Part shown: piece by piece, positions 1 through 64,000 of the stretch
Numbering within the stretch: the stretch's first letter is position 1
Layout of the letters: the number at the start of each line of letters is the position of its first letter
Assembly: GCF_016862755.1 (NCBI RefSeq)
Contig: NZ_BONO01000026.1
Span: 1 to 64,000 of the forward strand
Direction of reading: 5' to 3'
Source: Cellulomonas pakistanensis
GTDB lineage: Bacteria; Actinomycetota; Actinomycetes; Actinomycetales; Cellulomonadaceae
DNA length: 64,000 nt
Program-made: the position numbers and the translations under genes
Notes under the pieces: generated by a model
The model's input: the letters and a program-made list of their open reading frames with translations, nothing else
Told to the model about the DNA's origin: nothing
The model's database searches: none

Positions 1-2
1 CC

Positions 3-716
3 GGCACCACCGGCGGCAGCACCACCGTCGGCGGCGGCGACTCCGAGGGCATCGGCTCGGGCACCGGCATCGCCGCCCCGATCGACATCCCCGTCACCAT
101 CGGCGACATCGCCCTCGGCGTGATCGGCGACGCCACCACCGACTCCGGCACCGGCTCCACCGGCACCGGCACCACCGGCGGCGACACCACCGTCGGCGGC
201 GGCAGCTCCGACGGCCTGCTCGGCTCCATCGGCGTCGACCTGCCGATCTCGATCCCCGTCGCGATCGGCGACGTCGCGGTCGGCGTGGTCGGCGAGGCCG
301 CGGTCACCGACCCCGGCACCGGCACCACCGACCCCGGCACCACCGACCCCGGCACCACGGACCCGGGCACGGTCCCGGGCACCGGGACCACCGACCCCGG
401 GACCGTCCCGGGCACCGGCACCGGCACCGACGACGGCACCTCCACCGCCGACGGCACGGCCTCCGGCGTCGCCGACGGCACGACCTCCGGCACCACGGTC
501 GCCGCCGTCGCCGCCCGGTCCGAGGTGCTCGCCGCGGGCGAGCTCGCCACGGCCCTCGAGCGGTCCGCCGCCTCGGCGGCGGGCGTCCCGGCGGCCACCG
601 CCCCGGCGGCCCTCGCCACGACCGGCGGCCCCGCCGGCCTCACGACCCTGGCGGCGCTGAGTCTGCTGGCCCTGGGCCTGCTGCTCCGCCGCGTCCCGCG
701 GGTGGTCCTGCACTGA
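3..716 (+). CDS. Sortase-anchored surface repeat protein, C-terminal part
   Basis: The reading frame is open from the left window edge, so the N-terminus is missing. The visible 237 residues hold two copies of a short hydrophobic beta-type unit (IDIPVTIGDIALGVIG and PISIPVAIGDVAVGVVG), separated by low-complexity Gly/Thr/Asp/Pro linkers that include repeated TDPGT units. The units resemble chaplin repeats in rhythm but have no cysteines. The tail is LATTGG, a hydrophobic helix and an RR-containing end, which is the class E sortase (LAXTG) sorting-signal layout of actinobacteria. I infer a cell-wall-attached surface protein; its exact role cannot be told. Family placement as chaplin-like is tentative, the anchoring signal is clear. 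Confidence 0.8.
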   Translation, partial: GTTGGSTTVGGGDSEGIGSGTGIAAPIDIPVTIGDIALGVIGDATTDSGTGSTGTGTTGGDTTVGGGSSDGLLGSIGVDLPISIPVAIGDVAVGVVGEAAVTDPGTGTTDPGTTDPGTTDPGTVPGTGTTDPGTVPGTGTGTDDGTSTADGTASGVADGTTSGTTVAAVAARSEVLAAGELATALERSAASAAGVPAATAPAALATTGGPAGLTTLAALSLLALGLLLRRVPRVVLH

Positions 717-860
717 CCGCCCGCCGCTGAGCCCGTCGGCCGGCGACGGGTGCGGGACCTCCGCCGGCCGACGGATCCACGTGATCCGGACCCCGCAGCA
801 CCGGGGGGCACACGCTGACGCCACCCCCGGGACCGAAGGAGAGGAGAGGAACCGGCCACG

Positions 861-896
861 ACGGTCGGCGACGGGTGCGGGCCCGTCGCCGACCGT
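861..896. terminator. Perfect hairpin between converging genes
   Basis: A 15-bp perfect inverted repeat (arms 861-875 and 882-896, 6-base loop) sits just past the end of the minus-strand chemoreceptor-like gene and 145 bases past the surface-protein gene. No T-run follows, as is usual in high-GC actinobacteria. Probable bidirectional terminator. Confidence 0.6.
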
Positions 897-910
897 CGGC
901 GCGCCCGGCG

Positions 911-2467
911 TCAGGACGCCTGGAAGCTCCGCGCCATCTCGCGCTGCTCGTCCAGCACCTCGCCGATCCGCGCCTGGACCTCGTCCATCCGCCGGATCGT
1001 GGTGCTGACGGACTCGATCCCGCGGGACACCGCGGCGGTGTTCGCCTGGATGTCGGCGACCTGCTGCTCGACGCGGGACGTCGCGGTCGACGTGCCGCCG
1101 GCGAGGTCCTTGACCTCGGTGGCCACGACCGCGAACCCGCGGCCGGCCTGGCCGGCGCGCGCCGCCTCGATGGTGGCGTTGAGCGCCAGCAGGTTCGTCT
1201 GGTCGGCGATCGACGAGATGACCCGGATGACGTCGCCGACCGCGGAGGACGACGCCTCGAGCGTGCGGACCTCCTCGGCCATGGCCGAGGTCTGCGCGAC
1301 CGCCTCCTCGGCGACCCGGACGGCCTCGGACGCGCTCTCGGACAGCCGGGCGACGCTGCCGAGGAGCGCCTCCGCAGCGGTGCGGTCGCGCTGGGCGGCC
1401 CGGATGATGTCGACCCGCTGGGAGACCAGCTTGGCGACGTTGCGCAGCGAGCCGCGCCGGCTGTCGCTGAGCTCGATCGTCTCGGTGGTGAAGAAGTCCA
1501 TGGTCCCGAGCACCTCGTCGCCGACGACGACGGGGAGGCACACCCCGGACCGCACGCCGGCGCGCTGGGCGGCGGGCGCCCGCACGCAGTCGGTCAGCTC
1601 GCCGAGGTCCCGGACGAACACGAGGTCCCGGGCCCGCCACGCGCGCCCGGCGAGGCCGACGCCCTCCGCGAAGCTCGCGGCCAGGGTCACCCGGCGGAAC
1701 TCCTCCCCGGCGCTGCCCGACTCGACCTGGAACCGCAGCACGCGCGCCGCGGGGTCGACGGCCCAGTAGGAGCCGTACTCCCAGCCGAACTCCTCGCGCA
1801 CGGTGTCGAGCGCGGTCCGGAGGGCCTGCTCCTCGTCGGTGCAGGCGCCGACCTTGGCGACCGACGTGGTCACGGCCTGCTGGTCGCGCGCGACCTGCGC
1901 GATCTCGTCCGCGGCGCGGCGCGCCTCCAGCGCCTGGGAGACGGTCCGCGCGAGCACGTCGAGGACGAGGGTCTGCTCGGTGCCTTCGCTCCGGACGGAC
2001 GTCGACAGGAAGTCGAGCACGGCGACGACCTCGCCGCGCTCCCACAGCGGCATGGTCATGGCGCCGCGTGCGCCGGCGCGGAGGAACGCCTCGCCGCGCG
2101 AGCAGTTCGTGGCGTGCTCCCGGAGGTCGGCGACGGGCAGCACGCCGTCGCGCTGCCAGGCCAGCCCGCACAGGCCGACGCCCTTCGGCATCCGGTAGCC
2201 CGGCGTCATCTCGGTGAGCTCGCGGGACAGGTGCCCGGTCTGCGCCACGAAGGTGAGCGCGCCCTGCGCCCGGTCCACCCGCCAGGCGGACGCGTACTCG
2301 AAGCCGAGCGCGCCGCGGATCGTCTCGAGGATGTCGCCCAGGTCGCCGCAGCCGGTCGACGCGCCGAGGCCGCGGACGACGTCGTCCAGCGCCCGCAGCT
2401 CGCGCTGCACGTCCGCCGCCGGCGCCGCCTCGACCGCGCGGCCCCGTCGCCCCCTCAGTCCTGCCAT
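911..2467 (-). CDS. Soluble chemoreceptor-like protein with two GAF domains
   Basis: The 518-residue protein has two GAF sensor domains (about residues 25-165 and 180-320) followed by a methyl-accepting signalling domain (about 335-518). The hairpin tip is clear: [20 protein letters not shown], then a GRGFAVVA segment. No membrane helix or signal peptide is visible, so it should be cytoplasmic and sense a small intracellular ligand or redox state through the GAF domains. The start at 2467 is chosen because AAGGGG lies 6 bases upstream; a longer frame to 2536 has no such site. No cheA, cheW or flagellar genes are nearby, so output may be CheA arrays elsewhere or a non-chemotactic function. Family assignment is secure, ligand unknown. 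Confidence 0.9.
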
Positions 2468-2726
2468 GTCGATCCCCTTGCTGTACGCCCGCGCGCCCCT
2501 GCGTCTGCTCCGCACGGCCTCCCCCTGGGTGGCCACCCGATCGGCAGCCGCCCTCGGACCGTGAGGGGTTGGGTGAGCGCCTTCCGCCCCCGCCAGCGCG
2601 CGTCACCCCCACGAGGGACGGGCCCGAGTGCACCCGGGCGCCGCTGGCCTGCGCGGACGGGCGACGCCGCCCCTGGCGGCGACAGCTCCGGATCACCCGG
2701 TCGCCCGCCGTGGGAGGATGCGGCCC

Positions 2727-4193
2727 ATGCCCGCGCACGAGAGCAGCCCGTCCGCCGCGCCCGTCGCCCGCACGTCGCTCGCCGACGTCGAGCCGCCGAT
2801 CGCCCTCGGCCCGCTGGACGGCCGGTACCGCCGGACGGTGGCGCCGCTGGTCGACCACCTGTCCGAGGCGGCGCTGAACCGCGAGCGGGTGCACGTCGAG
2901 GTCGAGTGGCTGATCCACCTGACCGCGCACGGCGTGGTCCCGGGCGCCCCGGCGCTGTCCGACACCGACCGGGCGTACCTGCGCGCCGTCGTGACGGACT
3001 TCGGCGCGGCGGACGTCGCGCGGCTCGCCGAGATCGAGCGGACCACGGTGCACGACGTGAAGGCGGTCGAGTACTTCCTCAAGGAGAAGATCGCCGCCGC
3101 CCCGTCCGTCCTCGGCGAGGGCACGGTGCTGCCGTCGGTCTCCGAGCTCGTGCACTTCTGCTGCACCAGCGAGGACGTCAACAACCTGTCGTACTCGCTG
3201 ATGGTCCGCGGCGCGGTGCGCGACGTGTGGCTGCCCGCCGCGGCCGGCCTGGTCGACGACCTCGCCGCGATGGCCCACGACCTCGCCGACGTGCCGATGC
3301 TGGCGCTGACCCACGGCCAGCCCGCCACCCCGACGACGCTCGGCAAGGAGCTCGCCGTGCTCGCGCACCGGCTGCGCCGCCAGCTCCGGCGCGTCGAGGG
3401 CGCGGAGTTCCTCGGCAAGCTGAACGGCGCCACCGGCACGTACGGCGCCCACGTCGTCGCCGTCCCGGGCGCGGACTGGCCCGAGGTGAGCCGCACGTTC
3501 GTCGAGCACCTCGGCCTCACGTGGAACCCGCTGACGACCCAGATCGAGTCGCACGACTGGCAGGCCGAGCTGTACGCGGACGTCGCGCGGTTCAACCGGG
3601 TGCTGCACAACCTGGCCACCGACGTCTGGACCTACATCTCGCGCGGCGTCTTCACCCAGATCCCGGTGGCGGGCGCGACCGGCTCGTCGACGATGCCGCA
3701 CAAGGTGAACCCGATCCGGTTCGAGAACGCCGAGGCGAACCTCGAGCTCTCGTGCGCCCTGCTCGACACTCTGGGCGCGACGCTGGTGACCAGCCGGCTG
3801 CAGCGCGACCTCACCGACTCCACGACGCAGCGGAACATCGGCCCGGCGTTCGGGCACTCCCTGCTCGCGGTCGACAACGTGCGCCGCGGCCTGGCGGCGC
3901 TGTCCGTGGATCGGGACCTGCTGGCGCGCGAGCTCGACCAGAACTGGGAGGTGTTGGGCGAGCCCGTGCAGTCGGCCATGCGCGCCGCCTCCGTCGCGGG
4001 CGTCACCGGCATGGAGAACCCGTACGAGCGGCTCAAGGAGCTGACCCGCGGCCGCCGGCTCACGGCGGACGACATGCGCGAGTTCATCGGGGGCCTGGGG
4101 CTGCCGGACGACGTCGCGGCGCGGCTGCAGGCCCTGACCCCGGGCTCGTACACCGGCCTGGCGGCGGACCTGCTCCGCTACCTGGAGGACTGA
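2727..4193 (+). CDS. purB: Adenylosuccinate lyase
   Basis: PurB cleaves adenylosuccinate to AMP and fumarate, and SAICAR to AICAR, in purine synthesis. The 488-residue protein begins its fold with LGPLDGRYRRTVAPL and carries the superfamily signature TGSSTMPHKVNP near residues 318-329, with the catalytic Ser in this flexible loop. Length and sequence match the long E. coli-type PurB. The ATG at 2727 is preceded by GGGAGG with 9 bases between; the in-frame ATG at 2718 directly abuts that site and is rejected. It is monocistronic: the upstream gene is divergent and a strong hairpin follows. Confidence 0.96.
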   Translation: MPAHESSPSAAPVARTSLADVEPPIALGPLDGRYRRTVAPLVDHLSEAALNRERVHVEVEWLIHLTAHGVVPGAPALSDTDRAYLRAVVTDFGAADVARLAEIERTTVHDVKAVEYFLKEKIAAAPSVLGEGTVLPSVSELVHFCCTSEDVNNLSYSLMVRGAVRDVWLPAAAGLVDDLAAMAHDLADVPMLALTHGQPATPTTLGKELAVLAHRLRRQLRRVEGAEFLGKLNGATGTYGAHVVAVPGADWPEVSRTFVEHLGLTWNPLTTQIESHDWQAELYADVARFNRVLHNLATDVWTYISRGVFTQIPVAGATGSSTMPHKVNPIRFENAEANLELSCALLDTLGATLVTSRLQRDLTDSTTQRNIGPAFGHSLLAVDNVRRGLAALSVDRDLLARELDQNWEVLGEPVQSAMRAASVAGVTGMENPYERLKELTRGRRLTADDMREFIGGLGLPDDVAARLQALTPGSYTGLAADLLRYLED

Positions 4194-4227
4194 CCCGGCT
4201 CGGCATCGACGCCGAGGGAGGACCATC

Positions 4228-4265
4228 GCGTCGAGGTAGGACCGTCTCCGGTCCTACCTCGACGC
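4228..4265. terminator. 16-bp perfect hairpin with an extra half-arm
   Basis: Arms 4228-4243 and 4250-4265 are perfectly complementary with a 6-base loop. The right arm core (GTCCTACCTCGACG) is repeated directly at 4270-4283. It lies between converging purB and hemA, so a bidirectional terminator is likely. The extra arm copy would allow alternative pairing. Similar architecture is seen at 23555-23624 and 43332-43400. Confidence 0.65.
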
Positions 4266-4373
4266 GGACGTCCTACCTCGACGAGCGCACGCGGGCGTCA
4301 CCCCGCGGCTCGGCCCACCGGCGCGGGTGGGACCCGCGCCGAGCGCCGACGCCGCGGCAGCCGAGCGCCCGGG

Positions 4374-5633
4374 TCAGCCACGGGCGGCGGCCGGGGTGAG
4401 GTCCGCGCGCGGGACCTCGACCGCAGCCAGGTCCGCGAGCGCCGCGGCGTACGCGGCCGCGTCGCCGGCGCTGGCGGCCTCGCGCGCCCGGACGGTGGGC
4501 TCGTGCAGCGCCGCGCGGACCGTCCGGCGCAGCGCGCGGGCGGCCCGCTCGTCGAGGCCGTCGGCGGCCGCGGCCAGCTCCTCCAGCACGCGCCGGCGCT
4601 CGGCCACGACGGGCGGGTTCCACTGCCGCGTGCGCAGGTCGCGCTCGAACGTCGCGGCCTTCTCCGTGACGACCGCGCGCGCCTCGGCGACGGTCGCGGA
4701 GTGCCCGTCGGGCGCGTGCTCGGCGACGGTGGTGAGGCTGACCAGCCGGACGCCCGGCAGCTCGCCGACGGCGGGGTCGACGTCGTGCTGCAGCGCGAGG
4801 TCGAGGACGGCCAGCGGGCGGGCGCCCACCGCGGCCTCCGCGGAGCGGGCCCGGATCAGGGCGTCGACGTCGAGGACCGCGCCGGCCGCGCCGCTGCAGG
4901 CCACGACCAGGTCGACGCCGGCGAGGCTCGCGGCGAGGTCGTCGGTGGCGGCGGTGACCCCGCGCTGCGCGGCGAACTGCCCGGCGCGGCCGCTGGCGGA
5001 GTAGACGAGCACGTCCTCGCAGCCACGGGCCTTGAGGGCGGCAAGGCTCGCACCGGCGTAGGAGCCGGTGCCGATCAGCAGGCAGCGGACGTCCTCCCAC
5101 GCGGGCAGGCCGTCCTCGACCAGGTCGAGCGCGACGCCCACCACGGAGCGGCCGGCGGCGCCGAGGCCGGTGCGACCCTCGACGGCGCGTGACGTGCGGG
5201 ACGCAGCCTGGAACAGGCCCTCGAGGTCGGAGGTCGTGGTGCCGTCGCGGCGGGCGGCGGTCAGCGCGCGGCGCACCTGCCCGGCGATCTCGCGCTCCCC
5301 GACGACCATCGACTCCAGGCCGGAGGCGACGGCGAACAGGTGCTCGACGACCCGGGGGCCGGTGGCGGGGACGAGGGCGTCGGCGACGCGCTGCCGCGGG
5401 TACCCGGATCGGGCGGCCACCGTGCCGGCGACCGCGGCGCGGGCGGCGTCGGCGTCCGCGGCGTCGGCGACGTCCAGGTACAGCTCGAAGCGGTTGCAGG
5501 TCGCCAGGACGACCGCCCCCGCGATCGAGTCCGAAGCCGTCACGATCTCCCGCCCGACGGCGTGGGTGTCGGCGGACAACCGCTCCAGCACGGACAGGTC
5601 GAGGTCGTGATGGCTGGCCACCAACGACAGCAT
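4374..5633 (-). CDS. hemA: Glutamyl-tRNA reductase
   Basis: HemA reduces glutamyl-tRNA to glutamate-1-semialdehyde with NADPH, the committed step of C5-pathway tetrapyrrole synthesis. The family start (MLSLVASHHDLDLSVLERL) and the catalytic TCNR motif with Cys46 are present, followed by GLESMVVGEREIAGQVR typical of the catalytic domain, a Rossmann NADPH domain (LLIGTGSYAG) and a C-terminal dimerisation helix region. I chose ATG 5633; a GTG two codons upstream (5639) is equally possible because no clear ribosome site separates them. It is transcribed away from hemE across about 50 bases, so both promoters must be packed into that short, relatively AT-rich gap. Confidence 0.95.
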   Translation of the reverse strand: MLSLVASHHDLDLSVLERLSADTHAVGREIVTASDSIAGAVVLATCNRFELYLDVADAADADAARAAVAGTVAARSGYPRQRVADALVPATGPRVVEHLFAVASGLESMVVGEREIAGQVRRALTAARRDGTTTSDLEGLFQAASRTSRAVEGRTGLGAAGRSVVGVALDLVEDGLPAWEDVRCLLIGTGSYAGASLAALKARGCEDVLVYSASGRAGQFAAQRGVTAATDDLAASLAGVDLVVACSGAAGAVLDVDALIRARSAEAAVGARPLAVLDLALQHDVDPAVGELPGVRLVSLTTVAEHAPDGHSATVAEARAVVTEKAATFERDLRTRQWNPPVVAERRRVLEELAAAADGLDERAARALRRTVRAALHEPTVRAREAASAGDAAAYAAALADLAAVEVPRADLTPAAARG

Positions 5634-5685
5634 CACCACGCCCAGAATTTAATCACTCCAGGGAAGACGGGGCACAATCGTCCTG

Positions 5686-6840
5686 ATGTCGACTCCGTCA
5701 CGCCCCGACGCGCCCACCGGCGCCCCGGCGACCCCCGCCCCCGTCCTCCCGTCGCACCCGGACGGCACCGGCCTGCCCGCCGACCACCCGCTGGTGGACG
5801 GCCGGACGGCGCACGCGCCGCTGGTCGACGCGTACCGGGGCCGGACCCCGTCGCGCCGCCCGGTGTGGTTCATGCGCCAGGCCGGCCGGTCGCTGCCCGA
5901 GTACCGCGAGGCCCGCAAGGGCACCGCCATGCTCGACGCCTGCCTGACGCCGGACCTCGCGTCGGAGATCACCCTGCAGCCGGTCCGCCGGCACGGGGTG
6001 GACGCCGCGATCTTCTTCTCCGACATCGTGATCCCGCTGCGGCTGGCCGGCGTGGACGTCGACATCCAGCCCGGCGTCGGCCCGGTGATGGGCTCCGCGG
6101 TGCGGACGGCCGACGACGTCGCCCGGCTGCGCGCCGAGCACCCCGCCGAGTCGCTGACCCCCGAGGTGCTCGCGCCGGTCGTCGAGGCCGTGCGGCTGAC
6201 CACGGCGGCGCTGGGGTCGACCCCGCTGATCGGGTTCGCGGGCGCGCCGTTCACGCTCGCCGCGTACCTGGTCGAGGGCCGGCCGTCGCGCGACCACCTC
6301 GCCGCCCGCACCCTCATGCACGCGGACCCGGCGACCTGGCGGGCGCTCACCGGGTGGGCCGCGGACGTCACCGGCGCGTTCCTGCGCGCCCAGGTGCTCG
6401 CGGGCACCAGCGCCGCCCAGCTGTTCGACTCCTGGGCCGGGTCGCTGTCCCTCGCGGACTACACCGCGCACGTCGCGCCGGCCTCGACCCGCGCCCTGGC
6501 GCACGTCGCCGACCTGGGCGTGCCGCGCGTGCACTTCGGCACCGGCACCGGCGAGCTGCTCGCCGCCATGCGGGACGTCGGCGCGGACGTCGTCGGCGTC
6601 GACCACCGGATCGGCCTCGACGAGGCGGTCCGCCGGCTCGACGGGCGGGTCCCGGTGCAGGGCAACGTGGACCCGGCGCTGCTCGCGGCGCCGTGGCCGG
6701 TGCTCGAGGCGCACGTGCGCGACGTGGTGGCGCGGGGCGCGGTCGCCCCCGGGCACGTGGTGAACCTGGGCCACGGCGTGCCGCCGGAGACCGACCCCGA
6801 CGTGCTGACCCGCGTCGTGGCGCTGGTGCACGAGATCTGA
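5686..6840 (+). CDS. hemE: Uroporphyrinogen III decarboxylase
   Basis: HemE removes four carboxyl groups from uroporphyrinogen III to give coproporphyrinogen III. The signature [17 protein letters not shown] begins near residue 58, with the substrate-binding Arg pair; GNVDP and the closing [13 protein letters not shown] segments are also typical. At 384 residues it is longer than the usual 340-360 because of a Pro/Ala-rich N-terminal extension of about 40 residues, which may mean a later true start, although no better start with a ribosome site is visible. First gene of the rightward haem operon, divergent from hemA. The gap holds GGGAAGACGGGG but no strong Shine-Dalgarno at ideal spacing. 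Confidence 0.95.
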
Positions 6841-6893
6841 GGGCGGGTCCCCGGTCCCACGGAGGAGGGGCCGGGAACCGGCACGGTGGACGG

Positions 6894-8444
6894 ATGAGGA
6901 AGGACGCGGCCACGAGCCAGCACGAGGAACGGACCGGGCACGGGGCGGGCACCCCGGCGCCGGACGCCGGGCACCACGACGCGATCGTGGTCGGCGGCGG
7001 CGTCGCCGGCCTGGTCGCCGCGCGGGAGCTCGCGCTCGCCGGCCTGCGGCCCCTGGTGCTGGAGGCGTGGTCCTCGCCGGGCGGCGTCGTCGGGCGGCAC
7101 GAGGTCGACGGACTGGCGCTGGACGCGGGTGCGGAGTCGTTCGCGACCCGGGGCGGCGTCGTGGCGGCGCTGGCCGACGAGCTGGGCCTGGCCGACCGCG
7201 TCGTCACGCCGGAGCGGCACGGCGCGTGGGTCCGGCTGCCCGGCGGTGCGGGCCCGCTGCCCCGCACCGGCCTGCTCGGCATCCCCGCCGACCCGTGGGC
7301 GCCGGACGTGCGCCGGACCATCGGGGTCCTCGGCTCGCTGCGCGCGTCGCTGGACCGGCTTCTGCCCGCGCGCGTCGGCACGGCCGACGGGACGACGCTC
7401 GGCGCCCTGGTGCGTGCGCGGGCCGGGCGCCGGGTGCTGGACCGCCTGGTGCGGCCCGTCGTCGCGGGCGTGCACGCGGCCGAGCCGGACGACGTCGCCG
7501 CCGACGCCGTGGCCCCCGGGCTGGTCGCCGCCGTGCGCCGGGAGGGGTCGCTCGCGCGGGGCGTCGCGGCCCAGCGCGCGCTCGCCCCGGCCGGCTCGGC
7601 GGTGGCCGGGTTCCGCGGCGGGCTGCACGTGCTGGTCGACGCGCTGGTGGCCGACGTCGTCGCGCGCGGCGGGGCCGTGCGCACCTCGGCCGCGGTGCGC
7701 GCCGTCGCGCGGTCGGGCGACGGGTTCGCCGTGACCCTGGGCGGACCGGCCGACGCCGAGGGCCCCGACGGCGCCGACGCCCCCGGCGGCGGGACGCTCA
7801 CGACCCCGCGCCTCGTGGTGGCGACCCCCCGCGCCGTCGACCTCCTCGCCGGCGTGGCCCCCGGGCTCGCCGGCCTGGCGACCGACCCCGGGGCGGACAT
7901 CGTGCTCGTGACGCTGGTGCTCGACGCCTCCGCCCTGGACGCGGCGCCGCGCGGCACCGGCGTGCTGGTCGCGCGCGGCGTGCCGGGCGTGCGGGCCAAG
8001 GCGCTCACGCACGCGACGGCCAAGTGGCGCTGGCTCGCCGAGGCGGCCGGGCCGGGCCGGCACGTCGTGCGGCTGTCCTACGGGCGCGCCGGCGACGCCG
8101 CGGGCGCCCGCGCCGGGGTCCCCCGCGACCTCGACGCGCTCACGGACCTCGCGCTGCGCGACGCGGCCGCGGTGCTGGGCGTGCCGCTGCGCCGCGAGCA
8201 GGTCCGGGCAGCCGCCCGGGTGCGCTGGCGGCAGGGCCTGCCGGTGCCGAGCGCCGCGCACCGCGAGACCGTGCGGCGGGTCCGCGCCGCCGTCGCCGAC
8301 GTGCCCGGCCTGGCGGTCGTCGGCGCGTGGGTGTCCGGCAACGGCCTCGCGTCCGTCGTCCCCGACGCCCGCGCCACCGCGGCCGCCCTGGCCGCCGCCG
8401 TCCCCCCGGACCGCCCCGCCCCCACCGCTCACCCGGAGGCCTGA
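6894..8444 (+). CDS. cgoX: Coproporphyrinogen III oxidase (HemY/CgoX type)
   Basis: This FAD enzyme is of the HemY family, which in actinobacteria oxidises coproporphyrinogen III to coproporphyrin III (older name protoporphyrinogen oxidase). The 516-residue protein has an N-terminal FAD Rossmann motif (VVGGGVAGLVAARELALAG, about residues 32-50) and the C-terminal FAD contact region GAWVSGNGLASVVPDAR. A variable Asp/Gly/Pro-rich stretch lies mid-protein. ATG 6894 follows GGTGGA. It is 53 bases after hemE; a GC-rich inverted segment (about 6847-6880) lies between them. Assignment to the coproporphyrin branch is based on phylum knowledge, not on a residue I can see. Confidence 0.88.
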   Translation: MRKDAATSQHEERTGHGAGTPAPDAGHHDAIVVGGGVAGLVAARELALAGLRPLVLEAWSSPGGVVGRHEVDGLALDAGAESFATRGGVVAALADELGLADRVVTPERHGAWVRLPGGAGPLPRTGLLGIPADPWAPDVRRTIGVLGSLRASLDRLLPARVGTADGTTLGALVRARAGRRVLDRLVRPVVAGVHAAEPDDVAADAVAPGLVAAVRREGSLARGVAAQRALAPAGSAVAGFRGGLHVLVDALVADVVARGGAVRTSAAVRAVARSGDGFAVTLGGPADAEGPDGADAPGGGTLTTPRLVVATPRAVDLLAGVAPGLAGLATDPGADIVLVTLVLDASALDAAPRGTGVLVARGVPGVRAKALTHATAKWRWLAEAAGPGRHVVRLSYGRAGDAAGARAGVPRDLDALTDLALRDAAAVLGVPLRREQVRAAARVRWRQGLPVPSAAHRETVRRVRAAVADVPGLAVVGAWVSGNGLASVVPDARATAAALAAAVPPDRPAPTAHPEA

Positions 8445-8510
8445 CCCGTGCACCGCAGCCCACGACCCGCCGCTTCGACAGATCCGAGCGGGGTGGCCGA
8501 GACTGGGGGC

Positions 8511-9497
8511 ATGCCCCAGACGGTCCGGGTCGGCACCCGTGCGAGCGCGCTCGCCCTCACCCAGACCGGGCACGTGGCCGACGCGCTGACCGCCCTCGGC
8601 GGCGGCGAGCACGAGCTCGTGCGCGTCCGGACGGACGGCGACCGGCTCACCGGCTCGCTGGCCAGCCTCGGCGGCACCGGCGTGTTCGTGACCGCGCTGC
8701 GCGACGCCCTGCTCGAGGGCCGGTGCGACGTCGCGGTGCACTCCTTCAAGGACCTCCCGACCGCGGTGTCGCCCGGGCTGGTCGTCGCCGCGGTCCCGGT
8801 CCGGGAGGACCCGCGGGACGCGCTGTGCGCCCGCGACGGCCGGACCCTCGCCACGCTGCCGCGGGGCGCCTCGGTCGGCACCGGCTCGCCGCGGCGGGCC
8901 GCGCAGCTCCGCGCCGCCCGGCCGGACCTGGAGGTCGTCGACATCCGCGGCAACGTGGACACCCGGCTGAAGCGGATCGAGGCCGACCTCGACGCGGTCG
9001 TCCTCGCCCGCGCCGGCCTGGCCCGCCTGGGCCGGCTCGACGCGGTGACCGAGGCGCTGCCGTTCGACGTGATGACGCCCGCCTGCGCCCAGGGTGCGCT
9101 CGCCGTCGAGGTGCGCGCGGAGGACGCCGCCGCCGGCACGCCGCTCGCCCGGGCGCTCGCCGCGCTGGACCACCGGCCCACCCACCTGGCGGTCCTCGCC
9201 GAGCGCGCGCTGCTCAGCCGGCTCGAGGCGGGCTGCGCCGCGCCGGTCGGCGCCCACGCGCACCTCGGGGCGGACGACGTGCTCACCCTCGAGGCTGTCG
9301 TCCTGCGCGTCGACGGCACCGCGGCGCTGCGCCGGACGGCCTCGACGACGCTGGCGGGCGGGGTCGCCGGCCCCGACGGCGCGGACCCCGCCGCAGCGGC
9401 TGGGCGCACCGCGCTGGCCGCCGCCGCGCTCGGGACCCGGCTCGCCGAGGACCTGCTGGCGGCGGGCGCCGCCGACCTCGCGGAGCTCGGCGCGTGA
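8511..9497 (+). CDS. hemC: Hydroxymethylbilane synthase (porphobilinogen deaminase)
   Basis: HemC joins four porphobilinogens into hydroxymethylbilane using a covalent dipyrromethane cofactor. The fold markers [18 protein letters not shown] at the start, [20 protein letters not shown] and [10 protein letters not shown] are all present, and the cofactor-binding Cys242 is in [12 protein letters not shown]. 328 residues, close to the usual 310-320. ATG 8511 is chosen because the conserved N-terminus starts immediately; a GTG at 8448 nearly abutting cgoX would add an unsupported 21 residues. It overlaps hemD by four bases (GTGA). Confidence 0.95.
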
Positions 9498-10390
9498 CGG
9501 GCCCGGACGGCACGACGGCCACCGGACCGCTCGCGGGGCGCACCGTGCTGGTCCCGCGGTCGACCGACGGACCCGACCCCCTGGTGATCGCCCTGCACGC
9601 CGCCGGCGCCGAGCCCCTGGTGGTGCCGCTGATCCAGACGGTCCCCCCGCTCGACCCGACCGAGCTGGACGACGTCCTGCTCGCGCTCGAGGTCGGCTAC
9701 TACGGCTGGGTCGCCGTCACCAGCGCCGCCGCGGTGCCCGTGCTGGTCGACCGCGCCGAGGAGACCGGCCACACCCTGGCCGGCCTGCTCGACGGCGTCC
9801 GGGTCGCCGCGGTCGGCGGGAGCACGGCGCGCGCGCTGCGCGAGGCCGGCGTCCGGGTGGACCTCGTCCCGGTCGGCCGCTCCTCCGCCGCCGCGCTGCT
9901 CGCGGCGTGGCCGCCCGCCGGCGAGGAGCCGGAGCGCGTGCTGCTGCCGCTCGGCGACCTCGCCGCGCCGACGATGGCCGAGGGGCTCGAGGCGCGCGGC
10001 TGGCCGGTCGACGTCGTCGAGACCTACCGGACCGTGCCGGGACCCGCGCCCGAGCCGGAGGTGCACGACGCCTACGCCGCCGGCCGGGTCGGCGCCGTGC
10101 TGCTCACCTCGGGCAGCACCGCGCGCAACCTGCTCGCCATGCTCGGCGCCCCGCCCCCGGGCACGCTGGTGTGCTGCATCGGCGAGTCGACCGCTGCGGA
10201 GGCCCGCCGCGCGGGGCTGCCCGTGCACGCCGTCGCCGACGACCAGACCCCGGGCGGGCTGGTGGCCGCGCTCGCGCGGGCCGCCGCCGCCCGCCCCGAC
10301 CCCGACCCCGTCGCGGCCCACCCCGCCGCGCCGGGCGACGCCCCCGCCGCCGCACCCCGGGCGGCCGACCCCGACGGAGACCACGCATGA
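9494..10390 (+). CDS. hemD: Uroporphyrinogen III synthase
   Basis: HemD closes hydroxymethylbilane with inversion of ring D to uroporphyrinogen III. The family is poorly conserved; recognisable are the start [11 protein letters not shown], the hinge-proximal [29 protein letters not shown], and late [13 protein letters not shown] with the conserved Ser/Thr patch, then [20 protein letters not shown]. The 298-residue product ends in about 40 Ala/Pro-rich residues beyond the domain. Translationally coupled on both sides: GTGA overlap with hemC and ATGA overlap with hemB. Position inside a hem operon supports the call strongly. Confidence 0.92.
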
Positions 10391-11436
10391 GCACCACGGA
10401 GCCCGACGCACCCACCCTCCCGCTGTCCCCCGCCGCGGCGGTCGCCGCGGCGCGGCCCGGACGGGTCCGCCCGCGCCGCATGCGCGGCACCGCGGCCCTG
10501 CGCCGCTCGGTCAGCGAGGTGCGGCTGCACCCGGCGGACCTCGTGCTCCCGCTGTTCGTCAAGGAGGGGCTCGACGAGCCCGCGCCGATCGCCTCGATGC
10601 CCGGCGTCGTCCAGCACAGCCGCGACTCGCTGCGCCGGGCCGTCGTCGAGGCCGCCGCGGCCGGTGTCTCGGCGGTCAACCTGTTCGGCGTCCCGCTGGT
10701 CCGGGACGCCGTCGGCTCCGGCGCGACCGACCCGGACGGCGTGCTGAACCGCGCCATCGCCGACGTGCGCGCCGAGGTCGGCGACGCGCTCGTCATCCAG
10801 GCGGACCTCTGCCTCGACGAGTTCACCGACCACGGCCACTGCGGCGTGCTGACCGCGGACGGCTGGGTCGACAACGACGCCACCCTGGTGCGGTACGCGG
10901 AGATGGCGCTGGTCCAGGCCGAGGCGGGCGCCCACGTGGTCGCGCCCAGCGGCATGATGGACGGCCAGGTCGGCGTGATCCGGGACGTGCTCGACGCCGC
11001 CGGCCGGGGCGACGTCGCGGTCCTCGCGTACGCCGCCAAGTTCGCCAGCGTGCTCTACGGGCCGTTCCGCGACGCGGTCGAGTCGACGCTCGAGGGCGAC
11101 CGCCGGACTTACCAGATGGACCCGGCGAACCGCCGGGAGGCGCTGCGCGAGGTCGCCCTCGACATCGAGGAGGGCGCGGACCTCGTCATGGTGAAGCCGG
11201 CGGGCGCGTTCCTGGACGTGCTGGCCGACGTCGCCGCCGTGAGCACCGTGCCCGTCGCGGCCTACCAGGTCTCCGGCGAGTACGCGATGGTCGAGGCCGC
11301 CGCGGCGCAGGGCTGGCTGGACCGGCGGCGCGCGATCACGGAGTCCGTGCTCGGCATCCGCCGGGCGGGCGCCGACCAGGTGCTGACGTACTGGGCCGTC
11401 GAGCTGGCCCACTGGCTGCGGGAGGAGTGGCGGTGA
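10387..11436 (+). CDS. hemB: Delta-aminolevulinic acid dehydratase
   Basis: HemB condenses two 5-aminolevulinate molecules to porphobilinogen. Both Schiff-base lysines are visible: Lys218 in [13 protein letters not shown] and Lys270 in MVKPAGAF. The metal-site segment reads [16 protein letters not shown] (Cys142, Asp144, Cys152), a mixture of the Cys-rich zinc type and the Asp-rich magnesium type, so metal dependence cannot be called from sequence. 349 residues, with a 40-residue N-terminal Ala/Pro-rich lead. It starts in an ATGA overlap with hemD and overlaps hemL by four bases. Confidence 0.96.
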
Positions 11437-12764
11437 CCGAGGTGACGAGCACGAGCACGAACGAGGGGCTGTTCGAGCGGGCGCGGGGCGTCGTGCCGGG
11501 CGGCGTGAACTCGCCGGTCCGGGCGTTCGGGTCGGTCGGCGGCGCGCCCCGGTTCCTGGCGAGCGCCCGCGGGGCGTACGTCACCGACGTCGAGGGCCGC
11601 GAGTACGTCGACCTGGTCGGGTCGTGGGGCCCGGCGATCCTCGGCCACGCGCACCCCGAGGTCGTCGAGGCCGTCCGCGACGCCGCCGGCCGGGGCCTGA
11701 GCTTCGGCGCGCCGACGCTCGCCGAGGTCGAGCTCGCCGAGGCCGTCCGCGCCCGGGTTCCCGCGGTGGAGCGGCTGCGCCTCGTGTCCACGGGCACCGA
11801 GGCGACGATGACCGCCGTCCGCCTGGCCCGCGGCGTGACCGGCCGGGACACGGTCGTGAAGTTCGCCGGGCTGTACCACGGCCACTCGGACGGCCTGCTG
11901 GCCGCCGCGGGCTCCGGCCTGGCGACGTTCGCGCTGCCGGGGTCGGCCGGTGTCCCCGCGGCGATCGCGGCCGAGACCATCGTGCTGCCGTACAACGACG
12001 TCGCGGCCGTCGAGGCGGCGTTCGCCGAGCACGGCGCGCGGATCGCCGCCGTCATCACCGAGGCGGCCCCCGCCAACATGGGCGTCGTCCCGCCGGCGCC
12101 GGGCTTCAACGCCGCGCTGTCCCGGATCACCCGCGAGCACGGCGCCCTGCTCATCCAGGACGAGGTGCTCACCGGGTTCCGCGTGGGCCCCGCGGGCTGG
12201 TGGGGCCTGGAGGCGGCGCGCGAGGGCTGGTCGCCCGACCTGCTGACGTTCGGCAAGGTGGTCGGCGGCGGCATGCCCGTGGCGGCGCTGGGCGGCCGCG
12301 CCGAGGTCATGGACGCGCTCGCGCCGATCGGGCCCGTGTACCAGGCCGGCACGCTGTCCGGGAACCCGGTCGCGGTCGCCGCCGGCCTGGCGACGCTGCG
12401 CCTGGCGGACGACGGCGTGTACGCCGCGGTCGACCGGGCGTCGGCGACGCTCCGGGCCGCCGTGGACGAGGCGCTCACGGCCGTCGGGCTGCCGCACGCG
12501 GTGCAGAACGCGAGCAACCTGTTCAGCACCGTGCTCGGCACCGACGCCGGCGCCCGGGACTACGCCGAGATGCTCGCCACCGAGTCGTGGCGGTACCCGG
12601 CGTTCTTCCACAGCCTCCTCGCCGACGGGGTGTACGCGCCGCCGTCCGCGTTCGAGGCGTGGTTCGTCTCCGCCGCGCACGACGAGGCGGCGCTCGGCCG
12701 GGTCGTCGAGGCGCTGCCGGCGGCGGCGCGCGCGGCGGCCGAGGCGGTTCCCCCGGCCGTGTGA
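11433..12764 (+). CDS. hemL: Glutamate-1-semialdehyde 2,1-aminomutase
   Basis: HemL is a PLP enzyme converting glutamate-1-semialdehyde to 5-aminolevulinate, the step directly after HemA. Family markers: [12 protein letters not shown] near the N-terminus, [15 protein letters not shown], and the PLP lysine Lys275 in [18 protein letters not shown]. 443 residues, typical. GTG 11433 is preferred over GTG 11427 because GGAGGA at 11421-11426 then has a 6-base spacer and the start overlaps the hemB stop (GTGA). Last gene of the operon; an imperfect hairpin follows. Confidence 0.95.
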
Positions 12765-12775
12765 GGTCGATCACG

Positions 12776-12806
12776 GCGCCGCCCGGGCCGAGTGCCGGGG
12801 CGGCGC
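12776..12806 (+). terminator. Imperfect GC hairpin after hemL
   Basis: Arms 12776-12786 and 12795-12806 pair with one bulged base and an 8-base loop, 12 bases past the hemL stop. Likely end of the haem operon transcript. The following stretch to 13134 is otherwise gene-free and includes a relatively AT-rich patch (12930-12980). Confidence 0.45.
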
Positions 12807-12943
12807 AGTGACCTGCGGCTTCGTCGGTCCCCGTGATTTCACCCTGGCGGACGGGGCGGCGTCACCCGGCCGGCCCACCGCGGTGCCGGCGCGCTGAACA
12901 GCACCGATGCGCACCGTCACCCGATCGGCCGTGGACATTCCGG

Positions 12944-12971
12944 GCATTGTGCGCGACATTTCGGACAATGC
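12944..12971. promoter_or_regulatory. Inverted repeat in the AT-richer leader of the export operon
   Basis: GCATTGT at 12944-12950 and ACAATGC at 12965-12971 form a 7-bp inverted repeat with a 14-base spacer, in the least GC-rich part of the 370-base gap before the SipW-type genes. Also GACATTCCGG / GACATTTCGG are near-direct repeats 20 bases apart. Candidate operator or promoter of the export island; no regulator gene is adjacent. Confidence 0.35.
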
Positions 12972-13134
12972 GGATAGATCGCGCCGATCGGTTGCGCGCA
13001 AACCCGGCGCTGCTCATCCTGGAGCCACGACGCGCGGCAGGGGGCTGGCGCGTCCACGTCCCGCGTGACCCATCGGGCCCGGGACCCGCGGCGGTGCAGG
13101 GGGCACCTCCGCCATTCCAGGGGGTACCAGGACC

Positions 13135-13845
13135 ATGTCCGCAGACCAGACGACGCGCGCCCAGGACGAGACGACCGAGGTCCGCCGCGTGCGCGACCGC
13201 CGCTCCCGCGGCAGGCTCCGCGCGGTGCTCGCCGGGGCCGGTGTGCTCGGCATCGGCGCCGCGGTGACGCTCGCCGCGTGGACCGACACCGAGTGGATCT
13301 TCGGTGGCACCGACGACGACACGCCGATCGGCACCTCGGTCTTCGAGATCGAGCAGAACGTGTTCGACGGCGACGACTTCACCAACCGCGAGGACTGGCC
13401 GGAGGACGCCACCGCGGGCCGCCTCAGCTTCACGGTCGCGGCGGCGTCGCTGTCGCCCGGCGCGGTCGTGTACGCGCCGATGCAGCTGCGCGCGGCGGAG
13501 GGCTCCGTCGGCGGCACCGTCACGCTGAACGGCGCCGAGCAGGGCCCCGGCACCGACGCGGCGCTGTTCGACGCGCTCACCTACGAGGCGCGCACCGGCG
13601 TCCCCGCCGCGAGCTGCAACGCCACCGGCCTCGCCGCCGGCACGGTGCTCGCGCCCGCGGGCTCCACCCTCGGCGCGGACGGCGCGGCGACCTTCGCCGT
13701 CGCGGGCGCGCCCGACGACACGACCGCCGGCGCGCCGGTCGACGTGTGCTTCGCCCTGACGATGCCCGCGACCGCGACCGACTCGGCGCTCCAGGGCCTC
13801 ACCGTGACCCCGGTGTGGAGCTTCCTGGCGACGTCGCAGTCCTGA
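13135..13845 (+). CDS. SipW-dependent-type exported protein (CalY/TasA-like signal)
   Basis: The 236-residue protein has an N-terminal signal of the SipW-cognate kind: a charged stretch of about 30 residues, then VLAGAGVLGIGAAVTLAAWTD, where the hydrophobic core runs into a TLAAWTD motif at the processing point. The mature part (about 185 residues) is Ala/Gly/Thr-rich, beta-predicted, with a pair of Cys (SCNATG and VDVCFAL) that could form a disulphide. This resembles TasA/CalY-type fibre or surface proteins of Gram-positive bacteria, but similarity in the mature region is not obvious, so the function is open. It lies 19 bases before the dedicated signal peptidase gene. Confidence 0.82.
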   Translation: MSADQTTRAQDETTEVRRVRDRRSRGRLRAVLAGAGVLGIGAAVTLAAWTDTEWIFGGTDDDTPIGTSVFEIEQNVFDGDDFTNREDWPEDATAGRLSFTVAAASLSPGAVVYAPMQLRAAEGSVGGTVTLNGAEQGPGTDAALFDALTYEARTGVPAASCNATGLAAGTVLAPAGSTLGADGAATFAVAGAPDDTTAGAPVDVCFALTMPATATDSALQGLTVTPVWSFLATSQS

Positions 13846-13864
13846 CCCTCCCGGGTCCGCCCCC

Positions 13865-15259
13865 GTGCCCGGCGCGCACGCGGCGCGGCCCGGGCCGGGG
13901 CGCGCCCGCGAGCGCGCCACCGACCTGGGCCGCGAGGTGCTGCTCACGCTGGCCGCGCTGTTCGGCGCGGTCTGCGTGCTCGTCGTCGTGCTCGTCGCCA
14001 CGATGGACCTCGGGGTCATCGTGTTCCGGACGGGCTCGATGAGCCCGACCATCCCGACCGGCGGGGCCGCCGTCGTGCGGACGGTCCCCGCCGACCAGGT
14101 CGAGGTCGGCGACGTCGTCACCGTCCCGTCCCCGGTGGGCCCGCTGCCCGTGACGCACCGCGTGGTGCACGCGGAGCCGCTCGGCGACGGCAGCACGCGG
14201 CTGCGGCTGCGCGGCGACGCCAACGACTCCGAGGACCCGTTCCCGTACGACGTGACGGAGGTGCGCCGCGTGGTGGCCTCCGCGCCCGGCGTCGGGTTCG
14301 CGCTCGAGCGGCTCCGGGACCCGTGGGCCCTCGGTGCCGTCAGCGTCGGGCTCTCGCTGCTCGTCTCCTGGGCGCTGTGGCCGCGCGAGCGCCGGCGCCG
14401 CGGGCAGGCCGGGCGGGCGCCCCGCGGTTCCGCAGGCCACGCGCCGGGACCGGCCGGGTCGGCCGGCGTGACGCGGGCCGCCGGCCTCCTCGTCGTCGTG
14501 GCGGCCGCCGGCGCGCTCGGCCTCGGCTCGGCGGCGCCTGCGGGCGCCGCCGCCGCGCCGGTGCCGGCGCCCTCGCCGACCGCACCGCCGACCGCCCCGC
14601 CGCCCGGCGGCTTCGTGCCCGGGGGATCCGGCGGGCAGGTGCTCCAGCTCGCCTCGTCCTTGCCGCTCGGCAGCCCGTGGGACCTGTCGCCGGGGTCGGA
14701 CCTGGCCTGGCGGGTCGAGTCGACCGTGCGCCCGCCCGGGGGCGCGGCCGCGGCCGCCGGCACGCTGTGGGTCAGCCTGCTGGCGGGCGGGCCGCTGGTC
14801 GAGCGCGGCGGCGTCGCCCTCGTGGTCCAGCTGTGCGACACCGGGTGGGCCGCCGACGGCGTGACGTGCCCGGGCGGCGCGCGCGAGGTGCCCGCGACGG
14901 TCGACGGCACCGGCGCCCACGTCGACCGCGCCGAGGTCGGGCCCGTGACGTCGGACGGCACGCAGGCGGTCGTCGTGCGGCTGCGGGTCCCCGCCGACCT
15001 CGGCGACGAGTACCAGGGCCTCGAGATGACCCTGGCCCTGCGGTTCGACGCGTTCGGCGAGGAGGTCTACCTCAGCGACGTGCTCGCCGCCGTGGACGAC
15101 GAGCCGGGCTACACCAGCCAGGTCCTGGGCGTCACCGGCGCCGACCTGCGCCCCGCGCTGTGGGGCACGGCGGCGGTGCTCGCGGGCGCGTCGCTCGCCG
15201 GCTGGGCGCGCCGCCACCGGCACCGGGAGCGGTGGACGGAGGTGCGCGATGCGCCGTGA
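13865..15259 (+). CDS. SipW-like signal peptidase fused to an exported accessory domain
   Basis: Residues 1-180 are an S26B (ER/SipW-type) signal peptidase: a membrane helix (about 22-45), the nucleophile Ser58 in TGSMSPTIPTG, a His98 in PVTHRVV where bacterial type I enzymes have Lys, RGDANDSEDPFPYDV, and a second helix ending in WALWPRERRRR. After a charged Gly/Pro linker a new signal-like helix (AAGLLVVVAAAGALGLGS) is followed by a Pro-rich linker, a roughly 190-residue extracytoplasmic beta domain with two Cys, and a C-terminal helix with Arg/His tail. So one polypeptide seems to join the peptidase to an exported protein. No frameshift is needed. GTG 13865 has no good ribosome site; coupling to the upstream gene is likely. 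Confidence 0.78.
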   Translation: MPGAHAARPGPGRARERATDLGREVLLTLAALFGAVCVLVVVLVATMDLGVIVFRTGSMSPTIPTGGAAVVRTVPADQVEVGDVVTVPSPVGPLPVTHRVVHAEPLGDGSTRLRLRGDANDSEDPFPYDVTEVRRVVASAPGVGFALERLRDPWALGAVSVGLSLLVSWALWPRERRRRGQAGRAPRGSAGHAPGPAGSAGVTRAAGLLVVVAAAGALGLGSAAPAGAAAAPVPAPSPTAPPTAPPPGGFVPGGSGGQVLQLASSLPLGSPWDLSPGSDLAWRVESTVRPPGGAAAAAGTLWVSLLAGGPLVERGGVALVVQLCDTGWAADGVTCPGGAREVPATVDGTGAHVDRAEVGPVTSDGTQAVVVRLRVPADLGDEYQGLEMTLALRFDAFGEEVYLSDVLAAVDDEPGYTSQVLGVTGADLRPALWGTAAVLAGASLAGWARRHRHRERWTEVRDAP

Positions 15260-17021
15260 CCGCGCCGCGCTGCGCGCGGCGGCGGCCCCGCGACGCCGGG
15301 CCGCGGCCGTCCTCGCCGCCCTCTCCGTGCTGGCCGGCGGGCTGCTCGGCACCGCGGGCGCCGCCCGGGTCGGGCTGACCGACGCCGCGTGGACCGACGC
15401 CGAGCACGTGAGCAGCACCCTCCGCACCCGGACCACCTGGTGCGACGCCGGGCTGTACCGGACGAGCGGGCGCGGGCAGCTGTTCGCGGGCGCCGTCGGC
15501 ACCGGCACCACGGCCGGGGTCGCGGCCGTCGCCCCGGTGCGCGCCACCAACCCCGGCACCGGGTCGTCGGCGACGCCCGCCGGCGCGACGTCGCTCGGCT
15601 CCGCCGCGTACGCCGCGCCGCTGACGGCCGCCGCGCTCCAGCAGGGCGCCGCGCCGCTCGGGTCCGCGGTGACGCCCGCCGCCTCCGCGACGGCGGCGAC
15701 CCTGAACCAGTACGCGCGCGCCGCGAGCTCCGGCGTCGGCGCGGGCGCGTCGGGCGCGGTGACGAACGGAGGCGCCGTGAACCCCGCCGCCCAGGCCGCC
15801 GGCTCGGGCCTGCCCGACCTCGCGACCGTCGACGTGCGGGCGCTCGTGACGCCCCAGGCCCTGGCCACGGGGATCGGCGCCGGGCCCGCCGCCGACCTCA
15901 CGGGGCTGCGGCTGGTCCCCGGGACGGTCGCGTCGAGCACCGTCCGGGACGCCTGCATCTCCCGGCCGTCGACGACCCGCGCCTACGGGGTGTCCGCGCT
16001 GCGCCTCGAGGCGGACAGCACGGCGCTGCGCGCGGCGGCGACCTCGGCGACCTCCGCCGCGACGACGATCCGGTCGAACCTCGCGGCCACGGGGCCGACG
16101 GCGGCTGCGGCGGCGGCGAACGTCAACGCCGTGTACCGCTCGAACCAGGAGCTGCTCAACCTGCTCACGCCCGGGACGTCGACCGGGACGCTGACGATGA
16201 CCGTGCCGGACCTGCCGGCCGCCGTCGCGCCCCTGGCCGGGCAGACGCTCGGCGCCGGCGGCCCCGTGCAGCTGAACCTGGCGACCGGCCGGATGACCGT
16301 CGACCTCGCCGCGCTGACCAGCGCGACCCAGGGGGTCAACGGCCGCCCGCCGAACAGCGAGGTGCTCACCGCCGCCGTCCTGGGGTCGGCGTCGTCCGCC
16401 GTCGGCAGCCTGCTGCCCGCGTACCGGACGTCGGTGCTGACCGCGGTGTCCACCGCCCTCGCGACCGGCACCGCCACCCTGGTGGTCTCGACGCCGATCA
16501 CGCTGCTCGGGCTGTCGGGCGAGCCGACCTCCGTGACGTTCACGGGCACGCTGCCCCAGCTCCGGGACCAGCAGGGCACGGTCTCGGTCGTGGTCGGGAA
16601 CAACAACCGGTGCAACGCCCTCACCTCCGGCTCGTGCACCTCCGTCCGCAACGCGCTCACCTCGGCGACCGGAACCGCCCAGCTCCGCGCCGCCGCCGCG
16701 AACGCGCTCGCGAGCACGGTGTACGGCGCCACGACCACGACCCCCTCGGCGCCGCTCGCCACGTTCGGCACCGCCGTCACGACCGCGACCGGCGCGCTGC
16801 AGCCGGCGCTGACCAACCTCCCCTCCGTGCTGTCGGCGCAGGTGAACGTCCAGCCCGACCAGCCCGGCGCCCGGACACCCGGCGTGGCGCTCGAGGCGGG
16901 CGAGCTCGGCGTGACCGCGCTGCGCGTCGGCGCCACCAGCACCACGCGGACCGCGTGGCTCGCCCTCGGCACGTCCACCGCGGGCCCCCTCGCCTACCGG
17001 CCCGCCGGGAGCCCGGGATGA
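15249..17021 (+). CDS. Large exported protein with SipW-cognate signal, choice-of-anchor-like
   Basis: The 590-residue product starts with an Arg-rich N-region, a hydrophobic core (AAAVLAALSVLAGGLLGTAG) and a LTDAAWTDAEHV motif, the same cognate ending as in the first gene of the island. The mature region is Ala/Thr/Gly-rich with many predicted strands, an AYGVSALRLEADSTALRAA segment and a few Cys (TWCDAG, NRCNALTSGSCTS). It is reminiscent of choice-of-anchor G-type exported proteins, which I offer only as a likeness. No LPXTG-type tail is visible. ATG 15249 lies inside the end of the peptidase gene and has GGAGGT five bases upstream, so the two are translationally coupled. Confidence 0.75.
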   Translation: MRRDRAALRAAAAPRRRAAAVLAALSVLAGGLLGTAGAARVGLTDAAWTDAEHVSSTLRTRTTWCDAGLYRTSGRGQLFAGAVGTGTTAGVAAVAPVRATNPGTGSSATPAGATSLGSAAYAAPLTAAALQQGAAPLGSAVTPAASATAATLNQYARAASSGVGAGASGAVTNGGAVNPAAQAAGSGLPDLATVDVRALVTPQALATGIGAGPAADLTGLRLVPGTVASSTVRDACISRPSTTRAYGVSALRLEADSTALRAAATSATSAATTIRSNLAATGPTAAAAAANVNAVYRSNQELLNLLTPGTSTGTLTMTVPDLPAAVAPLAGQTLGAGGPVQLNLATGRMTVDLAALTSATQGVNGRPPNSEVLTAAVLGSASSAVGSLLPAYRTSVLTAVSTALATGTATLVVSTPITLLGLSGEPTSVTFTGTLPQLRDQQGTVSVVVGNNNRCNALTSGSCTSVRNALTSATGTAQLRAAAANALASTVYGATTTTPSAPLATFGTAVTTATGALQPALTNLPSVLSAQVNVQPDQPGARTPGVALEAGELGVTALRVGATSTTRTAWLALGTSTAGPLAYRPAGSPG

Positions 17022-17065
17022 CCGGGAATCGCGACCGACCGGTCGGCTCTTCCGCATCGTGACCT

Positions 17066-17078
17066 CCCGGTAACCGGG
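17066..17078. promoter_or_regulatory. Short palindrome in the leader of the peptide ABC operon
   Basis: The 234-base gap before the peptide-binding lipoprotein gene holds a 6-bp palindrome with one central base (CCCGGT-A-ACCGGG, 17066-17078) and nearby a 12-bp one (CCGACCGGTCGG, 17035-17046). Either could be part of a terminator for the export island or an operator. No convincing -35/-10 pair was found. Confidence 0.25.
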
Positions 17079-17255
17079 GCGTTACACCGCGGTGCGGGAA
17101 CCGCGGCGGACCTGTGCTTTCCTATGAGCCGCGTCACGACGTCTCAGGCGGCGGACGCGGCGTCTCGCGCCAGGAGACGTGGCCGCCGGGTCACGGCGGC
17201 ACCTGCATGCCACGGGCGCTCCCGGAGAGCCCCACTTCAGGGAAGAGGTACACGC

Positions 17256-18920
17256 ATGACTGCGGTCCCCCACAACCGGCGGCGCGCCGCCGCGACGGGC
17301 GCAGGCCTCGTCGCGACCGCGCTCGTCCTCGCCGCCTGCGGCGGTGGCTCCGGCGACGACTCCTCGGACGGCGGTGACGGCGGCGGCGGTGGCTCGCTCC
17401 TCATCGGCACGACGGACAAGATCACGACGATCGACCCGGCGGGCTCCTACGACAACGGCTCGTTCGCCGTCATGAACCAGGTGTACCCGTTCCTGATGAA
17501 CACGCCGTACGGCAGCCCGGACGTCGAGCCGGACATCGCCGAGTCGGCCGAGTACACCTCGCCCACCGAGTACACGGTCACCCTCAAGCCGGGCCTGACC
17601 TTCGCGAACGGCAACGAGCTCACGTCCTCCGACGTGAAGTTCACGTTCGACCGCCAGCTCGCGATCTTCGAGTCGGGCGCGGACGAGGGCAACGGCCCCG
17701 GCTCGCTCCTCTACAACCTGGACAGCGTCGCGGCGCCGGACGACACCACCGTCGTCTTCACGCTGAAGGAGGCGGACGACCAGGTCTTCCCGCAGATCCT
17801 GTCGAGCCCCGCCGGCCCGATCGTCGACGAGGACGTCTTCGCGGCCGACGCGCTGACCCCGGACGACGAGATCGTGGACGGCCAGGCCTTCGCCGGCCCG
17901 TACACGATCACCGGCTACAGCCAGAACGACCTCGTGTCGTACGAGGCGAACCCGGAGTACCAGGGCCTGCTCGGCGAGGCGAAGACCTCCCAGGTCGACG
18001 TCACGTACTACGCCGAGGCGTCCAACCTGAAGCTCGCCGTCCAGCAGGGCGACGTCGACGTGGCGTTCCGCTCGCTGTCGGCGACCGACATCGAGGACCT
18101 GCGCGGCGACGAGAACGTCAAGGTCGTCGACGGCCCCGGCGGCGAGATCCGCTACATCACGTTCAACTTCAACACGCAGCCGTACGGCGCCACGACGCCG
18201 GAGGCGGACGAGGCCAAGGCGCTCGCCGTCCGCCAGGCGGTGGCCGACCTGATCGACCGCGAGGAGATCGCCGACCAGGTCTACAAGGGCACCTACACCC
18301 CGCTGTACTCCTTCGTCCCCGAGGGCCTGACCGGCGCGACCGAGCCGCTCAAGGGCCTGTACGGCGACGGCGAGGGCGGCGCGGACGCCGACAAGGCGGC
18401 CGAGCGCCTCGAGGCCGCGGGCGTCGAGACCCCGGTCCAGCTGTCGCTGCAGTACAGCAACGACCACTACGGCCCGTCCTCCGGCGAGGAGTACGCGCTG
18501 ATCAAGGACCAGCTCGAGTCCACCGGGCTGTTCGCGGTCGACCTGCAGACCACCGAGTGGGTGCAGTACGCCAAGGACCGCACCGCCGACGTGTACCCGG
18601 CCTACCAGCTCGGCTGGTTCCCGGACTACTCCGACGCGGACAACTACCTGACGCCGTTCTTCCTCACGGAGAACTTCCTCGGCAACCACTACGACAACCA
18701 GGAGGTGAACGACCTGATCCTCCAGCAGGCCGTCACCGCCGACACCGCCGAGCGCACCGCGCTCATCGAGCAGATCCAGGACGCGGTCGCCGCGGACCTG
18801 TCCACGGTGCCGTACCTCCAGGGCGCGCAGGTCGCGGTCGTGGGTGCGGACGTGACCGGCGCCGAGGACACCCTCGACGCCTCGTTCAAGTTCCGCTACG
18901 GCGCACTCGCCATCGGCTGA
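17256..18920 (+). CDS. Peptide ABC transporter substrate-binding lipoprotein
   Basis: This 554-residue SBP_bac_5 (OppA/DppA type) lipoprotein captures oligopeptides or similar ligands outside the cell. A lipobox LVLAACGG places the lipidated Cys at residue 28, followed by a Ser/Asp/Gly linker. Family segments include TDKITTIDPAGSYDNG, LKPGLTFANGNELTSSDVKF and FPDYSDADNYLTPFF, the latter typical of the C-terminal lobe. ATG 17256 has AGGGAAGAGG upstream; earlier in-frame starts would bury the signal peptide. It heads an operon with two permeases and a double ATPase; an intercistronic hairpin follows. Confidence 0.94.
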   Translation: MTAVPHNRRRAAATGAGLVATALVLAACGGGSGDDSSDGGDGGGGGSLLIGTTDKITTIDPAGSYDNGSFAVMNQVYPFLMNTPYGSPDVEPDIAESAEYTSPTEYTVTLKPGLTFANGNELTSSDVKFTFDRQLAIFESGADEGNGPGSLLYNLDSVAAPDDTTVVFTLKEADDQVFPQILSSPAGPIVDEDVFAADALTPDDEIVDGQAFAGPYTITGYSQNDLVSYEANPEYQGLLGEAKTSQVDVTYYAEASNLKLAVQQGDVDVAFRSLSATDIEDLRGDENVKVVDGPGGEIRYITFNFNTQPYGATTPEADEAKALAVRQAVADLIDREEIADQVYKGTYTPLYSFVPEGLTGATEPLKGLYGDGEGGADADKAAERLEAAGVETPVQLSLQYSNDHYGPSSGEEYALIKDQLESTGLFAVDLQTTEWVQYAKDRTADVYPAYQLGWFPDYSDADNYLTPFFLTENFLGNHYDNQEVNDLILQQAVTADTAERTALIEQIQDAVAADLSTVPYLQGAQVAVVGADVTGAEDTLDASFKFRYGALAIG

Positions 18921-18939
18921 ACCACCTGACCGACGCCCG

Positions 18940-18970
18940 GCGCGGGCCGCTCCGACCGAGCGGCCCGCGC
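18940..18970 (+). terminator. Intercistronic hairpin (attenuator) in the ABC operon
   Basis: A perfect 13-bp stem (arms 18940-18952 and 18958-18970) with a 5-base loop lies in the 74-base gap between the binding-protein and permease genes. Such hairpins usually stabilise or partly terminate the message so that the binding protein is made in excess over the membrane parts. Confidence 0.55.
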
Positions 18971-18994
18971 CTCGCGCGTCACCGGGAAGAAGAG

Positions 18995-20128
18995 ATGACC
19001 TCCACCTCCACCACCGGTCCGCTGCAGCCCACGGGCGCCGCGGACGCGACCGCCCCCGGGGGCGACGCCGCACCCGGCCGCACGGAGCCCCGCAGGAAGA
19101 GCAGCGGCGGCGGTCTCGGCCGCTACCTGCTCGTGCGGTTCCTCCTGATCATCCCGACCGTGTTCATCCTGGTCACCGTCGTGTTCGTGCTCATGCGCGC
19201 GACCGGCGACCCGATCACGGCCGCCCAGGGCGGGCGCCTGCCCGCCGACCAGCTCGCCGAGCGGATCGCCCAGGCCGGCTACGACCGGCCGATCCTGGTC
19301 CAGTACTGGGAGTACCTCGGCAACATCCTGCAGGGCGACTTCGGCACCACCCTGAGCGACAGCCGGCCCGTGACCGAGGTGCTCACCACCTTCGGCGCCG
19401 CGACCCTCGAGCTCGCGTCCTACGCCCTGCTCGTCGCGTTCGTGGTCGGCATCCCGCTCGGCCTGGTCGCCGCGTACTTCCGCGACCGGTTCCACGACGC
19501 CGTGCTGCGCGTGTTCGCCATCGCGTGCTACGCCACGCCCGTGTTCTTCGCCGGCCTGCTGCTCAAGCTCGTGTTCGCGGTCCAGCTCGGCTGGCTGCCG
19601 GTGTCCGGGCGCGCCTCGACCCGCTCCGAGATCGAGATGCGCCGGCTGGAGAACCCGACCGGCATCTACCTGATCGACGCGATCCGCACCGGCAACGGCG
19701 AGGTCGTGGCGGACGTCCTCCAGCACGCGGTCCTGCCCGCGCTGGCGCTCGGCCTGCTCACCGCCGGCGTGTTCCTGCGCCTCGTGCGCACGAACGTCAT
19801 CGGCACGCTCGGCTCCGGCTACGTCGACGCGGCCCGGTCCCGCGGCGTCCGCGAGTCCCGCCTGCTCCGCAAGCACGCGTACAAGCCGGCGCTGATCCCG
19901 ATCATCACCGTCGTCGGCATGCAGGTCGCGATGCTGCTGGTCGGCGCGGTGCTCACCGAGACGACCTTCGAGTGGCGCGGCCTCGGCTTCCAGCTGTCCG
20001 AGTACCTGCAGGCGCGCGACTTCGTCGCCGTGCAGGGCATCGTCGTGCTGCTCGCCGTGATCGTCGCCGTGACGAACTTCCTCGTCGACGTCATCGCGGC
20101 GCTCATCGACCCGAGGGTGAGGTACTGA
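18995..20128 (+). CDS. Peptide ABC transporter permease, DppB/OppB type
   Basis: A 377-residue inner-membrane permease with six predicted helices. The N-terminal block GRYLLVRFLLIIPTVFILVT with the following FVLMRATGDP is typical of the B subunit, as is the EAA loop region around DAARSRGVRESRLLRKHAYK. About 45 hydrophilic residues precede the first helix. ATG 18995 follows GGGAAGAAGAG. It forms a heterodimer with the next gene product; the stops and starts are one base apart. Confidence 0.94.
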   Translation: MTSTSTTGPLQPTGAADATAPGGDAAPGRTEPRRKSSGGGLGRYLLVRFLLIIPTVFILVTVVFVLMRATGDPITAAQGGRLPADQLAERIAQAGYDRPILVQYWEYLGNILQGDFGTTLSDSRPVTEVLTTFGAATLELASYALLVAFVVGIPLGLVAAYFRDRFHDAVLRVFAIACYATPVFFAGLLLKLVFAVQLGWLPVSGRASTRSEIEMRRLENPTGIYLIDAIRTGNGEVVADVLQHAVLPALALGLLTAGVFLRLVRTNVIGTLGSGYVDAARSRGVRESRLLRKHAYKPALIPIITVVGMQVAMLLVGAVLTETTFEWRGLGFQLSEYLQARDFVAVQGIVVLLAVIVAVTNFLVDVIAALIDPRVRY

Positions 20129-20129
20129 C

Positions 20130-21191
20130 ATGGCGACCACCACCGCCCCCGGGGCCCCCGCCGGTGCGGCGCCGCGCCGCGGCTGGCGCCGGCTGCCCGT
20201 CGTGCACCAGCTCCGGCAGAGCGTCGGCCTGCAGCGCGGCATGCTGATCGCTGGCCTGGTGCTGACCGGGCTGCTGATCCTCACGGCCCTGCTCGCGCCG
20301 CTGCTGGCGCCCTACGGGTTCAACCAGCTCCGGGACGCCGACGGCGCTTTCGGCGCGCAGCAGCCCCCGTCCGCCGAGCACTGGCTCGGCACCACCGTCG
20401 GCGGCTTCGACGTGCTGTCCCGGGTGATCTACGGGTCGCGCACCGCGCTGCTCGTCATGATCATCGCGATCGCCGCCTCGCTGGTCATCGGTGTGCTGCT
20501 CGGCCTGGTCTCCGGCTACTTCGGCGGCTGGCTCGACCGGGTGCTCGTCGTGATCGCGGACGCGGTGTACGCGTTCCCGTCCCTGCTGCTCGCCATCGTG
20601 CTGGCCATCGTGATCAGCGGCGGGCAGTCCAGCATGTGGGGCGGCGTCCTCGCGGCGGCGCTCTCGATCACCGTCGTGTTCACGCCGCAGTACCTGCGGG
20701 TCGTGCGCGCGGAGACCATCCGGATCAAGTCCGAGGCGTTCGTCGAGTCCGCCCGCGTCATCGGCGCGAGCAACGGCCGGATCATGCTCAAGCACGTGCT
20801 GCGCAACGCCACCCGCACGCTGCCGCTGATCATCACGCTGAACGCGTCCGAGGCCGTGCTCACCCTCGCCGGCCTCGGCTTCCTCGGGTTCGGCATCGAG
20901 CCGACCCAGGCGGCCGAGTGGGGCTACGACCTCAACCGGGCCATCGCCGACGTCACGTCCGGCATCTGGTGGACCTCGGTGTTCCCGGGCCTCGCGATCG
21001 TGCTGTCCGTCCTGGGCATCACCCTGGTCGGCGAGTCCCTCAACGACCTGGCCGACCCCCGGCTGCGCACCCGCCGCGCGTCGGCGGACGTGACCGGCGA
21101 CGTCGCCGCGACCTCGGTCGTGCCCGGCGGCGCGCTGACCGCCCCCGGCGGACTGGAGGGCCTCGAGCCCGGGACGGAGGCGACCCGATGA
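20130..21191 (+). CDS. Peptide ABC transporter permease, DppC/OppC type
   Basis: The 353-residue C-type permease has an N-terminal helix (about residues 37-60), the usual periplasmic segment ending EHWLGTTVGGFDVLSRVIYG, five further helices and an EAA loop (ESARVIGASNGRIMLKHVLR) that contacts the ATPase. The last helix ends LVGESLNDLADPRLRTRR, the canonical C-terminus of this family, followed by about 50 extra residues. It starts one base after the DppB-type stop and its stop overlaps the ATPase start (ATGA). Confidence 0.94.
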   Translation: MATTTAPGAPAGAAPRRGWRRLPVVHQLRQSVGLQRGMLIAGLVLTGLLILTALLAPLLAPYGFNQLRDADGAFGAQQPPSAEHWLGTTVGGFDVLSRVIYGSRTALLVMIIAIAASLVIGVLLGLVSGYFGGWLDRVLVVIADAVYAFPSLLLAIVLAIVISGGQSSMWGGVLAAALSITVVFTPQYLRVVRAETIRIKSEAFVESARVIGASNGRIMLKHVLRNATRTLPLIITLNASEAVLTLAGLGFLGFGIEPTQAAEWGYDLNRAIADVTSGIWWTSVFPGLAIVLSVLGITLVGESLNDLADPRLRTRRASADVTGDVAATSVVPGGALTAPGGLEGLEPGTEATR

Positions 21192-22903
21192 CCGCGCCCA
21201 CGGGGACGACCCCCCAGCCGGCGACCGCGCCGGTGGTCGAGATCACGGACCTGTCGGTGTCCTTCGCCACCGACGCCGGCAACGTCCGCGCCGTCGACGG
21301 CGTCTCGCTGTCCGTCGCCGCCGGCGAGGTGCTGGCCGTCGTCGGCGAGTCCGGCTCCGGCAAGTCGGTCACGGCGAAGACCCTGCTGGGCCTCCTGCCC
21401 TCGACCGCCACCACCCGCGGCGCCGTCGTGCTGTCCTCCCGGGACGGCGCGGTCCGCAGCGACGTCGTGGCGCTGGACGGCTCGGCGCTCCGGCAGGTCC
21501 GGGGACGGGACGCCGCCATGGTGTTCCAGGAGCCGTCCACGGCGCTGAACCCGGTGTACCCGATCGGCTGGCAGATCATCGAGGGCCTGCGCGCCCACCA
21601 GAAGATCGGCCGTGCCGAGGCCCGGGCCAAGGCCGTCGACATCCTGCGCCGGGTCGGCATCCCCGACCCGGAGCACCGGATCGACCACTACCCGCACCAG
21701 TTCTCCGGCGGCCAGAAGCAGCGCATCGTCATCGCCCAGGCGCTGGTGCTCGACCCCGGCGTGATCATCGCCGACGAGCCGACCACCGCCCTCGACGTGA
21801 CCGTGCAGGCCGAGATCCTCGACCTGCTCCGGCGCTGCCGCGACGAGTTCGGCGCGGCCATCGTGCTCATCACGCACAACATGGGCGTCGTCGCCGACCT
21901 CGCCGACCGCGTGGCCGTGATGTACCAGGGGAAGGTCGTCGAGCAGGCGCCGGTGCGCGACCTGTTCGGCTCCCCGCAGCACGAGTACACCCGGTCGCTC
22001 CTCGACGCCGTGCCGCGCATCGGCGGGGGCGGCGAGCACGCCCGCGCCCGCGCCGCCGCCCGGCCCGCCGGGTGGGCGGACCAGGCGCCGGTCGTCGAGG
22101 CGAAGGAGGTGGAGATCGTCTACCCGGGGCGGCTCCGGCAGCCCGGGTTCCGCGCGGTCGACAAGGTCTCGCTGGCCATCCGGCCCGGCGAGGTCGTCGG
22201 CCTCGTCGGCGAGTCCGGCTCGGGCAAGACCACCATCGGGCGCGCGATCGCCGGCCTCACCAAGGTGACCGGCGGCTCGCTCCAGGTGCTCGGGCTCGAG
22301 ATGAACGGCGTGCGCGAGCGCGCGCTGCGGCCCGTCCGGCCGCGCATCGGGTTCGTGTTCCAGGACCCGGCGACGTCGTTCAACCCGCTGCTCACCATCG
22401 CCGAGTGCGTGGCCGAGCCGCTGGTCGTGCACGGCCGGGCGCGCGACGCCCGGGCCGCGCGCGCGAAGGTCGACGAGCTGCTCGAGTCCGTGCAGCTGCC
22501 GCGGTCCTACGGCGACCGCTTCCCGCACGAGCTGTCCGGCGGCCAGCGCCAGCGCGCGTCGCTCGCCCGGGCCCTCGCGCTGGACCCGGAGCTGCTCATC
22601 GCCGACGAGCCCACCTCGGCGCTCGACGTGTCGGTGCAGGCCCGGGTGCTGGAGCTGTTCTCCGAGCTGCAGGAGCAGCTCGGGTTCGCCTGCCTGTTCA
22701 TCAGCCACGACCTGGCGGTCGTCGACCTGCTCGCCGACCGGATCGCGGTGCTGCACCGCGGGCGGCTGGTCGAGGAGGGCACCGGCGAGCAGGTGCTCGG
22801 CAGCCCCCGCGAGGAGTACACGCAGCGGCTGCTCGCCAGCCTGCCCGTGCCGGACCCGGCCGAGCAGGCCCGGCGGCGCGAGGCGTGGCGGGCCCTGGCC
22901 TGA
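21188..22903 (+). CDS. Peptide ABC transporter ATPase, DppD-DppF fusion
   Basis: One 571-residue protein carries both nucleotide-binding domains that are separate genes in many species. Domain 1 has Walker A GESGSGKS, signature FSGGQKQR and Walker B IIADEPTTALD; domain 2 has GESGSGKTT, LSGGQRQR and LIADEPTSALD. All catalytic motifs are intact. It powers import through the two permeases encoded immediately upstream. It begins in an ATGA overlap with the permease stop and ends the operon, followed by a long hairpin. Confidence 0.95.
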   Translation: MTAPTGTTPQPATAPVVEITDLSVSFATDAGNVRAVDGVSLSVAAGEVLAVVGESGSGKSVTAKTLLGLLPSTATTRGAVVLSSRDGAVRSDVVALDGSALRQVRGRDAAMVFQEPSTALNPVYPIGWQIIEGLRAHQKIGRAEARAKAVDILRRVGIPDPEHRIDHYPHQFSGGQKQRIVIAQALVLDPGVIIADEPTTALDVTVQAEILDLLRRCRDEFGAAIVLITHNMGVVADLADRVAVMYQGKVVEQAPVRDLFGSPQHEYTRSLLDAVPRIGGGGEHARARAAARPAGWADQAPVVEAKEVEIVYPGRLRQPGFRAVDKVSLAIRPGEVVGLVGESGSGKTTIGRAIAGLTKVTGGSLQVLGLEMNGVRERALRPVRPRIGFVFQDPATSFNPLLTIAECVAEPLVVHGRARDARAARAKVDELLESVQLPRSYGDRFPHELSGGQRQRASLARALALDPELLIADEPTSALDVSVQARVLELFSELQEQLGFACLFISHDLAVVDLLADRIAVLHRGRLVEEGTGEQVLGSPREEYTQRLLASLPVPDPAEQARRREAWRALA

Positions 22904-22933
22904 CGCACGGGCGCGTCGCGGCACCCGCGGCAC

Positions 22934-22977
22934 CCGCAGGGGCGCGCTCCCGGACACCCGGGGGCGCGCCCCTGCGG
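22934..22977. terminator. Hairpin ending the peptide ABC operon
   Basis: Perfect 14-bp arms (22934-22947 and 22964-22977) enclose a 16-base loop that itself contains a short CCCGG/CCGGG stem. It lies between the converging ABC operon and the VOC gene and probably terminates both. Confidence 0.6.
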
Positions 22978-23066
22978 CGTGCCCGGGGCGAGCTCGCCGG
23001 TTCCGCGGTCCCGCGCGGCGCGCCACCGGCGACCTCGCGCGCAGCCCGGCGACCTCGAGCACGGAC

Positions 23067-23471
23067 TCAGGCCGGGAACACGCAGAACTCGTCGCCCTCG
23101 GGGTCGGCGAGGACGACCCAGCCGTCGTGCTCCGCGACCACCGCGGCCCCGCGTCCGACCAGCTCGGCGACACCCGCCGCCAGGTCCGGCACGGTGAGGT
23201 CGAGGTGCACGCGGTTCTTCACGACCTTCGGCTCGGGGACGCGCTGGAACCAGATCCGCGGGCCCGCCGCGGCGCCAGGACCGGCGGCGGGGTCCGGCTC
23301 GACCAGCACGGTCGGGTCGTCCTCCGGGTCGTCGACGCCCGCGGCGCGGAGCCGCGCCAGCTCGGCCTCGTCGTAGGGCGCGACCCGGTACCCGTCGAGC
23401 GTCTCCGCCCACCAGCGGGCGAGCGAGGCGGGGTGCGAGCAGTCGACGACGACGTCGCGCAGGGCGGCCAC
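23067..23471 (-). CDS. Glyoxalase/VOC-fold family protein
   Basis: The 134-residue protein matches the glyoxalase-like domain type common in actinobacteria: DVVVDCSHPASLARWWAETL at the N-terminus, a RIWFQRVPEPKVVKNRVHLDL strand pair in the middle and ADPEGDEFCVFPA at the end. The His in HLDL and Glu/Asp near the end are candidate metal ligands of the paired beta-alpha-beta-beta-beta modules. Substrate unknown; relatives are usually of unknown function. GTG start at 23471. Single gene, converging with the ABC operon. Confidence 0.85.
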   Translation of the reverse strand: MAALRDVVVDCSHPASLARWWAETLDGYRVAPYDEAELARLRAAGVDDPEDDPTVLVEPDPAAGPGAAAGPRIWFQRVPEPKVVKNRVHLDLTVPDLAAGVAELVGRGAAVVAEHDGWVVLADPEGDEFCVFPA

Positions 23472-23554
23472 GGCACCGACCCTACGACCGCCACCTCACA
23501 CCCCGCCCGGCCCGGAGCCTCGCCCCCGCCCGTGCCTGTCCCCAGCCGCGCTCC

Positions 23555-23624
23555 CCGAGACCCACTGATCCGCGCGAGACCCACTCCCGGGACCGGTGCC
23601 CTCGGTCGGATCAGTGGGTCTCGG
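23555..23624. repeat. 18-bp inverted repeat with a third internal arm copy
   Basis: Arms 23555-23572 and 23607-23624 are perfectly complementary. The 34-base spacer holds a direct copy of part of the left arm (CGAGACCCACT, ending at 23585). Here the flanking genes diverge (VOC leftward, NERD rightward), so the element is in a shared upstream region and may be regulatory rather than a terminator. Confidence 0.55.
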
Positions 23625-23725
23625 GCCGCGCGCCGGGACCCCGGCACGCGGGTTCCCGTGGTCCGTGCAGCGATTCCGCTCAGCACCGGGCCCTCGCGTA
23701 CCGATAGGTCCCGTGGGGTGAGGAC

Positions 23726-24673
23726 ATGGACCAGGGCATCGGCACGGAACGCACCGAGCGGCGCATGCGCCGCCGCGGACTCCGACGCGCGGCGAACGGC
23801 CGCGCGACCGGCGTGCCGTCGGCGCGCCCCGAGGTGGACCGGTCCGACGACTGGTTCGACGCCTGGCTGACCGAGGCCGCCGAGGTCGCCGGCGCGCGCG
23901 GCGCTCTCGCCGACGCCGGGGCGGCGGGCTGGACCGTCCTGCACGACCTGCACCGGCCGGGCGCCTCCGACGCGAGCCTCGAGCACGTGGCGGTCGGCCC
24001 GGGCGGGGTCGTCGTCATCGGGTCCGTGCGCTGGACCGGTGCGATCGCCGTCGCGGACGGCACGCTGCGGCACCAGGGCTACGGCCGGACGACCGACGTG
24101 ACCGCGGTCGCCGACGCGGCGGGTGCCGTCACGGCGCTGCTCGCGCCGGCGCACCGGCGCGCCGTCCAGGCCGTCGTCTGGCTCAGCGGGCGCGAGCTGG
24201 CGCCGACCGCGGTGCGCGGCGGGGCGACGGCGGTGGGTGAGCGGGAGCTCGCGGCGCACCTCGTCGCGCTGCCGCCGGTGTTCTCCGCCGAGGACGTGGC
24301 GCTGGTGGTCGAGTACCTCACCGGCGAGCTGGCAGGCCCCGCCGGCCCGGATCAGCTGACGGTCGACGACGTGTTCCGTCCCGCGGCCGTGTGGCGGACG
24401 GGCGCCGACGCAGCGACCCGGACGGCGGACACCCGCGCCACCGACGCGGTCGCGACCCCGCCCCGGGCCGACGCCGTCCCGCGCTACGCGCAGCCCGCCA
24501 ACCGGGCGGTCGCGGGGCTGCACGCCGGCCAGGCCGAGGCGCACGCCGACGGGCCGGGCACGGCCGCGCCCCGTGGCGCGCGCGGCGACGCTGCGCTGCG
24601 GGTCGGGCTGGTGGTCCTCGGGCTGCTGACCGTCGGCAACGTCCTCCTGGCGTGGCTCGACGCGGCGCACTGA
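23726..24673 (+). CDS. Degenerate NERD-domain protein with C-terminal membrane anchor
   Basis: Residues about 45-180 resemble the nuclease-related domain (NERD): a conserved Ala/Gly helix, WTVLHDLHRPG, and the SLEHVAVGPGGVVVIGSVRW block. In active-looking NERD proteins that last block reads ID(S/T)KxW; here the Asp is Gly and the Lys is Val, so key nuclease-type residues are missing. The 315-residue protein ends in one membrane helix (VGLVVLGLLTVGNVLLAWL). ATG 23726 follows GGTGAGG. The protein may be a binding or scaffold derivative. Fold assignment moderately sure, inactivity inferred from the motif. Confidence 0.68.
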   Translation: MDQGIGTERTERRMRRRGLRRAANGRATGVPSARPEVDRSDDWFDAWLTEAAEVAGARGALADAGAAGWTVLHDLHRPGASDASLEHVAVGPGGVVVIGSVRWTGAIAVADGTLRHQGYGRTTDVTAVADAAGAVTALLAPAHRRAVQAVVWLSGRELAPTAVRGGATAVGERELAAHLVALPPVFSAEDVALVVEYLTGELAGPAGPDQLTVDDVFRPAAVWRTGADAATRTADTRATDAVATPPRADAVPRYAQPANRAVAGLHAGQAEAHADGPGTAAPRGARGDAALRVGLVVLGLLTVGNVLLAWLDAAH

Positions 24674-24710
24674 CGACCTACGGACCCCGGGACGCCCGCC
24701 GCAACGCGAC

Positions 24711-24724
24711 GTGATCCGCGTCAC
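24711..24724. promoter_or_regulatory. CRP/GlxR-like half-site pair upstream of the flavin reductase gene
   Basis: GTGA-N6-TCAC (24711-24724) has the spacing of CRP-family operators (TGTGA-N6-TCACA) and lies about 52 bases before the start at 24776. The outer bases deviate, so this is a weak candidate. Confidence 0.3.
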
Positions 24725-24775
24725 GCTCGCGCGGCGCCGGGATGACCGGCCCGCCGGCCGCGGTTCGATGTCGTC

Positions 24776-25900
24776 GTGAGCCTGCTGATGAGCCCCCTGA
24801 CCCTGCGCGGCACGACCTTCCGGAACCGGGTCTGGCTGGCGCCGATGTGCCAGTACTCCGCGGACGGGGACGGCGTGCCGACGGACTGGCACCTCGCGCA
24901 CCTGGGCGCCCGTGCCGTCGGCGGCTTCGGCCTCGTGCTCGCCGAGGCGACCGCCGTCGTCCCGGAGGGCCGCATCTCCCCGCAGGACGTCGGCATCTGG
25001 GGCGACGAGCACGTCGCCGCGTGGCGCCGGATCACCGACTTCGTCCGCAGCCGCGGCGCCGTCGTCGGCGTGCAGCTCGCCCACGCGGGGCGCAAGGCCT
25101 CGACGTACCGCGGGTTCGGCGAGGGCTCGGGCACCGTGCCCGCCGGGGCCGGCGGCTGGGAGACGGTCGCGCCGTCGGACGTCGCGTTCGCCGGGTACGC
25201 CGCGCCGCGGGAGCTGACGCCGGAGCAGGTCGCGGAGGTCCCCGGGCAGTTCGCGGCCGCCACCCGCCGCGCGCTCGACGCCGGGTTCGACCTGGTCGAG
25301 GTGCACGCGGCGCACGGGTACCTGCTGCACCAGTTCCTCTCCCCGCTGTCGAACCACCGCACGGACGCCTGGGGCGGCGACCTCGCCGGGCGGGCCCGCC
25401 TGCTGCTCGACACCGTCGACGCGGTCCGCGCGGTGCTGCCCGAGGACCGGCCGCTGCTCGTCCGGGTGTCCGCCACCGACTGGACCGAGGGCGGCCTGAC
25501 GGTCGAGGACGTCGCGCAGGTGGCGGTCTGGCTGCGCGAGCACGGCGTCGACCTGGTCGACGTCTCGACCGGCGGCAACGTGCACGCCTCGATCCCGGTC
25601 GGCCCGGGCTACCAGGTGCCGGCCGCCCGGGCGATCCGCGAGACCGCCGGCGTGCCGACCTCCGCGGTCGGGCTGATCACGACCCCCGAGCAGGCCGAGC
25701 AGGTGCTCGCCGAGGGGTCCGCCGACGTGGTCATGCTGGGGCGCCCCGCGCTGTTCGACCCGCACTGGCCGCTGCGCGCCGCGCACGCCCTCGACGACAA
25801 GACGCCCACGCTCGAGCACGCCGGCGACGCCGACGCGACCGTCGTCCCGGGCCAGCCGACCGGGTGGCCCGTGCAGTACGCGCGGGGTCACTGGGCCTGA
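24776..25900 (+). CDS. NADH:flavin oxidoreductase, Old Yellow Enzyme (YqjM-like)
   Basis: A 374-residue FMN TIM barrel that reduces activated C=C bonds with NAD(P)H. Typical segments: FRNRVWLAPMCQYSADGDG with the YqjM-class Cys near the flavin, VQLAHAGRKAS, VEVHAAHGYLLHQFLSPLSN carrying the active-site His pair region, RVSATDW, and VMLGRPALFDPHWPLRAA at the end. The GTG at 24776 is used; an ATG at 24788 would remove four residues and neither has a convincing ribosome site. It stands alone, with a hairpin downstream. Physiological substrate unknown. Confidence 0.92.
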   Translation: MSLLMSPLTLRGTTFRNRVWLAPMCQYSADGDGVPTDWHLAHLGARAVGGFGLVLAEATAVVPEGRISPQDVGIWGDEHVAAWRRITDFVRSRGAVVGVQLAHAGRKASTYRGFGEGSGTVPAGAGGWETVAPSDVAFAGYAAPRELTPEQVAEVPGQFAAATRRALDAGFDLVEVHAAHGYLLHQFLSPLSNHRTDAWGGDLAGRARLLLDTVDAVRAVLPEDRPLLVRVSATDWTEGGLTVEDVAQVAVWLREHGVDLVDVSTGGNVHASIPVGPGYQVPAARAIRETAGVPTSAVGLITTPEQAEQVLAEGSADVVMLGRPALFDPHWPLRAAHALDDKTPTLEHAGDADATVVPGQPTGWPVQYARGHWA

Positions 25901-25921
25901 CGCACGGCCCGGTCGCGCGGA

Positions 25922-25960
25922 CGCCCGCCCGGGTCACCTCCACGGTGGCGCGGGCGGGCG
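25922..25960. terminator. Hairpin between converging genes
   Basis: Perfect 10-bp arms (25922-25931 and 25951-25960) with a 19-base spacer containing an additional CACC/GGTG pairing, placed between the converging flavin reductase and DUF2510 genes. Confidence 0.55.
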
Positions 25961-25972
25961 CCTGCGCCGCGC

Positions 25973-26644
25973 TCAGGTGGTCAGGGCACCGGAGGCGAGC
26001 AGGTACGCGAGCACGACCGTGACGGCCGTGCCCACGACGACGGCGAACACCGCGCGACCGCGCCCGTGGCCGCCGACCCGGCCCCGGCGGATCGCCCACA
26101 GGCCGAGCCAGACGGCGACCGGCCCGAGCGGCCACACCAGCAGCGCGAGCAGGCCCACGTAGCCGGCCGCGATCGACTGCCAGGACCGGCCGGTCGGGAG
26201 CAGCCAGTGCACGGGGTCCCCGGGACGGGCGCCCAGCCGCTCGGGCTCCGGGTACCAGGCGGTCGCGGGGGCGGCGGCGTACGGGCTGCCGCCGTGCGCC
26301 CCGGCCGGGGCGGCGTACGGGTGGCCGACCTCGGACGCGGGCGCGGCGGACGGTCGCGGGCGCGCGTGCGCCGGCGCCCCGGCGTTGGCCGCCGCGTGCG
26401 CCCCGGGCGGGCGGTGGGCGGGGGCGTCGAGCGCGGCGAACGGCGCCGCGACGGCAGCGGGGACCGGGGCCGGCACCGGCACGACCGGCCGCGCCTCCGG
26501 GTCCGGAGCCGTGTGCTCCGTCCACGCCGCGCCGTCGAACCAGCGCAGCACGCCGGCCGTCACCCCGTCGGGGTACCACCCGGCGGGCGGCAGCGGCAGC
26601 GCCTCGGTCATGCTGACACTCTCGGCGGGGGCGGCGTCGGACAT
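25973..26644 (-). CDS. DUF2510 membrane protein
   Basis: The N-terminus carries a DUF2510 module (PAGWYPDGVTAGVLRWFDGA followed by AWTEHT), a short Trp-rich domain common in actinobacterial membrane proteins of unknown role. A long Pro/Ala-rich linker (about residues 55-150) leads to two C-terminal helices (IAAGYVGLLALLVWPLGPVA and AVFAVVVGTAVTVVLAYLLA). Start 26644 is used because codons before the alternative ATG 26611 show coding-like third-position GC; ribosome sites do not decide. No partner gene suggests a function. Confidence 0.78.
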   Translation of the reverse strand: MSDAAPAESVSMTEALPLPPAGWYPDGVTAGVLRWFDGAAWTEHTAPDPEARPVVPVPAPVPAAVAAPFAALDAPAHRPPGAHAAANAGAPAHARPRPSAAPASEVGHPYAAPAGAHGGSPYAAAPATAWYPEPERLGARPGDPVHWLLPTGRSWQSIAAGYVGLLALLVWPLGPVAVWLGLWAIRRGRVGGHGRGRAVFAVVVGTAVTVVLAYLLASGALTT

Positions 26645-26797
26645 GACCCGTTCGGCGCCGCAGTCCCCCGTTCGGCGCAGCGCACCCCCTCCCGACGCGC
26701 CCGCGCGCCGTAACCCCCCGGACACCTTCCGCGCGTACCGTCCCCCCACCGGCCGCGTGGAGGCGTCCGGACGGGACCGCGTCGGGAGGGAGAGCCG

Positions 26798-28996
26798 GTG
26801 TTCGAGCACGTCGACCCCTTCATCGGCACCGAGGCCACGGCGCTCCCCCCGCAGTCGGGCCTGGCGGCGACCTGGTGGTGGCCCAAGCCGCAGGTCGGCA
26901 ACACGCACCCCGGCGCGACGTACCCGCTGGGCATGGTCAGCGCGTGCGCGTACTCCGGCGCGTACCCCACCGGCTACGGCCGGTACGACCTGTCGACGGA
27001 GGGCCTCCCGCCGGCCCTGCACGCGACGCAGCGGGCGTCGGGGTTCACGCACTTCCAGCAGTCCGGGACCGGCGCGATCCGCAAGTACTACAACTACGTG
27101 CGCGTCACCCCGATGCTGCAGCCGCTCGACGACCTCGGTCAGCTGTGGGAGGTCGCGGACGAGCGCGCCGAGCCCGGCTACTACGCCGCGACCCTCGACT
27201 CGGGGATCCGGTGCGAGGTCACGGTCGGCCCGAAGTCGGCGGTGCACCGGTACACGTTCCCCGCGCACCGGGACGCGCGGCTGGTCATCGACCTCAGCCT
27301 CGGCGGGCTGGACATCCCGTACGGCCGGACGGTCCCGCTCCGGGCGCACCTGGAGTCCGTCGAGCCGGGCGTCGCGCAGGGCGAGATCACGGTCGAGGGC
27401 GCGCCGCTGGCGGTGCACGTCGAGTGCGACACCCCGCACTGGCGGCAGCTGCTCTGGTACGACCGCCGCCTCATGCCCGGCGGCACGCGCCTCGACTTCG
27501 ACCGGATCCGCCCGACGACGCTGCGCCCGTTCGGCCTGATGTGGGCCGGCCCGACCGAGCCCGGCCAGGTCGTCGAGCTGCGGTTCGGGTTCTCGCTGCG
27601 CGGGGTCGAGCAGGCACGCGAGAACCTCGTCCGCGAGTGCGGGCCCGGGCCGTCGTCCTTCGCGGAGCGCCGGGCGCGCACCGCGCACGAGTGGCGCCGC
27701 CAGCTCGGCAAGGTCCAGGTGGACACCCCGGACGCCGGCAAGCAGACCGTGCTCTCGACCGCGCTGTACCACTCGCTGATCAAGCCGTGCCTCGCGCCCG
27801 ACGAGAGCCCGTTCTGGCCCACGGACACCCCGTTCGCCTACGACATCGCGACGATGTGGGACATCTACCGCACCCAGCTCCCGCTGCTCACGGCGCTGGT
27901 CCCGGACAAGGCGGTCGAGCTCGCGACCGCGATCCTGCACATCGCCGAGGAGGAGGGGAACTTCCCGATCGGCTACCGGATGGCGCGCGGCGCCGACCGG
28001 TTCTCACGGCAGGGCAGCGCGCTGGCGCACACGTTCCTGGCGGACCTGTGCGCCCTGGGGCTGCCGTTCGACTGGGACTGGGCGCTCGTGCACCTGCACA
28101 ACGACCTGCGCCGCACGTACGGCGAGGAGTTCCTGCTGCACGGCCGCACCCACCCGATCAGCCACACCCTCGACCTGGCGTTCGGCTACTTCTGCACCGC
28201 GGTCATCGCCCGGCAGGTCGGCGACCGCGCGCTGCTCGACCAGTTCGCGCCGCTGGCGGGCCGGTGGCGCAACGCGTTCGACCCGACGACCGGGCTGCTG
28301 CGCGACTCGACGTTCTACGAGGGCGGCCGGTGGAACTACTCGTTCCGGCTGCTGCACGACATGGCCGCGCGGATCGACCTCGCGGGGGGTGACGACGCGT
28401 TCGTGGCGCTGCTCGACCGGTTCTTCGGGTACGGGGCCGAGCCGGTGAAGCAGCCGGGCCTGGCGCCGTCGGAGGACGAGATGCTCGCCGGGTACGGCCT
28501 GCACCGGTTCGAGGGCCTCAACAACGAGCCGGACATGGAGGCGCCCTGGGCGTACCAGTACGCCGGCCGGCCCGACCGCACCGCCGAGGTGGTGCACGCC
28601 GTGACGCAGCAGCAGTTCGGCACCGGCCGCGGCGGCCTCCCCGGCAACGACGACTCGGGCGGCCTGTCCTCCTGGTACGTGTGGGCGACGCTCGGGCTGT
28701 TCCCGGTCGCCGGGCAGAACCTGTTCCTGGTGAACGCGCCCGCGTGGCGCGAGGCCCGGATCGACGTCGGCGGGAAACCGTTCACGATCGAGACCAGCGG
28801 GTTCGTCGAACCGGAGCCCCACGGCCCGGCGCAGTTCGTGCAGCGGGTCCGGCTCGACGGGGCGGACCTCGACCGCACGTGGCTGACCGGCACCGAGCTG
28901 CACGCCGGGGGGCGGCTGCAGGTCGACCTCGGCCCGGAACCGGGGCCGTGGACCGCCGCCGCCCGGCCGCCGTCCCTCAGCGCCAGCCGCGCCTGA
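26798..28996 (+). CDS. GH92 alpha-mannosidase family protein, no signal peptide
   Basis: GH92 enzymes are calcium-dependent exo-alpha-mannosidases, mostly alpha-1,2, acting on mannans and N-glycans. The 732-residue protein shows the family start (VDPFIGTEAT), NTHPGATYPLGMVSACAYSG, the catalytic-domain stretch SPFWPTDTPFAYDIATMWDI and the diagnostic GLPGNDDSGGLSSWYVWA near residue 612. GTG 26798 follows GGGAGGGAGAG and begins directly at the domain, so no signal peptide is present; most characterised family members are exported. It is 52 bases ahead of a glycosyltransferase gene. A cytosolic glycan or sugar-transfer role is inference. Confidence 0.9.
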   Translation: MFEHVDPFIGTEATALPPQSGLAATWWWPKPQVGNTHPGATYPLGMVSACAYSGAYPTGYGRYDLSTEGLPPALHATQRASGFTHFQQSGTGAIRKYYNYVRVTPMLQPLDDLGQLWEVADERAEPGYYAATLDSGIRCEVTVGPKSAVHRYTFPAHRDARLVIDLSLGGLDIPYGRTVPLRAHLESVEPGVAQGEITVEGAPLAVHVECDTPHWRQLLWYDRRLMPGGTRLDFDRIRPTTLRPFGLMWAGPTEPGQVVELRFGFSLRGVEQARENLVRECGPGPSSFAERRARTAHEWRRQLGKVQVDTPDAGKQTVLSTALYHSLIKPCLAPDESPFWPTDTPFAYDIATMWDIYRTQLPLLTALVPDKAVELATAILHIAEEEGNFPIGYRMARGADRFSRQGSALAHTFLADLCALGLPFDWDWALVHLHNDLRRTYGEEFLLHGRTHPISHTLDLAFGYFCTAVIARQVGDRALLDQFAPLAGRWRNAFDPTTGLLRDSTFYEGGRWNYSFRLLHDMAARIDLAGGDDAFVALLDRFFGYGAEPVKQPGLAPSEDEMLAGYGLHRFEGLNNEPDMEAPWAYQYAGRPDRTAEVVHAVTQQQFGTGRGGLPGNDDSGGLSSWYVWATLGLFPVAGQNLFLVNAPAWREARIDVGGKPFTIETSGFVEPEPHGPAQFVQRVRLDGADLDRTWLTGTELHAGGRLQVDLGPEPGPWTAAARPPSLSASRA

Positions 28997-29048
28997 CACC
29001 AGCGCCGCACGTCCCATCCCTGCCGCACGATCCTCCCGGAGGCCTGCC

Positions 29049-30374
29049 GTGACCGACGCGACCCTCAGCACCACCGCCGACGCGGCACCCGCGCGTCGGA
29101 TCGACCGCCGCCTGGTGATCGTCGTGCGCGCCGACCCGGTGATCTGCGGCCACTCCGGCGAGGCCCGCAACCTCGCGGAGGCGGCGCTGGACCGCGGCTT
29201 CGACGAGGTCCGGATCGTCACCTGGCCGATCGACCGCCTGCAGGCCGCGGGCCTGCCGCTCAAGCCGCTCGACCGCGTGCTGCCGTACCGCGAGGGCGTC
29301 GTCGTCGAGCGGCCCGGGCCCGTGGGCGACTACAAGGTGCCCGACGGCCGCTGGGTCGCCGGGCTGATCGGCCGCCTCGTCGAGCTGTTCACCGACGGGG
29401 TGCCCACGGTCGCGCTGTCCCTGTACCTGAGCCCGCACGCCACGGCCGTCGCGGACGCGGTGCACGTCGCCCGGCGCACCGGTCTCCCGGTGAACGTGAC
29501 CACCGTCGCCGAGGCGGTCGGCTCGGACGTCACGAACGTCGTGCGCGCGTGCGTCGAGGCCGACCAGTTCGGCGCCGCGGCGCACGTGCTCGCGTCCTAC
29601 CTCGAGCACGACGTCTGCCTCGCGGTGTCCGAGTACACCCGCGACCTCATCGTGTCGGAGGCCGAGGCCCTCGACGCTCAGCACGGCACCACGTTCGCCG
29701 CGCAGTGCCGCGAGCGGGTCCGGATCTCCTACCCCGCCGTCGACGTCGCGCAGTACCTCGGGCGCGACGACGCCGAGACCGACGCCGTGCTGGGCGCCCG
29801 CGGCCTGGACCGCGACGGCTACGTGCTCTACCTGTCCCGGCTGGCCGCCGCCAAGGGCGTCGACGACCTGATCGACGGATACGCCGCGAGCGGCGCGCCG
29901 GGGACGCACCGCCTCGTGATCGCCGGCAACGGGCCCGAGGCCGCGGCGCTGCGCGCGCACGCCGCCGCGTCGCCGGTCGCCGACCGGGTGCTGTTCCTCG
30001 ACGACGTGTCGGACGACGAGAAGCCGCACCTGATGGCCGGCGCCGCCGCCTACGTGCTGCCGAGCAAGCCGCGGCCGGAGTTCGTCGAGACGTTCGGCAT
30101 CGCGCTGGTGGAGAAGATGCTGTCCGGCGGCGGCCCGGTGATCACGACCGACACCGGCGGCATCCCCGAGGCGGTCGGCGACACCGCGACCATCGTGCCG
30201 GTCGAGGACCCGGCGGCGATCGCGGCGGCGCTGGACCGGGCGCTCGGGCTGGCGGCCGAGGAGCGGGCGGCGCAGGCGGAGGCGGCGCGCGCGTTCGCGC
30301 TGCAGTTCGACCGGGCCGTGGTGCTGGACAAGATCCTCGAGGCGGTGGACCTGGTCGCGACGCCGGTCGGGTGA
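29049..30374 (+). CDS. GT4-family glycosyltransferase
   Basis: A 441-residue GT-B fold enzyme. N-terminal domain: VIVVRADPVICGHSGEARNL with the acceptor-side Gly region; C-terminal domain: YVLYLSRLAAAKGVDDLIDG, LVIAGNGPEA and the donor-binding E-x7-E in EFVETFGIALVEKM, followed by GGPVITTDTGGIPEAV. These are retaining GT4 hallmarks. Donor and acceptor cannot be deduced. GTG 29049 follows GGAGG. Co-directional with the GH92 gene just upstream, which suggests a shared glycan. Downstream the base composition becomes less GC-extreme. Confidence 0.9.
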   Translation: MTDATLSTTADAAPARRIDRRLVIVVRADPVICGHSGEARNLAEAALDRGFDEVRIVTWPIDRLQAAGLPLKPLDRVLPYREGVVVERPGPVGDYKVPDGRWVAGLIGRLVELFTDGVPTVALSLYLSPHATAVADAVHVARRTGLPVNVTTVAEAVGSDVTNVVRACVEADQFGAAAHVLASYLEHDVCLAVSEYTRDLIVSEAEALDAQHGTTFAAQCRERVRISYPAVDVAQYLGRDDAETDAVLGARGLDRDGYVLYLSRLAAAKGVDDLIDGYAASGAPGTHRLVIAGNGPEAAALRAHAAASPVADRVLFLDDVSDDEKPHLMAGAAAYVLPSKPRPEFVETFGIALVEKMLSGGGPVITTDTGGIPEAVGDTATIVPVEDPAAIAAALDRALGLAAEERAAQAEAARAFALQFDRAVVLDKILEAVDLVATPVG

Positions 30375-30468
30375 ACCACCTACGGGTCCCCGGTGTACCC
30401 CGCCACCAGGGGCTGAGCCCGTGGGTAGAGTCGCGCGCGGACGGGAGACACACACGCGGGGGGCGAGC

Positions 30469-31689
30469 ATGACGGAGCTCGAGACCGAGCTCGACACGGT
30501 CGGGCTGGCGGGGCAGGTGCTGGCCCGCCAGGCGACGCACTGCCGGGCTGCGGCGCAGTACCTGAGCGGACGAGGGTCGATCTCGGGGTCGACCGGCCTG
30601 ATCCTGGGAGGCCTCGCGCCCGTCTCCGACGTGGTCGTCCGACTGGGCGTCGCAGGGCTCCGAACCGCGGGGGCGATGTGCGACGGCACGGCATACGCCG
30701 CGCAGCGCTCGGTGGCGGACTACCGGCAGGTCGACGAGGACGCAGGTGCGCGGTTCGCGCGACTCGCGACAGACCTCGCCGTCGGCTGGTCCTCCGGGGC
30801 ACCGGACGCCGCGCCCGGCGCGGCGCAGCTGGGGCCGGCGGAGGCGGTCGCTCCGAATGGGTGGGGAGACACCGACTCGTGGTTCTGGCAGAAGGCCGCG
30901 TCCGCGGGCTCCAGCGTCGGTGACGCCGTGACCGAGGCGCTCGGGCTCGCGGACCGCGCCGCCGGCTGGAGCAGCCCGGGCGGATCGGTCGCGGAAGCCG
31001 TGGACGCCGCGTCGTTCCTGGTGGAGCCGACCGCCAGCGAGAACTGGGCACAGGACATGCGCTGGAGCGCAGGCCTCGTCCTCGGCAGCGTGGACTGGGT
31101 GTTCGAGCAGCTCTGCGGTTACTCCGTCCTCGAGGAAGTCATCTTCAAGCCGTTCGCCGGCGACTCCCGAGAGGTGACCAAGGCTGCGGGGACCTGGACG
31201 AACACCGGCGCATGCCTCTCCGCCATCGGCGTCAACCACGCTCGCCTCGTCTCCGGGACGGTGGACGGATGGCGCGGCGAGGCCGGAGACGCTTTCCGCG
31301 CCGCGATGGCGGTGATCTCGGAGGGGTTCCACCAGCTGACGTTCGTGTGCGACGCCGTAGCGTCCGCGCTCGACGCGGTGTCCGTCGGGATGAAGGGCAT
31401 CTGCGCAGCGATCGGCATGGGACTCAAGAAGCTTGCTCAGCTCCTGATCGAGATCGCCGCCGAGGCCGCCGTGCCCGGTGTCGGCTGGGGCGTGCTCCTG
31501 GCCACCGCCTACTGGAAGGTCGAGAGGATCGTCTCGGTCGTCCGGCTCATCTACACGCTCGTCGAGACGGCACTGAGCCTCGTCGCGGCTTTCGCCGAGG
31601 CCAAGGCCGCGTCGATCAGCGGGATCGCCCGCTTCGAGGATCTCGCGGAGGGCGTCGTCCGCCGGGCGTCCCAGGCGGTGACCGCATGA
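30469..31689 (+). CDS. Module protein A: WXG-like two-region protein of unknown function
   Basis: 406 residues. Residues about 5-100 form an alpha-helical head (LDTVGLAGQVLARQATHCRA) reminiscent of ESX/T7SS substrate heads. The middle is hydrophilic, and residues 245-300 look like a WXG100 unit with Trp268-Arg-Gly in TVDGWRGEAGDAFRAAM. A strongly hydrophobic stretch (about 320-385) follows, then a conserved-looking tail GIARFEDLAEGVVRR. No toxin domain or signal peptide is seen. ATG 30469 has a G-rich ribosome site (GGGGGGCGAGC). It overlaps gene B by four bases (ATGA). A truncated paralogue lies at 37147. Secretion by a type VII system is an inference; no T7SS machinery gene is in the window. 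Confidence 0.7.
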   Translation: MTELETELDTVGLAGQVLARQATHCRAAAQYLSGRGSISGSTGLILGGLAPVSDVVVRLGVAGLRTAGAMCDGTAYAAQRSVADYRQVDEDAGARFARLATDLAVGWSSGAPDAAPGAAQLGPAEAVAPNGWGDTDSWFWQKAASAGSSVGDAVTEALGLADRAAGWSSPGGSVAEAVDAASFLVEPTASENWAQDMRWSAGLVLGSVDWVFEQLCGYSVLEEVIFKPFAGDSREVTKAAGTWTNTGACLSAIGVNHARLVSGTVDGWRGEAGDAFRAAMAVISEGFHQLTFVCDAVASALDAVSVGMKGICAAIGMGLKKLAQLLIEIAAEAAVPGVGWGVLLATAYWKVERIVSVVRLIYTLVETALSLVAAFAEAKAASISGIARFEDLAEGVVRRASQAVTA

Positions 31690-32087
31690 ACGGGCAGCTT
31701 ACGGACGGGCTCGCCGAACGGCTCCACGAGGCGGAAGACCTCGTCCGCCGCACGACCGCCGAGCTCGCTCGCCTGGACGAGCCCGACGAGCGGGACACGG
31801 CGGACGCCCGTCGCCGGGCCGAGGCGGCGCGCTCTGGCTCTCTCGGACCGGACTGGCAGCGTGTCCAGCAACGCATCGACGGCGGGCGGACGACGCTCTC
31901 GGACGTGTTCTCCGGCACCGACACGTCGCCCGAGGCCCAGCGTCTCGTCGGACGCTCCCGCGCGGTGCTCACCGAGGCGCGGGCGGACGCGCAGGACGAC
32001 CCCACCGGGATGACCGCCACCGTGCTCCGCGACATGGACGAGCTCCGCGAGCGACTCCGTGACGTCGTCACCGGACGTCGATCGTGA
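31686..32087 (+). CDS. Module protein B: small helical protein of unknown function
   Basis: A 133-residue, charged, mostly helical protein. Helices 1-2 (LAERLHEAEDLVRRTTAELA) look coiled-coil-like, and the core RRRAEAARSGSLGPDWQRVQ then TTLSDVFSGTDTSPEA is the part best shared with its paralogue at 37537. No catalytic motif, membrane segment or signal. It starts in an ATGA overlap with A and ends in a GTGA overlap with C, so the three are one translational unit. A chaperone or adaptor for A is a reasonable but untested guess. Confidence 0.72.
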   Translation: MNGQLTDGLAERLHEAEDLVRRTTAELARLDEPDERDTADARRRAEAARSGSLGPDWQRVQQRIDGGRTTLSDVFSGTDTSPEAQRLVGRSRAVLTEARADAQDDPTGMTATVLRDMDELRERLRDVVTGRRS

Positions 32088-32512
32088 CCGGAGGACGAGT
32101 CCGGCCGTGGCCGGCCCGGGAGAGTGTGTACCCGACGTGCACGGTCCTCACGGTCGCGAATGCGGCGCAGGCGCTGCACGTCTTCGAGCGCGTCGCCCGA
32201 TCCGTCGGCTACCGGACCGGAGTCCACGCGCCGGGGCACATCCGGGCCGTGCTGGGCCGCCGCTGGCTCGGCCTGGTCGCCGAGACGGTCGGCCTGCCGC
32301 CGGTGCGGCCGTTCCTGCACGTGGAACTCGACGTCGTCGCGCTCCCCGCCGCTCCCACGGGGACGCGGCTGCAGATCACGTGCGGTCGGGGCGGGCAGGA
32401 GCTCGGGGTGGCCACGCGGGTCGCCGGCCTGGTAGAGCGGCTGCTTGCCGAGCTCGACGCCCCCGGCCAGCCCGCTCAGGCGTCGGCATGGGCGTCGGGG
32501 CCACCGGCCTGA
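32084..32512 (+). CDS. Module protein C: small alpha/beta protein of unknown function
   Basis: 142 residues, no signal or membrane segment. Strand-helix pattern: PTCTVLTVANAAQALHVFER, HIRAVLGRRWLGLVAETVGL, FLHVELDVVAL, TRLQITCG, then a C-terminal helix (VATRVAGLVERLLAELDA) and a flexible Ala/Pro end. GTG 32084 overlaps the stop of B. The last gene of an operon headed by a WXG-like protein is often an immunity or chaperone gene, which is the basis for suspecting such a role here. A nonsense-broken paralogue is at 37941. Confidence 0.68.
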   Translation: MTGGRVRPWPARESVYPTCTVLTVANAAQALHVFERVARSVGYRTGVHAPGHIRAVLGRRWLGLVAETVGLPPVRPFLHVELDVVALPAAPTGTRLQITCGRGGQELGVATRVAGLVERLLAELDAPGQPAQASAWASGPPA

Positions 32513-32627
32513 GCCGTCGAGCGACGACGGAGGGGCTGGACAGCGCAGAGCGCGGTGCGGTTAGCGTGGGCGGCGTCGATCCGGCAGCCGCCCCGAGGGA
32601 TCGCCCGTCGACGCCCGAGGAGCGACC

Positions 32628-32828
32628 GTGCAGGTCATCCCCAAGAGCTACGGCAAGCTCATCATCATGACCGCGGAGGAGATGCGGGAGAAGCGGGAGC
32701 AGGAGCTCGCGAGCATCGGCCTCGACCTGGAGACGATCGAGGAGCGGTACGAGACCTGGCAGCTCTCGCCCGAGCAGCGCATCGCGTACGAGGAGTACCT
32801 CCTGCTCGGGAGGCTTCTCGGTGAGTGA
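32628..32828 (+). CDS. 66-residue helical protein, first of an unknown pair
   Basis: A small acidic protein: a short strand-like start (MQVIPKSYGKLIIMT), then helices EEMREKREQELASIGLDLET and SPEQRIAYEEYLLLGRLL. It has the size of an antitoxin but no recognised DNA-binding fold. GTG 32628 follows GAGGAGCGACC. Its last 8 bases overlap the start of the next gene, so the two are co-translated. The 115-base gap before it contains nothing I recognise, but a new promoter there is likely. I do not recognise the family. Confidence 0.65.
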   Translation: MQVIPKSYGKLIIMTAEEMREKREQELASIGLDLETIEERYETWQLSPEQRIAYEEYLLLGRLLGE

Positions 32829-33627
32829 CGACGCACCGGGGAGGCTGCCGGCCGCTCCGGACGAGGCGGCGACCGGTGTCGACCGGCCCGATGGCGACCG
32901 GCTGCGCGGCGAGGTCGACCGGTTCGCCGACGAGCTGCGTGCCACGCTCAGAAGCACCGTCCCCGGAGAGCCGGGCACCTTCCGGGTCGTGCCCGCATCC
33001 GGCCCGACGCCGTACCTTGCCGTCCAGCAGACGCCGGTCGAGGGCATCGGGCTCGCCGTCGACGCGGTGGTCGTCCTCCGGCTCCGTGCGACCTTCGAGT
33101 GCGGGTGGGACCACACCGGCACGTTCCTGGCCGTCCGTCGCTCGACCATGAGCGCCACGGCCGAGGGCACCGACGAGCCGCTGTTCCGGTACGACTACGA
33201 CGCCGGCTCGGACGAGAAGGTCCCGGCAGCGCACCTCAACGTGCACGGGCACCGCGACGAGCTCGTGTTCGCGATGATGGCCGCCGGCCACCGGCTCCGC
33301 GGCCGCGCCCGCACGTCGGCGGTGCGCCGCGGCCGTGTCCCTCGGGTGTCGACGCTGCACTTCCCGCTCGGCGGCCACCGGTTCCGCCCGTCGTTCGAGG
33401 ACGTCCTCGACATGCTGGTCCGCGAGTTCGGCCTCGACACCCGGCCGGGCTGGCGTGCCGCGATCTGCGCCGGGCGGGCGCGCTGGCGCGCGGTCCAGCT
33501 CCGGGCGGCCGTGCGGGACGACCCCGGTGCCGCGGTGGAGGCGCTGGCCGGGCTCGGCTACGAGGTCCGGCTACCGCCGGTGGCAGCCGTCGCCCGCGCG
33601 GACGCGGCGCCCGGTCAGTCGCAGTAG
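32821..33627 (+). CDS. 268-residue protein of unknown function, second of an unknown pair
   Basis: No signal or membrane segments. The N-terminal third has a helical start and FRVVPASGPTPYLAVQQTPV; the middle has FECGWDHTGTFLAVRRSTMS, LFRYDYDAGSDEKVPAAHLN followed by VHGHRDELVFAMM; then RVSTLHFPLGGHRFRPSFED and DVLDMLVREFGLDTRPGWR. The HLNVHGHRDE and LHFPLGGHRFRP segments look like conserved functional motifs with several His and Asp/Glu. I believe similar proteins occur in other actinobacteria but cannot name a family. GTG 32821 overlaps the small gene upstream; the 3' end overlaps the converging gene by 13 bases. Confidence 0.7.
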   Translation: MSDDAPGRLPAAPDEAATGVDRPDGDRLRGEVDRFADELRATLRSTVPGEPGTFRVVPASGPTPYLAVQQTPVEGIGLAVDAVVVLRLRATFECGWDHTGTFLAVRRSTMSATAEGTDEPLFRYDYDAGSDEKVPAAHLNVHGHRDELVFAMMAAGHRLRGRARTSAVRRGRVPRVSTLHFPLGGHRFRPSFEDVLDMLVREFGLDTRPGWRAAICAGRARWRAVQLRAAVRDDPGAAVEALAGLGYEVRLPPVAAVARADAAPGQSQ

Positions 33628-34070
33628 TCGCACTTCCCGGTTGCCGGCAGCACCATCGAGCACGTCGGGCACGTGGCGGTGAACTCCACGGGCTCCGGCT
33701 TCTTCGCGCGCGGCGTCGTGGCGGCACGCGGCGCGCGCGGGGCCTTAGGCGCCGTCGACCGCGTCCGGGCCGGTGCCGCGGCGCGCGCGGCCGCGGCGGC
33801 CTGCGGCACGTCGAACCCGCGCCGGCCGAGCAGCGCCTGCGCCGCCTCCTCGCCGCCGTGGAACTCGTCCGCGCCGGCGAGCCGGCCGGTGGCGAACCGG
33901 TGCGCGACCCCGAGGATCGCGATCGCCGGGTAGGGCCGGTCCTCGTGGAGGAAGAACCCGCCGCCTGCGGGGAAGCCGTAGACGCCGAGGAAGCCGTCGG
34001 CCCCGCGGGAGTCGTGCTCGGCGATGGCCTGGAGGATGTGCGCGCGCGTCACGGCGGAGAAGGTCGCCAC
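33615..34070 (-). CDS. McrA-type head-domain protein with C-terminal zinc ribbon
   Basis: Residues 1-80 closely follow the pattern of the N-terminal head domain of ScoMcrA-like restriction enzymes: VTRAHILQAIAEHDSRGADG, FLGVYGF, AILGVAHRFATGRL, DEFHGGEEAAQALLGRRGF. ScoMcrA adds SRA, sulphur-binding and HNH domains after this head; here there is only a Lys/Arg/Pro/Ala-rich linker and a C-terminal ribbon CPTCSMVLPATGKCDYC. So it is a nuclease-less head-plus-ribbon protein of 151 residues. GTG 34070 is chosen since it begins right at the domain; a longer frame to 34160 exists. It converges on, and overlaps by 13 bases, the unknown 268-residue gene. Confidence 0.65.
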   Translation of the reverse strand: MATFSAVTRAHILQAIAEHDSRGADGFLGVYGFPAGGGFFLHEDRPYPAIAILGVAHRFATGRLAGADEFHGGEEAAQALLGRRGFDVPQAAAAARAAAPARTRSTAPKAPRAPRAATTPRAKKPEPVEFTATCPTCSMVLPATGKCDYCD

Positions 34071-34249
34071 GTCGCAGAAGCCTACGTCGTCGCCGGCGAC
34101 CCATCCCGTGCCGGGGGCCGGCCGCGGCTGTGACGTCCCTTGCACCCGGCGGGCGCGCACCTGCCCGGCCTCGTCCGCGGGCGGTCACGCCGGGCCCCGA
34201 TCCCCCGCTCACCGCGCGGACCAGCGCCCCAGCCGGTAGGAACAGGGGG

Positions 34250-35314
34250 ATGACCACCCGCGTCGGCTTCCACAGCTCGCACGAGCAGGTCCATCCGTCC
34301 GCCCTCCTCGCGGCGGTCCAGCACGCGGAGGAGGCGGGCTTCGACGCCGCCATGTGCTCCGACCACTGGGCTCCGTGGGGAACCAACCAGGGTCACTCCG
34401 GCTTCGCCTGGACGTGGCTCGGCTCCGCGCTGGCCACCACCCGCCTGCCGTTCGGCACGGTGAACGCCCCGGGCCAGCGGTACCACCCGGCGATCATCGC
34501 CCAGGCGGCCGCGACGCTGGCCGCGATGTACCCCGGCCGGTTCTGGGTCGCGCTCGGTTCCGGCGAGAACATGAACGAGCACATCACCGGCGACCCCTGG
34601 CCGCCGAAGCCCGAACGGGACGCCCGGCTGCGCGAGTGCGTGCAGGTCATCCGCGCCCTGCTCGCCGGCGAGGAGGTGACCCACCACGGCCTGGTGACGG
34701 TCGACCGCGCGCAGCTCTGGACGCTCCCGGACGTCCCGCCCCGGCTGATCGGGCCCGCTGTGACGCCCGAGACGGCGCGGGCGCACGCCGACTGGGCCGA
34801 CGGCCTGGTCACCGTGAACCAGGACCTCGAGACGATGCGCCGCGTCGTCGGCGAGTACCGCGACGCCGGCGGCCGCGGGCCGATCTCGCTCCAGGTGCAC
34901 GTGTCCTACGCGACGGACCCGGGCGAGGCCTGGCGCCTGGCCCGCGAGCAGTGGGCGGGCAACGCCGCCGGCCCGCCGGCCGCGTGGGACATCGCGACGC
35001 CCGAGGCGTTCGACGAGCTCGCCGCCACGGTCGACGACGACACGCTCGCGACGGGCGTGGTGATCGAGCACGACCCGGCCCGGCTGCGGGACCGGCTCGT
35101 CGAGCTGGTGGAGGTGGGCTTCGACGAGGTCTACCTGCACCAGGTCGCCACCGACGTCCGGCCGGACCACGGGAAGCACGACGACGCCGCGCCCACGGTG
35201 ACGCACCCGCCGTCGTCGCTGGACGCGTTCATCGACCTGGCCGCCGAGCACGTGCTGCCCGCGCTGCGCGCGGTCGAGGCGGGCACCGCCGGCGACGAGG
35301 ACGCCGCGTCGTGA
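34250..35314 (+). CDS. LLM-class flavin-dependent oxidoreductase
   Basis: A 354-residue luciferase-like monooxygenase-fold enzyme binding FMN or F420. Markers: VGFHSSHEQVHPSALLAAVQ, AGFDAAMCSDHWAPWG, the WVALGSGENMNEHITGDPWP strand-turn common to this class, and a late VGFDEVYLHQV. Similar proteins of a subfamily adjoining alpha-amylase family genes are known, and here the GH13 gene follows with a GTGA overlap, so the two act together, probably in a glucan or trehalose-linked redox step that is not understood. ATG 34250 directly follows AGGGGG. Confidence 0.88.
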   Translation: MTTRVGFHSSHEQVHPSALLAAVQHAEEAGFDAAMCSDHWAPWGTNQGHSGFAWTWLGSALATTRLPFGTVNAPGQRYHPAIIAQAAATLAAMYPGRFWVALGSGENMNEHITGDPWPPKPERDARLRECVQVIRALLAGEEVTHHGLVTVDRAQLWTLPDVPPRLIGPAVTPETARAHADWADGLVTVNQDLETMRRVVGEYRDAGGRGPISLQVHVSYATDPGEAWRLAREQWAGNAAGPPAAWDIATPEAFDELAATVDDDTLATGVVIEHDPARLRDRLVELVEVGFDEVYLHQVATDVRPDHGKHDDAAPTVTHPPSSLDAFIDLAAEHVLPALRAVEAGTAGDEDAAS

Positions 35315-37071
35315 GGATCCGCGACACCGGCGACCTGTGGTGGAAGAACGCCGTCGTCTACTGCCTGGACGTCGAGACGTTCATGGACTGGAACGACGAC
35401 GGCGTCGGCGACCTGCCCGGGCTGGTGCAGCGGCTCGACCACCTGGCCGACCTCGGGATCACCTGCCTGTGGCTGATGCCGTTCTACCCGACCGCCGACC
35501 GGGACGACGGCTACGACATCACCGACTTCTTCGGCGTCGACCCCCGGCTCGGCGACGCCGGGGATCTGGTCGAGCTCGTCCGCACCGCTAAGGACCGCGG
35601 CATCCGGGTCATCGCCGACCTCGTCGTCAACCACACGTCCGACCGGCACCCGTGGTTCAAGGCCGCGCGGAGCAGCCCGGACAGCCCGTTCCGGGACTTC
35701 TACGTCTGGCGCACCGAGGAGCCGCCGCCCACCGGCGACCAGGTCGTGTTCCCCGACCAGGAGGACGGCATCTGGACGTACGACGAGCAGGCGGGCGCCT
35801 GGTACCGGCACCGGTTCTACAAGCACCAGCCCGACCTCAACACGGCGAACCCGCGCGTCCGGGACGCCATCGCGAAGGTCGTCGGGTACTGGGCGGAGCT
35901 GGGCCTGTCCGGGTTCCGGGTCGACGCGGTGCCGTTCATGCTGGCCGACGCGGCGAGCGGCCCGCACGACGACATCGAGCACCCGCACGAGTTCCTCAAG
36001 GCGCTGCGGTCGTTCCTCAGCCGCCGCACCGGCGACGCGATCCTCATGGGCGAGGTCAACCTGCCCTACGAGGAGCAGCGGCTGTTCTTCGGGGACCTGG
36101 ACGCGGACGGGTCCGCCGAGGGCGAGGAGCTCAACCTGCAGTTCGACTTCGTCGCCATGCAGCAGATGTACCTGTCGCTGGCCCGGCAGGACGCGGGCGC
36201 GCTGGCGCAGGCGCTGGCGGACCGGCCGCACATCCCGCGCGACGCGCAGTGGGCGACGTTCGTCCGCAACCACGACGAGCTGACGCTGGACAAGCTCACC
36301 GACGCCGAGCGCGCCGAGGTGTTCGCGGCGTTCGGCCCCGACGAGGACATGCAGCTCTACGGGCGCGGGCTGCGCCGCCGGCTGCCCCCGATGCTCGACG
36401 GCGACCCGCGCCGGGTCCGGATGGTCTACTCGCTGCTGTTCACGCTGCCCGGCACGCCGGTGCTGTTCTACGGCGAGGAGATCGGCATGGGCGAGAACCT
36501 CGCCGCCGACGGCCGGCTCGCGGTGCGCACGCCCATGCAGTGGACGTCGGGGCGCAACGGCGGCTTCTCGGCGGCGCCGCCGCGCCGGCTCTCGGGCCCC
36601 GTGGTCGAGGGCGGCTTCGCGCCCCAGCACGTCAACGTCGCGGACCAGCGCCGGGACCCCGACTCCCTGCTGTCGTTCGTCAAGACGCTCGTCCGCCGGT
36701 ACCGGGAGTGCCCGGAGCTGGGCTGGGCGGAGCGCGCGGAGGTCCTGGACCAGCCGCACGCCGCCGTGCTCGCGCACCGGTCGACGTGGCAGGACGCGTC
36801 GATGATCGCGCTGCACAACCTCGGGCCCGAGGCGGTCACGGTCCCGCTGCGGCTGCGCGACCTGGCCCGGGAGCCGGGCGACGCGGGGCCGGCGGACGAC
36901 ACGGCGACCACGCGCAGCGCGGCGGGCGACGACGAGCCGGTGCGGCTGGTCGACCTGCTCGAGGACGGCGCGTGCACGGTGGACCCGGACGGGCGCGTCG
37001 AGCTGGAGCTGCCGGCGTACGGCTTCCGCTGGCTGCGCGTGGTGCAGCCGGGCTCGCGCCGGCTGCTCTGA
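35311..37071 (+). CDS. Trehalose-synthase-like GH13 alpha-amylase family enzyme
   Basis: A 586-residue cytosolic GH13 barrel. The N-terminus (WWKNAVVYCLDVETFMDWND) is of trehalose synthase type. Conserved regions: VIADLVVNHTSDRHPWF, GFRVDAVPFM with nucleophile Asp205, ILMGEVNL with acid/base Glu248, FVRNHDELTLDK with Asp322. The catalytic triad is complete. A C-terminal beta domain ends the protein. Trehalose synthases isomerise maltose and trehalose; the true substrate of this branch may differ. It is coupled to the LLM oxidoreductase gene by a GTGA overlap. Confidence 0.88.
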   Translation: MRIRDTGDLWWKNAVVYCLDVETFMDWNDDGVGDLPGLVQRLDHLADLGITCLWLMPFYPTADRDDGYDITDFFGVDPRLGDAGDLVELVRTAKDRGIRVIADLVVNHTSDRHPWFKAARSSPDSPFRDFYVWRTEEPPPTGDQVVFPDQEDGIWTYDEQAGAWYRHRFYKHQPDLNTANPRVRDAIAKVVGYWAELGLSGFRVDAVPFMLADAASGPHDDIEHPHEFLKALRSFLSRRTGDAILMGEVNLPYEEQRLFFGDLDADGSAEGEELNLQFDFVAMQQMYLSLARQDAGALAQALADRPHIPRDAQWATFVRNHDELTLDKLTDAERAEVFAAFGPDEDMQLYGRGLRRRLPPMLDGDPRRVRMVYSLLFTLPGTPVLFYGEEIGMGENLAADGRLAVRTPMQWTSGRNGGFSAAPPRRLSGPVVEGGFAPQHVNVADQRRDPDSLLSFVKTLVRRYRECPELGWAERAEVLDQPHAAVLAHRSTWQDASMIALHNLGPEAVTVPLRLRDLAREPGDAGPADDTATTRSAAGDDEPVRLVDLLEDGACTVDPDGRVELELPAYGFRWLRVVQPGSRRLL

Positions 37072-37146
37072 CCGGTAGGTGCTGTCGTACCGCCTGTGGG
37101 CCTCTGAGCAGTCGATACGATCCCGGGGACCACCGGAAGGAGCATG

Positions 37147-37540
37147 ATGGCGGCGCTCGACGTCGATCTCGACACGGTCTCCCTGGCCGGGCAGGTGCTC
37201 TCGCGTCAGGCGGGGCACTGCCGGTCGACGGCCGCCTACCTCAGCGTTCACGGGTCCATCAGTGGATCGACCGGTCTGATCCTCGCAGGCTTGGCACCGG
37301 TGTCGGACGCGGTGACGGCCGCAGGGACAGGGGTCCTGCGCACCGCGGGATCCGTGTGCGACGCGACCGCGCACGCCGCGCAGCGATCGGCCGACACGTA
37401 CGCGTCGACCGATCACGACGCCAGGACACGATTCGAACGCCTCAGCGGCGCAGGCACGCACATCCGTCTTCGACAGCATCGCCCGGTTCGAGGACCTGGC
37501 CGAGGGCGTCTTCCGCCGTACCGGGCAGGCGGCGGCATGA
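37147..37540 (+). pseudogene. Module protein A' : truncated, frameshifted copy of A
   Basis: The first ~98 codons (LDTVSLAGQVLSRQAGHCRS, then SVHGSISGSTGLILAGLAPV) are very similar to protein A at 30469. After RFERLS the frame of A is lost. From about 37450 a different frame encodes the A tail (SIARFEDLAEGVFRRTG followed by QAAA and a stop at 37538-37540). The locus is about 820 bases shorter than A, a length difference not divisible by three, so the WXG-like centre and the hydrophobic part are gone. GGAAGGAG precedes the ATG pair 37144/37147. The N-terminal frame instead runs on into gene B', giving a possible 266-residue fusion. Confidence 0.8.
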
Positions 37541-37944
37541 GTACGGACCGCATACGTCTGCAGCGGGAGCCGCTCGCCGGGCGCCTCCGGGAGATCGAGG
37601 AGCTGGTCCGCGCCGCGACAGCACAGATCGAGCAGCTCGCAATGCCCGACGACCGTGACGCCCGCCTTGAGGCCGAGCGTGCGGAGGCAGCACGATCCGG
37701 TGCCCTCGGGCGGGACTGGCAGCGCGTCCAGGAGCGGATCGACACGGGTACCGTCACGCTCGCCGACGTCTTCAGCGGGGTTGACGACTCCCCTGAGGCG
37801 GAGCACCTCCGCGCCAGGTCCTCCGCCACCCTGCGTTCTGCGTCGGAGGAGTCGGAGCACGACCCCGACGGTTCGGCGGCGGAGCTGCTCCGCGAGATCC
37901 TCGCGGCCCGTCGCCCGATCGCCGACCGCAACCCGACGTCGTGA
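37537..37944 (+). CDS. Module protein B' : intact paralogue of B
   Basis: 135 residues in the same order and overlap arrangement as B: ATG 37537 overlaps the A' tail stop (ATGA), and its end overlaps C' (GTGA). The conserved core is LEAERAEAARSGALGRDWQR, VQERIDTG and VTLADVFSGVDDSPEAEHL, clearly related to B. No inactivating change is seen. Because the A' head now reads in frame into this gene, B' could be made alone or as a fusion with the A' head. Confidence 0.72.
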   Translation: MSTDRIRLQREPLAGRLREIEELVRAATAQIEQLAMPDDRDARLEAERAEAARSGALGRDWQRVQERIDTGTVTLADVFSGVDDSPEAEHLRARSSATLRSASEESEHDPDGSAAELLREILAARRPIADRNPTS

Positions 37945-38414
37945 CCGGCTCGTCCTCGCTGGTTCCCCCGTGGCCGCAGGACGCGTCCGTCCACCCCGGC
38001 TGCGAGATCAGGTGCGCCCTTCCCGTCGGCCCCGCGCTCGAGACCGCGGCGCGCGTGCTCTCGGGCCACGGGTACCGGGTCCACCGCGAGTCCTCCTCGA
38101 CCGTCGTCGCCGAGCTGGGCGGTCGGCTGCGGGCGGAGTGACTGGAGGCGCTGATCGGGTTCACCCCGGCGCGCGGACCGTTCCAGCACGTCGTGATCGA
38201 ACTGCAGGCAGCACCGGCAGGCACCGCCAGCACCGCCACATCCGTCGTGCTGACGTGCCGCAACGGCTTCCGCCAGGTCGGGGCGCCGCGCCGCGTCGCG
38301 AGTCTGGTGCACGAGGTCGTCGACGCGCTGGCCACGCCCGGGGCGCCGGCGTCCTTCTCCGGCTGGCGAGCGAACCCGCCGTGGGATCCCGAGTGGCCGT
38401 CCGCGGCGTGGTGA
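37941..38414 (+). pseudogene. Module protein C' : paralogue of C broken by an in-frame stop
   Basis: The frame from GTG 37941 encodes 66 residues ending GGRLRAE, then TGA at 38139-38141, then continues in the same frame to 38414 with LEALIGFTPARGPFQHVVIE, VVLTCRNGFRQVGAPRRVAS and LVHEVVDALATPGAPA, which parallel the second half of protein C (GRRWLGLVAETVGL...HVELDV...RLQITCGRGGQELGVATRVAGLVERLL). A TGG-to-TGA change at the Trp of C is the simplest explanation. Either the gene is dead or two fragments are made. Confidence 0.72.
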
Positions 38415-38457
38415 GACGTCGACGCCGGGCCGCGCGGTACCGGCCGTGCGCCGTGGC

Positions 38458-39807
38458 TCAGCGGCGCGTGACCGTCCAGCGGCCCGCGGCGAGGTCCACC
38501 AGGCGCGGCAGGATCACGTCGCCGGCCGCGCGGAGGCCGTCGTGCAGGTACTCGTTGGTCACCCACACCTGGGCGTTGCCCACCGCGTCGGCCGTGCCGA
38601 GCGCGAGGTCGAGGTCGACGTACGGGTCGTCGACGTACTGCACGGCCGCGACCGGCACCTCGTTGGCGGCGAGCCGCTCGGGGTCGTAGAGCGCCGGCCA
38701 CTCGGTGCGCGCCGCCAGCGCCTCCGCCGCCGCGGCGAACGGTCGCAGCGCCCGGATCTCGGAGAACATCCACGGGAACACCGCCTCACCGGTGAGCGCG
38801 AGCGGCCGGGCGTCGGGCGCGTGGTCGGGCCGGCGGTCGAGCTCGGCCTGCGCGGCCCAGCCGCCCGCGCGCCCGCCCTGGTGGTAGATGACCTCCTGGA
38901 GCGCGGCGTACAGCGGGTTGGCGTCGAAGCCGGTCTGGGTCTGCACCGCGAGCGAGAACGCGTCGTCCGGCACCCCGTCGCCGTCCAGCTCGACGGTGTC
39001 GAGCAGCCAGTGCAGCGCGTCGACACCGGTGCTCATGCCGAGCGGCATCCCGAGGTTCTGCAGCCGGCGCACGGTGAACGGGTCGCCGTCGGGGAGCGCG
39101 ACGTCGCCCGCGCCGAGCCGGTCCGCGAGCGCCCCGAGCAGCGCCACGTCCTCGGGGTACCGCCGGGCGAACGCGGCGACCCGCGCGGCCTGCCGCGGGA
39201 AGGTGCGGGCGTAGACGTCCTCGGCGGTCGCCCCGACGCCGGGCAGCCCGCCGGTGACGTAGCAGGCGGTCAGCGCCTCGGGGTGCCGGGAGAGGTACGT
39301 CAGCGTGAGGAACCCGCCGTAGGACTGGCCGAGCGTCGCCCACCGCCGGCCGCCGTACACCGCGCGGCGCACCGCCTCGGCGTCCTCGACGATCGCGTCG
39401 GCCCGGAAGCACGCCAGGTAGTCCGCCGCCTCCTCGCCCGAGCCGAACCGCGCCATCGTGCGCCCGTCGACGCGCGACGACCGCCCGGTCCCCCGCTGGT
39501 CGAGCAGCACCACGCGGTGCGTCCGCAGCGCGGTCGACCACCAGCCGGAGCCGAGGGGGCGAGGGCCCATGCCGCCCGGGCCGCCCTGGAGGAACAGCAG
39601 CAGGGGCAGCTCCTCGCCGTCCCGCGCCGGGTCGACGAGCTCGCGCGCGAACACCTCGATCGTCGGGTACCGGGACGGGTCCTCGCGGTCGACCGGCACC
39701 CGCACGCGGTGGTCGCGGACCAGCACCGGCGGGACCAGGCGCGGCTCCGAGGTGCGGACGGCGGAGGTGCGGGCGCGACGGCGGGCGGCCGGGGAGGCGG
39801 GGGTCAC
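38458..39807 (-). CDS. Alpha/beta hydrolase, proline iminopeptidase-like (S33)
   Basis: A 449-residue hydrolase of the prolyl aminopeptidase type, which frees N-terminal residues (often Pro) from peptides. Visible: the oxyanion segment LFLQGGPGGMGPRP, VVLLDQRGTGRSSRV, and the nucleophile elbow TLGQSYGGFLTL. The late acid and His (VTNEYLHDGLRAAG region) fit family layout. No signal peptide, so cytosolic. GTG 39807 has AGGGTG upstream. Diverges from the SDR gene across about 70 bases. Confidence 0.88.
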   Translation of the reverse strand: MTPASPAARRRARTSAVRTSEPRLVPPVLVRDHRVRVPVDREDPSRYPTIEVFARELVDPARDGEELPLLLFLQGGPGGMGPRPLGSGWWSTALRTHRVVLLDQRGTGRSSRVDGRTMARFGSGEEAADYLACFRADAIVEDAEAVRRAVYGGRRWATLGQSYGGFLTLTYLSRHPEALTACYVTGGLPGVGATAEDVYARTFPRQAARVAAFARRYPEDVALLGALADRLGAGDVALPDGDPFTVRRLQNLGMPLGMSTGVDALHWLLDTVELDGDGVPDDAFSLAVQTQTGFDANPLYAALQEVIYHQGGRAGGWAAQAELDRRPDHAPDARPLALTGEAVFPWMFSEIRALRPFAAAAEALAARTEWPALYDPERLAANEVPVAAVQYVDDPYVDLDLALGTADAVGNAQVWVTNEYLHDGLRAAGDVILPRLVDLAAGRWTVTRR

Positions 39808-39876
39808 GGCAGCACCCTAGGGTGTCGCGGACCCTGCCCGGACCCCCCGGGTGGGCACCCCGACGCGGAGGACCAC

Positions 39877-40701
39877 GTGCCCGGACGGACGATCGTCATC
39901 ACCGGTGCGAGCGACGGCATCGGCGCGGCCGCGGCCCGCCGGCTGGCGCGCGAGGGCGAGCGGGTGGTGCTCGTGGGGCGGGACCCGGCGCGCACGGCCG
40001 CCGTCGCCGCGGAGCTCGGCGCGCCGCACCACCTCGCCGACTTCGCCGAGCTCGACCAGGTGCGCCGGCTGGCCGCCGAGCTGCTCGACGCCTACCCGCG
40101 GATCGACGTCCTGGCGAACAACGCCGGCGGCATCATGGGCCCGCGCTCGGTGACGGCGGACGGGTTCGAGCGCACGCTCCAGGTGAACCACCTGGCGCCG
40201 TTCCTGCTCACGCACCTGCTGCTCCCGACCCTGGTGGCCGGCCGGGCGTCCGTGGTCGCCACGTCGAGCGTGGCCGCGCGGGCCTGGGGGCGGATCGACC
40301 TGGACGACCTCGGCAACGAGCGCCGGTACCGCCCGCAGAAGGCCTACGGCGACGCCAAGCTCGCGAACGCCCTGCACGTCGTCGAGCTCCAGCGGCGGTA
40401 CGGGGGCGACGGGCTCGCGGCGGTCGCGTTCCACCCCGGGATCGTGGCCACGAGCTTCGCCAAGGAGACGAACCACCTGATGCGGCTCGTCTACCACACG
40501 CCGCTGCGCCGGCTGCTGACGATCACGCCCGAGCAGGGCGGCGGCTACCTCGCTGACCTGGCGGCGGGGACGCCCGGCGTCGACTGGCCGCCGGGCGGCT
40601 GGGTCGAGCAGGGCCGGGTCGCCGTGCCGCCGCCGCGGGTCGCCGACACCGACCTCGCGCGCCGGCTCTGGGACGCGAGCGCGGCGCTCGTCGGCGTCTG
40701 A
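39877..40701 (+). CDS. Short-chain dehydrogenase/reductase
   Basis: A 274-residue SDR with the full classical motif set: IVITGASDGIGAAAARRLA (cofactor-binding TGxxxGxG), DVLANNAGG, catalytic Ser in VVATSSVAARAW and YGDAK as the YxxxK. It is of the retinol-dehydrogenase-like branch that keeps a C-terminal extension. GGAGGA precedes GTG 39877. NADP(H) preference is suggested by Arg after the Gly-rich loop but not certain. Substrate unknown. Confidence 0.9.
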   Translation: MPGRTIVITGASDGIGAAAARRLAREGERVVLVGRDPARTAAVAAELGAPHHLADFAELDQVRRLAAELLDAYPRIDVLANNAGGIMGPRSVTADGFERTLQVNHLAPFLLTHLLLPTLVAGRASVVATSSVAARAWGRIDLDDLGNERRYRPQKAYGDAKLANALHVVELQRRYGGDGLAAVAFHPGIVATSFAKETNHLMRLVYHTPLRRLLTITPEQGGGYLADLAAGTPGVDWPPGGWVEQGRVAVPPPRVADTDLARRLWDASAALVGV

Positions 40702-40720
40702 GGCGCCGGCGTCCGAGGCG

Positions 40721-40740
40721 CGCCCGCGACGGGCGTGTTT
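40721..40740 (+). terminator. Small hairpin followed by T-rich tail after the SDR gene
   Basis: CGCCCG-CGA-CGGGCG (40721-40735) followed by TGTTT fits a minimal intrinsic terminator 20 bases past the SDR stop. A second 8-bp inverted repeat (40746-40753 with 40767-40774) follows and could be an operator for the next gene. Confidence 0.5.
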
Positions 40741-40883
40741 CCCCCGCGTCACCGCCGCCGGTCCCGGGTGACGCCTGCGTGAAATCCCGGGCCGACCCCT
40801 GGCCCGGCCGGTCCCGCCCCGTCGACACTCGGCTCGGGCCGCACGGCCCGGCGACGACGCGAGGCACCCGGGGGCAGGTGGCG

Positions 40884-41954
40884 ATGACGACCGACGACAC
40901 GCTCGGGAGCACCGGGCTCGCGGACCCGGGCCCGCCGTCCGGGCCGCTCGCGCCCGGGGCGCCCGCGCCGCGGTGGCTGCACGCCGCGCTCTGCGCCGCC
41001 TGGGGCTGGGACCCGGCGCGCACGACGGTCGACCTGCTGGCGCTGTCGCACAACGCGACGTTCCGGGTGTCGGCCGACGGTGCGCCGGTCGCGGTCACGC
41101 GCGTCGCACGGCCCGCGTACATGGACGACACCGCCGCGGTGGAGTCCGAGGTGGCGTGGATGACCGCGCTCGGGGCCGCGGGGACGGTGCGGGTCCCGAC
41201 GACGGTCCCGCCGGTCGACGGCCGGGACGTCGCGATGGTCGCCGACCCCGAGGACCGGCACTGGGTGTGCCTCACCTGGCGGTACCTCCCCGGTGCCGCG
41301 CTCGACGACGTGCTGCCGGGACTCGCCCACCCCGACGCCTGGCACCGGCGCGTGGGGACGACCGCGGCCCGGTTGCACGAGCACGCGCTGGCCTTCCACC
41401 GGCCGCGCGACTTCGTCCGGCCGACCTGGGAGCCGGCCGACATGGTCGGGCCCGACAGCCGGTGGGGCGCGTGGGAGCAGGCGTGCCTGCCGTCGGCGGA
41501 CCTCGCGCTGCTGGGCCGCGCGCGCTCGGCCGCCCTGGACGCCCTGCACGACGCCTCGCGGGCGCCGGACGCCTGGGGCCTCGTGCACGCCGACCTGCGA
41601 CCGGGCAACCTGCTGGTCGACGGGGACGACCTCACGGTCCTCGACTTCGACGACTGCGGGTTCTCCTGGTTCGTGCTCGACCTCGCGGCCGCGCTGTCGT
41701 ACGTCGAGCACCTCCCGGACGCGCCGGGCCGCGCGCAGGCCTGGGTCGCCGGGTACCAGGAGGTGCGCCCGCTGACCCGCCAGGACGCGCGCACCGCCTG
41801 CGCCCTGTCCATGCTGCGGCGGCTGCAGCTGCTCGGCCGGACGGTCACGGACCCGCGGGGCGGCCCGTCGGGCGCGCTGCGGGCCGAGCAGCCGGCGGGC
41901 TCGGTCCTGGTGGCGGAGCGCTACCTCCGCGACCCGGCCTGGCTGCTGGCCTGA
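40884..41954 (+). CDS. Aminoglycoside-phosphotransferase-family kinase
   Basis: The 356-residue protein has a kinase-like APH fold: an N-lobe with HNATFRVSADG and VAVTRVARP (Arg at the usual Lys position), a hinge VCLTWRYLPG, the catalytic loop LVHADLRPGNLLVDG (HxDxxxxN) and the metal-binding VLDFDDCGFSWFVLDLA. Such proteins phosphorylate small hydroxylated molecules, including amino alcohols and homoserine; the DFDDCG form is common in uncharacterised environmental members, so antibiotic resistance should not be assumed. ATG 40884 follows a GGTGG site; an upstream frame adds 35 unsupported residues. Confidence 0.85.
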   Translation: MTTDDTLGSTGLADPGPPSGPLAPGAPAPRWLHAALCAAWGWDPARTTVDLLALSHNATFRVSADGAPVAVTRVARPAYMDDTAAVESEVAWMTALGAAGTVRVPTTVPPVDGRDVAMVADPEDRHWVCLTWRYLPGAALDDVLPGLAHPDAWHRRVGTTAARLHEHALAFHRPRDFVRPTWEPADMVGPDSRWGAWEQACLPSADLALLGRARSAALDALHDASRAPDAWGLVHADLRPGNLLVDGDDLTVLDFDDCGFSWFVLDLAAALSYVEHLPDAPGRAQAWVAGYQEVRPLTRQDARTACALSMLRRLQLLGRTVTDPRGGPSGALRAEQPAGSVLVAERYLRDPAWLLA

Positions 41955-41979
41955 CGCCGACCGTGCCACGCTGGGCCGC

Positions 41980-42354
41980 GTGACCGACGCACCCCCGGCC
42001 GGCGGACCCGGCGACCTGGCCCGGCTGACCGCGCTCATCCGCGAGTTCAGCCGCGAGCGCGACTGGGAGCAGTTCCACGACCCCAAGTCGCTGGTGCTCG
42101 CCCTGGTCGGCGAGGTGGGCGAGCTCGCGGAGCTGGTGCAGTGGCTGCCCGCGGGCGACGCGGTGGCGCACTTCGCCGACCCGGACCGGCACCGGCGCGC
42201 AGGCGAGGAGATCGCCGACGTGCTGGTCTACCTGCTCCGGCTCGCGGACGTGCTCGGCGTGGACGTGCTGCAGGCGACCCTCGACAAGCAGGCCGAGGCG
42301 CGGCGCCGGTTCCCGGTCGACGACGTGCACGGGGTGGCGCCCCGAAAGGAGTGA
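41980..42354 (+). CDS. MazG-like nucleotide pyrophosphohydrolase
   Basis: A 124-residue all-alpha NTP pyrophosphatase of the dCTPase/RS21-C6 type. Metal ligands appear in GEVGELAELVQW (ExxE) and HRRAGEEIADVLVYLLRLAD (E/ExxD), and the helix REFSRERDWEQFHDPKSLVL is the usual start. It hydrolyses non-canonical or excess nucleoside triphosphates to monophosphates, a house-cleaning role. GTG 41980. Converges with the ribonuclease Z gene, 10 bases apart. Confidence 0.9.
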   Translation: MTDAPPAGGPGDLARLTALIREFSRERDWEQFHDPKSLVLALVGEVGELAELVQWLPAGDAVAHFADPDRHRRAGEEIADVLVYLLRLADVLGVDVLQATLDKQAEARRRFPVDDVHGVAPRKE

Positions 42355-42364
42355 GGGCCCGGGG

Positions 42365-43255
42365 TCAGGCCGTCGCGCGCCGCCGGGGCAGGCCGAACCG
42401 GTCCAGGTCGTGCGCCACGTGGACCGTCGCCCCGCCGGCGGCCGCCCGCGCCTGCACCCCGAGGGGCGCCAGGTCCTCGTACCGCCCGGAGAAGTGGCTG
42501 AGCACGAGCGTCCGCGCACCCGCCGCGGCCGCGAGCGCCCCCGCCTGGCCCGCCGTCAGGTGCGCGTACTGCGCCGCGAGGTCCGCGTCCTCGTCGGCGA
42601 ACGTGCACTCCGACAGCAGCAGGTCGACCCCGTCCGCGAGCGCCTCGGCCCCCGGGCACGGCGCGGTGTCCATGACGACCGCCACCCGCTGCCCGCGCCG
42701 CGGCACGCTGACGTCCTCGAGCCGGAGCGACCCCAGCCGCCCGGCGCGCTGCAGCTCCCCGACCGCGGGCCCGGTGATCCCGGCCGCGGCGAGCCGGTCG
42801 GGCAGCAGCGTCCGGCCGTCGGGCTCCGCGAGGCGGTAGCCGAAGGTCTGCACGCGGTGCCGCAGCGGCTCGACGGTCAGCCCGTCCGCGACCTCCCCGG
42901 CCGACCCGTGCGGGTGCAGCCGGAGGTCGAGCCCCGGGGTGGCCAGCCCGACCAGCGCGCGCACGACCTCCTCGCCCTCCGCCGGGTAGTGCAGGTGCAC
43001 GGGGTGCTCGACCCGGTCCAGCACCAGCCGGGACAGCACGCCGGGCAGGCCGAAGCAATGGTCGCCGTGCACGTGCGTCAGGCAGATCCGGGTGATCGAC
43101 GGCGGCGCGACGCCCGCGAGGGTCAGCTGGCGCTGGGTGCCCTCGCCGGGGTCGAACAGGAGCGCGTCGCGGTCCCAGCGGAGCAGGTAGCCGTTGTGGT
43201 TCCGCGTCCGGGTCGGGACCTGGGAGGCCGTCCCGAGGACGACGAGCTCGCGCAC
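42365..43255 (-). CDS. rnz: Ribonuclease Z, metallo-beta-lactamase fold
   Basis: RNase Z trims tRNA 3' trailers. The 296-residue protein starts LVVLGTASQVPTRTRNHNGY, with the zinc-ligand motif THVHGDHCFGLPG, a later VMDTAPCPGAE Asp, and LVLSHFSGRYED holding the C-terminal His. The sequence GTASQVPTRxRN is characteristic of this family. The start at 43255 places the family N-terminus at codon 1; a GTG one codon upstream is possible. A long inverted repeat lies between its start and the next gene upstream on this strand. Confidence 0.9.
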   Translation of the reverse strand: MRELVVLGTASQVPTRTRNHNGYLLRWDRDALLFDPGEGTQRQLTLAGVAPPSITRICLTHVHGDHCFGLPGVLSRLVLDRVEHPVHLHYPAEGEEVVRALVGLATPGLDLRLHPHGSAGEVADGLTVEPLRHRVQTFGYRLAEPDGRTLLPDRLAAAGITGPAVGELQRAGRLGSLRLEDVSVPRRGQRVAVVMDTAPCPGAEALADGVDLLLSECTFADEDADLAAQYAHLTAGQAGALAAAAGARTLVLSHFSGRYEDLAPLGVQARAAAGGATVHVAHDLDRFGLPRRRATA

Positions 43256-43331
43256 CACGCGGCCAGTCTGGCGCTGCGCCGGTCGGGACGCGAGGCCGGT
43301 CCGGCGCCAGACGTACCGGCGGTCCGGTCGC

Positions 43332-43400
43332 CGAGAGAGCACGCGACACGTCGAGTGAGCATCCACCCGGTACTCGTTCGACGTGTCGGGTGCTCGCTCG
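43332..43400. repeat. 23-bp inverted repeat with internal partial arm copy
   Basis: Arms 43332-43354 and 43378-43400 match at 21 of 23 positions with a 23-base spacer. Inside, TCGAGTGAGCA (43351-43361) again matches the outer end of the right arm. It lies between the membrane-protein gene ending at 43422 and the RNase Z gene starting at 43255, both leftward, so it would terminate the former and shield the latter. Confidence 0.55.
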
Positions 43401-43421
43401 AGGCGGAGGGAGGGGCGGCGG

Positions 43422-43901
43422 TCAGGGGTCGGCCGGGGCGTCGTCCCGGTGCGGGGCGTCGGCGGCGGGCACCGTGTCCCCGACCCCGGCCCACTCCTGC
43501 AGCCGCGGGATCAGGACGCGGGCGTGCACCTCGAAGTTGCCCAGCCGCACGGGCCGGTCGCGGCCGCGCACCGTGACCACCACCGCCTCCGACCACGACG
43601 GGCGCCCGTGCACGTTCCCGTCGACTGCCAGCACCGCGTCGCGCGGGATGCGCAGCGGGCGCCAGCGGCGCTCGAGCAGGAGGGCGTCATCGGTGAGGAC
43701 GAGCGAGGCGCGGAGGTCGACGAGCGCCAGCACCAGCGCGCTCACGACCAGCACGCCGGAGGCGCTCACCATGACGATCGCGAGGCGATGCTCCTCGCCA
43801 CCGAGCCGCCGGAGCCACAGCGCGAGCAGGAGCGCCTGGGAGATGACGATCGACCACGACCACGCCCCGGGCCGCTTCGTGGTCGCCACGACCTCGCGCA
43901 T
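43422..43901 (-). CDS. Small membrane protein with PH-like cytosolic part
   Basis: 159 residues: two helices (WSIVISQALLLALWL and LAIVMVSASGVLVVSALVLA), then a beta-rich region (SLVLTDDALLLERRWRPLRI, VLAVDGNVHGRPSWSEAVVV, RDRPVRLGNFEV) that looks like the small PH-type domain seen in many actinobacterial membrane proteins. The end is acidic and flexible. Function unknown. It lies upstream of the ribonuclease Z gene on the same strand but is separated by the 43332-43400 hairpin. Confidence 0.7.
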   Translation of the reverse strand: MREVVATTKRPGAWSWSIVISQALLLALWLRRLGGEEHRLAIVMVSASGVLVVSALVLALVDLRASLVLTDDALLLERRWRPLRIPRDAVLAVDGNVHGRPSWSEAVVVTVRGRDRPVRLGNFEVHARVLIPRLQEWAGVGDTVPAADAPHRDDAPADP

Positions 43902-44058
43902 CGGTGCCCCCGGTGTCGGGCCCGGCGCGCTGCGCGGCGGGCGGCGGACGACGTGCGCCCCATGATGCCGACGCGGTGCCGGGACGACCACAGGACGCGG
44001 AGCGGTGCGTCGTCCCCAGGCAGGCCGCACGGCCGCGCCGCGGGCGGGCCAGGAACCG

Positions 44059-44481
44059 TCAGCCTCGGACCACCGCGGGGCGCCGACCCGCATCGACCCG
44101 GGAGGCGAGCGCCGTGCCGCACGAGGCGACCAGCACCCCGACCGCGTACCAGAGCAGGTCCGTGGCGACGAAGGTGGTCCCGAGCAGGTACCGCAGCGGC
44201 GGCCACGCGGAGGACGCGGCGGCGGGGACGCCGGTGAGCTGCAGGAGCTCGACCGCCCAGCACAGCGCGACGGCGACCCCGGCACGCACCGCCCGCGGCC
44301 ACCGCGGCGCCGCGAGCGCGACCAGCAGCAGCACGAGCGCCGCGTACAGGGCGTCGCCGAGCGCGTCGGCCGTGCCCCCGCTGCCCAGGCGCGCCGTCGC
44401 CAGCCCGAGGACCACGACGACGGCGCCGGCGACCGCCGTCGCGAGCCACGGCCGTCCGCCCTGCTCGGACCTCCTGCGCAC
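44059..44481 (-). CDS. DUF2809 integral membrane protein
   Basis: A 140-residue protein with four predicted helices. The pattern ALYAALVLLLVALAAPRWPR, VALCWAVELLQLTGVPA and LLGTTFVATDLLWYAVGVLV fits DUF2809, a membrane family of unknown function. GTG 44481 is preceded by GGAGGTGGGACG. Divergent from the secreted nuclease gene; the 108 bases between contain no clear operator. Confidence 0.78.
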   Translation of the reverse strand: MRRRSEQGGRPWLATAVAGAVVVVLGLATARLGSGGTADALGDALYAALVLLLVALAAPRWPRAVRAGVAVALCWAVELLQLTGVPAAASSAWPPLRYLLGTTFVATDLLWYAVGVLVASCGTALASRVDAGRRPAVVRG

Positions 44482-44589
44482 CGTCCCACCTCCCGGGCCG
44501 ACGCTAGGGCCCGCGCGCGGCGGTCCGGCGGCGCGCCGGCCCGGGTCGCGAGGGGGTGTCGTGTCGGTCCCGTGTGCGACCGTTCCGCG

Positions 44590-45336
44590 GTGACCCGCAC
44601 CGGCCGCACCGCCCGCTCCGCCCGCGCCCGCCGTCGACCCGCCGCCGGGCGCCGGGCGGGGCGCATCGGCTGGGTGTGGCTCGTCCTCGTCGTCGCCGTC
44701 GCGCTCGGCGCCGGCCTGCCGGTCTGGTCGGAGGCGCGGGAGTCCGCCCGGTTCCCCGTCACCGCGGCGGACCTGGACCGCGCCCGCACCGAGCTCGCCG
44801 CGCTCGAGGTGAAGGGGCGCGCACCGAGGACCGGGTACGACCGCGACCAGTTCGGCCCGGCGTGGGCGGACGTGGACCGGAACGGCTGCGACACCCGCAA
44901 CGACGTCCTGGCGCGCGACCTGGCCGACGTCACGTTCGAGGACGGCACGCACGAGTGCGTCGTGCTCACCGGCACGCTCGACGACCCGTACACCGGGGAC
45001 GTCATCGACTTCGAGCGGGGGCCGAACAGCGCCGACGTCCAGATCGACCACGTCGTCGCCCTGTCGGACGCCTGGCAGAAGGGCGCCCAGCAGTGGGACG
45101 CGGAGACGCGCCGCCGGTTCGCCAACGACCCGGCCAACCTGCTCGCGGTCGACGGCCCGGCCAACGGCGCCAAGGGCGACGGCGACGCCGCGACCTGGCT
45201 GCCGCCGAGCACCGGCTACCGCTGCGCGTACGTCGCCCGCCAGGTCCGGGTCAAGGCCGCCTACGGCCTGTGGGTGACCCACGCGGAGCGGGACGCCATG
45301 AGCCGGCAGCTCGACGCCTGCGTGGTCGCGCGCTGA
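44590..45336 (+). CDS. Secreted or membrane-tethered HNH nuclease (DUF1524 type)
   Basis: 248 residues: an Arg-rich start, one helix (WVWLVLVVAVALGAGLPVW) acting as signal or anchor, then a DUF1524/GmrSD-C-type nuclease domain. Catalytic signature: VQIDHVVALSDAWQKGAQQW with the His of the beta-beta-alpha metal motif, followed by NDPANLLAVDGPANGAKGD. Cys in DRNGCDTRN and THECVV could pair outside the cell. Homologues are secreted DNases of actinobacteria, probably for nutrient release. The start at 44590 lacks a strong ribosome site. Confidence 0.85.
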   Translation: MTRTGRTARSARARRRPAAGRRAGRIGWVWLVLVVAVALGAGLPVWSEARESARFPVTAADLDRARTELAALEVKGRAPRTGYDRDQFGPAWADVDRNGCDTRNDVLARDLADVTFEDGTHECVVLTGTLDDPYTGDVIDFERGPNSADVQIDHVVALSDAWQKGAQQWDAETRRRFANDPANLLAVDGPANGAKGDGDAATWLPPSTGYRCAYVARQVRVKAAYGLWVTHAERDAMSRQLDACVVAR

Positions 45337-45351
45337 CCCGTGCGCCCGGGC

Positions 45352-45929
45352 TCAGATGTCGTCGTCCTCCAGGAGGTGACGGCGCACCCGCTCGGCGAAG
45401 CCGGGGCACCCCGCCCGGCGCAGGGCCCCGTCGAGGTCGGCCGCTCCGTCACGAGCGCCGTAGTAGCGGGCCTGGGCACGCCCGGCGGCTGCACCAGGTC
45501 GGGAGCCGCCGCGTCGACCCGCACGAAGAACGCGTCGGGGGCGCACACCTCGTACGTCGAGATCGCACGGACCGCCGGCGCGGAGAAGCCGGAGTCCGAC
45601 GTCAGGACGACGTCCATCCCGGCTGCCACGGCCGCGGCGTGCACGTGCTGGTCGTGCCGGTCGCCCGGGAACTCCCCGTCGACCGCGAAGTCCTCGATGC
45701 GACCGCCCTCCAAGGACCCGCAGATGCGGTCGCGGACGAGCGCGATCCTCCTGCCGTCCCACTCCGGGTGCGCGCGACGCTGGCGGTACAGCACCTCGGC
45801 CACGATGTCCTCGGTCCAGTAGGTCCGGTACGGCGGGGCCTCGGCCTGCAGCTGGATCAGGACGAGCCAGTCGCGGAGCGTGCGGGAGTACAGGACGTTC
45901 GCGTCGGCGAGGACCCGCAGCGTGCGCAC
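45352..45929 (-). pseudogene. PIN-domain toxin with a C-terminal frameshift
   Basis: The frame from GTG 45929 encodes VLADANVLYSRTLRDWL with the first catalytic Asp, WTEDIVAEVLYRQRRAHPEW and DRHDQHVHAAAVAAGMDVVL then TSDSGF, i.e. the acidic core of a PIN ribonuclease. After LVQPPGVP the natural continuation (AQARYYGARDGAADLDGALR, then LLEDDDI and a stop at 45352) is in another frame, so a one- or two-base indel near 45480 separates the last ~40 residues. Reading on in the first frame gives a foreign tail to 45261. Either a sequencing error or an attenuated toxin; catalytic residues are before the shift. Confidence 0.72.
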
Positions 45930-45977
45930 CACCGGAACGCTAGGCCCGCGTCGGCGCACTCAGCCGGCGCGCAGCAC

Positions 45978-46400
45978 CTACGCGTCCTCGGCGGCGAGGA
46001 GCTCCTCGAACGCCCGCCTCTGCCGGGCGAGCCGCTCGCGCCGGAACGCCACGACGTCCTCGGCGAGCAGCCGGGTGTGGGTGCCGACCTTGTGCGCAGG
46101 GAGGTCACCGTTCGCGATCAGCTTCATCAGCGTCGGACGGGACACGCCGAGCAGCTCGGCGGCGGCCGTCGTGGTCAGCTCGTCGGGCATCGCGCCGACC
46201 GTCACCGTGCCGCCGGCCGCGACGGCGTCGACCACCGCCGTGATCAGCCGGGAGAGCTCGGCGGGGGCAGGACCGGCGACGCCCAGGGCGTCGAGGACCG
46301 CCCAGCCCTCGCCCCGTGCGGCCCGTGCCATGGCCTCCTGGGCCTGCTCGCGCTCGCGCGTCGTCGTCACGAGCCGCCGGGCGGCGATCGTCGTCGCCAT
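45978..46400 (-). CDS. Antitoxin with excisionase-type helix-turn-helix
   Basis: The 140-residue protein carries a MerR/excisionase-like DNA-binding unit: LTTTAAAELLGVSRPTLMKL followed by IANGDLPAHKVGTHTRLLAE and DVVAFRRERLARQRRAFEEL. In actinobacteria such proteins pair with PIN toxins as type II antitoxins and repress their own promoter. ATG 46400 has GAGGAGGT four bases upstream. The toxin gene begins about 46 bases after its stop. A perfect palindrome overlaps the promoter region upstream. Confidence 0.85.
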   Translation of the reverse strand: MATTIAARRLVTTTREREQAQEAMARAARGEGWAVLDALGVAGPAPAELSRLITAVVDAVAAGGTVTVGAMPDELTTTAAAELLGVSRPTLMKLIANGDLPAHKVGTHTRLLAEDVVAFRRERLARQRRAFEELLAAEDA

Positions 46401-46427
46401 GGGGACCTCCTCACCTCTGCAGATGCA

Positions 46428-46456
46428 AGTGTCGTCGACTGCACCTGCAGGTGCAA
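46428..46456 (-). promoter_or_regulatory. Toxin-antitoxin promoter with palindromic operator
   Basis: On the minus strand TTGCAC (46456-46451) and GACACT (46433-46428) stand 17 bases apart, a plausible -35/-10 pair. A perfect 16-bp palindrome TGCACCTGCAGGTGCA (46440-46455) overlaps the -35, and a related half-site TGCAGATGCA lies at 46418-46427. This is the expected layout for autoregulation by the HTH antitoxin. Confidence 0.55.
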
Positions 46457-46476
46457 CCCCGCACCCGAGCGGCCCG

Positions 46477-47220
46477 TCAGAGCAGCGGCCGCTCCAGGAT
46501 CCACGACCCGCCCAGCACCAGCGCCCCGCCGCACACGAGCAGGAACACCGCCACCCACACCCCGCCCGGCACCCGGGTGAGCCGCGCCAGCATGTCGGCG
46601 TCCGAGGTCCCCCGCCCGCGCGCCCGTCGCCGCTGCGCCTGCATCTCCAGCACCGCGCGCGGTGCGCCGAGCAGCAGGTACCAGGTGACCGCGTACGCCA
46701 CCGCGACCTGCACGGCCGCCGTCCCCCACCACGAGACGCCGACGAGCACGACGCCCGTGACCAGCACCGCCCACAGGCCGTACCAGTTCCGGATCTGCAC
46801 CAGCACGAGCACCAGGACCACCAGCAGCGCCCACAGCAGCCCGACGGCGTACCCGCGGCCGAGCAGCCACGCGGCGCCGAGCCCGAGCACCGCCGGCCCG
46901 ACGTAGCCGGCGAACGCGGTCGCCACCATGCCGGGACCCCGCGGCTTGCCGACCGAGACCGTCAGGCCGGAGGTGTCGGAGTGCACGCGGATGCCGGACA
47001 GCCGCCGGCCGGACAGCACGGCGACCAGGCCGTGGGCCGCCTCGTGCACGATGGTCAGCAGGTGCCGGGACAGGTGCCAGAGCGTCGGCACGGCCAGGCA
47101 GAGCAGCGCGGCCGCGAGGGTGCCGAGCAGCACCGCCTGCCCCGGGGCGGGCTGGACGGTCGTCGCGCGCTCCCAGATCTCCCCGGGCAGCGCGCGCAGG
47201 CCGTCGACGGACGCGCTCAC
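46477..47220 (-). CDS. M50-family membrane metalloprotease (M50B-like)
   Basis: A 247-residue integral membrane protein with about six helices. The zinc-binding motif is HEAAH in LLTIVHEAAHGLVAVLSGRR, and the following GIRVHSDTSGLTVS resembles the M50B/spoIVFB-like branch; AFAGYVGPAVLGLGAAWLLG is the next conserved helix. Intramembrane cleavage of an unknown substrate is expected. It starts in a GTGA overlap with the LmeA-like gene, which lies upstream on the same strand. Confidence 0.82.
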   Translation of the reverse strand: MSASVDGLRALPGEIWERATTVQPAPGQAVLLGTLAAALLCLAVPTLWHLSRHLLTIVHEAAHGLVAVLSGRRLSGIRVHSDTSGLTVSVGKPRGPGMVATAFAGYVGPAVLGLGAAWLLGRGYAVGLLWALLVVLVLVLVQIRNWYGLWAVLVTGVVLVGVSWWGTAAVQVAVAYAVTWYLLLGAPRAVLEMQAQRRRARGRGTSDADMLARLTRVPGGVWVAVFLLVCGGALVLGGSWILERPLL

Positions 47221-47924
47221 AGGGCGTCGAGCGTCACGTCGTCGAGCTCGACCCTCACGTGCAGGCCGTCGTCCCGGACGGTGGCGCCGGTGACCCGGGC
47301 TCCCTCGGGCAGCTGGTCGGTGACGTCGACCTCGGTGATCCGCGACGCGAGGCCGTCCGGCAGCACGCCCGCGTCGACGACGAGGCCCCCGAGGGACGCG
47401 CTCGTGATCGTGGCGGTCAGGCCGTCGGCGCCGGCCGGGGCGAGCGTCAGCCCCACCGCGACCGGGATGCCCGCGACGGCGCCGCCGGCCACGAGGCCCT
47501 CGCCCTCGGTCGCCAGGGTCAGGTCCCAGCCGGTGCGCTCGCGGAGCAGCGCCTCCAGCGTGGCGGTCGGCACCGTGGCGGTCGCGACGACGTGCTCCGC
47601 GCCGCGCGGCTCCTGGACGGCGACCCCGGTCGCGGTGACGTCGAGGTTCGTGACGTCGAGGCCGCGCAGCGTGGCCCCGGGCGCCGTCAGGTGCACGTCG
47701 TCGAGGGTGCCGCGGGCGAGCTGGGTGAGGAACGGGAAGCCGGCGATCGACACGTCCGGGTCGGTGGCGCCGAGCTGGGAGCGCACCGCGTCGGCGGCGA
47801 CGTCCTGCGCGATCCCGTGCGTCACCCGGTCGGCGAGCACGGTGCCCCCGACCAGCACGACGACGGCGAGGGCGAGGCCGACGGCGCATCCGACGCGGCG
47901 GCGGGGGCTGCGGGTCCGGGTCAC
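47217..47924 (-). CDS. LmeA-like DUF2993 lipid-binding protein
   Basis: A 235-residue envelope protein: an N-terminal helix (VGCAVGLALAVVVLVGGTVL) as signal-anchor, then DUF2993 with the characteristic DVSIAGFPFLTQLARGTLDD near residues 58-77 and repeated beta-strands. LmeA of mycobacteria binds phospholipids and supports lipomannan maturation. Here the function is inferred from the family. GTG start. Translationally coupled to the M50 protease gene. Confidence 0.85.
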   Translation of the reverse strand: MTRTRSPRRRVGCAVGLALAVVVLVGGTVLADRVTHGIAQDVAADAVRSQLGATDPDVSIAGFPFLTQLARGTLDDVHLTAPGATLRGLDVTNLDVTATGVAVQEPRGAEHVVATATVPTATLEALLRERTGWDLTLATEGEGLVAGGAVAGIPVAVGLTLAPAGADGLTATITSASLGGLVVDAGVLPDGLASRITEVDVTDQLPEGARVTGATVRDDGLHVRVELDDVTLDAL

Positions 47925-48095
47925 GCCCCGAGGGTACGGGTCGGCCCGCCCGCCGGGGGCGGAGTCGCCTCCGGCCTCGCGGGACCTTCACCCGTCCCGC
48001 GCACCCGCAGCGCGTGGCCCGCCCGGTTGCGGGGGTCCGGGGCCCGACGTTGACTCGTGAGCAGGCAACCGACCGGCAGCACGACGGGAGCGGAC

Positions 48096-48353
48096 ATGGG
48101 CATCGGGGACTTCGTGGACAGGGCCAAGAAGGCCGTGGCGGGCAACGAGGACAAGATCGCCGGCGCGATCGACAAGGCCGCCGGGGCGGTGAAGGGCCGG
48201 ACGTCCGAGGGCACCGACCGCAGGATCGACCAGGCGACCGCCAAGGCGCGCGAGTACCTCGAGAAGCAGAAGGGGGACGCCGGGGCCGAGCCCCCGGCCC
48301 GGACCGCACCACCGGTCCGGCACCCCGAGCGCACCGACCCGCCGGCCCTCTGA
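48096..48353 (+). CDS. Rv0909-like antitoxin-family protein
   Basis: The 85-residue protein begins MGIGDFVDRAKKAVAGNEDK and continues with IDKAAGAVKGRTSEGTDRRI, the charged helical repeat pattern of the MT0933/Rv0909 antitoxin family, then a Pro/Ala-rich tail. The mycobacterial partner toxin is a SRPBCC-fold protein; none is adjacent here, so it may work as a stand-alone helper. ATG 48096 with GGGAG upstream is preferred over a longer frame from 48057. It precedes the zwf gene by 8 bases. Confidence 0.75.
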   Translation: MGIGDFVDRAKKAVAGNEDKIAGAIDKAAGAVKGRTSEGTDRRIDQATAKAREYLEKQKGDAGAEPPARTAPPVRHPERTDPPAL

Positions 48354-48361
48354 GCGCCGGC

Positions 48362-49777
48362 GTGGCACCCGAGACGCCGGCTGAGCCGCCGGTCCTGCTC
48401 GTCCTGCACGGCGCCCGCGGCGACCTCGCGGAGCGCATGGTCTACCCCGGCCTCGCGCAGCTCGCCACGCGCGGGCTGCTGCCCGAGCGGTGGGCGGTCA
48501 TCGGCACGGGCCGCAAGCCGATCGGCGACGACGAGCTGGCGGACCTGGTCAGGTCGTCGCTCGAGGAGCACGGCGACCCGGAGCACGCCGGCGCCCTCGA
48601 CGGGCACGTGTCCTACGCGACCACGTTCACCGAGGACGACCCGGGCGAGCTGGTCGACGCGATCCGCGACGCCCGCCGCGACCTGGCGGACGGGGGCGAC
48701 GAGGCCGGCGTGACCGTCGTGCACTACCTCGCGGTGCCGCCGTCGGCGTTCGAGCCGACGACCCGCGGGCTGCGGGCGCACGGCCTGGCCGAGGGCGCCC
48801 GCGTCGTCTACGAGAAGCCGTACGGCACGTCGCCGGAGTCGTTCGAGCGGCTCGACGCGCTGGTGCACGAGGTCCTCGACGAGGAGCAGGTGTTCCGGAT
48901 CGACCATTTCCTCGGCAAGGAGGCGACCCAGAACTTGCACGTGCTGCGGTTCGGCAACGAGCTGTTCGGCGGGGTGTGGAACCGCCGGCACGTCGCCCAG
49001 GTGCAGGTCGACGTGCCGGAGACGCTCGACGTCGCCGACCGGGCCGACTTCTACGACGAGACCGGCGCCGCGCTGGACATGCTGGTCACGCACCTGTTCC
49101 AGATCGCGGCCGAGGTCGCGATGGAGCCGCCCACCGCGCTCGACGCGGACCACCTGGCGACGGCGCGCGAGGCGGTCATCGACTGCTTCCGCCCGCTCGA
49201 CCCGGCCGAGGTCGTGCTCGGGCAGTTCGACGGCTACCGGGACATCGACGGCATCGCCGACGACTCGACCACGGACACGTTCGTCGCGGCGCGGCTGTGG
49301 GTGGACAACGACCGCTGGCGCGGCGTGCCCTTCCTGCTGCGCACCGGCAAGCGCATGGCGGCGTCGGCGCAGCGCGTGACGCTGGTGCTGAAGACGCCCG
49401 ACGAGCTGTTCGGGGAGCCGGTCGGCCCGGGCCGGATCAGCCTGTCGCTGGCCGGCGACGGCGCCATCGACATCACGACGACGGTGAAGCAGCCCGGCCC
49501 CGACCTGACGCTCGCGACCGGGACCGCGTCGCTGGCGCTGGACGACGTGGAGCCGGGCGAGCCGCTGACGCCGTACGCGTCGCTGCTGCACGACGTGCTG
49601 GCCGGCGACCGGACGCTGTTCACCACGCCGCACGGGCTCGAGGCCGCGTGGCGGGCGTTCGCGCCGCTGCTCGGCCCGGACCGCCCGGACCCGGAGCCCT
49701 ACGAGCCGGGCACGTGGGGCCCCGCCCGGGCCGACGAGCTCGCCGGCCCGGACGGGTGGGTGCTCACTCGTAGCTGA
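48362..49777 (+). CDS. zwf: Glucose-6-phosphate dehydrogenase
   Basis: G6PDH oxidises glucose-6-phosphate to 6-phosphogluconolactone with NADP+. Markers: a nucleotide-binding start LVLHGARGDLAERMVYPGL (diverged from the usual GxSGDL), VVYEKPYGTSPESFERL, the active-site RIDHFLGKEATQNL and a C-terminal FTTPHGLEAAWRAFAPLL. 471 residues, slightly short, and no tal, tkt, opcA or gnd neighbours, so it is probably a second, stand-alone copy rather than the main pentose-phosphate gene. Its 3' end overlaps the converging permease gene by 14 bases. Confidence 0.9.
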   Translation: MAPETPAEPPVLLVLHGARGDLAERMVYPGLAQLATRGLLPERWAVIGTGRKPIGDDELADLVRSSLEEHGDPEHAGALDGHVSYATTFTEDDPGELVDAIRDARRDLADGGDEAGVTVVHYLAVPPSAFEPTTRGLRAHGLAEGARVVYEKPYGTSPESFERLDALVHEVLDEEQVFRIDHFLGKEATQNLHVLRFGNELFGGVWNRRHVAQVQVDVPETLDVADRADFYDETGAALDMLVTHLFQIAAEVAMEPPTALDADHLATAREAVIDCFRPLDPAEVVLGQFDGYRDIDGIADDSTTDTFVAARLWVDNDRWRGVPFLLRTGKRMAASAQRVTLVLKTPDELFGEPVGPGRISLSLAGDGAIDITTTVKQPGPDLTLATGTASLALDDVEPGEPLTPYASLLHDVLAGDRTLFTTPHGLEAAWRAFAPLLGPDRPDPEPYEPGTWGPARADELAGPDGWVLTRS

Positions 49778-52307
49778 CGGCGTCCAGGACCCGCATCCGA
49801 GCCGCCCGGGTGGCGGGCCACAGCGCCGCCAGCACCCCGACGACGACGGCCAGTCCGACCATGCCGGCCAGGTTCCCCCACGGGATCACCAGCTCGGACA
49901 GGCCGTCGTCGGCGTACACGGACGGCAGCGCGGACGCGAGCGCCACCCCGACCACCAGGCCGACGACGGTGCCGAACACCGCCGTGAGCACGGACTCGAC
50001 GGTGACGGTCCCCGCGAGCTGCAGCCGGCCCAGGCCGACGGCGCGCAGCAGCCCGATCTCCCGGGTCCGCTCGATCACCGACAGCGCGAGCGTGTTCACG
50101 ATGCCGAGCACCGCGATCACGACCGACAGGCCGAGCAGCGCGTACAGGATGACGAGCACCTGGTTGACCTGGTCGGCGATGTTCGACACGAACTCGTCCT
50201 GGGTCAGCACGGACACCACCACGTAGGGCGCGACCGCGGCGGTGACCGTGTCCTTGAGCGCGTCGACCCCGACGCCCGCGGCGGCGTCGACCGCGAGGGT
50301 GTCGACCAGCTGCTGCTCCGGCGGGACGAGGGCGTCGAGCGTCTCCGCCGACACCACCACCGGCGCGCCGATCACGTTCGTGGTGAACACCGCGCCGATC
50401 GTCACGTCGCGCGGGCCGGTCGCGCCGGCGATCCGGAGGGTGTCCCCGACCGCCCAGCCCTGCTCGTCCGCGGGGTCCTCCTGCACCGCCGCCTCGCCGG
50501 CCGCGAGCGACGCCAGGTCGCCGTCGATCGTCTCCGCCCGGATGGTGCCGTCGAACAGGTCGTCCCGGACCCCGGCGACGTACCGCGTGCCCGCGTCGGC
50601 GCCACCGCCGGACGACACCTCCAGCGGCGCGGCCGCGAACGCGGCGGTGGCGCCGACCTCGGGCAGCGCGTCGACGTCGGCGATCGCGCCCTTCGGGATG
50701 TCGAACGTCGCGGACTGCAGCACCAGGTCGGCGCGCAGCTGCGACTCCACGACCCCGGCGACCGACGCCTGCGCCGAGGTCGCGATCACCGACACCCCGC
50801 CGACCAGCGCCATGCCGATCATCAGCGCGCCGGCCGTGTTGGCCGTGCGGCGCGGGTTGCGCACCACGTTGCCGCGGGCGAGCCGGCCGACGGGCCGCAG
50901 CAGCCGCACGAACGGCCACGCGAGCACCCCGAGCACCGCCCGGGCCAGGCCCGGCGCGAGCATGAGCACGCCCACGAGCACCGCCGCTGCCCCCGCGCCG
51001 AGGGCCGCGTCGAGCGTCCCCTCGCCGGTGTGCAGCACCGCAGCGAGCACCCCGGCCACGCCGAGGCCGGTGACGAGCGCGCCGAGCACCGCCCGCACCC
51101 GGATGGACCGCTCGGGCACCGCGACGTCGTCGCGCATCGCCTCGACCGGCGGCACCAGCGCGGCGCGCCGGGCCGGGACCGCCGCGGCGAGCACGCTGAC
51201 CACCGTGCCGACGACCAGCGAGACGCCGATGGTGGCGCCGTCCACCGGGATGTCGCCCGCCAGGTCCATCCCCATCGCCTCGAACACGGACTTCAGCCCC
51301 TGCACCAGGCCGAGGCCGCCGGCGATGCCGAGGGCGGAGCCGATCAGGCCGACCACCGCGGCCTGCACGAGTATCGACGCGAACACCTGCGCGGGCGAGG
51401 CGCCGACCGCCCGCAGCAGCGCGAACTCCCGCATCCGCTGCCGGACCGACATCGCGAACGTGTTGGAGATGATGAACGCGCCGACGAAGAGCGCGATCGC
51501 GGCGAACACCAGCAGGAACGTCGTGACGAACCCGAGCATCTGGTCGATCGCGGCCTTGTTCTCGTCGCGCAGCTCCTGGCCCGTCACGACCTGCAGGTCA
51601 CCGGGGACCAGCGGGGCGATCGCGGCGACGAGGTCGTCCGGCGTGGTGCCGTCCGCGGCGTAGACCGCGATGTCCGCGACCTTCCCGTCCGGCGCGAACA
51701 GGGCGTAGCCCGTGCCGGGGTCGACCACGACGAGGGTCGCGCCGGCCATCGGCGCGCCCATGTCGAAACGGCCCACCACCTCGGCGTCCCCGACCTGCCC
51801 GCCGAGCACGACCTGCGTGGTGTCGCCGACCGCCAGGCCCGAGGACTCGAGCGTCGCCGTCTCCAGCGCGATCTCCCCCGCGCGCTCGGGGCCGCGGCCC
51901 TCGACGACGTCGAGCGACGGGTCGTCGGGCAGGTAGGAGAACACCAGGCTCGGCGCCTGGGTGCTCTGCACGGCGGTGCCGTCGGCGCCGACCAGCACGA
52001 TCGAGCCCTGCGCCTCGGGGATCGCGTGCGCGACGCCGTCGAGCGCGGCGATGTCGTCGGCGAGCTCCATCGGGACCGCCGGCGCCGCGCCGGTGCCCTC
52101 CACGACCGAGGACCCCTCGGCGGGCTCGGCCCGCACGTAGGCGTCGCCGGGCGCGCCCGCGTCGACGATGCCGTCGAACGTGCTCGACATCATCGTGCGC
52201 AGCGAGAACGTCCCCGCGACGAACGCGACGCCCAGGGCGACCGCGAGCAGGGAGAGCAGGAACCGGACGACGTGGGCGCGGATGCCCCGCAGCGCCACCC
52301 GGAGCAT
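49764..52307 (-). CDS. ABC transporter permease with two FtsX domains
   Basis: An 847-residue membrane protein of the MacB/LolC type. N-terminal helix (VVRFLLSLLAVALGVAFVAG), a large extracytoplasmic region, then the first FtsX block with FAMSVRQRMREFALLRAVGA; after a second soluble region comes the C-terminal FtsX block with IVNTLALSVIERTREIGLLR and the end ARMRVLDAVSYE. The repeated layout is that of mechanotransmitting exporters acting on lipoproteins, lipids or peptides. It starts in a TGATG overlap with the ATPase gene. Confidence 0.92.
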   Translation of the reverse strand: MLRVALRGIRAHVVRFLLSLLAVALGVAFVAGTFSLRTMMSSTFDGIVDAGAPGDAYVRAEPAEGSSVVEGTGAAPAVPMELADDIAALDGVAHAIPEAQGSIVLVGADGTAVQSTQAPSLVFSYLPDDPSLDVVEGRGPERAGEIALETATLESSGLAVGDTTQVVLGGQVGDAEVVGRFDMGAPMAGATLVVVDPGTGYALFAPDGKVADIAVYAADGTTPDDLVAAIAPLVPGDLQVVTGQELRDENKAAIDQMLGFVTTFLLVFAAIALFVGAFIISNTFAMSVRQRMREFALLRAVGASPAQVFASILVQAAVVGLIGSALGIAGGLGLVQGLKSVFEAMGMDLAGDIPVDGATIGVSLVVGTVVSVLAAAVPARRAALVPPVEAMRDDVAVPERSIRVRAVLGALVTGLGVAGVLAAVLHTGEGTLDAALGAGAAAVLVGVLMLAPGLARAVLGVLAWPFVRLLRPVGRLARGNVVRNPRRTANTAGALMIGMALVGGVSVIATSAQASVAGVVESQLRADLVLQSATFDIPKGAIADVDALPEVGATAAFAAAPLEVSSGGGADAGTRYVAGVRDDLFDGTIRAETIDGDLASLAAGEAAVQEDPADEQGWAVGDTLRIAGATGPRDVTIGAVFTTNVIGAPVVVSAETLDALVPPEQQLVDTLAVDAAAGVGVDALKDTVTAAVAPYVVVSVLTQDEFVSNIADQVNQVLVILYALLGLSVVIAVLGIVNTLALSVIERTREIGLLRAVGLGRLQLAGTVTVESVLTAVFGTVVGLVVGVALASALPSVYADDGLSELVIPWGNLAGMVGLAVVVGVLAALWPATRAARMRVLDAVSYE

Positions 52308-53104
52308 CAGCGCGGCCCGCGACTGGCCGCGGGGACCGGCGCGGGCGCGGCGTGGGTGCCGGCCGAAGGCCGGAGCGCGGCCAGCGCCGCGAGCACGGAG
52401 TCCGGGGTGGGGTCGGTGAGCTCGCCCACGAGGCGGCCGTCCGCCAGGAACAGCACGCGGTGGGCGTAGGACGCGGCGGTGGGGTCGTGCGTCACCATCA
52501 CGACCGACTGACCCAGGTCGTCGACGGACCGGCGCAGGAAGCCCAGCACCTCGCCCGACGAGGTGGAGTCGAGGTTGCCGGTGGGCTCGTCCGCGAACAC
52601 CACCGCCGGCCGGGACACCAGGGCCCGCGCGCAGGCGACGCGCTGCTGCTGACCGCCCGACAGCTCCGTGGGCTTGTGCCCGAGCCGGTCGGCGAGGCCC
52701 ACGGCCTGCACCACGGCGTCCAGGTGCGCGCGGTCGACCGGGCGCCGCGCGATGTCGAGCGGCAGCGTGATGTTCTCCAGCGCCGTGAGCGTGGGGACCA
52801 GGTTGAACGCCTGGAACACGAAGCCGAGCCGGTCGCGGCGCAGCCGGGTCAGCTTCCGCTCGCCCATCCCGCTGACCTCGAGGCCGTCGACCACGACGGT
52901 GCCCGCGTCCGAGCGGTCGAGGCCGGCCATGCAGTGCATGAGGGTCGACTTGCCGGACCCGGAGGGGCCCATGATCGCGGTGAGCTCGCCGCGACCGAAG
53001 TCGACGTCGACCCCGTCGAGGGCCCGCACCGCCGTGTCGCCGGAGCCGTAGGTCTTCACCAGCCCGCGCGCGCTCGCGATCGGCGTTCCGTCGTGTGTGG
53101 CCAT
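52307..53104 (-). CDS. ABC transporter ATP-binding protein, LolD/MacB type
   Basis: 265 residues with Walker A MGPSGSGKSTLMHCMAGLD, the LolD-type FVFQAFNLVPTLTALENI Q-loop, signature LSGGQQQRVACARAL, Walker B VVFADEPTGNLDS and the H-loop MVTHDP. All motifs intact. It forms the cytosolic motor for the FtsX-domain permease encoded immediately downstream. ATG 53104; a CRP-like site lies in the shared upstream region with the divergent small membrane-protein gene. Confidence 0.94.
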   Translation of the reverse strand: MATHDGTPIASARGLVKTYGSGDTAVRALDGVDVDFGRGELTAIMGPSGSGKSTLMHCMAGLDRSDAGTVVVDGLEVSGMGERKLTRLRRDRLGFVFQAFNLVPTLTALENITLPLDIARRPVDRAHLDAVVQAVGLADRLGHKPTELSGGQQQRVACARALVSRPAVVFADEPTGNLDSTSSGEVLGFLRRSVDDLGQSVVMVTHDPTAASYAHRVLFLADGRLVGELTDPTPDSVLAALAALRPSAGTHAAPAPVPAASRGPR

Positions 53105-53229
53105 GATCCCCGTCCTGAGTGTGCGTCCCTGCCCGACCCGTGGATCGTCCCGCGCCGCCGTCGCAGCCAGGCATCCGGGAGCACCCTGGTCCGCCCCTGA
53201 CCGCGCCCCCGAGGGACCCAGGTCCCGAC

Positions 53230-53245
53230 TGTGGCGCGCGTCACA
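53230..53245. promoter_or_regulatory. CRP/GlxR-like operator between divergent genes
   Basis: TGTGGCGCGCGTCACA matches TGTGA-N6-TCACA at nine of ten defined positions. It sits in the 173-base gap between the divergent ABC exporter and the 53278 gene, 32 bases before the latter start, where it would overlap or abut the promoter. A TACGCT (53255-53260) just downstream could be the -10. Confidence 0.45.
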
Positions 53246-53277
53246 CCGGCGACCTACGCTGGACGCGAGGTGCTCCG

Positions 53278-53721
53278 ATGACGTGGTGGCTGATCCTGTG
53301 GCTCGTCGCGCCCGCGCTGACGTTCGGCGTGGTCCTCCGGCTGATCCCGGGGACCGAGACGTCGCCGCGGCGCCGGGCCGCGCGCGAGCGGCGGAGGGCG
53401 CGCGTCGCCGGGGCGCTCGACCGGGTGGCCGGCCGGGTCCGGCACGGCCGGCACGGCGCCCCGCCGCCCGCTGACCCGTTCGACGCGCTGCACGTGCAGA
53501 TGCGGCTGGGGATCGTCGCCGACCACCTGCGACGGCTCGAGGACGACCCGCACGCGTGGGCCCGGGCCGAGCGGATCATCGCGAGCCAGCTCGCCTACGA
53601 CGCGCTGCTCGCGGACGCGTGCCGGCTGGCCGGGGTCGAGGTGCTGCCGCGCGCCAAGGGCGACCCGTGGGAGCGCATGCGCGAGGAGGTCGAGCTGGCG
53701 TCGCGCGGCTGGACGTGGTGA
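53278..53721 (+). CDS. Small membrane-anchored protein of unknown function
   Basis: 147 residues: an N-terminal helix (MTWWLILWLVAPALTFGVVL), a strongly basic stretch, and a cytosolic helical region DPFDALHVQMRLGIVADHLR, RRLEDDPHAWARAERIIASQ and LAYDALLADACRLAGVEVLP. Similar small proteins seem common in Micrococcales but I cannot name a family. ATG 53278 with GAGG upstream. Divergent from the ABC exporter and converging with sbcC. Confidence 0.75.
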   Translation: MTWWLILWLVAPALTFGVVLRLIPGTETSPRRRAARERRRARVAGALDRVAGRVRHGRHGAPPPADPFDALHVQMRLGIVADHLRRLEDDPHAWARAERIIASQLAYDALLADACRLAGVEVLPRAKGDPWERMREEVELASRGWTW

Positions 53722-53773
53722 GGCGCGCGACCTCCGGGCGCCGCGGCGCCGTCGTGCGCGCGGCCCACGACCG

Positions 53774-53806
53774 GCCGCCGACCAGCCGCCGACCAGCCGC
53801 CGACCC
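53774..53806. repeat. Three tandem 11-bp repeats
   Basis: GCCGCCGACCA occurs three times head to tail (53774-53784, 53785-53795, 53796-53806, the last ending C) in the 93-base gap between converging genes. Probably a simple-sequence expansion with no evident function. Confidence 0.6.
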
Positions 53807-53814
53807 GGGCCGGC

Positions 53815-56800
53815 TCAGCCCGCGACGACCGTCAGCGTGCTCGACCCGTCGCCGCGCCGCCGCACCTCGATCCGCTCGGCGACGGCCTGCTTGAGCGCCT
53901 CGACGTGGGACACGACGCCGACCACGCGGCCGCCCGCGCGCAGCTTCCCGAGCTCGCCGAGCACCGCGTCGAGGGTGTGCGGGTCGAGCGTGCCGAAGCC
54001 CTCGTCGATGAACAGCGTGCCGAGCTCGACGCCGCCGGCCTCCGCCGTGACGACGTCCGCCATGCCGAGCGCGAGGCAGAGCGAGACGTAGAAGGTCTCC
54101 CCGCCGGACAGGGTGCGCGGGTCGCGCGCGGCGCCGGTGGTGTGGTCGACCACTCGCATCGCCAGGCCGGTGCGCCGGCTGCGGACGTCCTCCCGCTCGT
54201 CGCTGCGCTCCAGCTCGTACCGGCCGTCGGACATCTCGCGGAGCCGGTCGTTCGCCGCGGCCACGACGTCCTCGAACCGGCGGACCAGCACGTAGGTCGC
54301 GAGCGACAGCGCCCGCGCGTTGTCGGCGTCGGCGCCGCCGGCGAGCCGGGCCATCCGGGTCACGGGACCGGCCGCGGACTCGGCGCTCGCGAGGGCGGCC
54401 GCCGACGCGGTGACGTGCTGCGCGGCGTCCAGGGCCCGCGCCGCGCGGTCCCGGACCGAGCCGAGCAGGGCGCCCGCGGCGTCGGCCGCGCCCAGGGCGT
54501 CGGCGAGGGCGCGGTCGAGCTCGGCGGCCTCCGCGGCGAGCGCCTGGGGGTCCCCGGCCGCCAGGTCGGCGAGCTCCGGGTCGCGCAGGCCTTCCTCGAC
54601 GCGCGCGACGGCGGCGCGGTACGCCTCCACGGCACGCTCGGCGGCGGCGACACCGGCGGCCTCGGCGATCGCGGCGCGCGCGTCCCCCTCGTCGCCGAGG
54701 TCCTGCTCGGCGAGCACCGCGGCGAGCTCGTCCGCGCGGTCCGCGACGGAGCGGGCCGCTGATGCGCGCCGGTCGAGCGCCTCGCGCACCGCGTCCGCCG
54801 CCTCCACGCGCGCCTGCTCCGCGCTCTGCCGGGCGAGCACCGTCGGGTGCCCGGCCCGCAGCTCGGCCACCTCGGCGGCGTCGCGCTCGAGGTCCTCCTC
54901 GACCCGCGCGAGCGCGTGCCCGGCGGCGACGTGCTCCTCGCCGAGCGCGGACCGGGTGAGCCGGAGGTCGTCCGTCACGCGGTCGTGCTCGGCGACCTCG
55001 GCGCGCAGCCGGTCCCGGGCCGACTCGGCGGTCCGGGCCTCCGCCAGCGCCGCCCGGGCGTCGTCGACCGCCGCCGCGGCGACCGCGTCCTGGTCGGCGC
55101 GCAGGCCGCCCGTGCGCTCCCGCAGCGCCGCGCACCGCTCGGTGCGCCCCACGACGAGCGACTCGGCGGCGCGCACGGCGTCCTCGGCGGCCTGCCGCGC
55201 GACCTCGGCGGCGGCCACGTCCTCCTCGGCGACGTGCCCCTCGGCCAGCGGGGCGGGGTGCGGGTGCTCGGTGCCGCCGCAGACCGGGCAGGGCTCCCCG
55301 GGCGCGAGGCCGGCCGCGAGCTCGCCGGCGAACCCGGCGAGCCGCCCGCGGCGCAGCCGTGACTCCTCCTCGACCGCCACGACGGCGGCCCGGGCAGCGG
55401 CGGCGCGGGCCTCGGTCGCCGCTGCCAGCCCCGCCTCCGCGGTGGCGAGGTCGCGGACGGCCGCGAGCACGGCCTCCGCGTCGGCCACGTCGCGCGCGCG
55501 GGCGGGTGCGGTGGCCGCCAGCTCGGTCGCGGCGTCGAGGTCGGCCACGAGCGCGGCACGGCCCTCGGGCCGCACGGCGAGGAGGTCGTCGGCCTCCGCC
55601 ATCGTGCGGGTGCGCTGCGCCTGCACCTCGCGGAGCCGGTCGCGGTCCCGGGCGCGCTGCGGCAGCGTGCGCTCCAGGCCCACGACGCGGGTGAGGGTGG
55701 CGACGAGCGCGGCGCTGGCGTCCCGGGCCGCGGCCAGCGCCGCCGGCAGCCCCGCGTCGGCGAGCGCGGCGGCCGGGTCGTCCGGCGCCAGGCCCGCCGG
55801 TGCGGCGTCGAGGGCGGCGCGCAGCTCCTTCTCGGCGCCGCCCAGCGCGCCGCGGGCGTCGTCGAGCCCCCGCAGCACGGGGCGCACCACGGCGGCCCGG
55901 CGGGCGCGGTCCACGCGGGCGACGTCCTCGGCGTGCCGGTCGGCCGCCTCGGCGAGCCGGGCCCGCTCCTCCTCCAGCGCGGCACGGCGTCGGGCCAGCC
56001 GGAGCCGGGTCCCCGCGCCGTCGGCGGCGGCACGGGCGGCGGTTGCGCGCTCGCCCGCGTCGGCAGCGGCCGCGCGCGCGGCCTCCGTCTGCGCGCGCAG
56101 CGCGGCCAGCCGGTCGGCGACCAGGGGTGTCAGCGCCGCGGTGTCCTCGGCCGCGGCGGACCGCAGGGCCGCGACGCCCTCCTCGTCGACGGCGGCGGCG
56201 CCGGCGAACCGGGAGGCGCACTCCTGCACCTCGGTCCGGGCGTCGGCCACCGCGCGCTGGGCCTCGCGGCGCAGCTCGTCCAGGCGCTGCTGGACGCGCT
56301 CGTAGACCTCGGTGCCGAAGATCCGCTGCAGCAGACCGCGGCGCTGCTCGGGGTCGGCGCGCAGGAACGCGGCGAACTCGCCCTGCGGCAGCACCATCGT
56401 CTGCACGAACTGGGCGCGGTCGAGCCCGACCACGCGGGTCAGCTCCGCGCCGGCCTCGTCGAGGCGCGTGGACAGCAGCTCGCCCGGCGGGTCCCCGCCG
56501 TCGGCCGCGGCCTCGGGGTCCGGGGCGCCTTCCGGGGCGGCGGTCAGCCGCCACAGCTTCACGGTCGCCTGCTGCTTCGCCCTGCCGGTGCCGCGCTTCT
56601 TCGCCCGCTCGTAGGCCGGCGTCCGCCGCACCCGGTACACGCCCGAACCGGTCTCGAACACGAGGTCCACGACCGTCTCGGTGTCGTCCGCCGCGAACGC
56701 GGAGCGCAGCCGGTCCTCGCTGGCGGACGCCGAGGCGACCTTGCCGTAGAGCGCGAACACGACCGCGTCGATCACCGTGGACTTGCCGGCGCCGGTCGGC

Positions 56801-56904
56801 CCCTCGAGCAGGAACAGGCCGCCCGCGGACAGCGCGGCGAAGTCGACGGTGTGCCGGCCCGCGAACGGGCCCACCGCCTGGAGGGTCAGGGTGTGCAGCC
56901 GCAT
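53815..56904 (-). CDS. sbcC: SbcC, DNA double-strand-break nuclease ATPase subunit
   Basis: A 1029-residue Rad50-like SMC ATPase. Head: Walker A GPTGAGKSTVIDAVVFALYG near residue 33 and, at the C-terminus, LSGGETFYVSLCLALGMADV and LFIDEGFGTLDP. Between them are long Ala/Glu/Arg-rich coiled coils with the zinc hook CPVC (Cys539, Cys542) at the apex. With SbcD it cleaves hairpins and processes DNA ends. It starts in a TGATG overlap with sbcD. Confidence 0.95.
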   Translation of the reverse strand: MRLHTLTLQAVGPFAGRHTVDFAALSAGGLFLLEGPTGAGKSTVIDAVVFALYGKVASASASEDRLRSAFAADDTETVVDLVFETGSGVYRVRRTPAYERAKKRGTGRAKQQATVKLWRLTAAPEGAPDPEAAADGGDPPGELLSTRLDEAGAELTRVVGLDRAQFVQTMVLPQGEFAAFLRADPEQRRGLLQRIFGTEVYERVQQRLDELRREAQRAVADARTEVQECASRFAGAAAVDEEGVAALRSAAAEDTAALTPLVADRLAALRAQTEAARAAAADAGERATAARAAADGAGTRLRLARRRAALEEERARLAEAADRHAEDVARVDRARRAAVVRPVLRGLDDARGALGGAEKELRAALDAAPAGLAPDDPAAALADAGLPAALAAARDASAALVATLTRVVGLERTLPQRARDRDRLREVQAQRTRTMAEADDLLAVRPEGRAALVADLDAATELAATAPARARDVADAEAVLAAVRDLATAEAGLAAATEARAAAARAAVVAVEEESRLRRGRLAGFAGELAAGLAPGEPCPVCGGTEHPHPAPLAEGHVAEEDVAAAEVARQAAEDAVRAAESLVVGRTERCAALRERTGGLRADQDAVAAAAVDDARAALAEARTAESARDRLRAEVAEHDRVTDDLRLTRSALGEEHVAAGHALARVEEDLERDAAEVAELRAGHPTVLARQSAEQARVEAADAVREALDRRASAARSVADRADELAAVLAEQDLGDEGDARAAIAEAAGVAAAERAVEAYRAAVARVEEGLRDPELADLAAGDPQALAAEAAELDRALADALGAADAAGALLGSVRDRAARALDAAQHVTASAAALASAESAAGPVTRMARLAGGADADNARALSLATYVLVRRFEDVVAAANDRLREMSDGRYELERSDEREDVRSRRTGLAMRVVDHTTGAARDPRTLSGGETFYVSLCLALGMADVVTAEAGGVELGTLFIDEGFGTLDPHTLDAVLGELGKLRAGGRVVGVVSHVEALKQAVAERIEVRRRGDGSSTLTVVAG

Positions 56905-58097
56905 CAGGCGCTCCGCTCCGCCGCGACGACCTGCTCGTAGGCGCGGCGCAGCACCGCCGCCTCGGCGTCGGTGGGCCGGGCGCCGCTGACGTGCTGGACG
57001 AACTCGGCGGCGACCTCCAGCGGGTCGCGCGCCGCGGTCACCTCCGCCACCCGTGGCGCGGCGGCCCGGGCGGGCGGCTGGTGCTGGACGACGAGCGCGT
57101 GCGGGAACCGCGCGCGGACCCGGCGGTACAGGTCGGCGGGCCGGTGCGCGTCGGTGGCCGTGACCCGCACCCAGTCGTCGAGGTGCGGCTCGCCGGCGGC
57201 GCCGAGCAGGTCCTCGAGCGGGCCGGTGAGGTCGGTGAGCCGCCGCGGCACGGGCGCCGGCACCAGCGTGGTCGCGGGCGCGCCGGACGGGCCGAGGTCG
57301 ACCAGCACCGAGGACTTGGCGTGCCGGGCCTCGGAGAAGGAGTACGCGAGCGGCGAGCCGGAGTAGCGCAGCACGGTGGGCCCGGTGCCGTCGCCGACGC
57401 GCTGCGGCCCGTGCAGGTGGCCGAGCGCGACGTAGTCGACGCCGTCGAACACGGCGGCGGGCGCGTGGTCGACGCCGCCGACCCGGATGTCGCGCTCGGA
57501 CTCGCTCGCGGCGCCGCCGACGACGAACGCGTGCGCCAGCACCACGGACCGCGGGGCGCCGCGCCCCTGCGCCGCGGCCGCGGCGGAGCGCTCGGCCAGG
57601 TCGGCGCGTACGCGGCCCATGGCGGCGCCCAGCACGGCGGCGTGGGACCGCGGCAGCGGGGCGTCGGCGTCGGGGTCGGTCAGCGCGTGCCGCGCGGCGT
57701 CGGGGTCCAGGTACGGCAGGCCGTAGACCAGCACGTCGTGCCCGTCGGCCGGCAGCACGACGGGCCGGTGCAGGTCCTCCACCCGGGCGAGCACCCGGAC
57801 CCGGTCGCGCATGAGGTCCGCGCCGAAGCCGAGCCGGATCGCGGAGTCGTGGTTGCCCGGCGTCACGACCACCGCGGCGTGCTCGGCGATCCGGCGCAGC
57901 GCGTCGGAGAGCTGGGCCACCGACTCGACCGGCGGGATGGCGCGGTCGTAGACGTCGCCGGCCACGAGGACCGCGTCGACGCGCTCGTCGCGGACGACCT
58001 CGACGAGGTGGTCGAGGAACGCCTGCTGGTGGGCCGTCAGGTCGACGCCGTGCAGGGTGCGGCCCAGGTGCCAGTCGGAGGTGTGCAGGAGCCGCAT
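56904..58097 (-). CDS. sbcD: SbcD, Mre11-like exonuclease subunit
   Basis: A 397-residue metallophosphoesterase. Conserved ligand motifs: MRLLHTSDWHLGRTLHG, LVAGDVYDRAIPPVES, VVTPGNHDSAIRLGFG, and later ALGHLHGPQRV. The C-terminal part caps and binds SbcC. ATG 58097, followed after 397 codons by sbcC in a one-base overlap. The 81 bases before it, up to the STAS gene end at 58179, could hold its promoter. Confidence 0.95.
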   Translation of the reverse strand: MRLLHTSDWHLGRTLHGVDLTAHQQAFLDHLVEVVRDERVDAVLVAGDVYDRAIPPVESVAQLSDALRRIAEHAAVVVTPGNHDSAIRLGFGADLMRDRVRVLARVEDLHRPVVLPADGHDVLVYGLPYLDPDAARHALTDPDADAPLPRSHAAVLGAAMGRVRADLAERSAAAAAQGRGAPRSVVLAHAFVVGGAASESERDIRVGGVDHAPAAVFDGVDYVALGHLHGPQRVGDGTGPTVLRYSGSPLAYSFSEARHAKSSVLVDLGPSGAPATTLVPAPVPRRLTDLTGPLEDLLGAAGEPHLDDWVRVTATDAHRPADLYRRVRARFPHALVVQHQPPARAAAPRVAEVTAARDPLEVAAEFVQHVSGARPTDAEAAVLRRAYEQVVAAERSA

Positions 58098-58178
58098 GGG
58101 TCGAAACTAACCGCCACCACCGACATCCCCGCGCACCGCGGGCGTCGCCTGTGGACGACGGGCGTGGCGGGCGCGCGG

Positions 58179-58532
58179 TCAGGCGATCGCGCGCTCCGGG
58201 ACGGGCTCGACCTCGAACTCCCCGGCCATGCCGAGCATGTCCAGCTTCTCCAGCACCTGCCGGTGCGGGTCGCGCAGCGTGAGGCGCTGGTCGCCCTCGC
58301 CCGCGGCGAGGTGCAGCTGCAGCACGAACGCGAGCCCCGACGAGTCGATGAACGTCACGTCCGTGGCGTCGACGACGATCGGCGCGGTGCTCGCGAGCGC
58401 CTGCGCCATGGAGGTGCTGGCCTCGGCCCGCAGCGCGGCGTCGACCTCGCCCTGCAGCCGGACCACCGTGCGCCCGTGCGCGGTGGTCACCTCGATCCCC
58501 CCGACGGGGTCCGGGTCCTCGGTCAGGTTCAT
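58179..58532 (-). CDS. STAS-domain anti-sigma factor antagonist
   Basis: A single 117-residue STAS domain of SpoIIAA/RsbV type. The phospho-acceptor segment is VVDATDVTFIDSSGLAFVLQ with the conserved DSSG serine. Such proteins release sigma factors by binding anti-sigma kinases in their unphosphorylated form. No RsbW-type kinase or phosphatase is adjacent, so partners are elsewhere. ATG 58532. The 246-base gap upstream (58533-58778) contains two CTTGACC copies (58705-58722) but no gene. Confidence 0.9.
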   Translation of the reverse strand: MNLTEDPDPVGGIEVTTAHGRTVVRLQGEVDAALRAEASTSMAQALASTAPIVVDATDVTFIDSSGLAFVLQLHLAAGEGDQRLTLRDPHRQVLEKLDMLGMAGEFEVEPVPERAIA

Positions 58533-58778
58533 GTCCTCGTCTTCTCCAAGTCTGCGTGGGGCCGCCCGATCATGGCCCCCGTGCGGCGCGTCCGCATGCC
58601 GAGCGCGTCCGGCCGGGGCCGGTCGCGGGCGGCGCGACCAGCACGTGCTCCGTCGGTGACAACGCGCCCGCCGGCCGCTTCGTTCCCCGTCCGCCGGACG
58701 GGTTCTTGACCAGACCTTGACCGACCGGTCGGGATCACCGCGGAGCCGGGGTAGCCCCGTCGGCGCACGGCGGGCCGG

Positions 58779-59288
58779 TCAGGCCGCGTCGTCCGGCATC
58801 GGCTCCGTCACGTCGGCGACCGTCGCCCCGAGCACGCGGACCAGGTCGTCACCGTCGACGGTCGCGCCGACCCCGTGCCCGCCGCCCCCGATGGACGCCG
58901 GCCGGCCGGGGACGCGCTCGTCCGCCACGACCGGCCACGCGCGCAGCGAGCCGAACGGCGTGATCGTGCCGCGCTCGTAGCCCGTCACCTCCTTGGCGGT
59001 CGCCGCGTCCGGCATCGACATCCGGCTGACGCCGAGCAGGGCGCGCAGCTTCGGCCACGAGATGGTCCGGTCGCCCGGCACGAGGACGAACAGGTAGTCG
59101 TCCTCGCCGCGCCGCACCACGAGCGTCTTCACGATGCCCGCCGGGTCGACGCCGCGCGCCGCCGCTGCCTCGGCCAGGGAGCCGACCCGGCCGTGCCGGA
59201 CGATCGTGTGCGGGATGCCCGCGTCCGCGAGCGCCTGCGCCGCGCGCTGCTCGCCGTCGCCGACCGGGGACCCGTCCGTGCTGCTCAT
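58779..59288 (-). CDS. YbaK/EbsC-type aminoacyl-tRNA deacylase
   Basis: The 169-residue protein has the YbaK fold, which hydrolyses mischarged tRNA such as Cys- or Ala-tRNAPro. Markers: ALADAGIPHTIVRHGRVGSL, IVKTLVVRRGEDDYLFVLVP with the key Lys, and TGYERGTITPFGSLRAWPVV with the GxxxPFG element, then SIGGGGHGVGATVDGDDLVR. ATG 59288 has AGGGTGG upstream; a GTG three codons earlier is less likely. It lies 21 bases downstream of the ABC-F gene on the same strand. Confidence 0.9.
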   Translation of the reverse strand: MSSTDGSPVGDGEQRAAQALADAGIPHTIVRHGRVGSLAEAAAARGVDPAGIVKTLVVRRGEDDYLFVLVPGDRTISWPKLRALLGVSRMSMPDAATAKEVTGYERGTITPFGSLRAWPVVADERVPGRPASIGGGGHGVGATVDGDDLVRVLGATVADVTEPMPDDAA

Positions 59289-59309
59289 GGCCGCCACCCT
59301 ACGAGCCGC

Positions 59310-60968
59310 CTACGACACGAGCGCGCCGTCCACGACCTCGGCCGTCGTCCCGTGCCAGGTGCGGCGGAGCCAGCGGTCGTGCGACGCGACCACGACCGCC
59401 CCGGGCGCGGTCCGCAGCGCCTCCGCCAGCTCGTCCGCGAGCGCCAGCGAGATGTGGTTGGTCGGCTCGTCCAGCAGCAGCACGTCCGGGGTCTGCGCGA
59501 CGAGCAGCGCCAGGACGACCCGCCGCCGCTGCCCGACCGAGAGCGCGCGCAGCGGGCGGTCGAGGTCCCGCGGGGCGACGAGACCCAGCTCGACGAGCGG
59601 CGCCGCGTCGGGCACCCGCTCGGCGACCAGGTCGTACACCGCGCGAGGCGTCCGGTCGTCCGCCGCCAGGCCGACGTCCTGCTCCAGCAGCGCCACCGTC
59701 GCGCCGCGCGCCCGCCAGGCCGTGCCGGCCGCGGGCTCGAGGTCGCCCGCGAGCAGGTGCAGCAGGGTCGACTTGCCGGACCCGTTCGGCCCGGTGACCA
59801 GCAGGGCGGTGTCGGCGTGCACGTCGAGCGCCGGCACGCGCAGCCGGCCCGGGACGACCGCGTCGCGGACCGAGACGAGCGTCCCGTCCTGCCCGGTCGA
59901 CCCGGTCACCGCCGCGGCGAACCGCAGCTCCCGCGGCGGCCGGCGCACCTGCTCCCGCTCGAGGTCGTCGAGCCGGCGGCGGGCGTTGCGCACCCGCCGG
60001 CCGACCTGCTGCTGCACGAAGTCGCCGTGCCGCCCGTAGGACATCGTGTTCTTGTCCTTCATCGCCCGGCCGTGCACCACCTGGCGCGCGGCGCCGTCCG
60101 GGGCCACCGACGCCCGGAGCGCCGCGAGCTCGTCCCGCTCGGCCAGCCACCGCTGCTCCCAGGCGGCCCGCGCGACGCGCTTGGCCTCCCGGTAGTCGGT
60201 GTAGCTGCCGCCCACCACGCGCGGCCCGTCCAGGCCGGGGTCGAGGTCGAGGATCTCGGTCACCACCTCGTCGAGGAACACCCGGTCGTGGCTGGCCAGC
60301 ACGACGGCGCCGGGCAGCTCGGCCAGCGCGCCGGCGAGGAAGTCGGCGGCCTCGTCGTCCAGGTGGTTGGTCGGCTCGTCCAGGAGCACGGCGCGTGGCC
60401 GGCGCACGAGCACCGCGGCGAGCGCCAGCCGCGACCGTTGGCCGCCGGACAGCGTGCCGGCGGCGCGCCCCGGGTCGACCCCGCCGAGACCGAGGCCGGC
60501 CAGCACCCGCTGCGCCCGCGCATCGGCGTCCCACACCCCGGCCGCCTCCGCCCGGGCCAGCGCGAGGTCGTAGCGGGCAGCGGCGTCCGGGTCGTCGCCC
60601 GCGAGCGCCGTGGCGGCGGCCTCCAGCTCCGCGGCCACCGCACGGACCTCGGCCAGCGCCTCGCCGACCACCTCGTCGACGGTGGCGTCCGGCCCGAACG
60701 GCGGCTCCTGCGCCAGGAACGCCAGGTCGGCGGGCCGGTGGACATCGCCGCCGTCCGGCTCCTCCACGCCGGCGAGCAGCCGGAGCAGCGTGGACTTGCC
60801 GACGCCGTTCTCCCCGACCAGGCCGAGCCGGTGCCCGGGGTCGACGGCGAGGGACAGGTCGGTCAGGACCCGGCGGTCGCCGTAGGCGCGGGACAGGCCC
60901 ACGGCGCGCAGGACTGGGCCGTCGGGGATGCGGACGCGCAGGTCCGCGGGGGTGCCGGGTACCGGCAT
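59310..60968 (-). CDS. ABC-F family ATPase
   Basis: A 552-residue soluble protein with two ABC domains and no membrane part, as in ribosome-acting ABC-F factors. NBD1: GENGVGKSTLLRLLAG, LSGGQRSRLALAAVL, LLDEPTNHLDDEAADFL. Linker: KDKNTMSYGRHGDFVQQQVG with a basic helix. NBD2: TGPNGSGKSTLLHLLAGDL, a signature altered to LSVGQRRRVVLALLV, and LLDEPTNHISLALADEL. The second signature Gly-to-Val change is noteworthy. It may be an antibiotic-protection or translation factor; no biosynthetic genes are near. ATG 60968 is used; GTGs at 60977 and 60980 are alternatives. Confidence 0.9.
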   Translation of the reverse strand: MPVPGTPADLRVRIPDGPVLRAVGLSRAYGDRRVLTDLSLAVDPGHRLGLVGENGVGKSTLLRLLAGVEEPDGGDVHRPADLAFLAQEPPFGPDATVDEVVGEALAEVRAVAAELEAAATALAGDDPDAAARYDLALARAEAAGVWDADARAQRVLAGLGLGGVDPGRAAGTLSGGQRSRLALAAVLVRRPRAVLLDEPTNHLDDEAADFLAGALAELPGAVVLASHDRVFLDEVVTEILDLDPGLDGPRVVGGSYTDYREAKRVARAAWEQRWLAERDELAALRASVAPDGAARQVVHGRAMKDKNTMSYGRHGDFVQQQVGRRVRNARRRLDDLEREQVRRPPRELRFAAAVTGSTGQDGTLVSVRDAVVPGRLRVPALDVHADTALLVTGPNGSGKSTLLHLLAGDLEPAAGTAWRARGATVALLEQDVGLAADDRTPRAVYDLVAERVPDAAPLVELGLVAPRDLDRPLRALSVGQRRRVVLALLVAQTPDVLLLDEPTNHISLALADELAEALRTAPGAVVVASHDRWLRRTWHGTTAEVVDGALVS

Positions 60969-61222
60969 GCAGATCACCACCAGCGGCGCCGGCCGCCGCG
61001 ACGCAGGTCAGCGGGGTCCGGCGCGAGTCGGGAACGGGACTCGGGGCGGGTCAGATCCACATGCTGACGACCGTACGTCCGCGTGCCGGACGGGTCGAGC
61101 GAATATCCGCGCACCGCCGGTGGCGCGTCCCGGTGCCGGGTGCGCCGCGACGCCGGTGATCAGTCCACCGATCTGCTGCCGCGACCGGCGCCGGGCCGGC
61201 GCACCCGCGTCCCGCCGGGGGG

Positions 61223-61251
61223 TTGACCCTCACCCGAACGGGTGACCTACT
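61223..61251 (+). promoter_or_regulatory. Promoter with palindromic operator ahead of the GH3 gene
   Basis: TTGACC (61223-61228) and CCTACT (61246-61251) are 17 bases apart. The spacer is almost entirely a palindrome, TCACCCG-AA-CGGGTGA (61230-61245). The -10 is weak. The position fits repression by a sugar-responsive regulator; the sequence is not the known CebR box. The remaining part of the 347-base divergent gap (60969-61315) shows no gene. Confidence 0.5.
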
Positions 61252-61315
61252 GGCCCGACGAGGCGACGGCCGCCCGCAGGACGCACGGGCGACCCGCGAT
61301 CCAGGGGGTTCGACG

Positions 61316-64000
61316 ATGCACCCACGTACCCGGCGCGCAGGCGCGCCCGCGGTCCTCGCGGCACTGGCCCTGACCCTTCCCGTCGGCGCCGCGAGCGCGG
61401 CCACCGACGACGACCCCGCGGTGGAGACCGCGGTCACCGAGGCCCTGCAGGAGGGTCGGTCGTTCCCGTCCGACTTCTGGTGGGACGAGTCACCCGACGA
61501 CACGGCGCGGGCGCGAGCGATCCTCCGGCAGATGACCCTCGACGAGAAGGTCAACATGATGCACGGGGAGCTCAACAACTTCTTCGGCTTCTACAACGGG
61601 CCCATCGAACGGCTCGGCATCCCGGCGCTGACCATGGCCGACGGGCCGGCCGGCGTCCGGATCGCGAACCCGAACGTGAACGACAAGCTCTCCACCCAGC
61701 TGCCGTCGCCGCTCGCGCTCGCCGCGACCTGGGACGAGGAGCTCGCGGAGGAGTACGGCCGGCTGGCCGGGGACGAGGCGTTCCGGACCGGGCACAACGT
61801 GCTGCTGTCCCCCGCCGTCGACATCGCACGGATCGGCCAGGCCGGACGTGCGTTCGAGGGGTTCGGCGAGGACCCGCTGCTGTCCGGGGTGCTGGGCGCG
61901 GCCGAGGTCCGCGGCATCCAGTCGAACCCGGTGATCGCCGACCTGAAGCACTACAACGTCTACACGCAGGAGCAGAACCGGCTGATCGGCGGGAACGTCG
62001 TGATCGACGAGCGCACCCTGCAGGAGATCTACACCCGTCCGTTCGACATCGGGGTCCGTGACGGTCGGCCGGGCTCGGCCATGTGCTCGTTCAACGCCGT
62101 CAACGGCACGCCCGCGTGCTCGAACGACGAGCTGCTCAACCGGATCCTCAAGCAGCAGCTCGACTTCCAGGGCTGGGTGATGAGCGACTACGGCGCCACA
62201 CCGAACACCGTCCCGGCGGTCCTCGCCGGTCTGGACCAGGAGATGCCCGGCAACTTCACGCCCGAGCAGGGCCCGGGCACCTGCAACTTCTGCGGCCCGC
62301 TCCTCGACGCCGTGCGCGCCGGGCAGGTCCCGGTCTCCCGGATCGACGACGCCGTCCTGCGCATCCTGCGGCCGATGGTCGCGCTCGGCCTGTTCGACAA
62401 CCCGCCGAGCGTGCAGCCGCTGCCCGAGGAGGCGAACTCCGCGACCGCGCGGGCGCTGTCCGAGCGGGCCAGCGTGCTGCTCAAGAACGACGCGGGCGCG
62501 CTGCCGCTCGGGGCGAACGTCGGGTCGATCGCCGTCATCGGCGCCGACGCGGACGTCGTCGTCCAGGGCGGCGGCTCGTCGCTGGTGAACCCGACGCGGA
62601 CCATCAGCCCGCTGCAGGGGATCCAGGACCGCGTCGGTGCCGGGGTCACGGTCACCCACACCGCGGGCGGCGACCCGGTCACGTCCGCCACGCTGCTCCA
62701 GGGACCGGACGCGATCCCGTCCGACTTCCTCACCTCGGCGCTCGGCGACGGCGCCGGCGTGCGCGTCGAGTACTTCGACTCGTCCGACCTGTCCGGCACC
62801 CCCGCGGTCGACCGCACCGAGCCGTACGTCGGCATCAACGGCGGGTTCTACCTGTTCGAGGGGCTGAACTCGCAGTCGCCGCACTTCCCGCTGCAGACCA
62901 ACGAGCACACCGCGTCGATCCGGTGGACCGGCACGCTCACCGCCCCGGTCACCGGGACGTACGAGCTCGCCGTCACGACGAACGGCACGAGCACCGTCTA
63001 CCTGGACGACCAGCCCGTGCTCACCACCGGCCCGTCCGGGGACCCCGCGGTCGTCACCACCGCGCCGGTCGACCTCGTCGCCGGCCAGACCTACGCCCTG
63101 CGCGCGGAGTACACCAACGACTCCCCGGGTGGCACGGACGCCGGGGCCGCGTTCCGGCTCGGCTGGACCCCGCCGGAGCCCGTCGTCACCCCGCAGGCCC
63201 AGGCGGCCGCGCAGGCGGCCCGGTCCGCTCAGGCGGCCGTGGTCGTGGTCCGGGACTACTCCTCCGAGGGCGGCGACAAGCCCAGCCTCGACCTGCCGAA
63301 CGGGCAGGCGGAGCTGATCCGCCAGGTCGCCGCCGCCAACCTCCGCACGATCGTCGTGCTCGAGGTCGGCGGAGCGGTGCAGACGTCCGACTGGGACGCG
63401 GGCGTGGGCGCCGTGCTGCACAACTGGTTCGGCGGTCAGGAGCAGGGCGCCGCGATCGCGGGCATCCTGTTCGGCGACGTCAACCCGTCCGGGAGGCTGC
63501 CCATCACCATCCCGGTCGACGAGGCCTCGACCCCGGTCAGCGACCCGTCGCAGTACCCCGGCGACGGGTTCGACCAGCAGTTCAGCGAGGGCATCTTCGT
63601 CGGCTACCGCGGGTTCGCCGAGCGGGGCATCACCCCGCAGTACGCGTTCGGGCACGGCCTGTCGTACACGACGTACGAGTACAGCCGGCTGCGCACCGCG
63701 GCCGTCGCCGGCGAGGACGGCGGCACGCAGCTGCAGGCGACGGTCGACGTGACGAACACGGGGACCGTCGCGGGCACCGAGACCGTCCAGGTCTACGTCG
63801 GGAACCTGCCGACCCGCCGGGTCAGCAGCGCACCGGTGTCCCTGGCCGGCTTCGAGACGGTCACCCTCGCCCCCGGCGAGCGGCAGCGGGTGACCGTGAC
63901 GCTCAGCCCGGAGTCGCTGTCCTACTGGGACGTCGACCTCGACGAGTGGCGCACCCCGACGGGCCGGATCCCGGTCCTGGTGGGCGCGGCGTCGGACGAC
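61316..64000 (+). CDS. Secreted GH3 beta-glucosidase with PA14 insert, 3' end missing
   Basis: 895 codons are visible before the window ends. A signal peptide (LAALALTLPVGAASA) leads to the GH3 barrel: LTMADGPAGVRI, DLKHYNVYTQEQNR with the KH substrate-binding pair, and the nucleophile Asp291 in GWVMSDYGAT. The alpha/beta sandwich domain (ERASVLLKNDAGALPL onward) is interrupted at about residues 480-625 by a PA14 module (VEYFDSSDLSGTP, TGTYELAVTTNGTSTVYLDD), which usually shapes substrate choice. A fibronectin-like domain (VDVTNTGTVAGTETVQVYVG) follows. It hydrolyses beta-glucosides outside the cell. ATG 61316 follows CAGGGGG. Confidence 0.95.
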   Translation, partial: MHPRTRRAGAPAVLAALALTLPVGAASAATDDDPAVETAVTEALQEGRSFPSDFWWDESPDDTARARAILRQMTLDEKVNMMHGELNNFFGFYNGPIERLGIPALTMADGPAGVRIANPNVNDKLSTQLPSPLALAATWDEELAEEYGRLAGDEAFRTGHNVLLSPAVDIARIGQAGRAFEGFGEDPLLSGVLGAAEVRGIQSNPVIADLKHYNVYTQEQNRLIGGNVVIDERTLQEIYTRPFDIGVRDGRPGSAMCSFNAVNGTPACSNDELLNRILKQQLDFQGWVMSDYGATPNTVPAVLAGLDQEMPGNFTPEQGPGTCNFCGPLLDAVRAGQVPVSRIDDAVLRILRPMVALGLFDNPPSVQPLPEEANSATARALSERASVLLKNDAGALPLGANVGSIAVIGADADVVVQGGGSSLVNPTRTISPLQGIQDRVGAGVTVTHTAGGDPVTSATLLQGPDAIPSDFLTSALGDGAGVRVEYFDSSDLSGTPAVDRTEPYVGINGGFYLFEGLNSQSPHFPLQTNEHTASIRWTGTLTAPVTGTYELAVTTNGTSTVYLDDQPVLTTGPSGDPAVVTTAPVDLVAGQTYALRAEYTNDSPGGTDAGAAFRLGWTPPEPVVTPQAQAAAQAARSAQAAVVVVRDYSSEGGDKPSLDLPNGQAELIRQVAAANLRTIVVLEVGGAVQTSDWDAGVGAVLHNWFGGQEQGAAIAGILFGDVNPSGRLPITIPVDEASTPVSDPSQYPGDGFDQQFSEGIFVGYRGFAERGITPQYAFGHGLSYTTYEYSRLRTAAVAGEDGGTQLQATVDVTNTGTVAGTETVQVYVGNLPTRRVSSAPVSLAGFETVTLAPGERQRVTVTLSPESLSYWDVDLDEWRTPTGRIPVLVGAASDD

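Follow-up and report, generated by a model that had tools for sequence, protein, structure and literature searches.

Gene content of the locus

Within the 64,000-nucleotide stretch of Cellulomonas pakistanensis DNA analyzed here (the window), three genes follow one another on the forward strand. Gene A (30469..31689; 406 aa) encodes an EspC/PE-like hairpin (AN; residues 1-103, with YRQVD) fused to a WXG100/PPE-like part (AW; residues ~166-404, with WRG). Gene B (31686..32087; 133 aa) belongs to a family without a name, with the core R-x-G-x-x-G-x-x-W-Q-x-x-Q-x-R-I-D ... G-x-D-x-S-P-E-A, and gene C (32084..32512; 142 aa) encodes a small alpha/beta protein that was seen within this family (Cellulomonadaceae) only. 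The A/B and B/C junctions are 4-base overlaps (ATGA/GTGA), as the original prediction had it, and the whole triad (30469-32512) is intact. A second copy with the same gene order and overlaps lies on the same strand at 37147-38411 and is decaying, which was likewise anticipated. Its A' head (37147..37443) holds the AN domain with YASTD retained, while AW is mostly gone; the A' tail (37439..37540) encodes the final ~32 residues of AW and the stop in a different frame. The offset from A is 6678 for the A' head and 5854 for the A' tail, i.e., a net loss of 824 bp, which is not a multiple of three and shifts the frame. Due to this deletion, the A' head is in frame with the intact B' (37537..37944), and both share a single open frame of 266 aa (37144-37944). 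C' (37941..38411) is broken at codon 67, where an in-frame TGA occurs.

The relation between the two copies is far beyond chance (A' head versus A: E 3e-33 in a whole-genome search). At E<=10, A matches nothing in its own genome apart from itself and both parts of A', and B matches only B and B' at E<=1e-4. Long identical stretches had been claimed for the heads of A and A', but the heads are 74% identical over 167 nt and 65% at the protein level. At 52% identity between B and B', the copies are old. A/A' and B/B' are nonetheless mutually nearer (65% and 52%) than to the copies of C. gelida or C. persica (39-47%). These sequence identities suggest either that the module was duplicated long ago or that it was gained twice from the same source.

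Domains and motifs of gene A

The WXG100 matches of A itself stay under cut-off (PF06013: 20.4 bits, cut-off 27.3; TIGR03930: 20.2 bits, cut-off 44.85). PF06013 is matched at E<=0.1 by seven of 11 relatives of A, with a best E-value of 6.2e-07, and the best E-values of relatives for PPE and EspA_EspE are 0.0046 and 0.0055, the latter being matched by two of 11 at E<=0.1. Neither PPE nor EspB_PPE is among the Pfam matches of A itself. For EspC (PF10824; cut-off 23.5 bits), the A' head scores 13.8 and the AN of locus L066 17.0, both under cut-off, and the other nine of the ten proteins tested alongside the latter are unmatched. The WXG-like character proposed for A is borne out by its motif: WxG is present in all 11 full-length A proteins, and W268-G270 is placed by the structure model in a turn between two helices (234-267 and 271-333). 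YxxxD/E occurs at the end of the AN hairpin in all 11 full-length A proteins, in A' and in nine of 17 other AN tested; replacement of the Tyr by F gives FxxxD in 4/18 and FxxxE in 2/18 of the AN tested. The model of A is of moderate quality (pLDDT 68, pTM 0.66). Its best solved match is EspB, with ~12% identity in the structural alignment, though helical folds match easily; Foldseek gives EspB an E-value of 0.14 and returns nothing at E<=0.001.

Past the WxG, hydrophobic 19-residue windows start at residues 290-329 and 354-360; a further set starts at 43-46 in AN. The hydrophobic C-terminal region includes an invariant turn, V335-P336-x-x-G339-W340. A ends 136 residues past the WxG, and its C-terminal helices are conserved in the 11 full-length members, none of which carries a variable toxin domain beyond the WXG part. 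No toxin family is matched in Pfam or NCBIfam, consistent with the original prediction that A has no recognizable toxin, and no PADLOC defence model is matched by A, B or C at E<=0.1. A toxin-antitoxin or defence reading, which finds no support in PADLOC, Pfam or NCBIfam, was rejected.

Genes B and C and the distribution of the module

Searches for the B family covered 396 genomes of the order and, separately, a class sample of 384. In the order sample, 24 genomes from eight families have a B match; these are not independent, as 10 come from one family, and the eighth family is represented by the doubtful G515 alone. The class sample yields nine genomes, five of which are outside the order. 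An AW part is encoded upstream of B in 42 of the 44 B matches checked (five of these outside the order), a count that leaves out the second, weaker B matches of G321, G428 and G476. In the first set, this applies to 37 of 38 B copies, on the same strand and within 0.85 kb, the remaining copy being the one with the A' remnant; in the second set, it applies to five of six, the exception being G515, whose weak B match is probably false. The core R-x-G-x-x-G-x-x-W-Q-x-x-Q-x-R-I-D, then G-x-D-x-S-P-x-A, keeps its near-invariant residues across families. No convincing Pfam or NCBIfam family was found for B, nor a credible solved relative (a single match at E 0.71). A TipAS match (E 0.047) and the weak coiled-coil-type Pfam matches of single B relatives were treated as noise.

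C is the least conserved gene of the triad (30-33% identity to the gelida group versus 52-54% for A), and a search of 22 loci from other families gave no match to it. Its predicted structure resembles KA1/BamC-type domains, a likeness that says nothing about chaperoning. EspG, considered as an identity for C, is absent among the fold matches listed for the model, and a relation to the third gene of L070-L072 was rejected (hhalign probability 0.2).

Of the 221 genomes of the family, 24 carry a match to A, which is full-length in 11 of them. The ordered triad occurs in eight of these 11 (the genome studied here, C. gelida, C. persica, G020, G097, G060, G126 and G076); in G102, G105 and G082, A-B is followed by a WXG100-like gene, assigned by eye, and a gene not detectably related to C. 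The module thus recurs as predicted, the triad being present in seven other Cellulomonadaceae genomes and A-B far more widely, and the possibility that the three genes never occur together elsewhere has fallen away. A scan of genome contigs picked up two loci, belonging to C. gelida and C. persica. AN and AW are both present in 29 loci, fused in 17 and split into two genes in 12; in a quick, midpoint-rooted tree of AW without support values, the fused forms group together except for L138. No B is found in the stretch searched around L012 and L015, WXG-part matches in G025:C17 and G014, in a neighbor search that left out ten weaker WXG-part matches in the family.

Base composition and putative insertion sites

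GC3 amounts to 0.90, 0.87 and 0.89 for A, B and C, 0.84 and 0.85 for the A' head and B', and 0.96 and 0.90 for the two pieces of C'. The glycosyltransferase, LLM and TreS-like genes have values of 0.98-0.995, and the genes between C and LLM 0.93-0.96. The composition had been described as less GC-extreme than that of the flanks; this stands for GC3 (0.84-0.90 in A, B, C, the A' head and B') but hardly for overall GC, which is only slightly low (0.73 versus 0.763; 1-kb SD 0.029), with lower stretches elsewhere in the window. GC3 of the module genes in nine other carriers, taken for the genes alone without the genome background, is 0.88-0.99, with the exception of G105 (0.83-0.89).

The kin of the genome include Cellulomonas gelida and C. 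persica. In the relative G009, ~86-87% identical DNA runs across, with 72 bases at the A-B-C site and 101 bases at the A'-B'-C' site. G016 is without both copies, its first site lying where conservation is lower (583 bases versus 2.8 kb), and in G001, where the alignment covers the second site only, that site is empty. None of the three genes turned up in a tblastn search of these syntenic stretches in G009, G016 and G001, and A is unmatched in all three genomes at E 0.001. The empty sites in relatives together with the low GC3 favor an insertion in this lineage over loss in the relatives, as far as sequence comparison can tell. The borders of both module copies, inspected for mobile element ends, share no repeat and have no direct repeat of at least 12 bases. 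The two right borders have one 10-mer in common. Genes D and E were rejected as module members, since the DNA from 32532 onward is present in G009 without A-B-C. A plasmid-borne module was also considered and rejected, since a search of 72,556 plasmid records gave no match to A at E 1e-5.

Association with type VII secretion

The predicted tie to eccC-type genes of type VII secretion systems is well reflected in the order sample: EccC scores over the NCBIfam cut-off in 22 of the 24 B genomes versus 75 of the 372 without B (p 9e-13, a value that ignores kinship). The two B genomes without EccC over cut-off are G377, which is 77% complete, and G515. Among the family carriers examined, 14 of 15 have EccC, the miss being G060 with an assembly in 840 contigs. 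B lies within 5 kb of an EccC match in eight of the 22 EccC-positive B genomes, and also in G083 and G231; such proximity occurs in three families (f1, f4 and f17). The row in G083 comprises a pair of WXG100 genes and a pair of mycosin-like proteases (TIGR03921, under cut-off), followed by AN, AW, B, an unassigned gene and EccC, a description that leaves out one called ORF. The row in G336 is alike, but has subtilase-type proteases and one extra gene before AN. In both rows, the gene before EccC, unnamed by NCBIfam and Pfam, is taken for an EccD-type gene by its position only. AW-B sits within an ESX row in G083, G231 and G336. In the genome studied here, EccC and EccD score over cut-off on contigs C8 and C4, respectively; the module lies on another contig, C26, and is not beside ESX genes. 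EspG (PF14011) scores over cut-off in none of the 34 module genomes, with weak matches in G069 and G374; the sensitivity of this search is unproven, as no control genome matched either.

Proposed function and alternative explanations

PE-PPE/EspB-type substrates are already known. A-B-C is probably an accessory ESX (T7SSa) module, in which A would be an EspB-like substrate, B its dedicated partner and C a lineage-specific helper. A would be a single-chain PE-PPE/EspB-like protein, with the AN hairpin, carrying the YxxxD export signal, packing on AW, and EccC would export it folded. B, as a cytosolic partner, would bind AW at its tip and keep it export-competent or target it, as EspG does for PE-PPE and EspK for EspB, while C may be a second chaperone. 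The tip-binding role is proposed for B because it accompanies AW in the tested loci with fused and with separate AN alike, and because none of the 34 module genomes has EspG over cut-off, so that B may do the job of EspG/EspK there. Counted in support of this reading are gene order and conservation, AN-AW fusion and fission, the motifs, the EccC link and the EspB-like model, as well as the absence of the module from syntenic relatives and the decay of the second copy.

An effector/immunity arrangement, suggested by the original prediction, did not hold up: no variable toxin domain, toxin family or PADLOC match was found, and the B motif is conserved across families. Immunity proteins do not typically keep a motif conserved across families, which speaks against such an arrangement, and a classical toxin-immunity pair is not the most likely reading of A-B-C. 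In a variant that we regard as unlikely, A is a membrane-active (pore-forming) antibacterial effector exported by the T7SS, with toxic hydrophobic C-terminal helices, and C or B is the immunity protein. The hydrophobic windows past the WxG, around the V335-P336-x-x-G339-W340 turn, would suit such an effector, as would the low conservation of C and the accessory nature of a module with one decaying copy; moreover, the accessible text of PMC10434224 reports a glycine-zipper LXG toxin of T7SSb. Yet all 11 full-length A proteins share a conserved C-terminal region that ends without a variable domain, no toxin family is matched, B retains its near-invariant residues across families, and C has no match in the 22 searched loci from other families.

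It is rather improbable that A, once secreted, acts as a structural or channel-forming component of the ESX system, akin to EspB rings or PPE-type pores, and serves the export of other cargo with B and C as exported parts. EspB is the best solved match and oligomerises (PMC9811218, in the part available), and in G083, G231 and G336, AW-B is embedded in the ESX row as a core part would be. Of the 97 EccC-positive genomes in the order sample, however, 75 have no B; the module is therefore not core. The hosts, which we take to be monoderm, also have no outer membrane to cross. We give very little credence to the absence of any secretion link, with B as a generic coiled-coil protein and the EccC association reflecting the shared ancestry of a few families. 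B carriers do cluster in few families, EccC is not within 5 kb of B in 14 of the 22 EccC-positive B genomes, and single B members have weak coiled-coil-type Pfam matches, but AW precedes B in 42 of 44 cases, five of them outside the order, and proximity of B to EccC within 5 kb recurs in f1, f4 and f17.

Returning to an accessory ESX module, we tentatively propose, as a possibility short of an even chance, that B represents a new T7SSa chaperone/targeting class replacing EspG/EspK where EspG is unrecognizable, and that in A an EspC-like/PPE-like pair, otherwise encoded by two genes, is naturally fused, with B serving both states. To our knowledge, substrate choice by non-mycobacterial ESX systems when EspG is missing is an open question. 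In the libraries used, neither the fused EspC-like/PPE-like form in this order nor the B family was found under a name. A search of the accessible literature returned no description of the module, which is not proof of its being unpublished, and the available main text of a survey of T7SS variants (PMC11217815) names neither Cellulomonas nor EspC. The module would offer a small test case outside pathogens, in which a fused substrate and its split counterparts share a nearly constant partner family. B would gain a family name, and annotators could find candidate ESX substrates via B.

Comparison with known systems

In ESX-1, EspC adjoins an EspA/EspE-type protein and a third small protein. The module resembles EspC/EspA (EspF/EspE) in placing an EspC-like part beside an EspA/EspE-like part and a third small protein, with weak Pfam matches; it differs in that the EspC matches are under cut-off and EspA_EspE is matched in two of 11 relatives at E<=0.1. 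With PE-PPE and EspG (ESX-3/ESX-5), it shares two co-encoded helical partners with YxxxD and WxG and, putatively, a dedicated chaperone, whereas PPE is not among the Pfam matches of A and EspG over cut-off was found in 0/34 genomes, with two weak matches and no positive control. Like A, EspB of ESX-1 is a single chain with a PE-like part carrying YxxxD and a PPE-like part carrying WxG, but identity is as low as ~12% in the structural alignment and the EspB_PPE model is not among the matches of A. According to the part of PMC9811218 available, YxxxD and WxG lie together at one end of EspB and EspK holds the other tip, as EspG does on PE-PPE. EspK binds via a 246-residue alpha/beta domain (same source), compared to the 133 aa of B. 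LXG toxins with Lap1/Lap2 belong to the T7SSb of Bacillota, and A lacks their variable C-terminal toxin domain; the likeness is that of a substrate with two small co-encoded proteins. Lap1 targeting factors carry FxxxD, as stated in the accessible text of PMC9600955, a motif also present in four of the 18 AN tested.

The deletion that cuts A', the gene in the second copy of the module for the fused EspC-like and WXG/PPE-like parts, leaves an open frame at 37144-37944 of the window, in which an intact EspC-like domain (AN) and an intact B' are joined. Instead of pure decay, this frame could represent a putative expressed AN-B fusion.

Just 3' of the intact A-B-C triad lies an overlapping gene pair, at 32628-32829 (66 aa) and 32821-33627 (268 aa). 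The 268-aa gene has no Pfam or NCBIfam match, and PADLOC returned zero matches for both genes. The DNA of the pair (32628-33627) is syntenic in G009, a relative that carries neither copy of the module, and the pair is therefore regarded as unnamed and separate from A-B-C.

Elsewhere, relatives of the WXG part of A occur at 9670-10596 of locus L012 and 8839-9834 of locus L015 (minus strand), from genomes G025 and G014. B has no match in the searched stretches of these loci; a small gene, EspC-like by eye, precedes the WXG-part relatives in both. At three loci that lack C (L070, L071 and L072), A-B is followed 3' by a gene judged by eye to be WXG100-like, and a protein of approximately 200 aa from a different unnamed family is also encoded 3' of B. 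In compact type VII secretion (ESX) loci, the module is adjoined by mycosin-like or subtilase-type proteases, which occur as tandem pairs (L076, 9433-12314; L132, 14687-18081; L075, 3649-6863).
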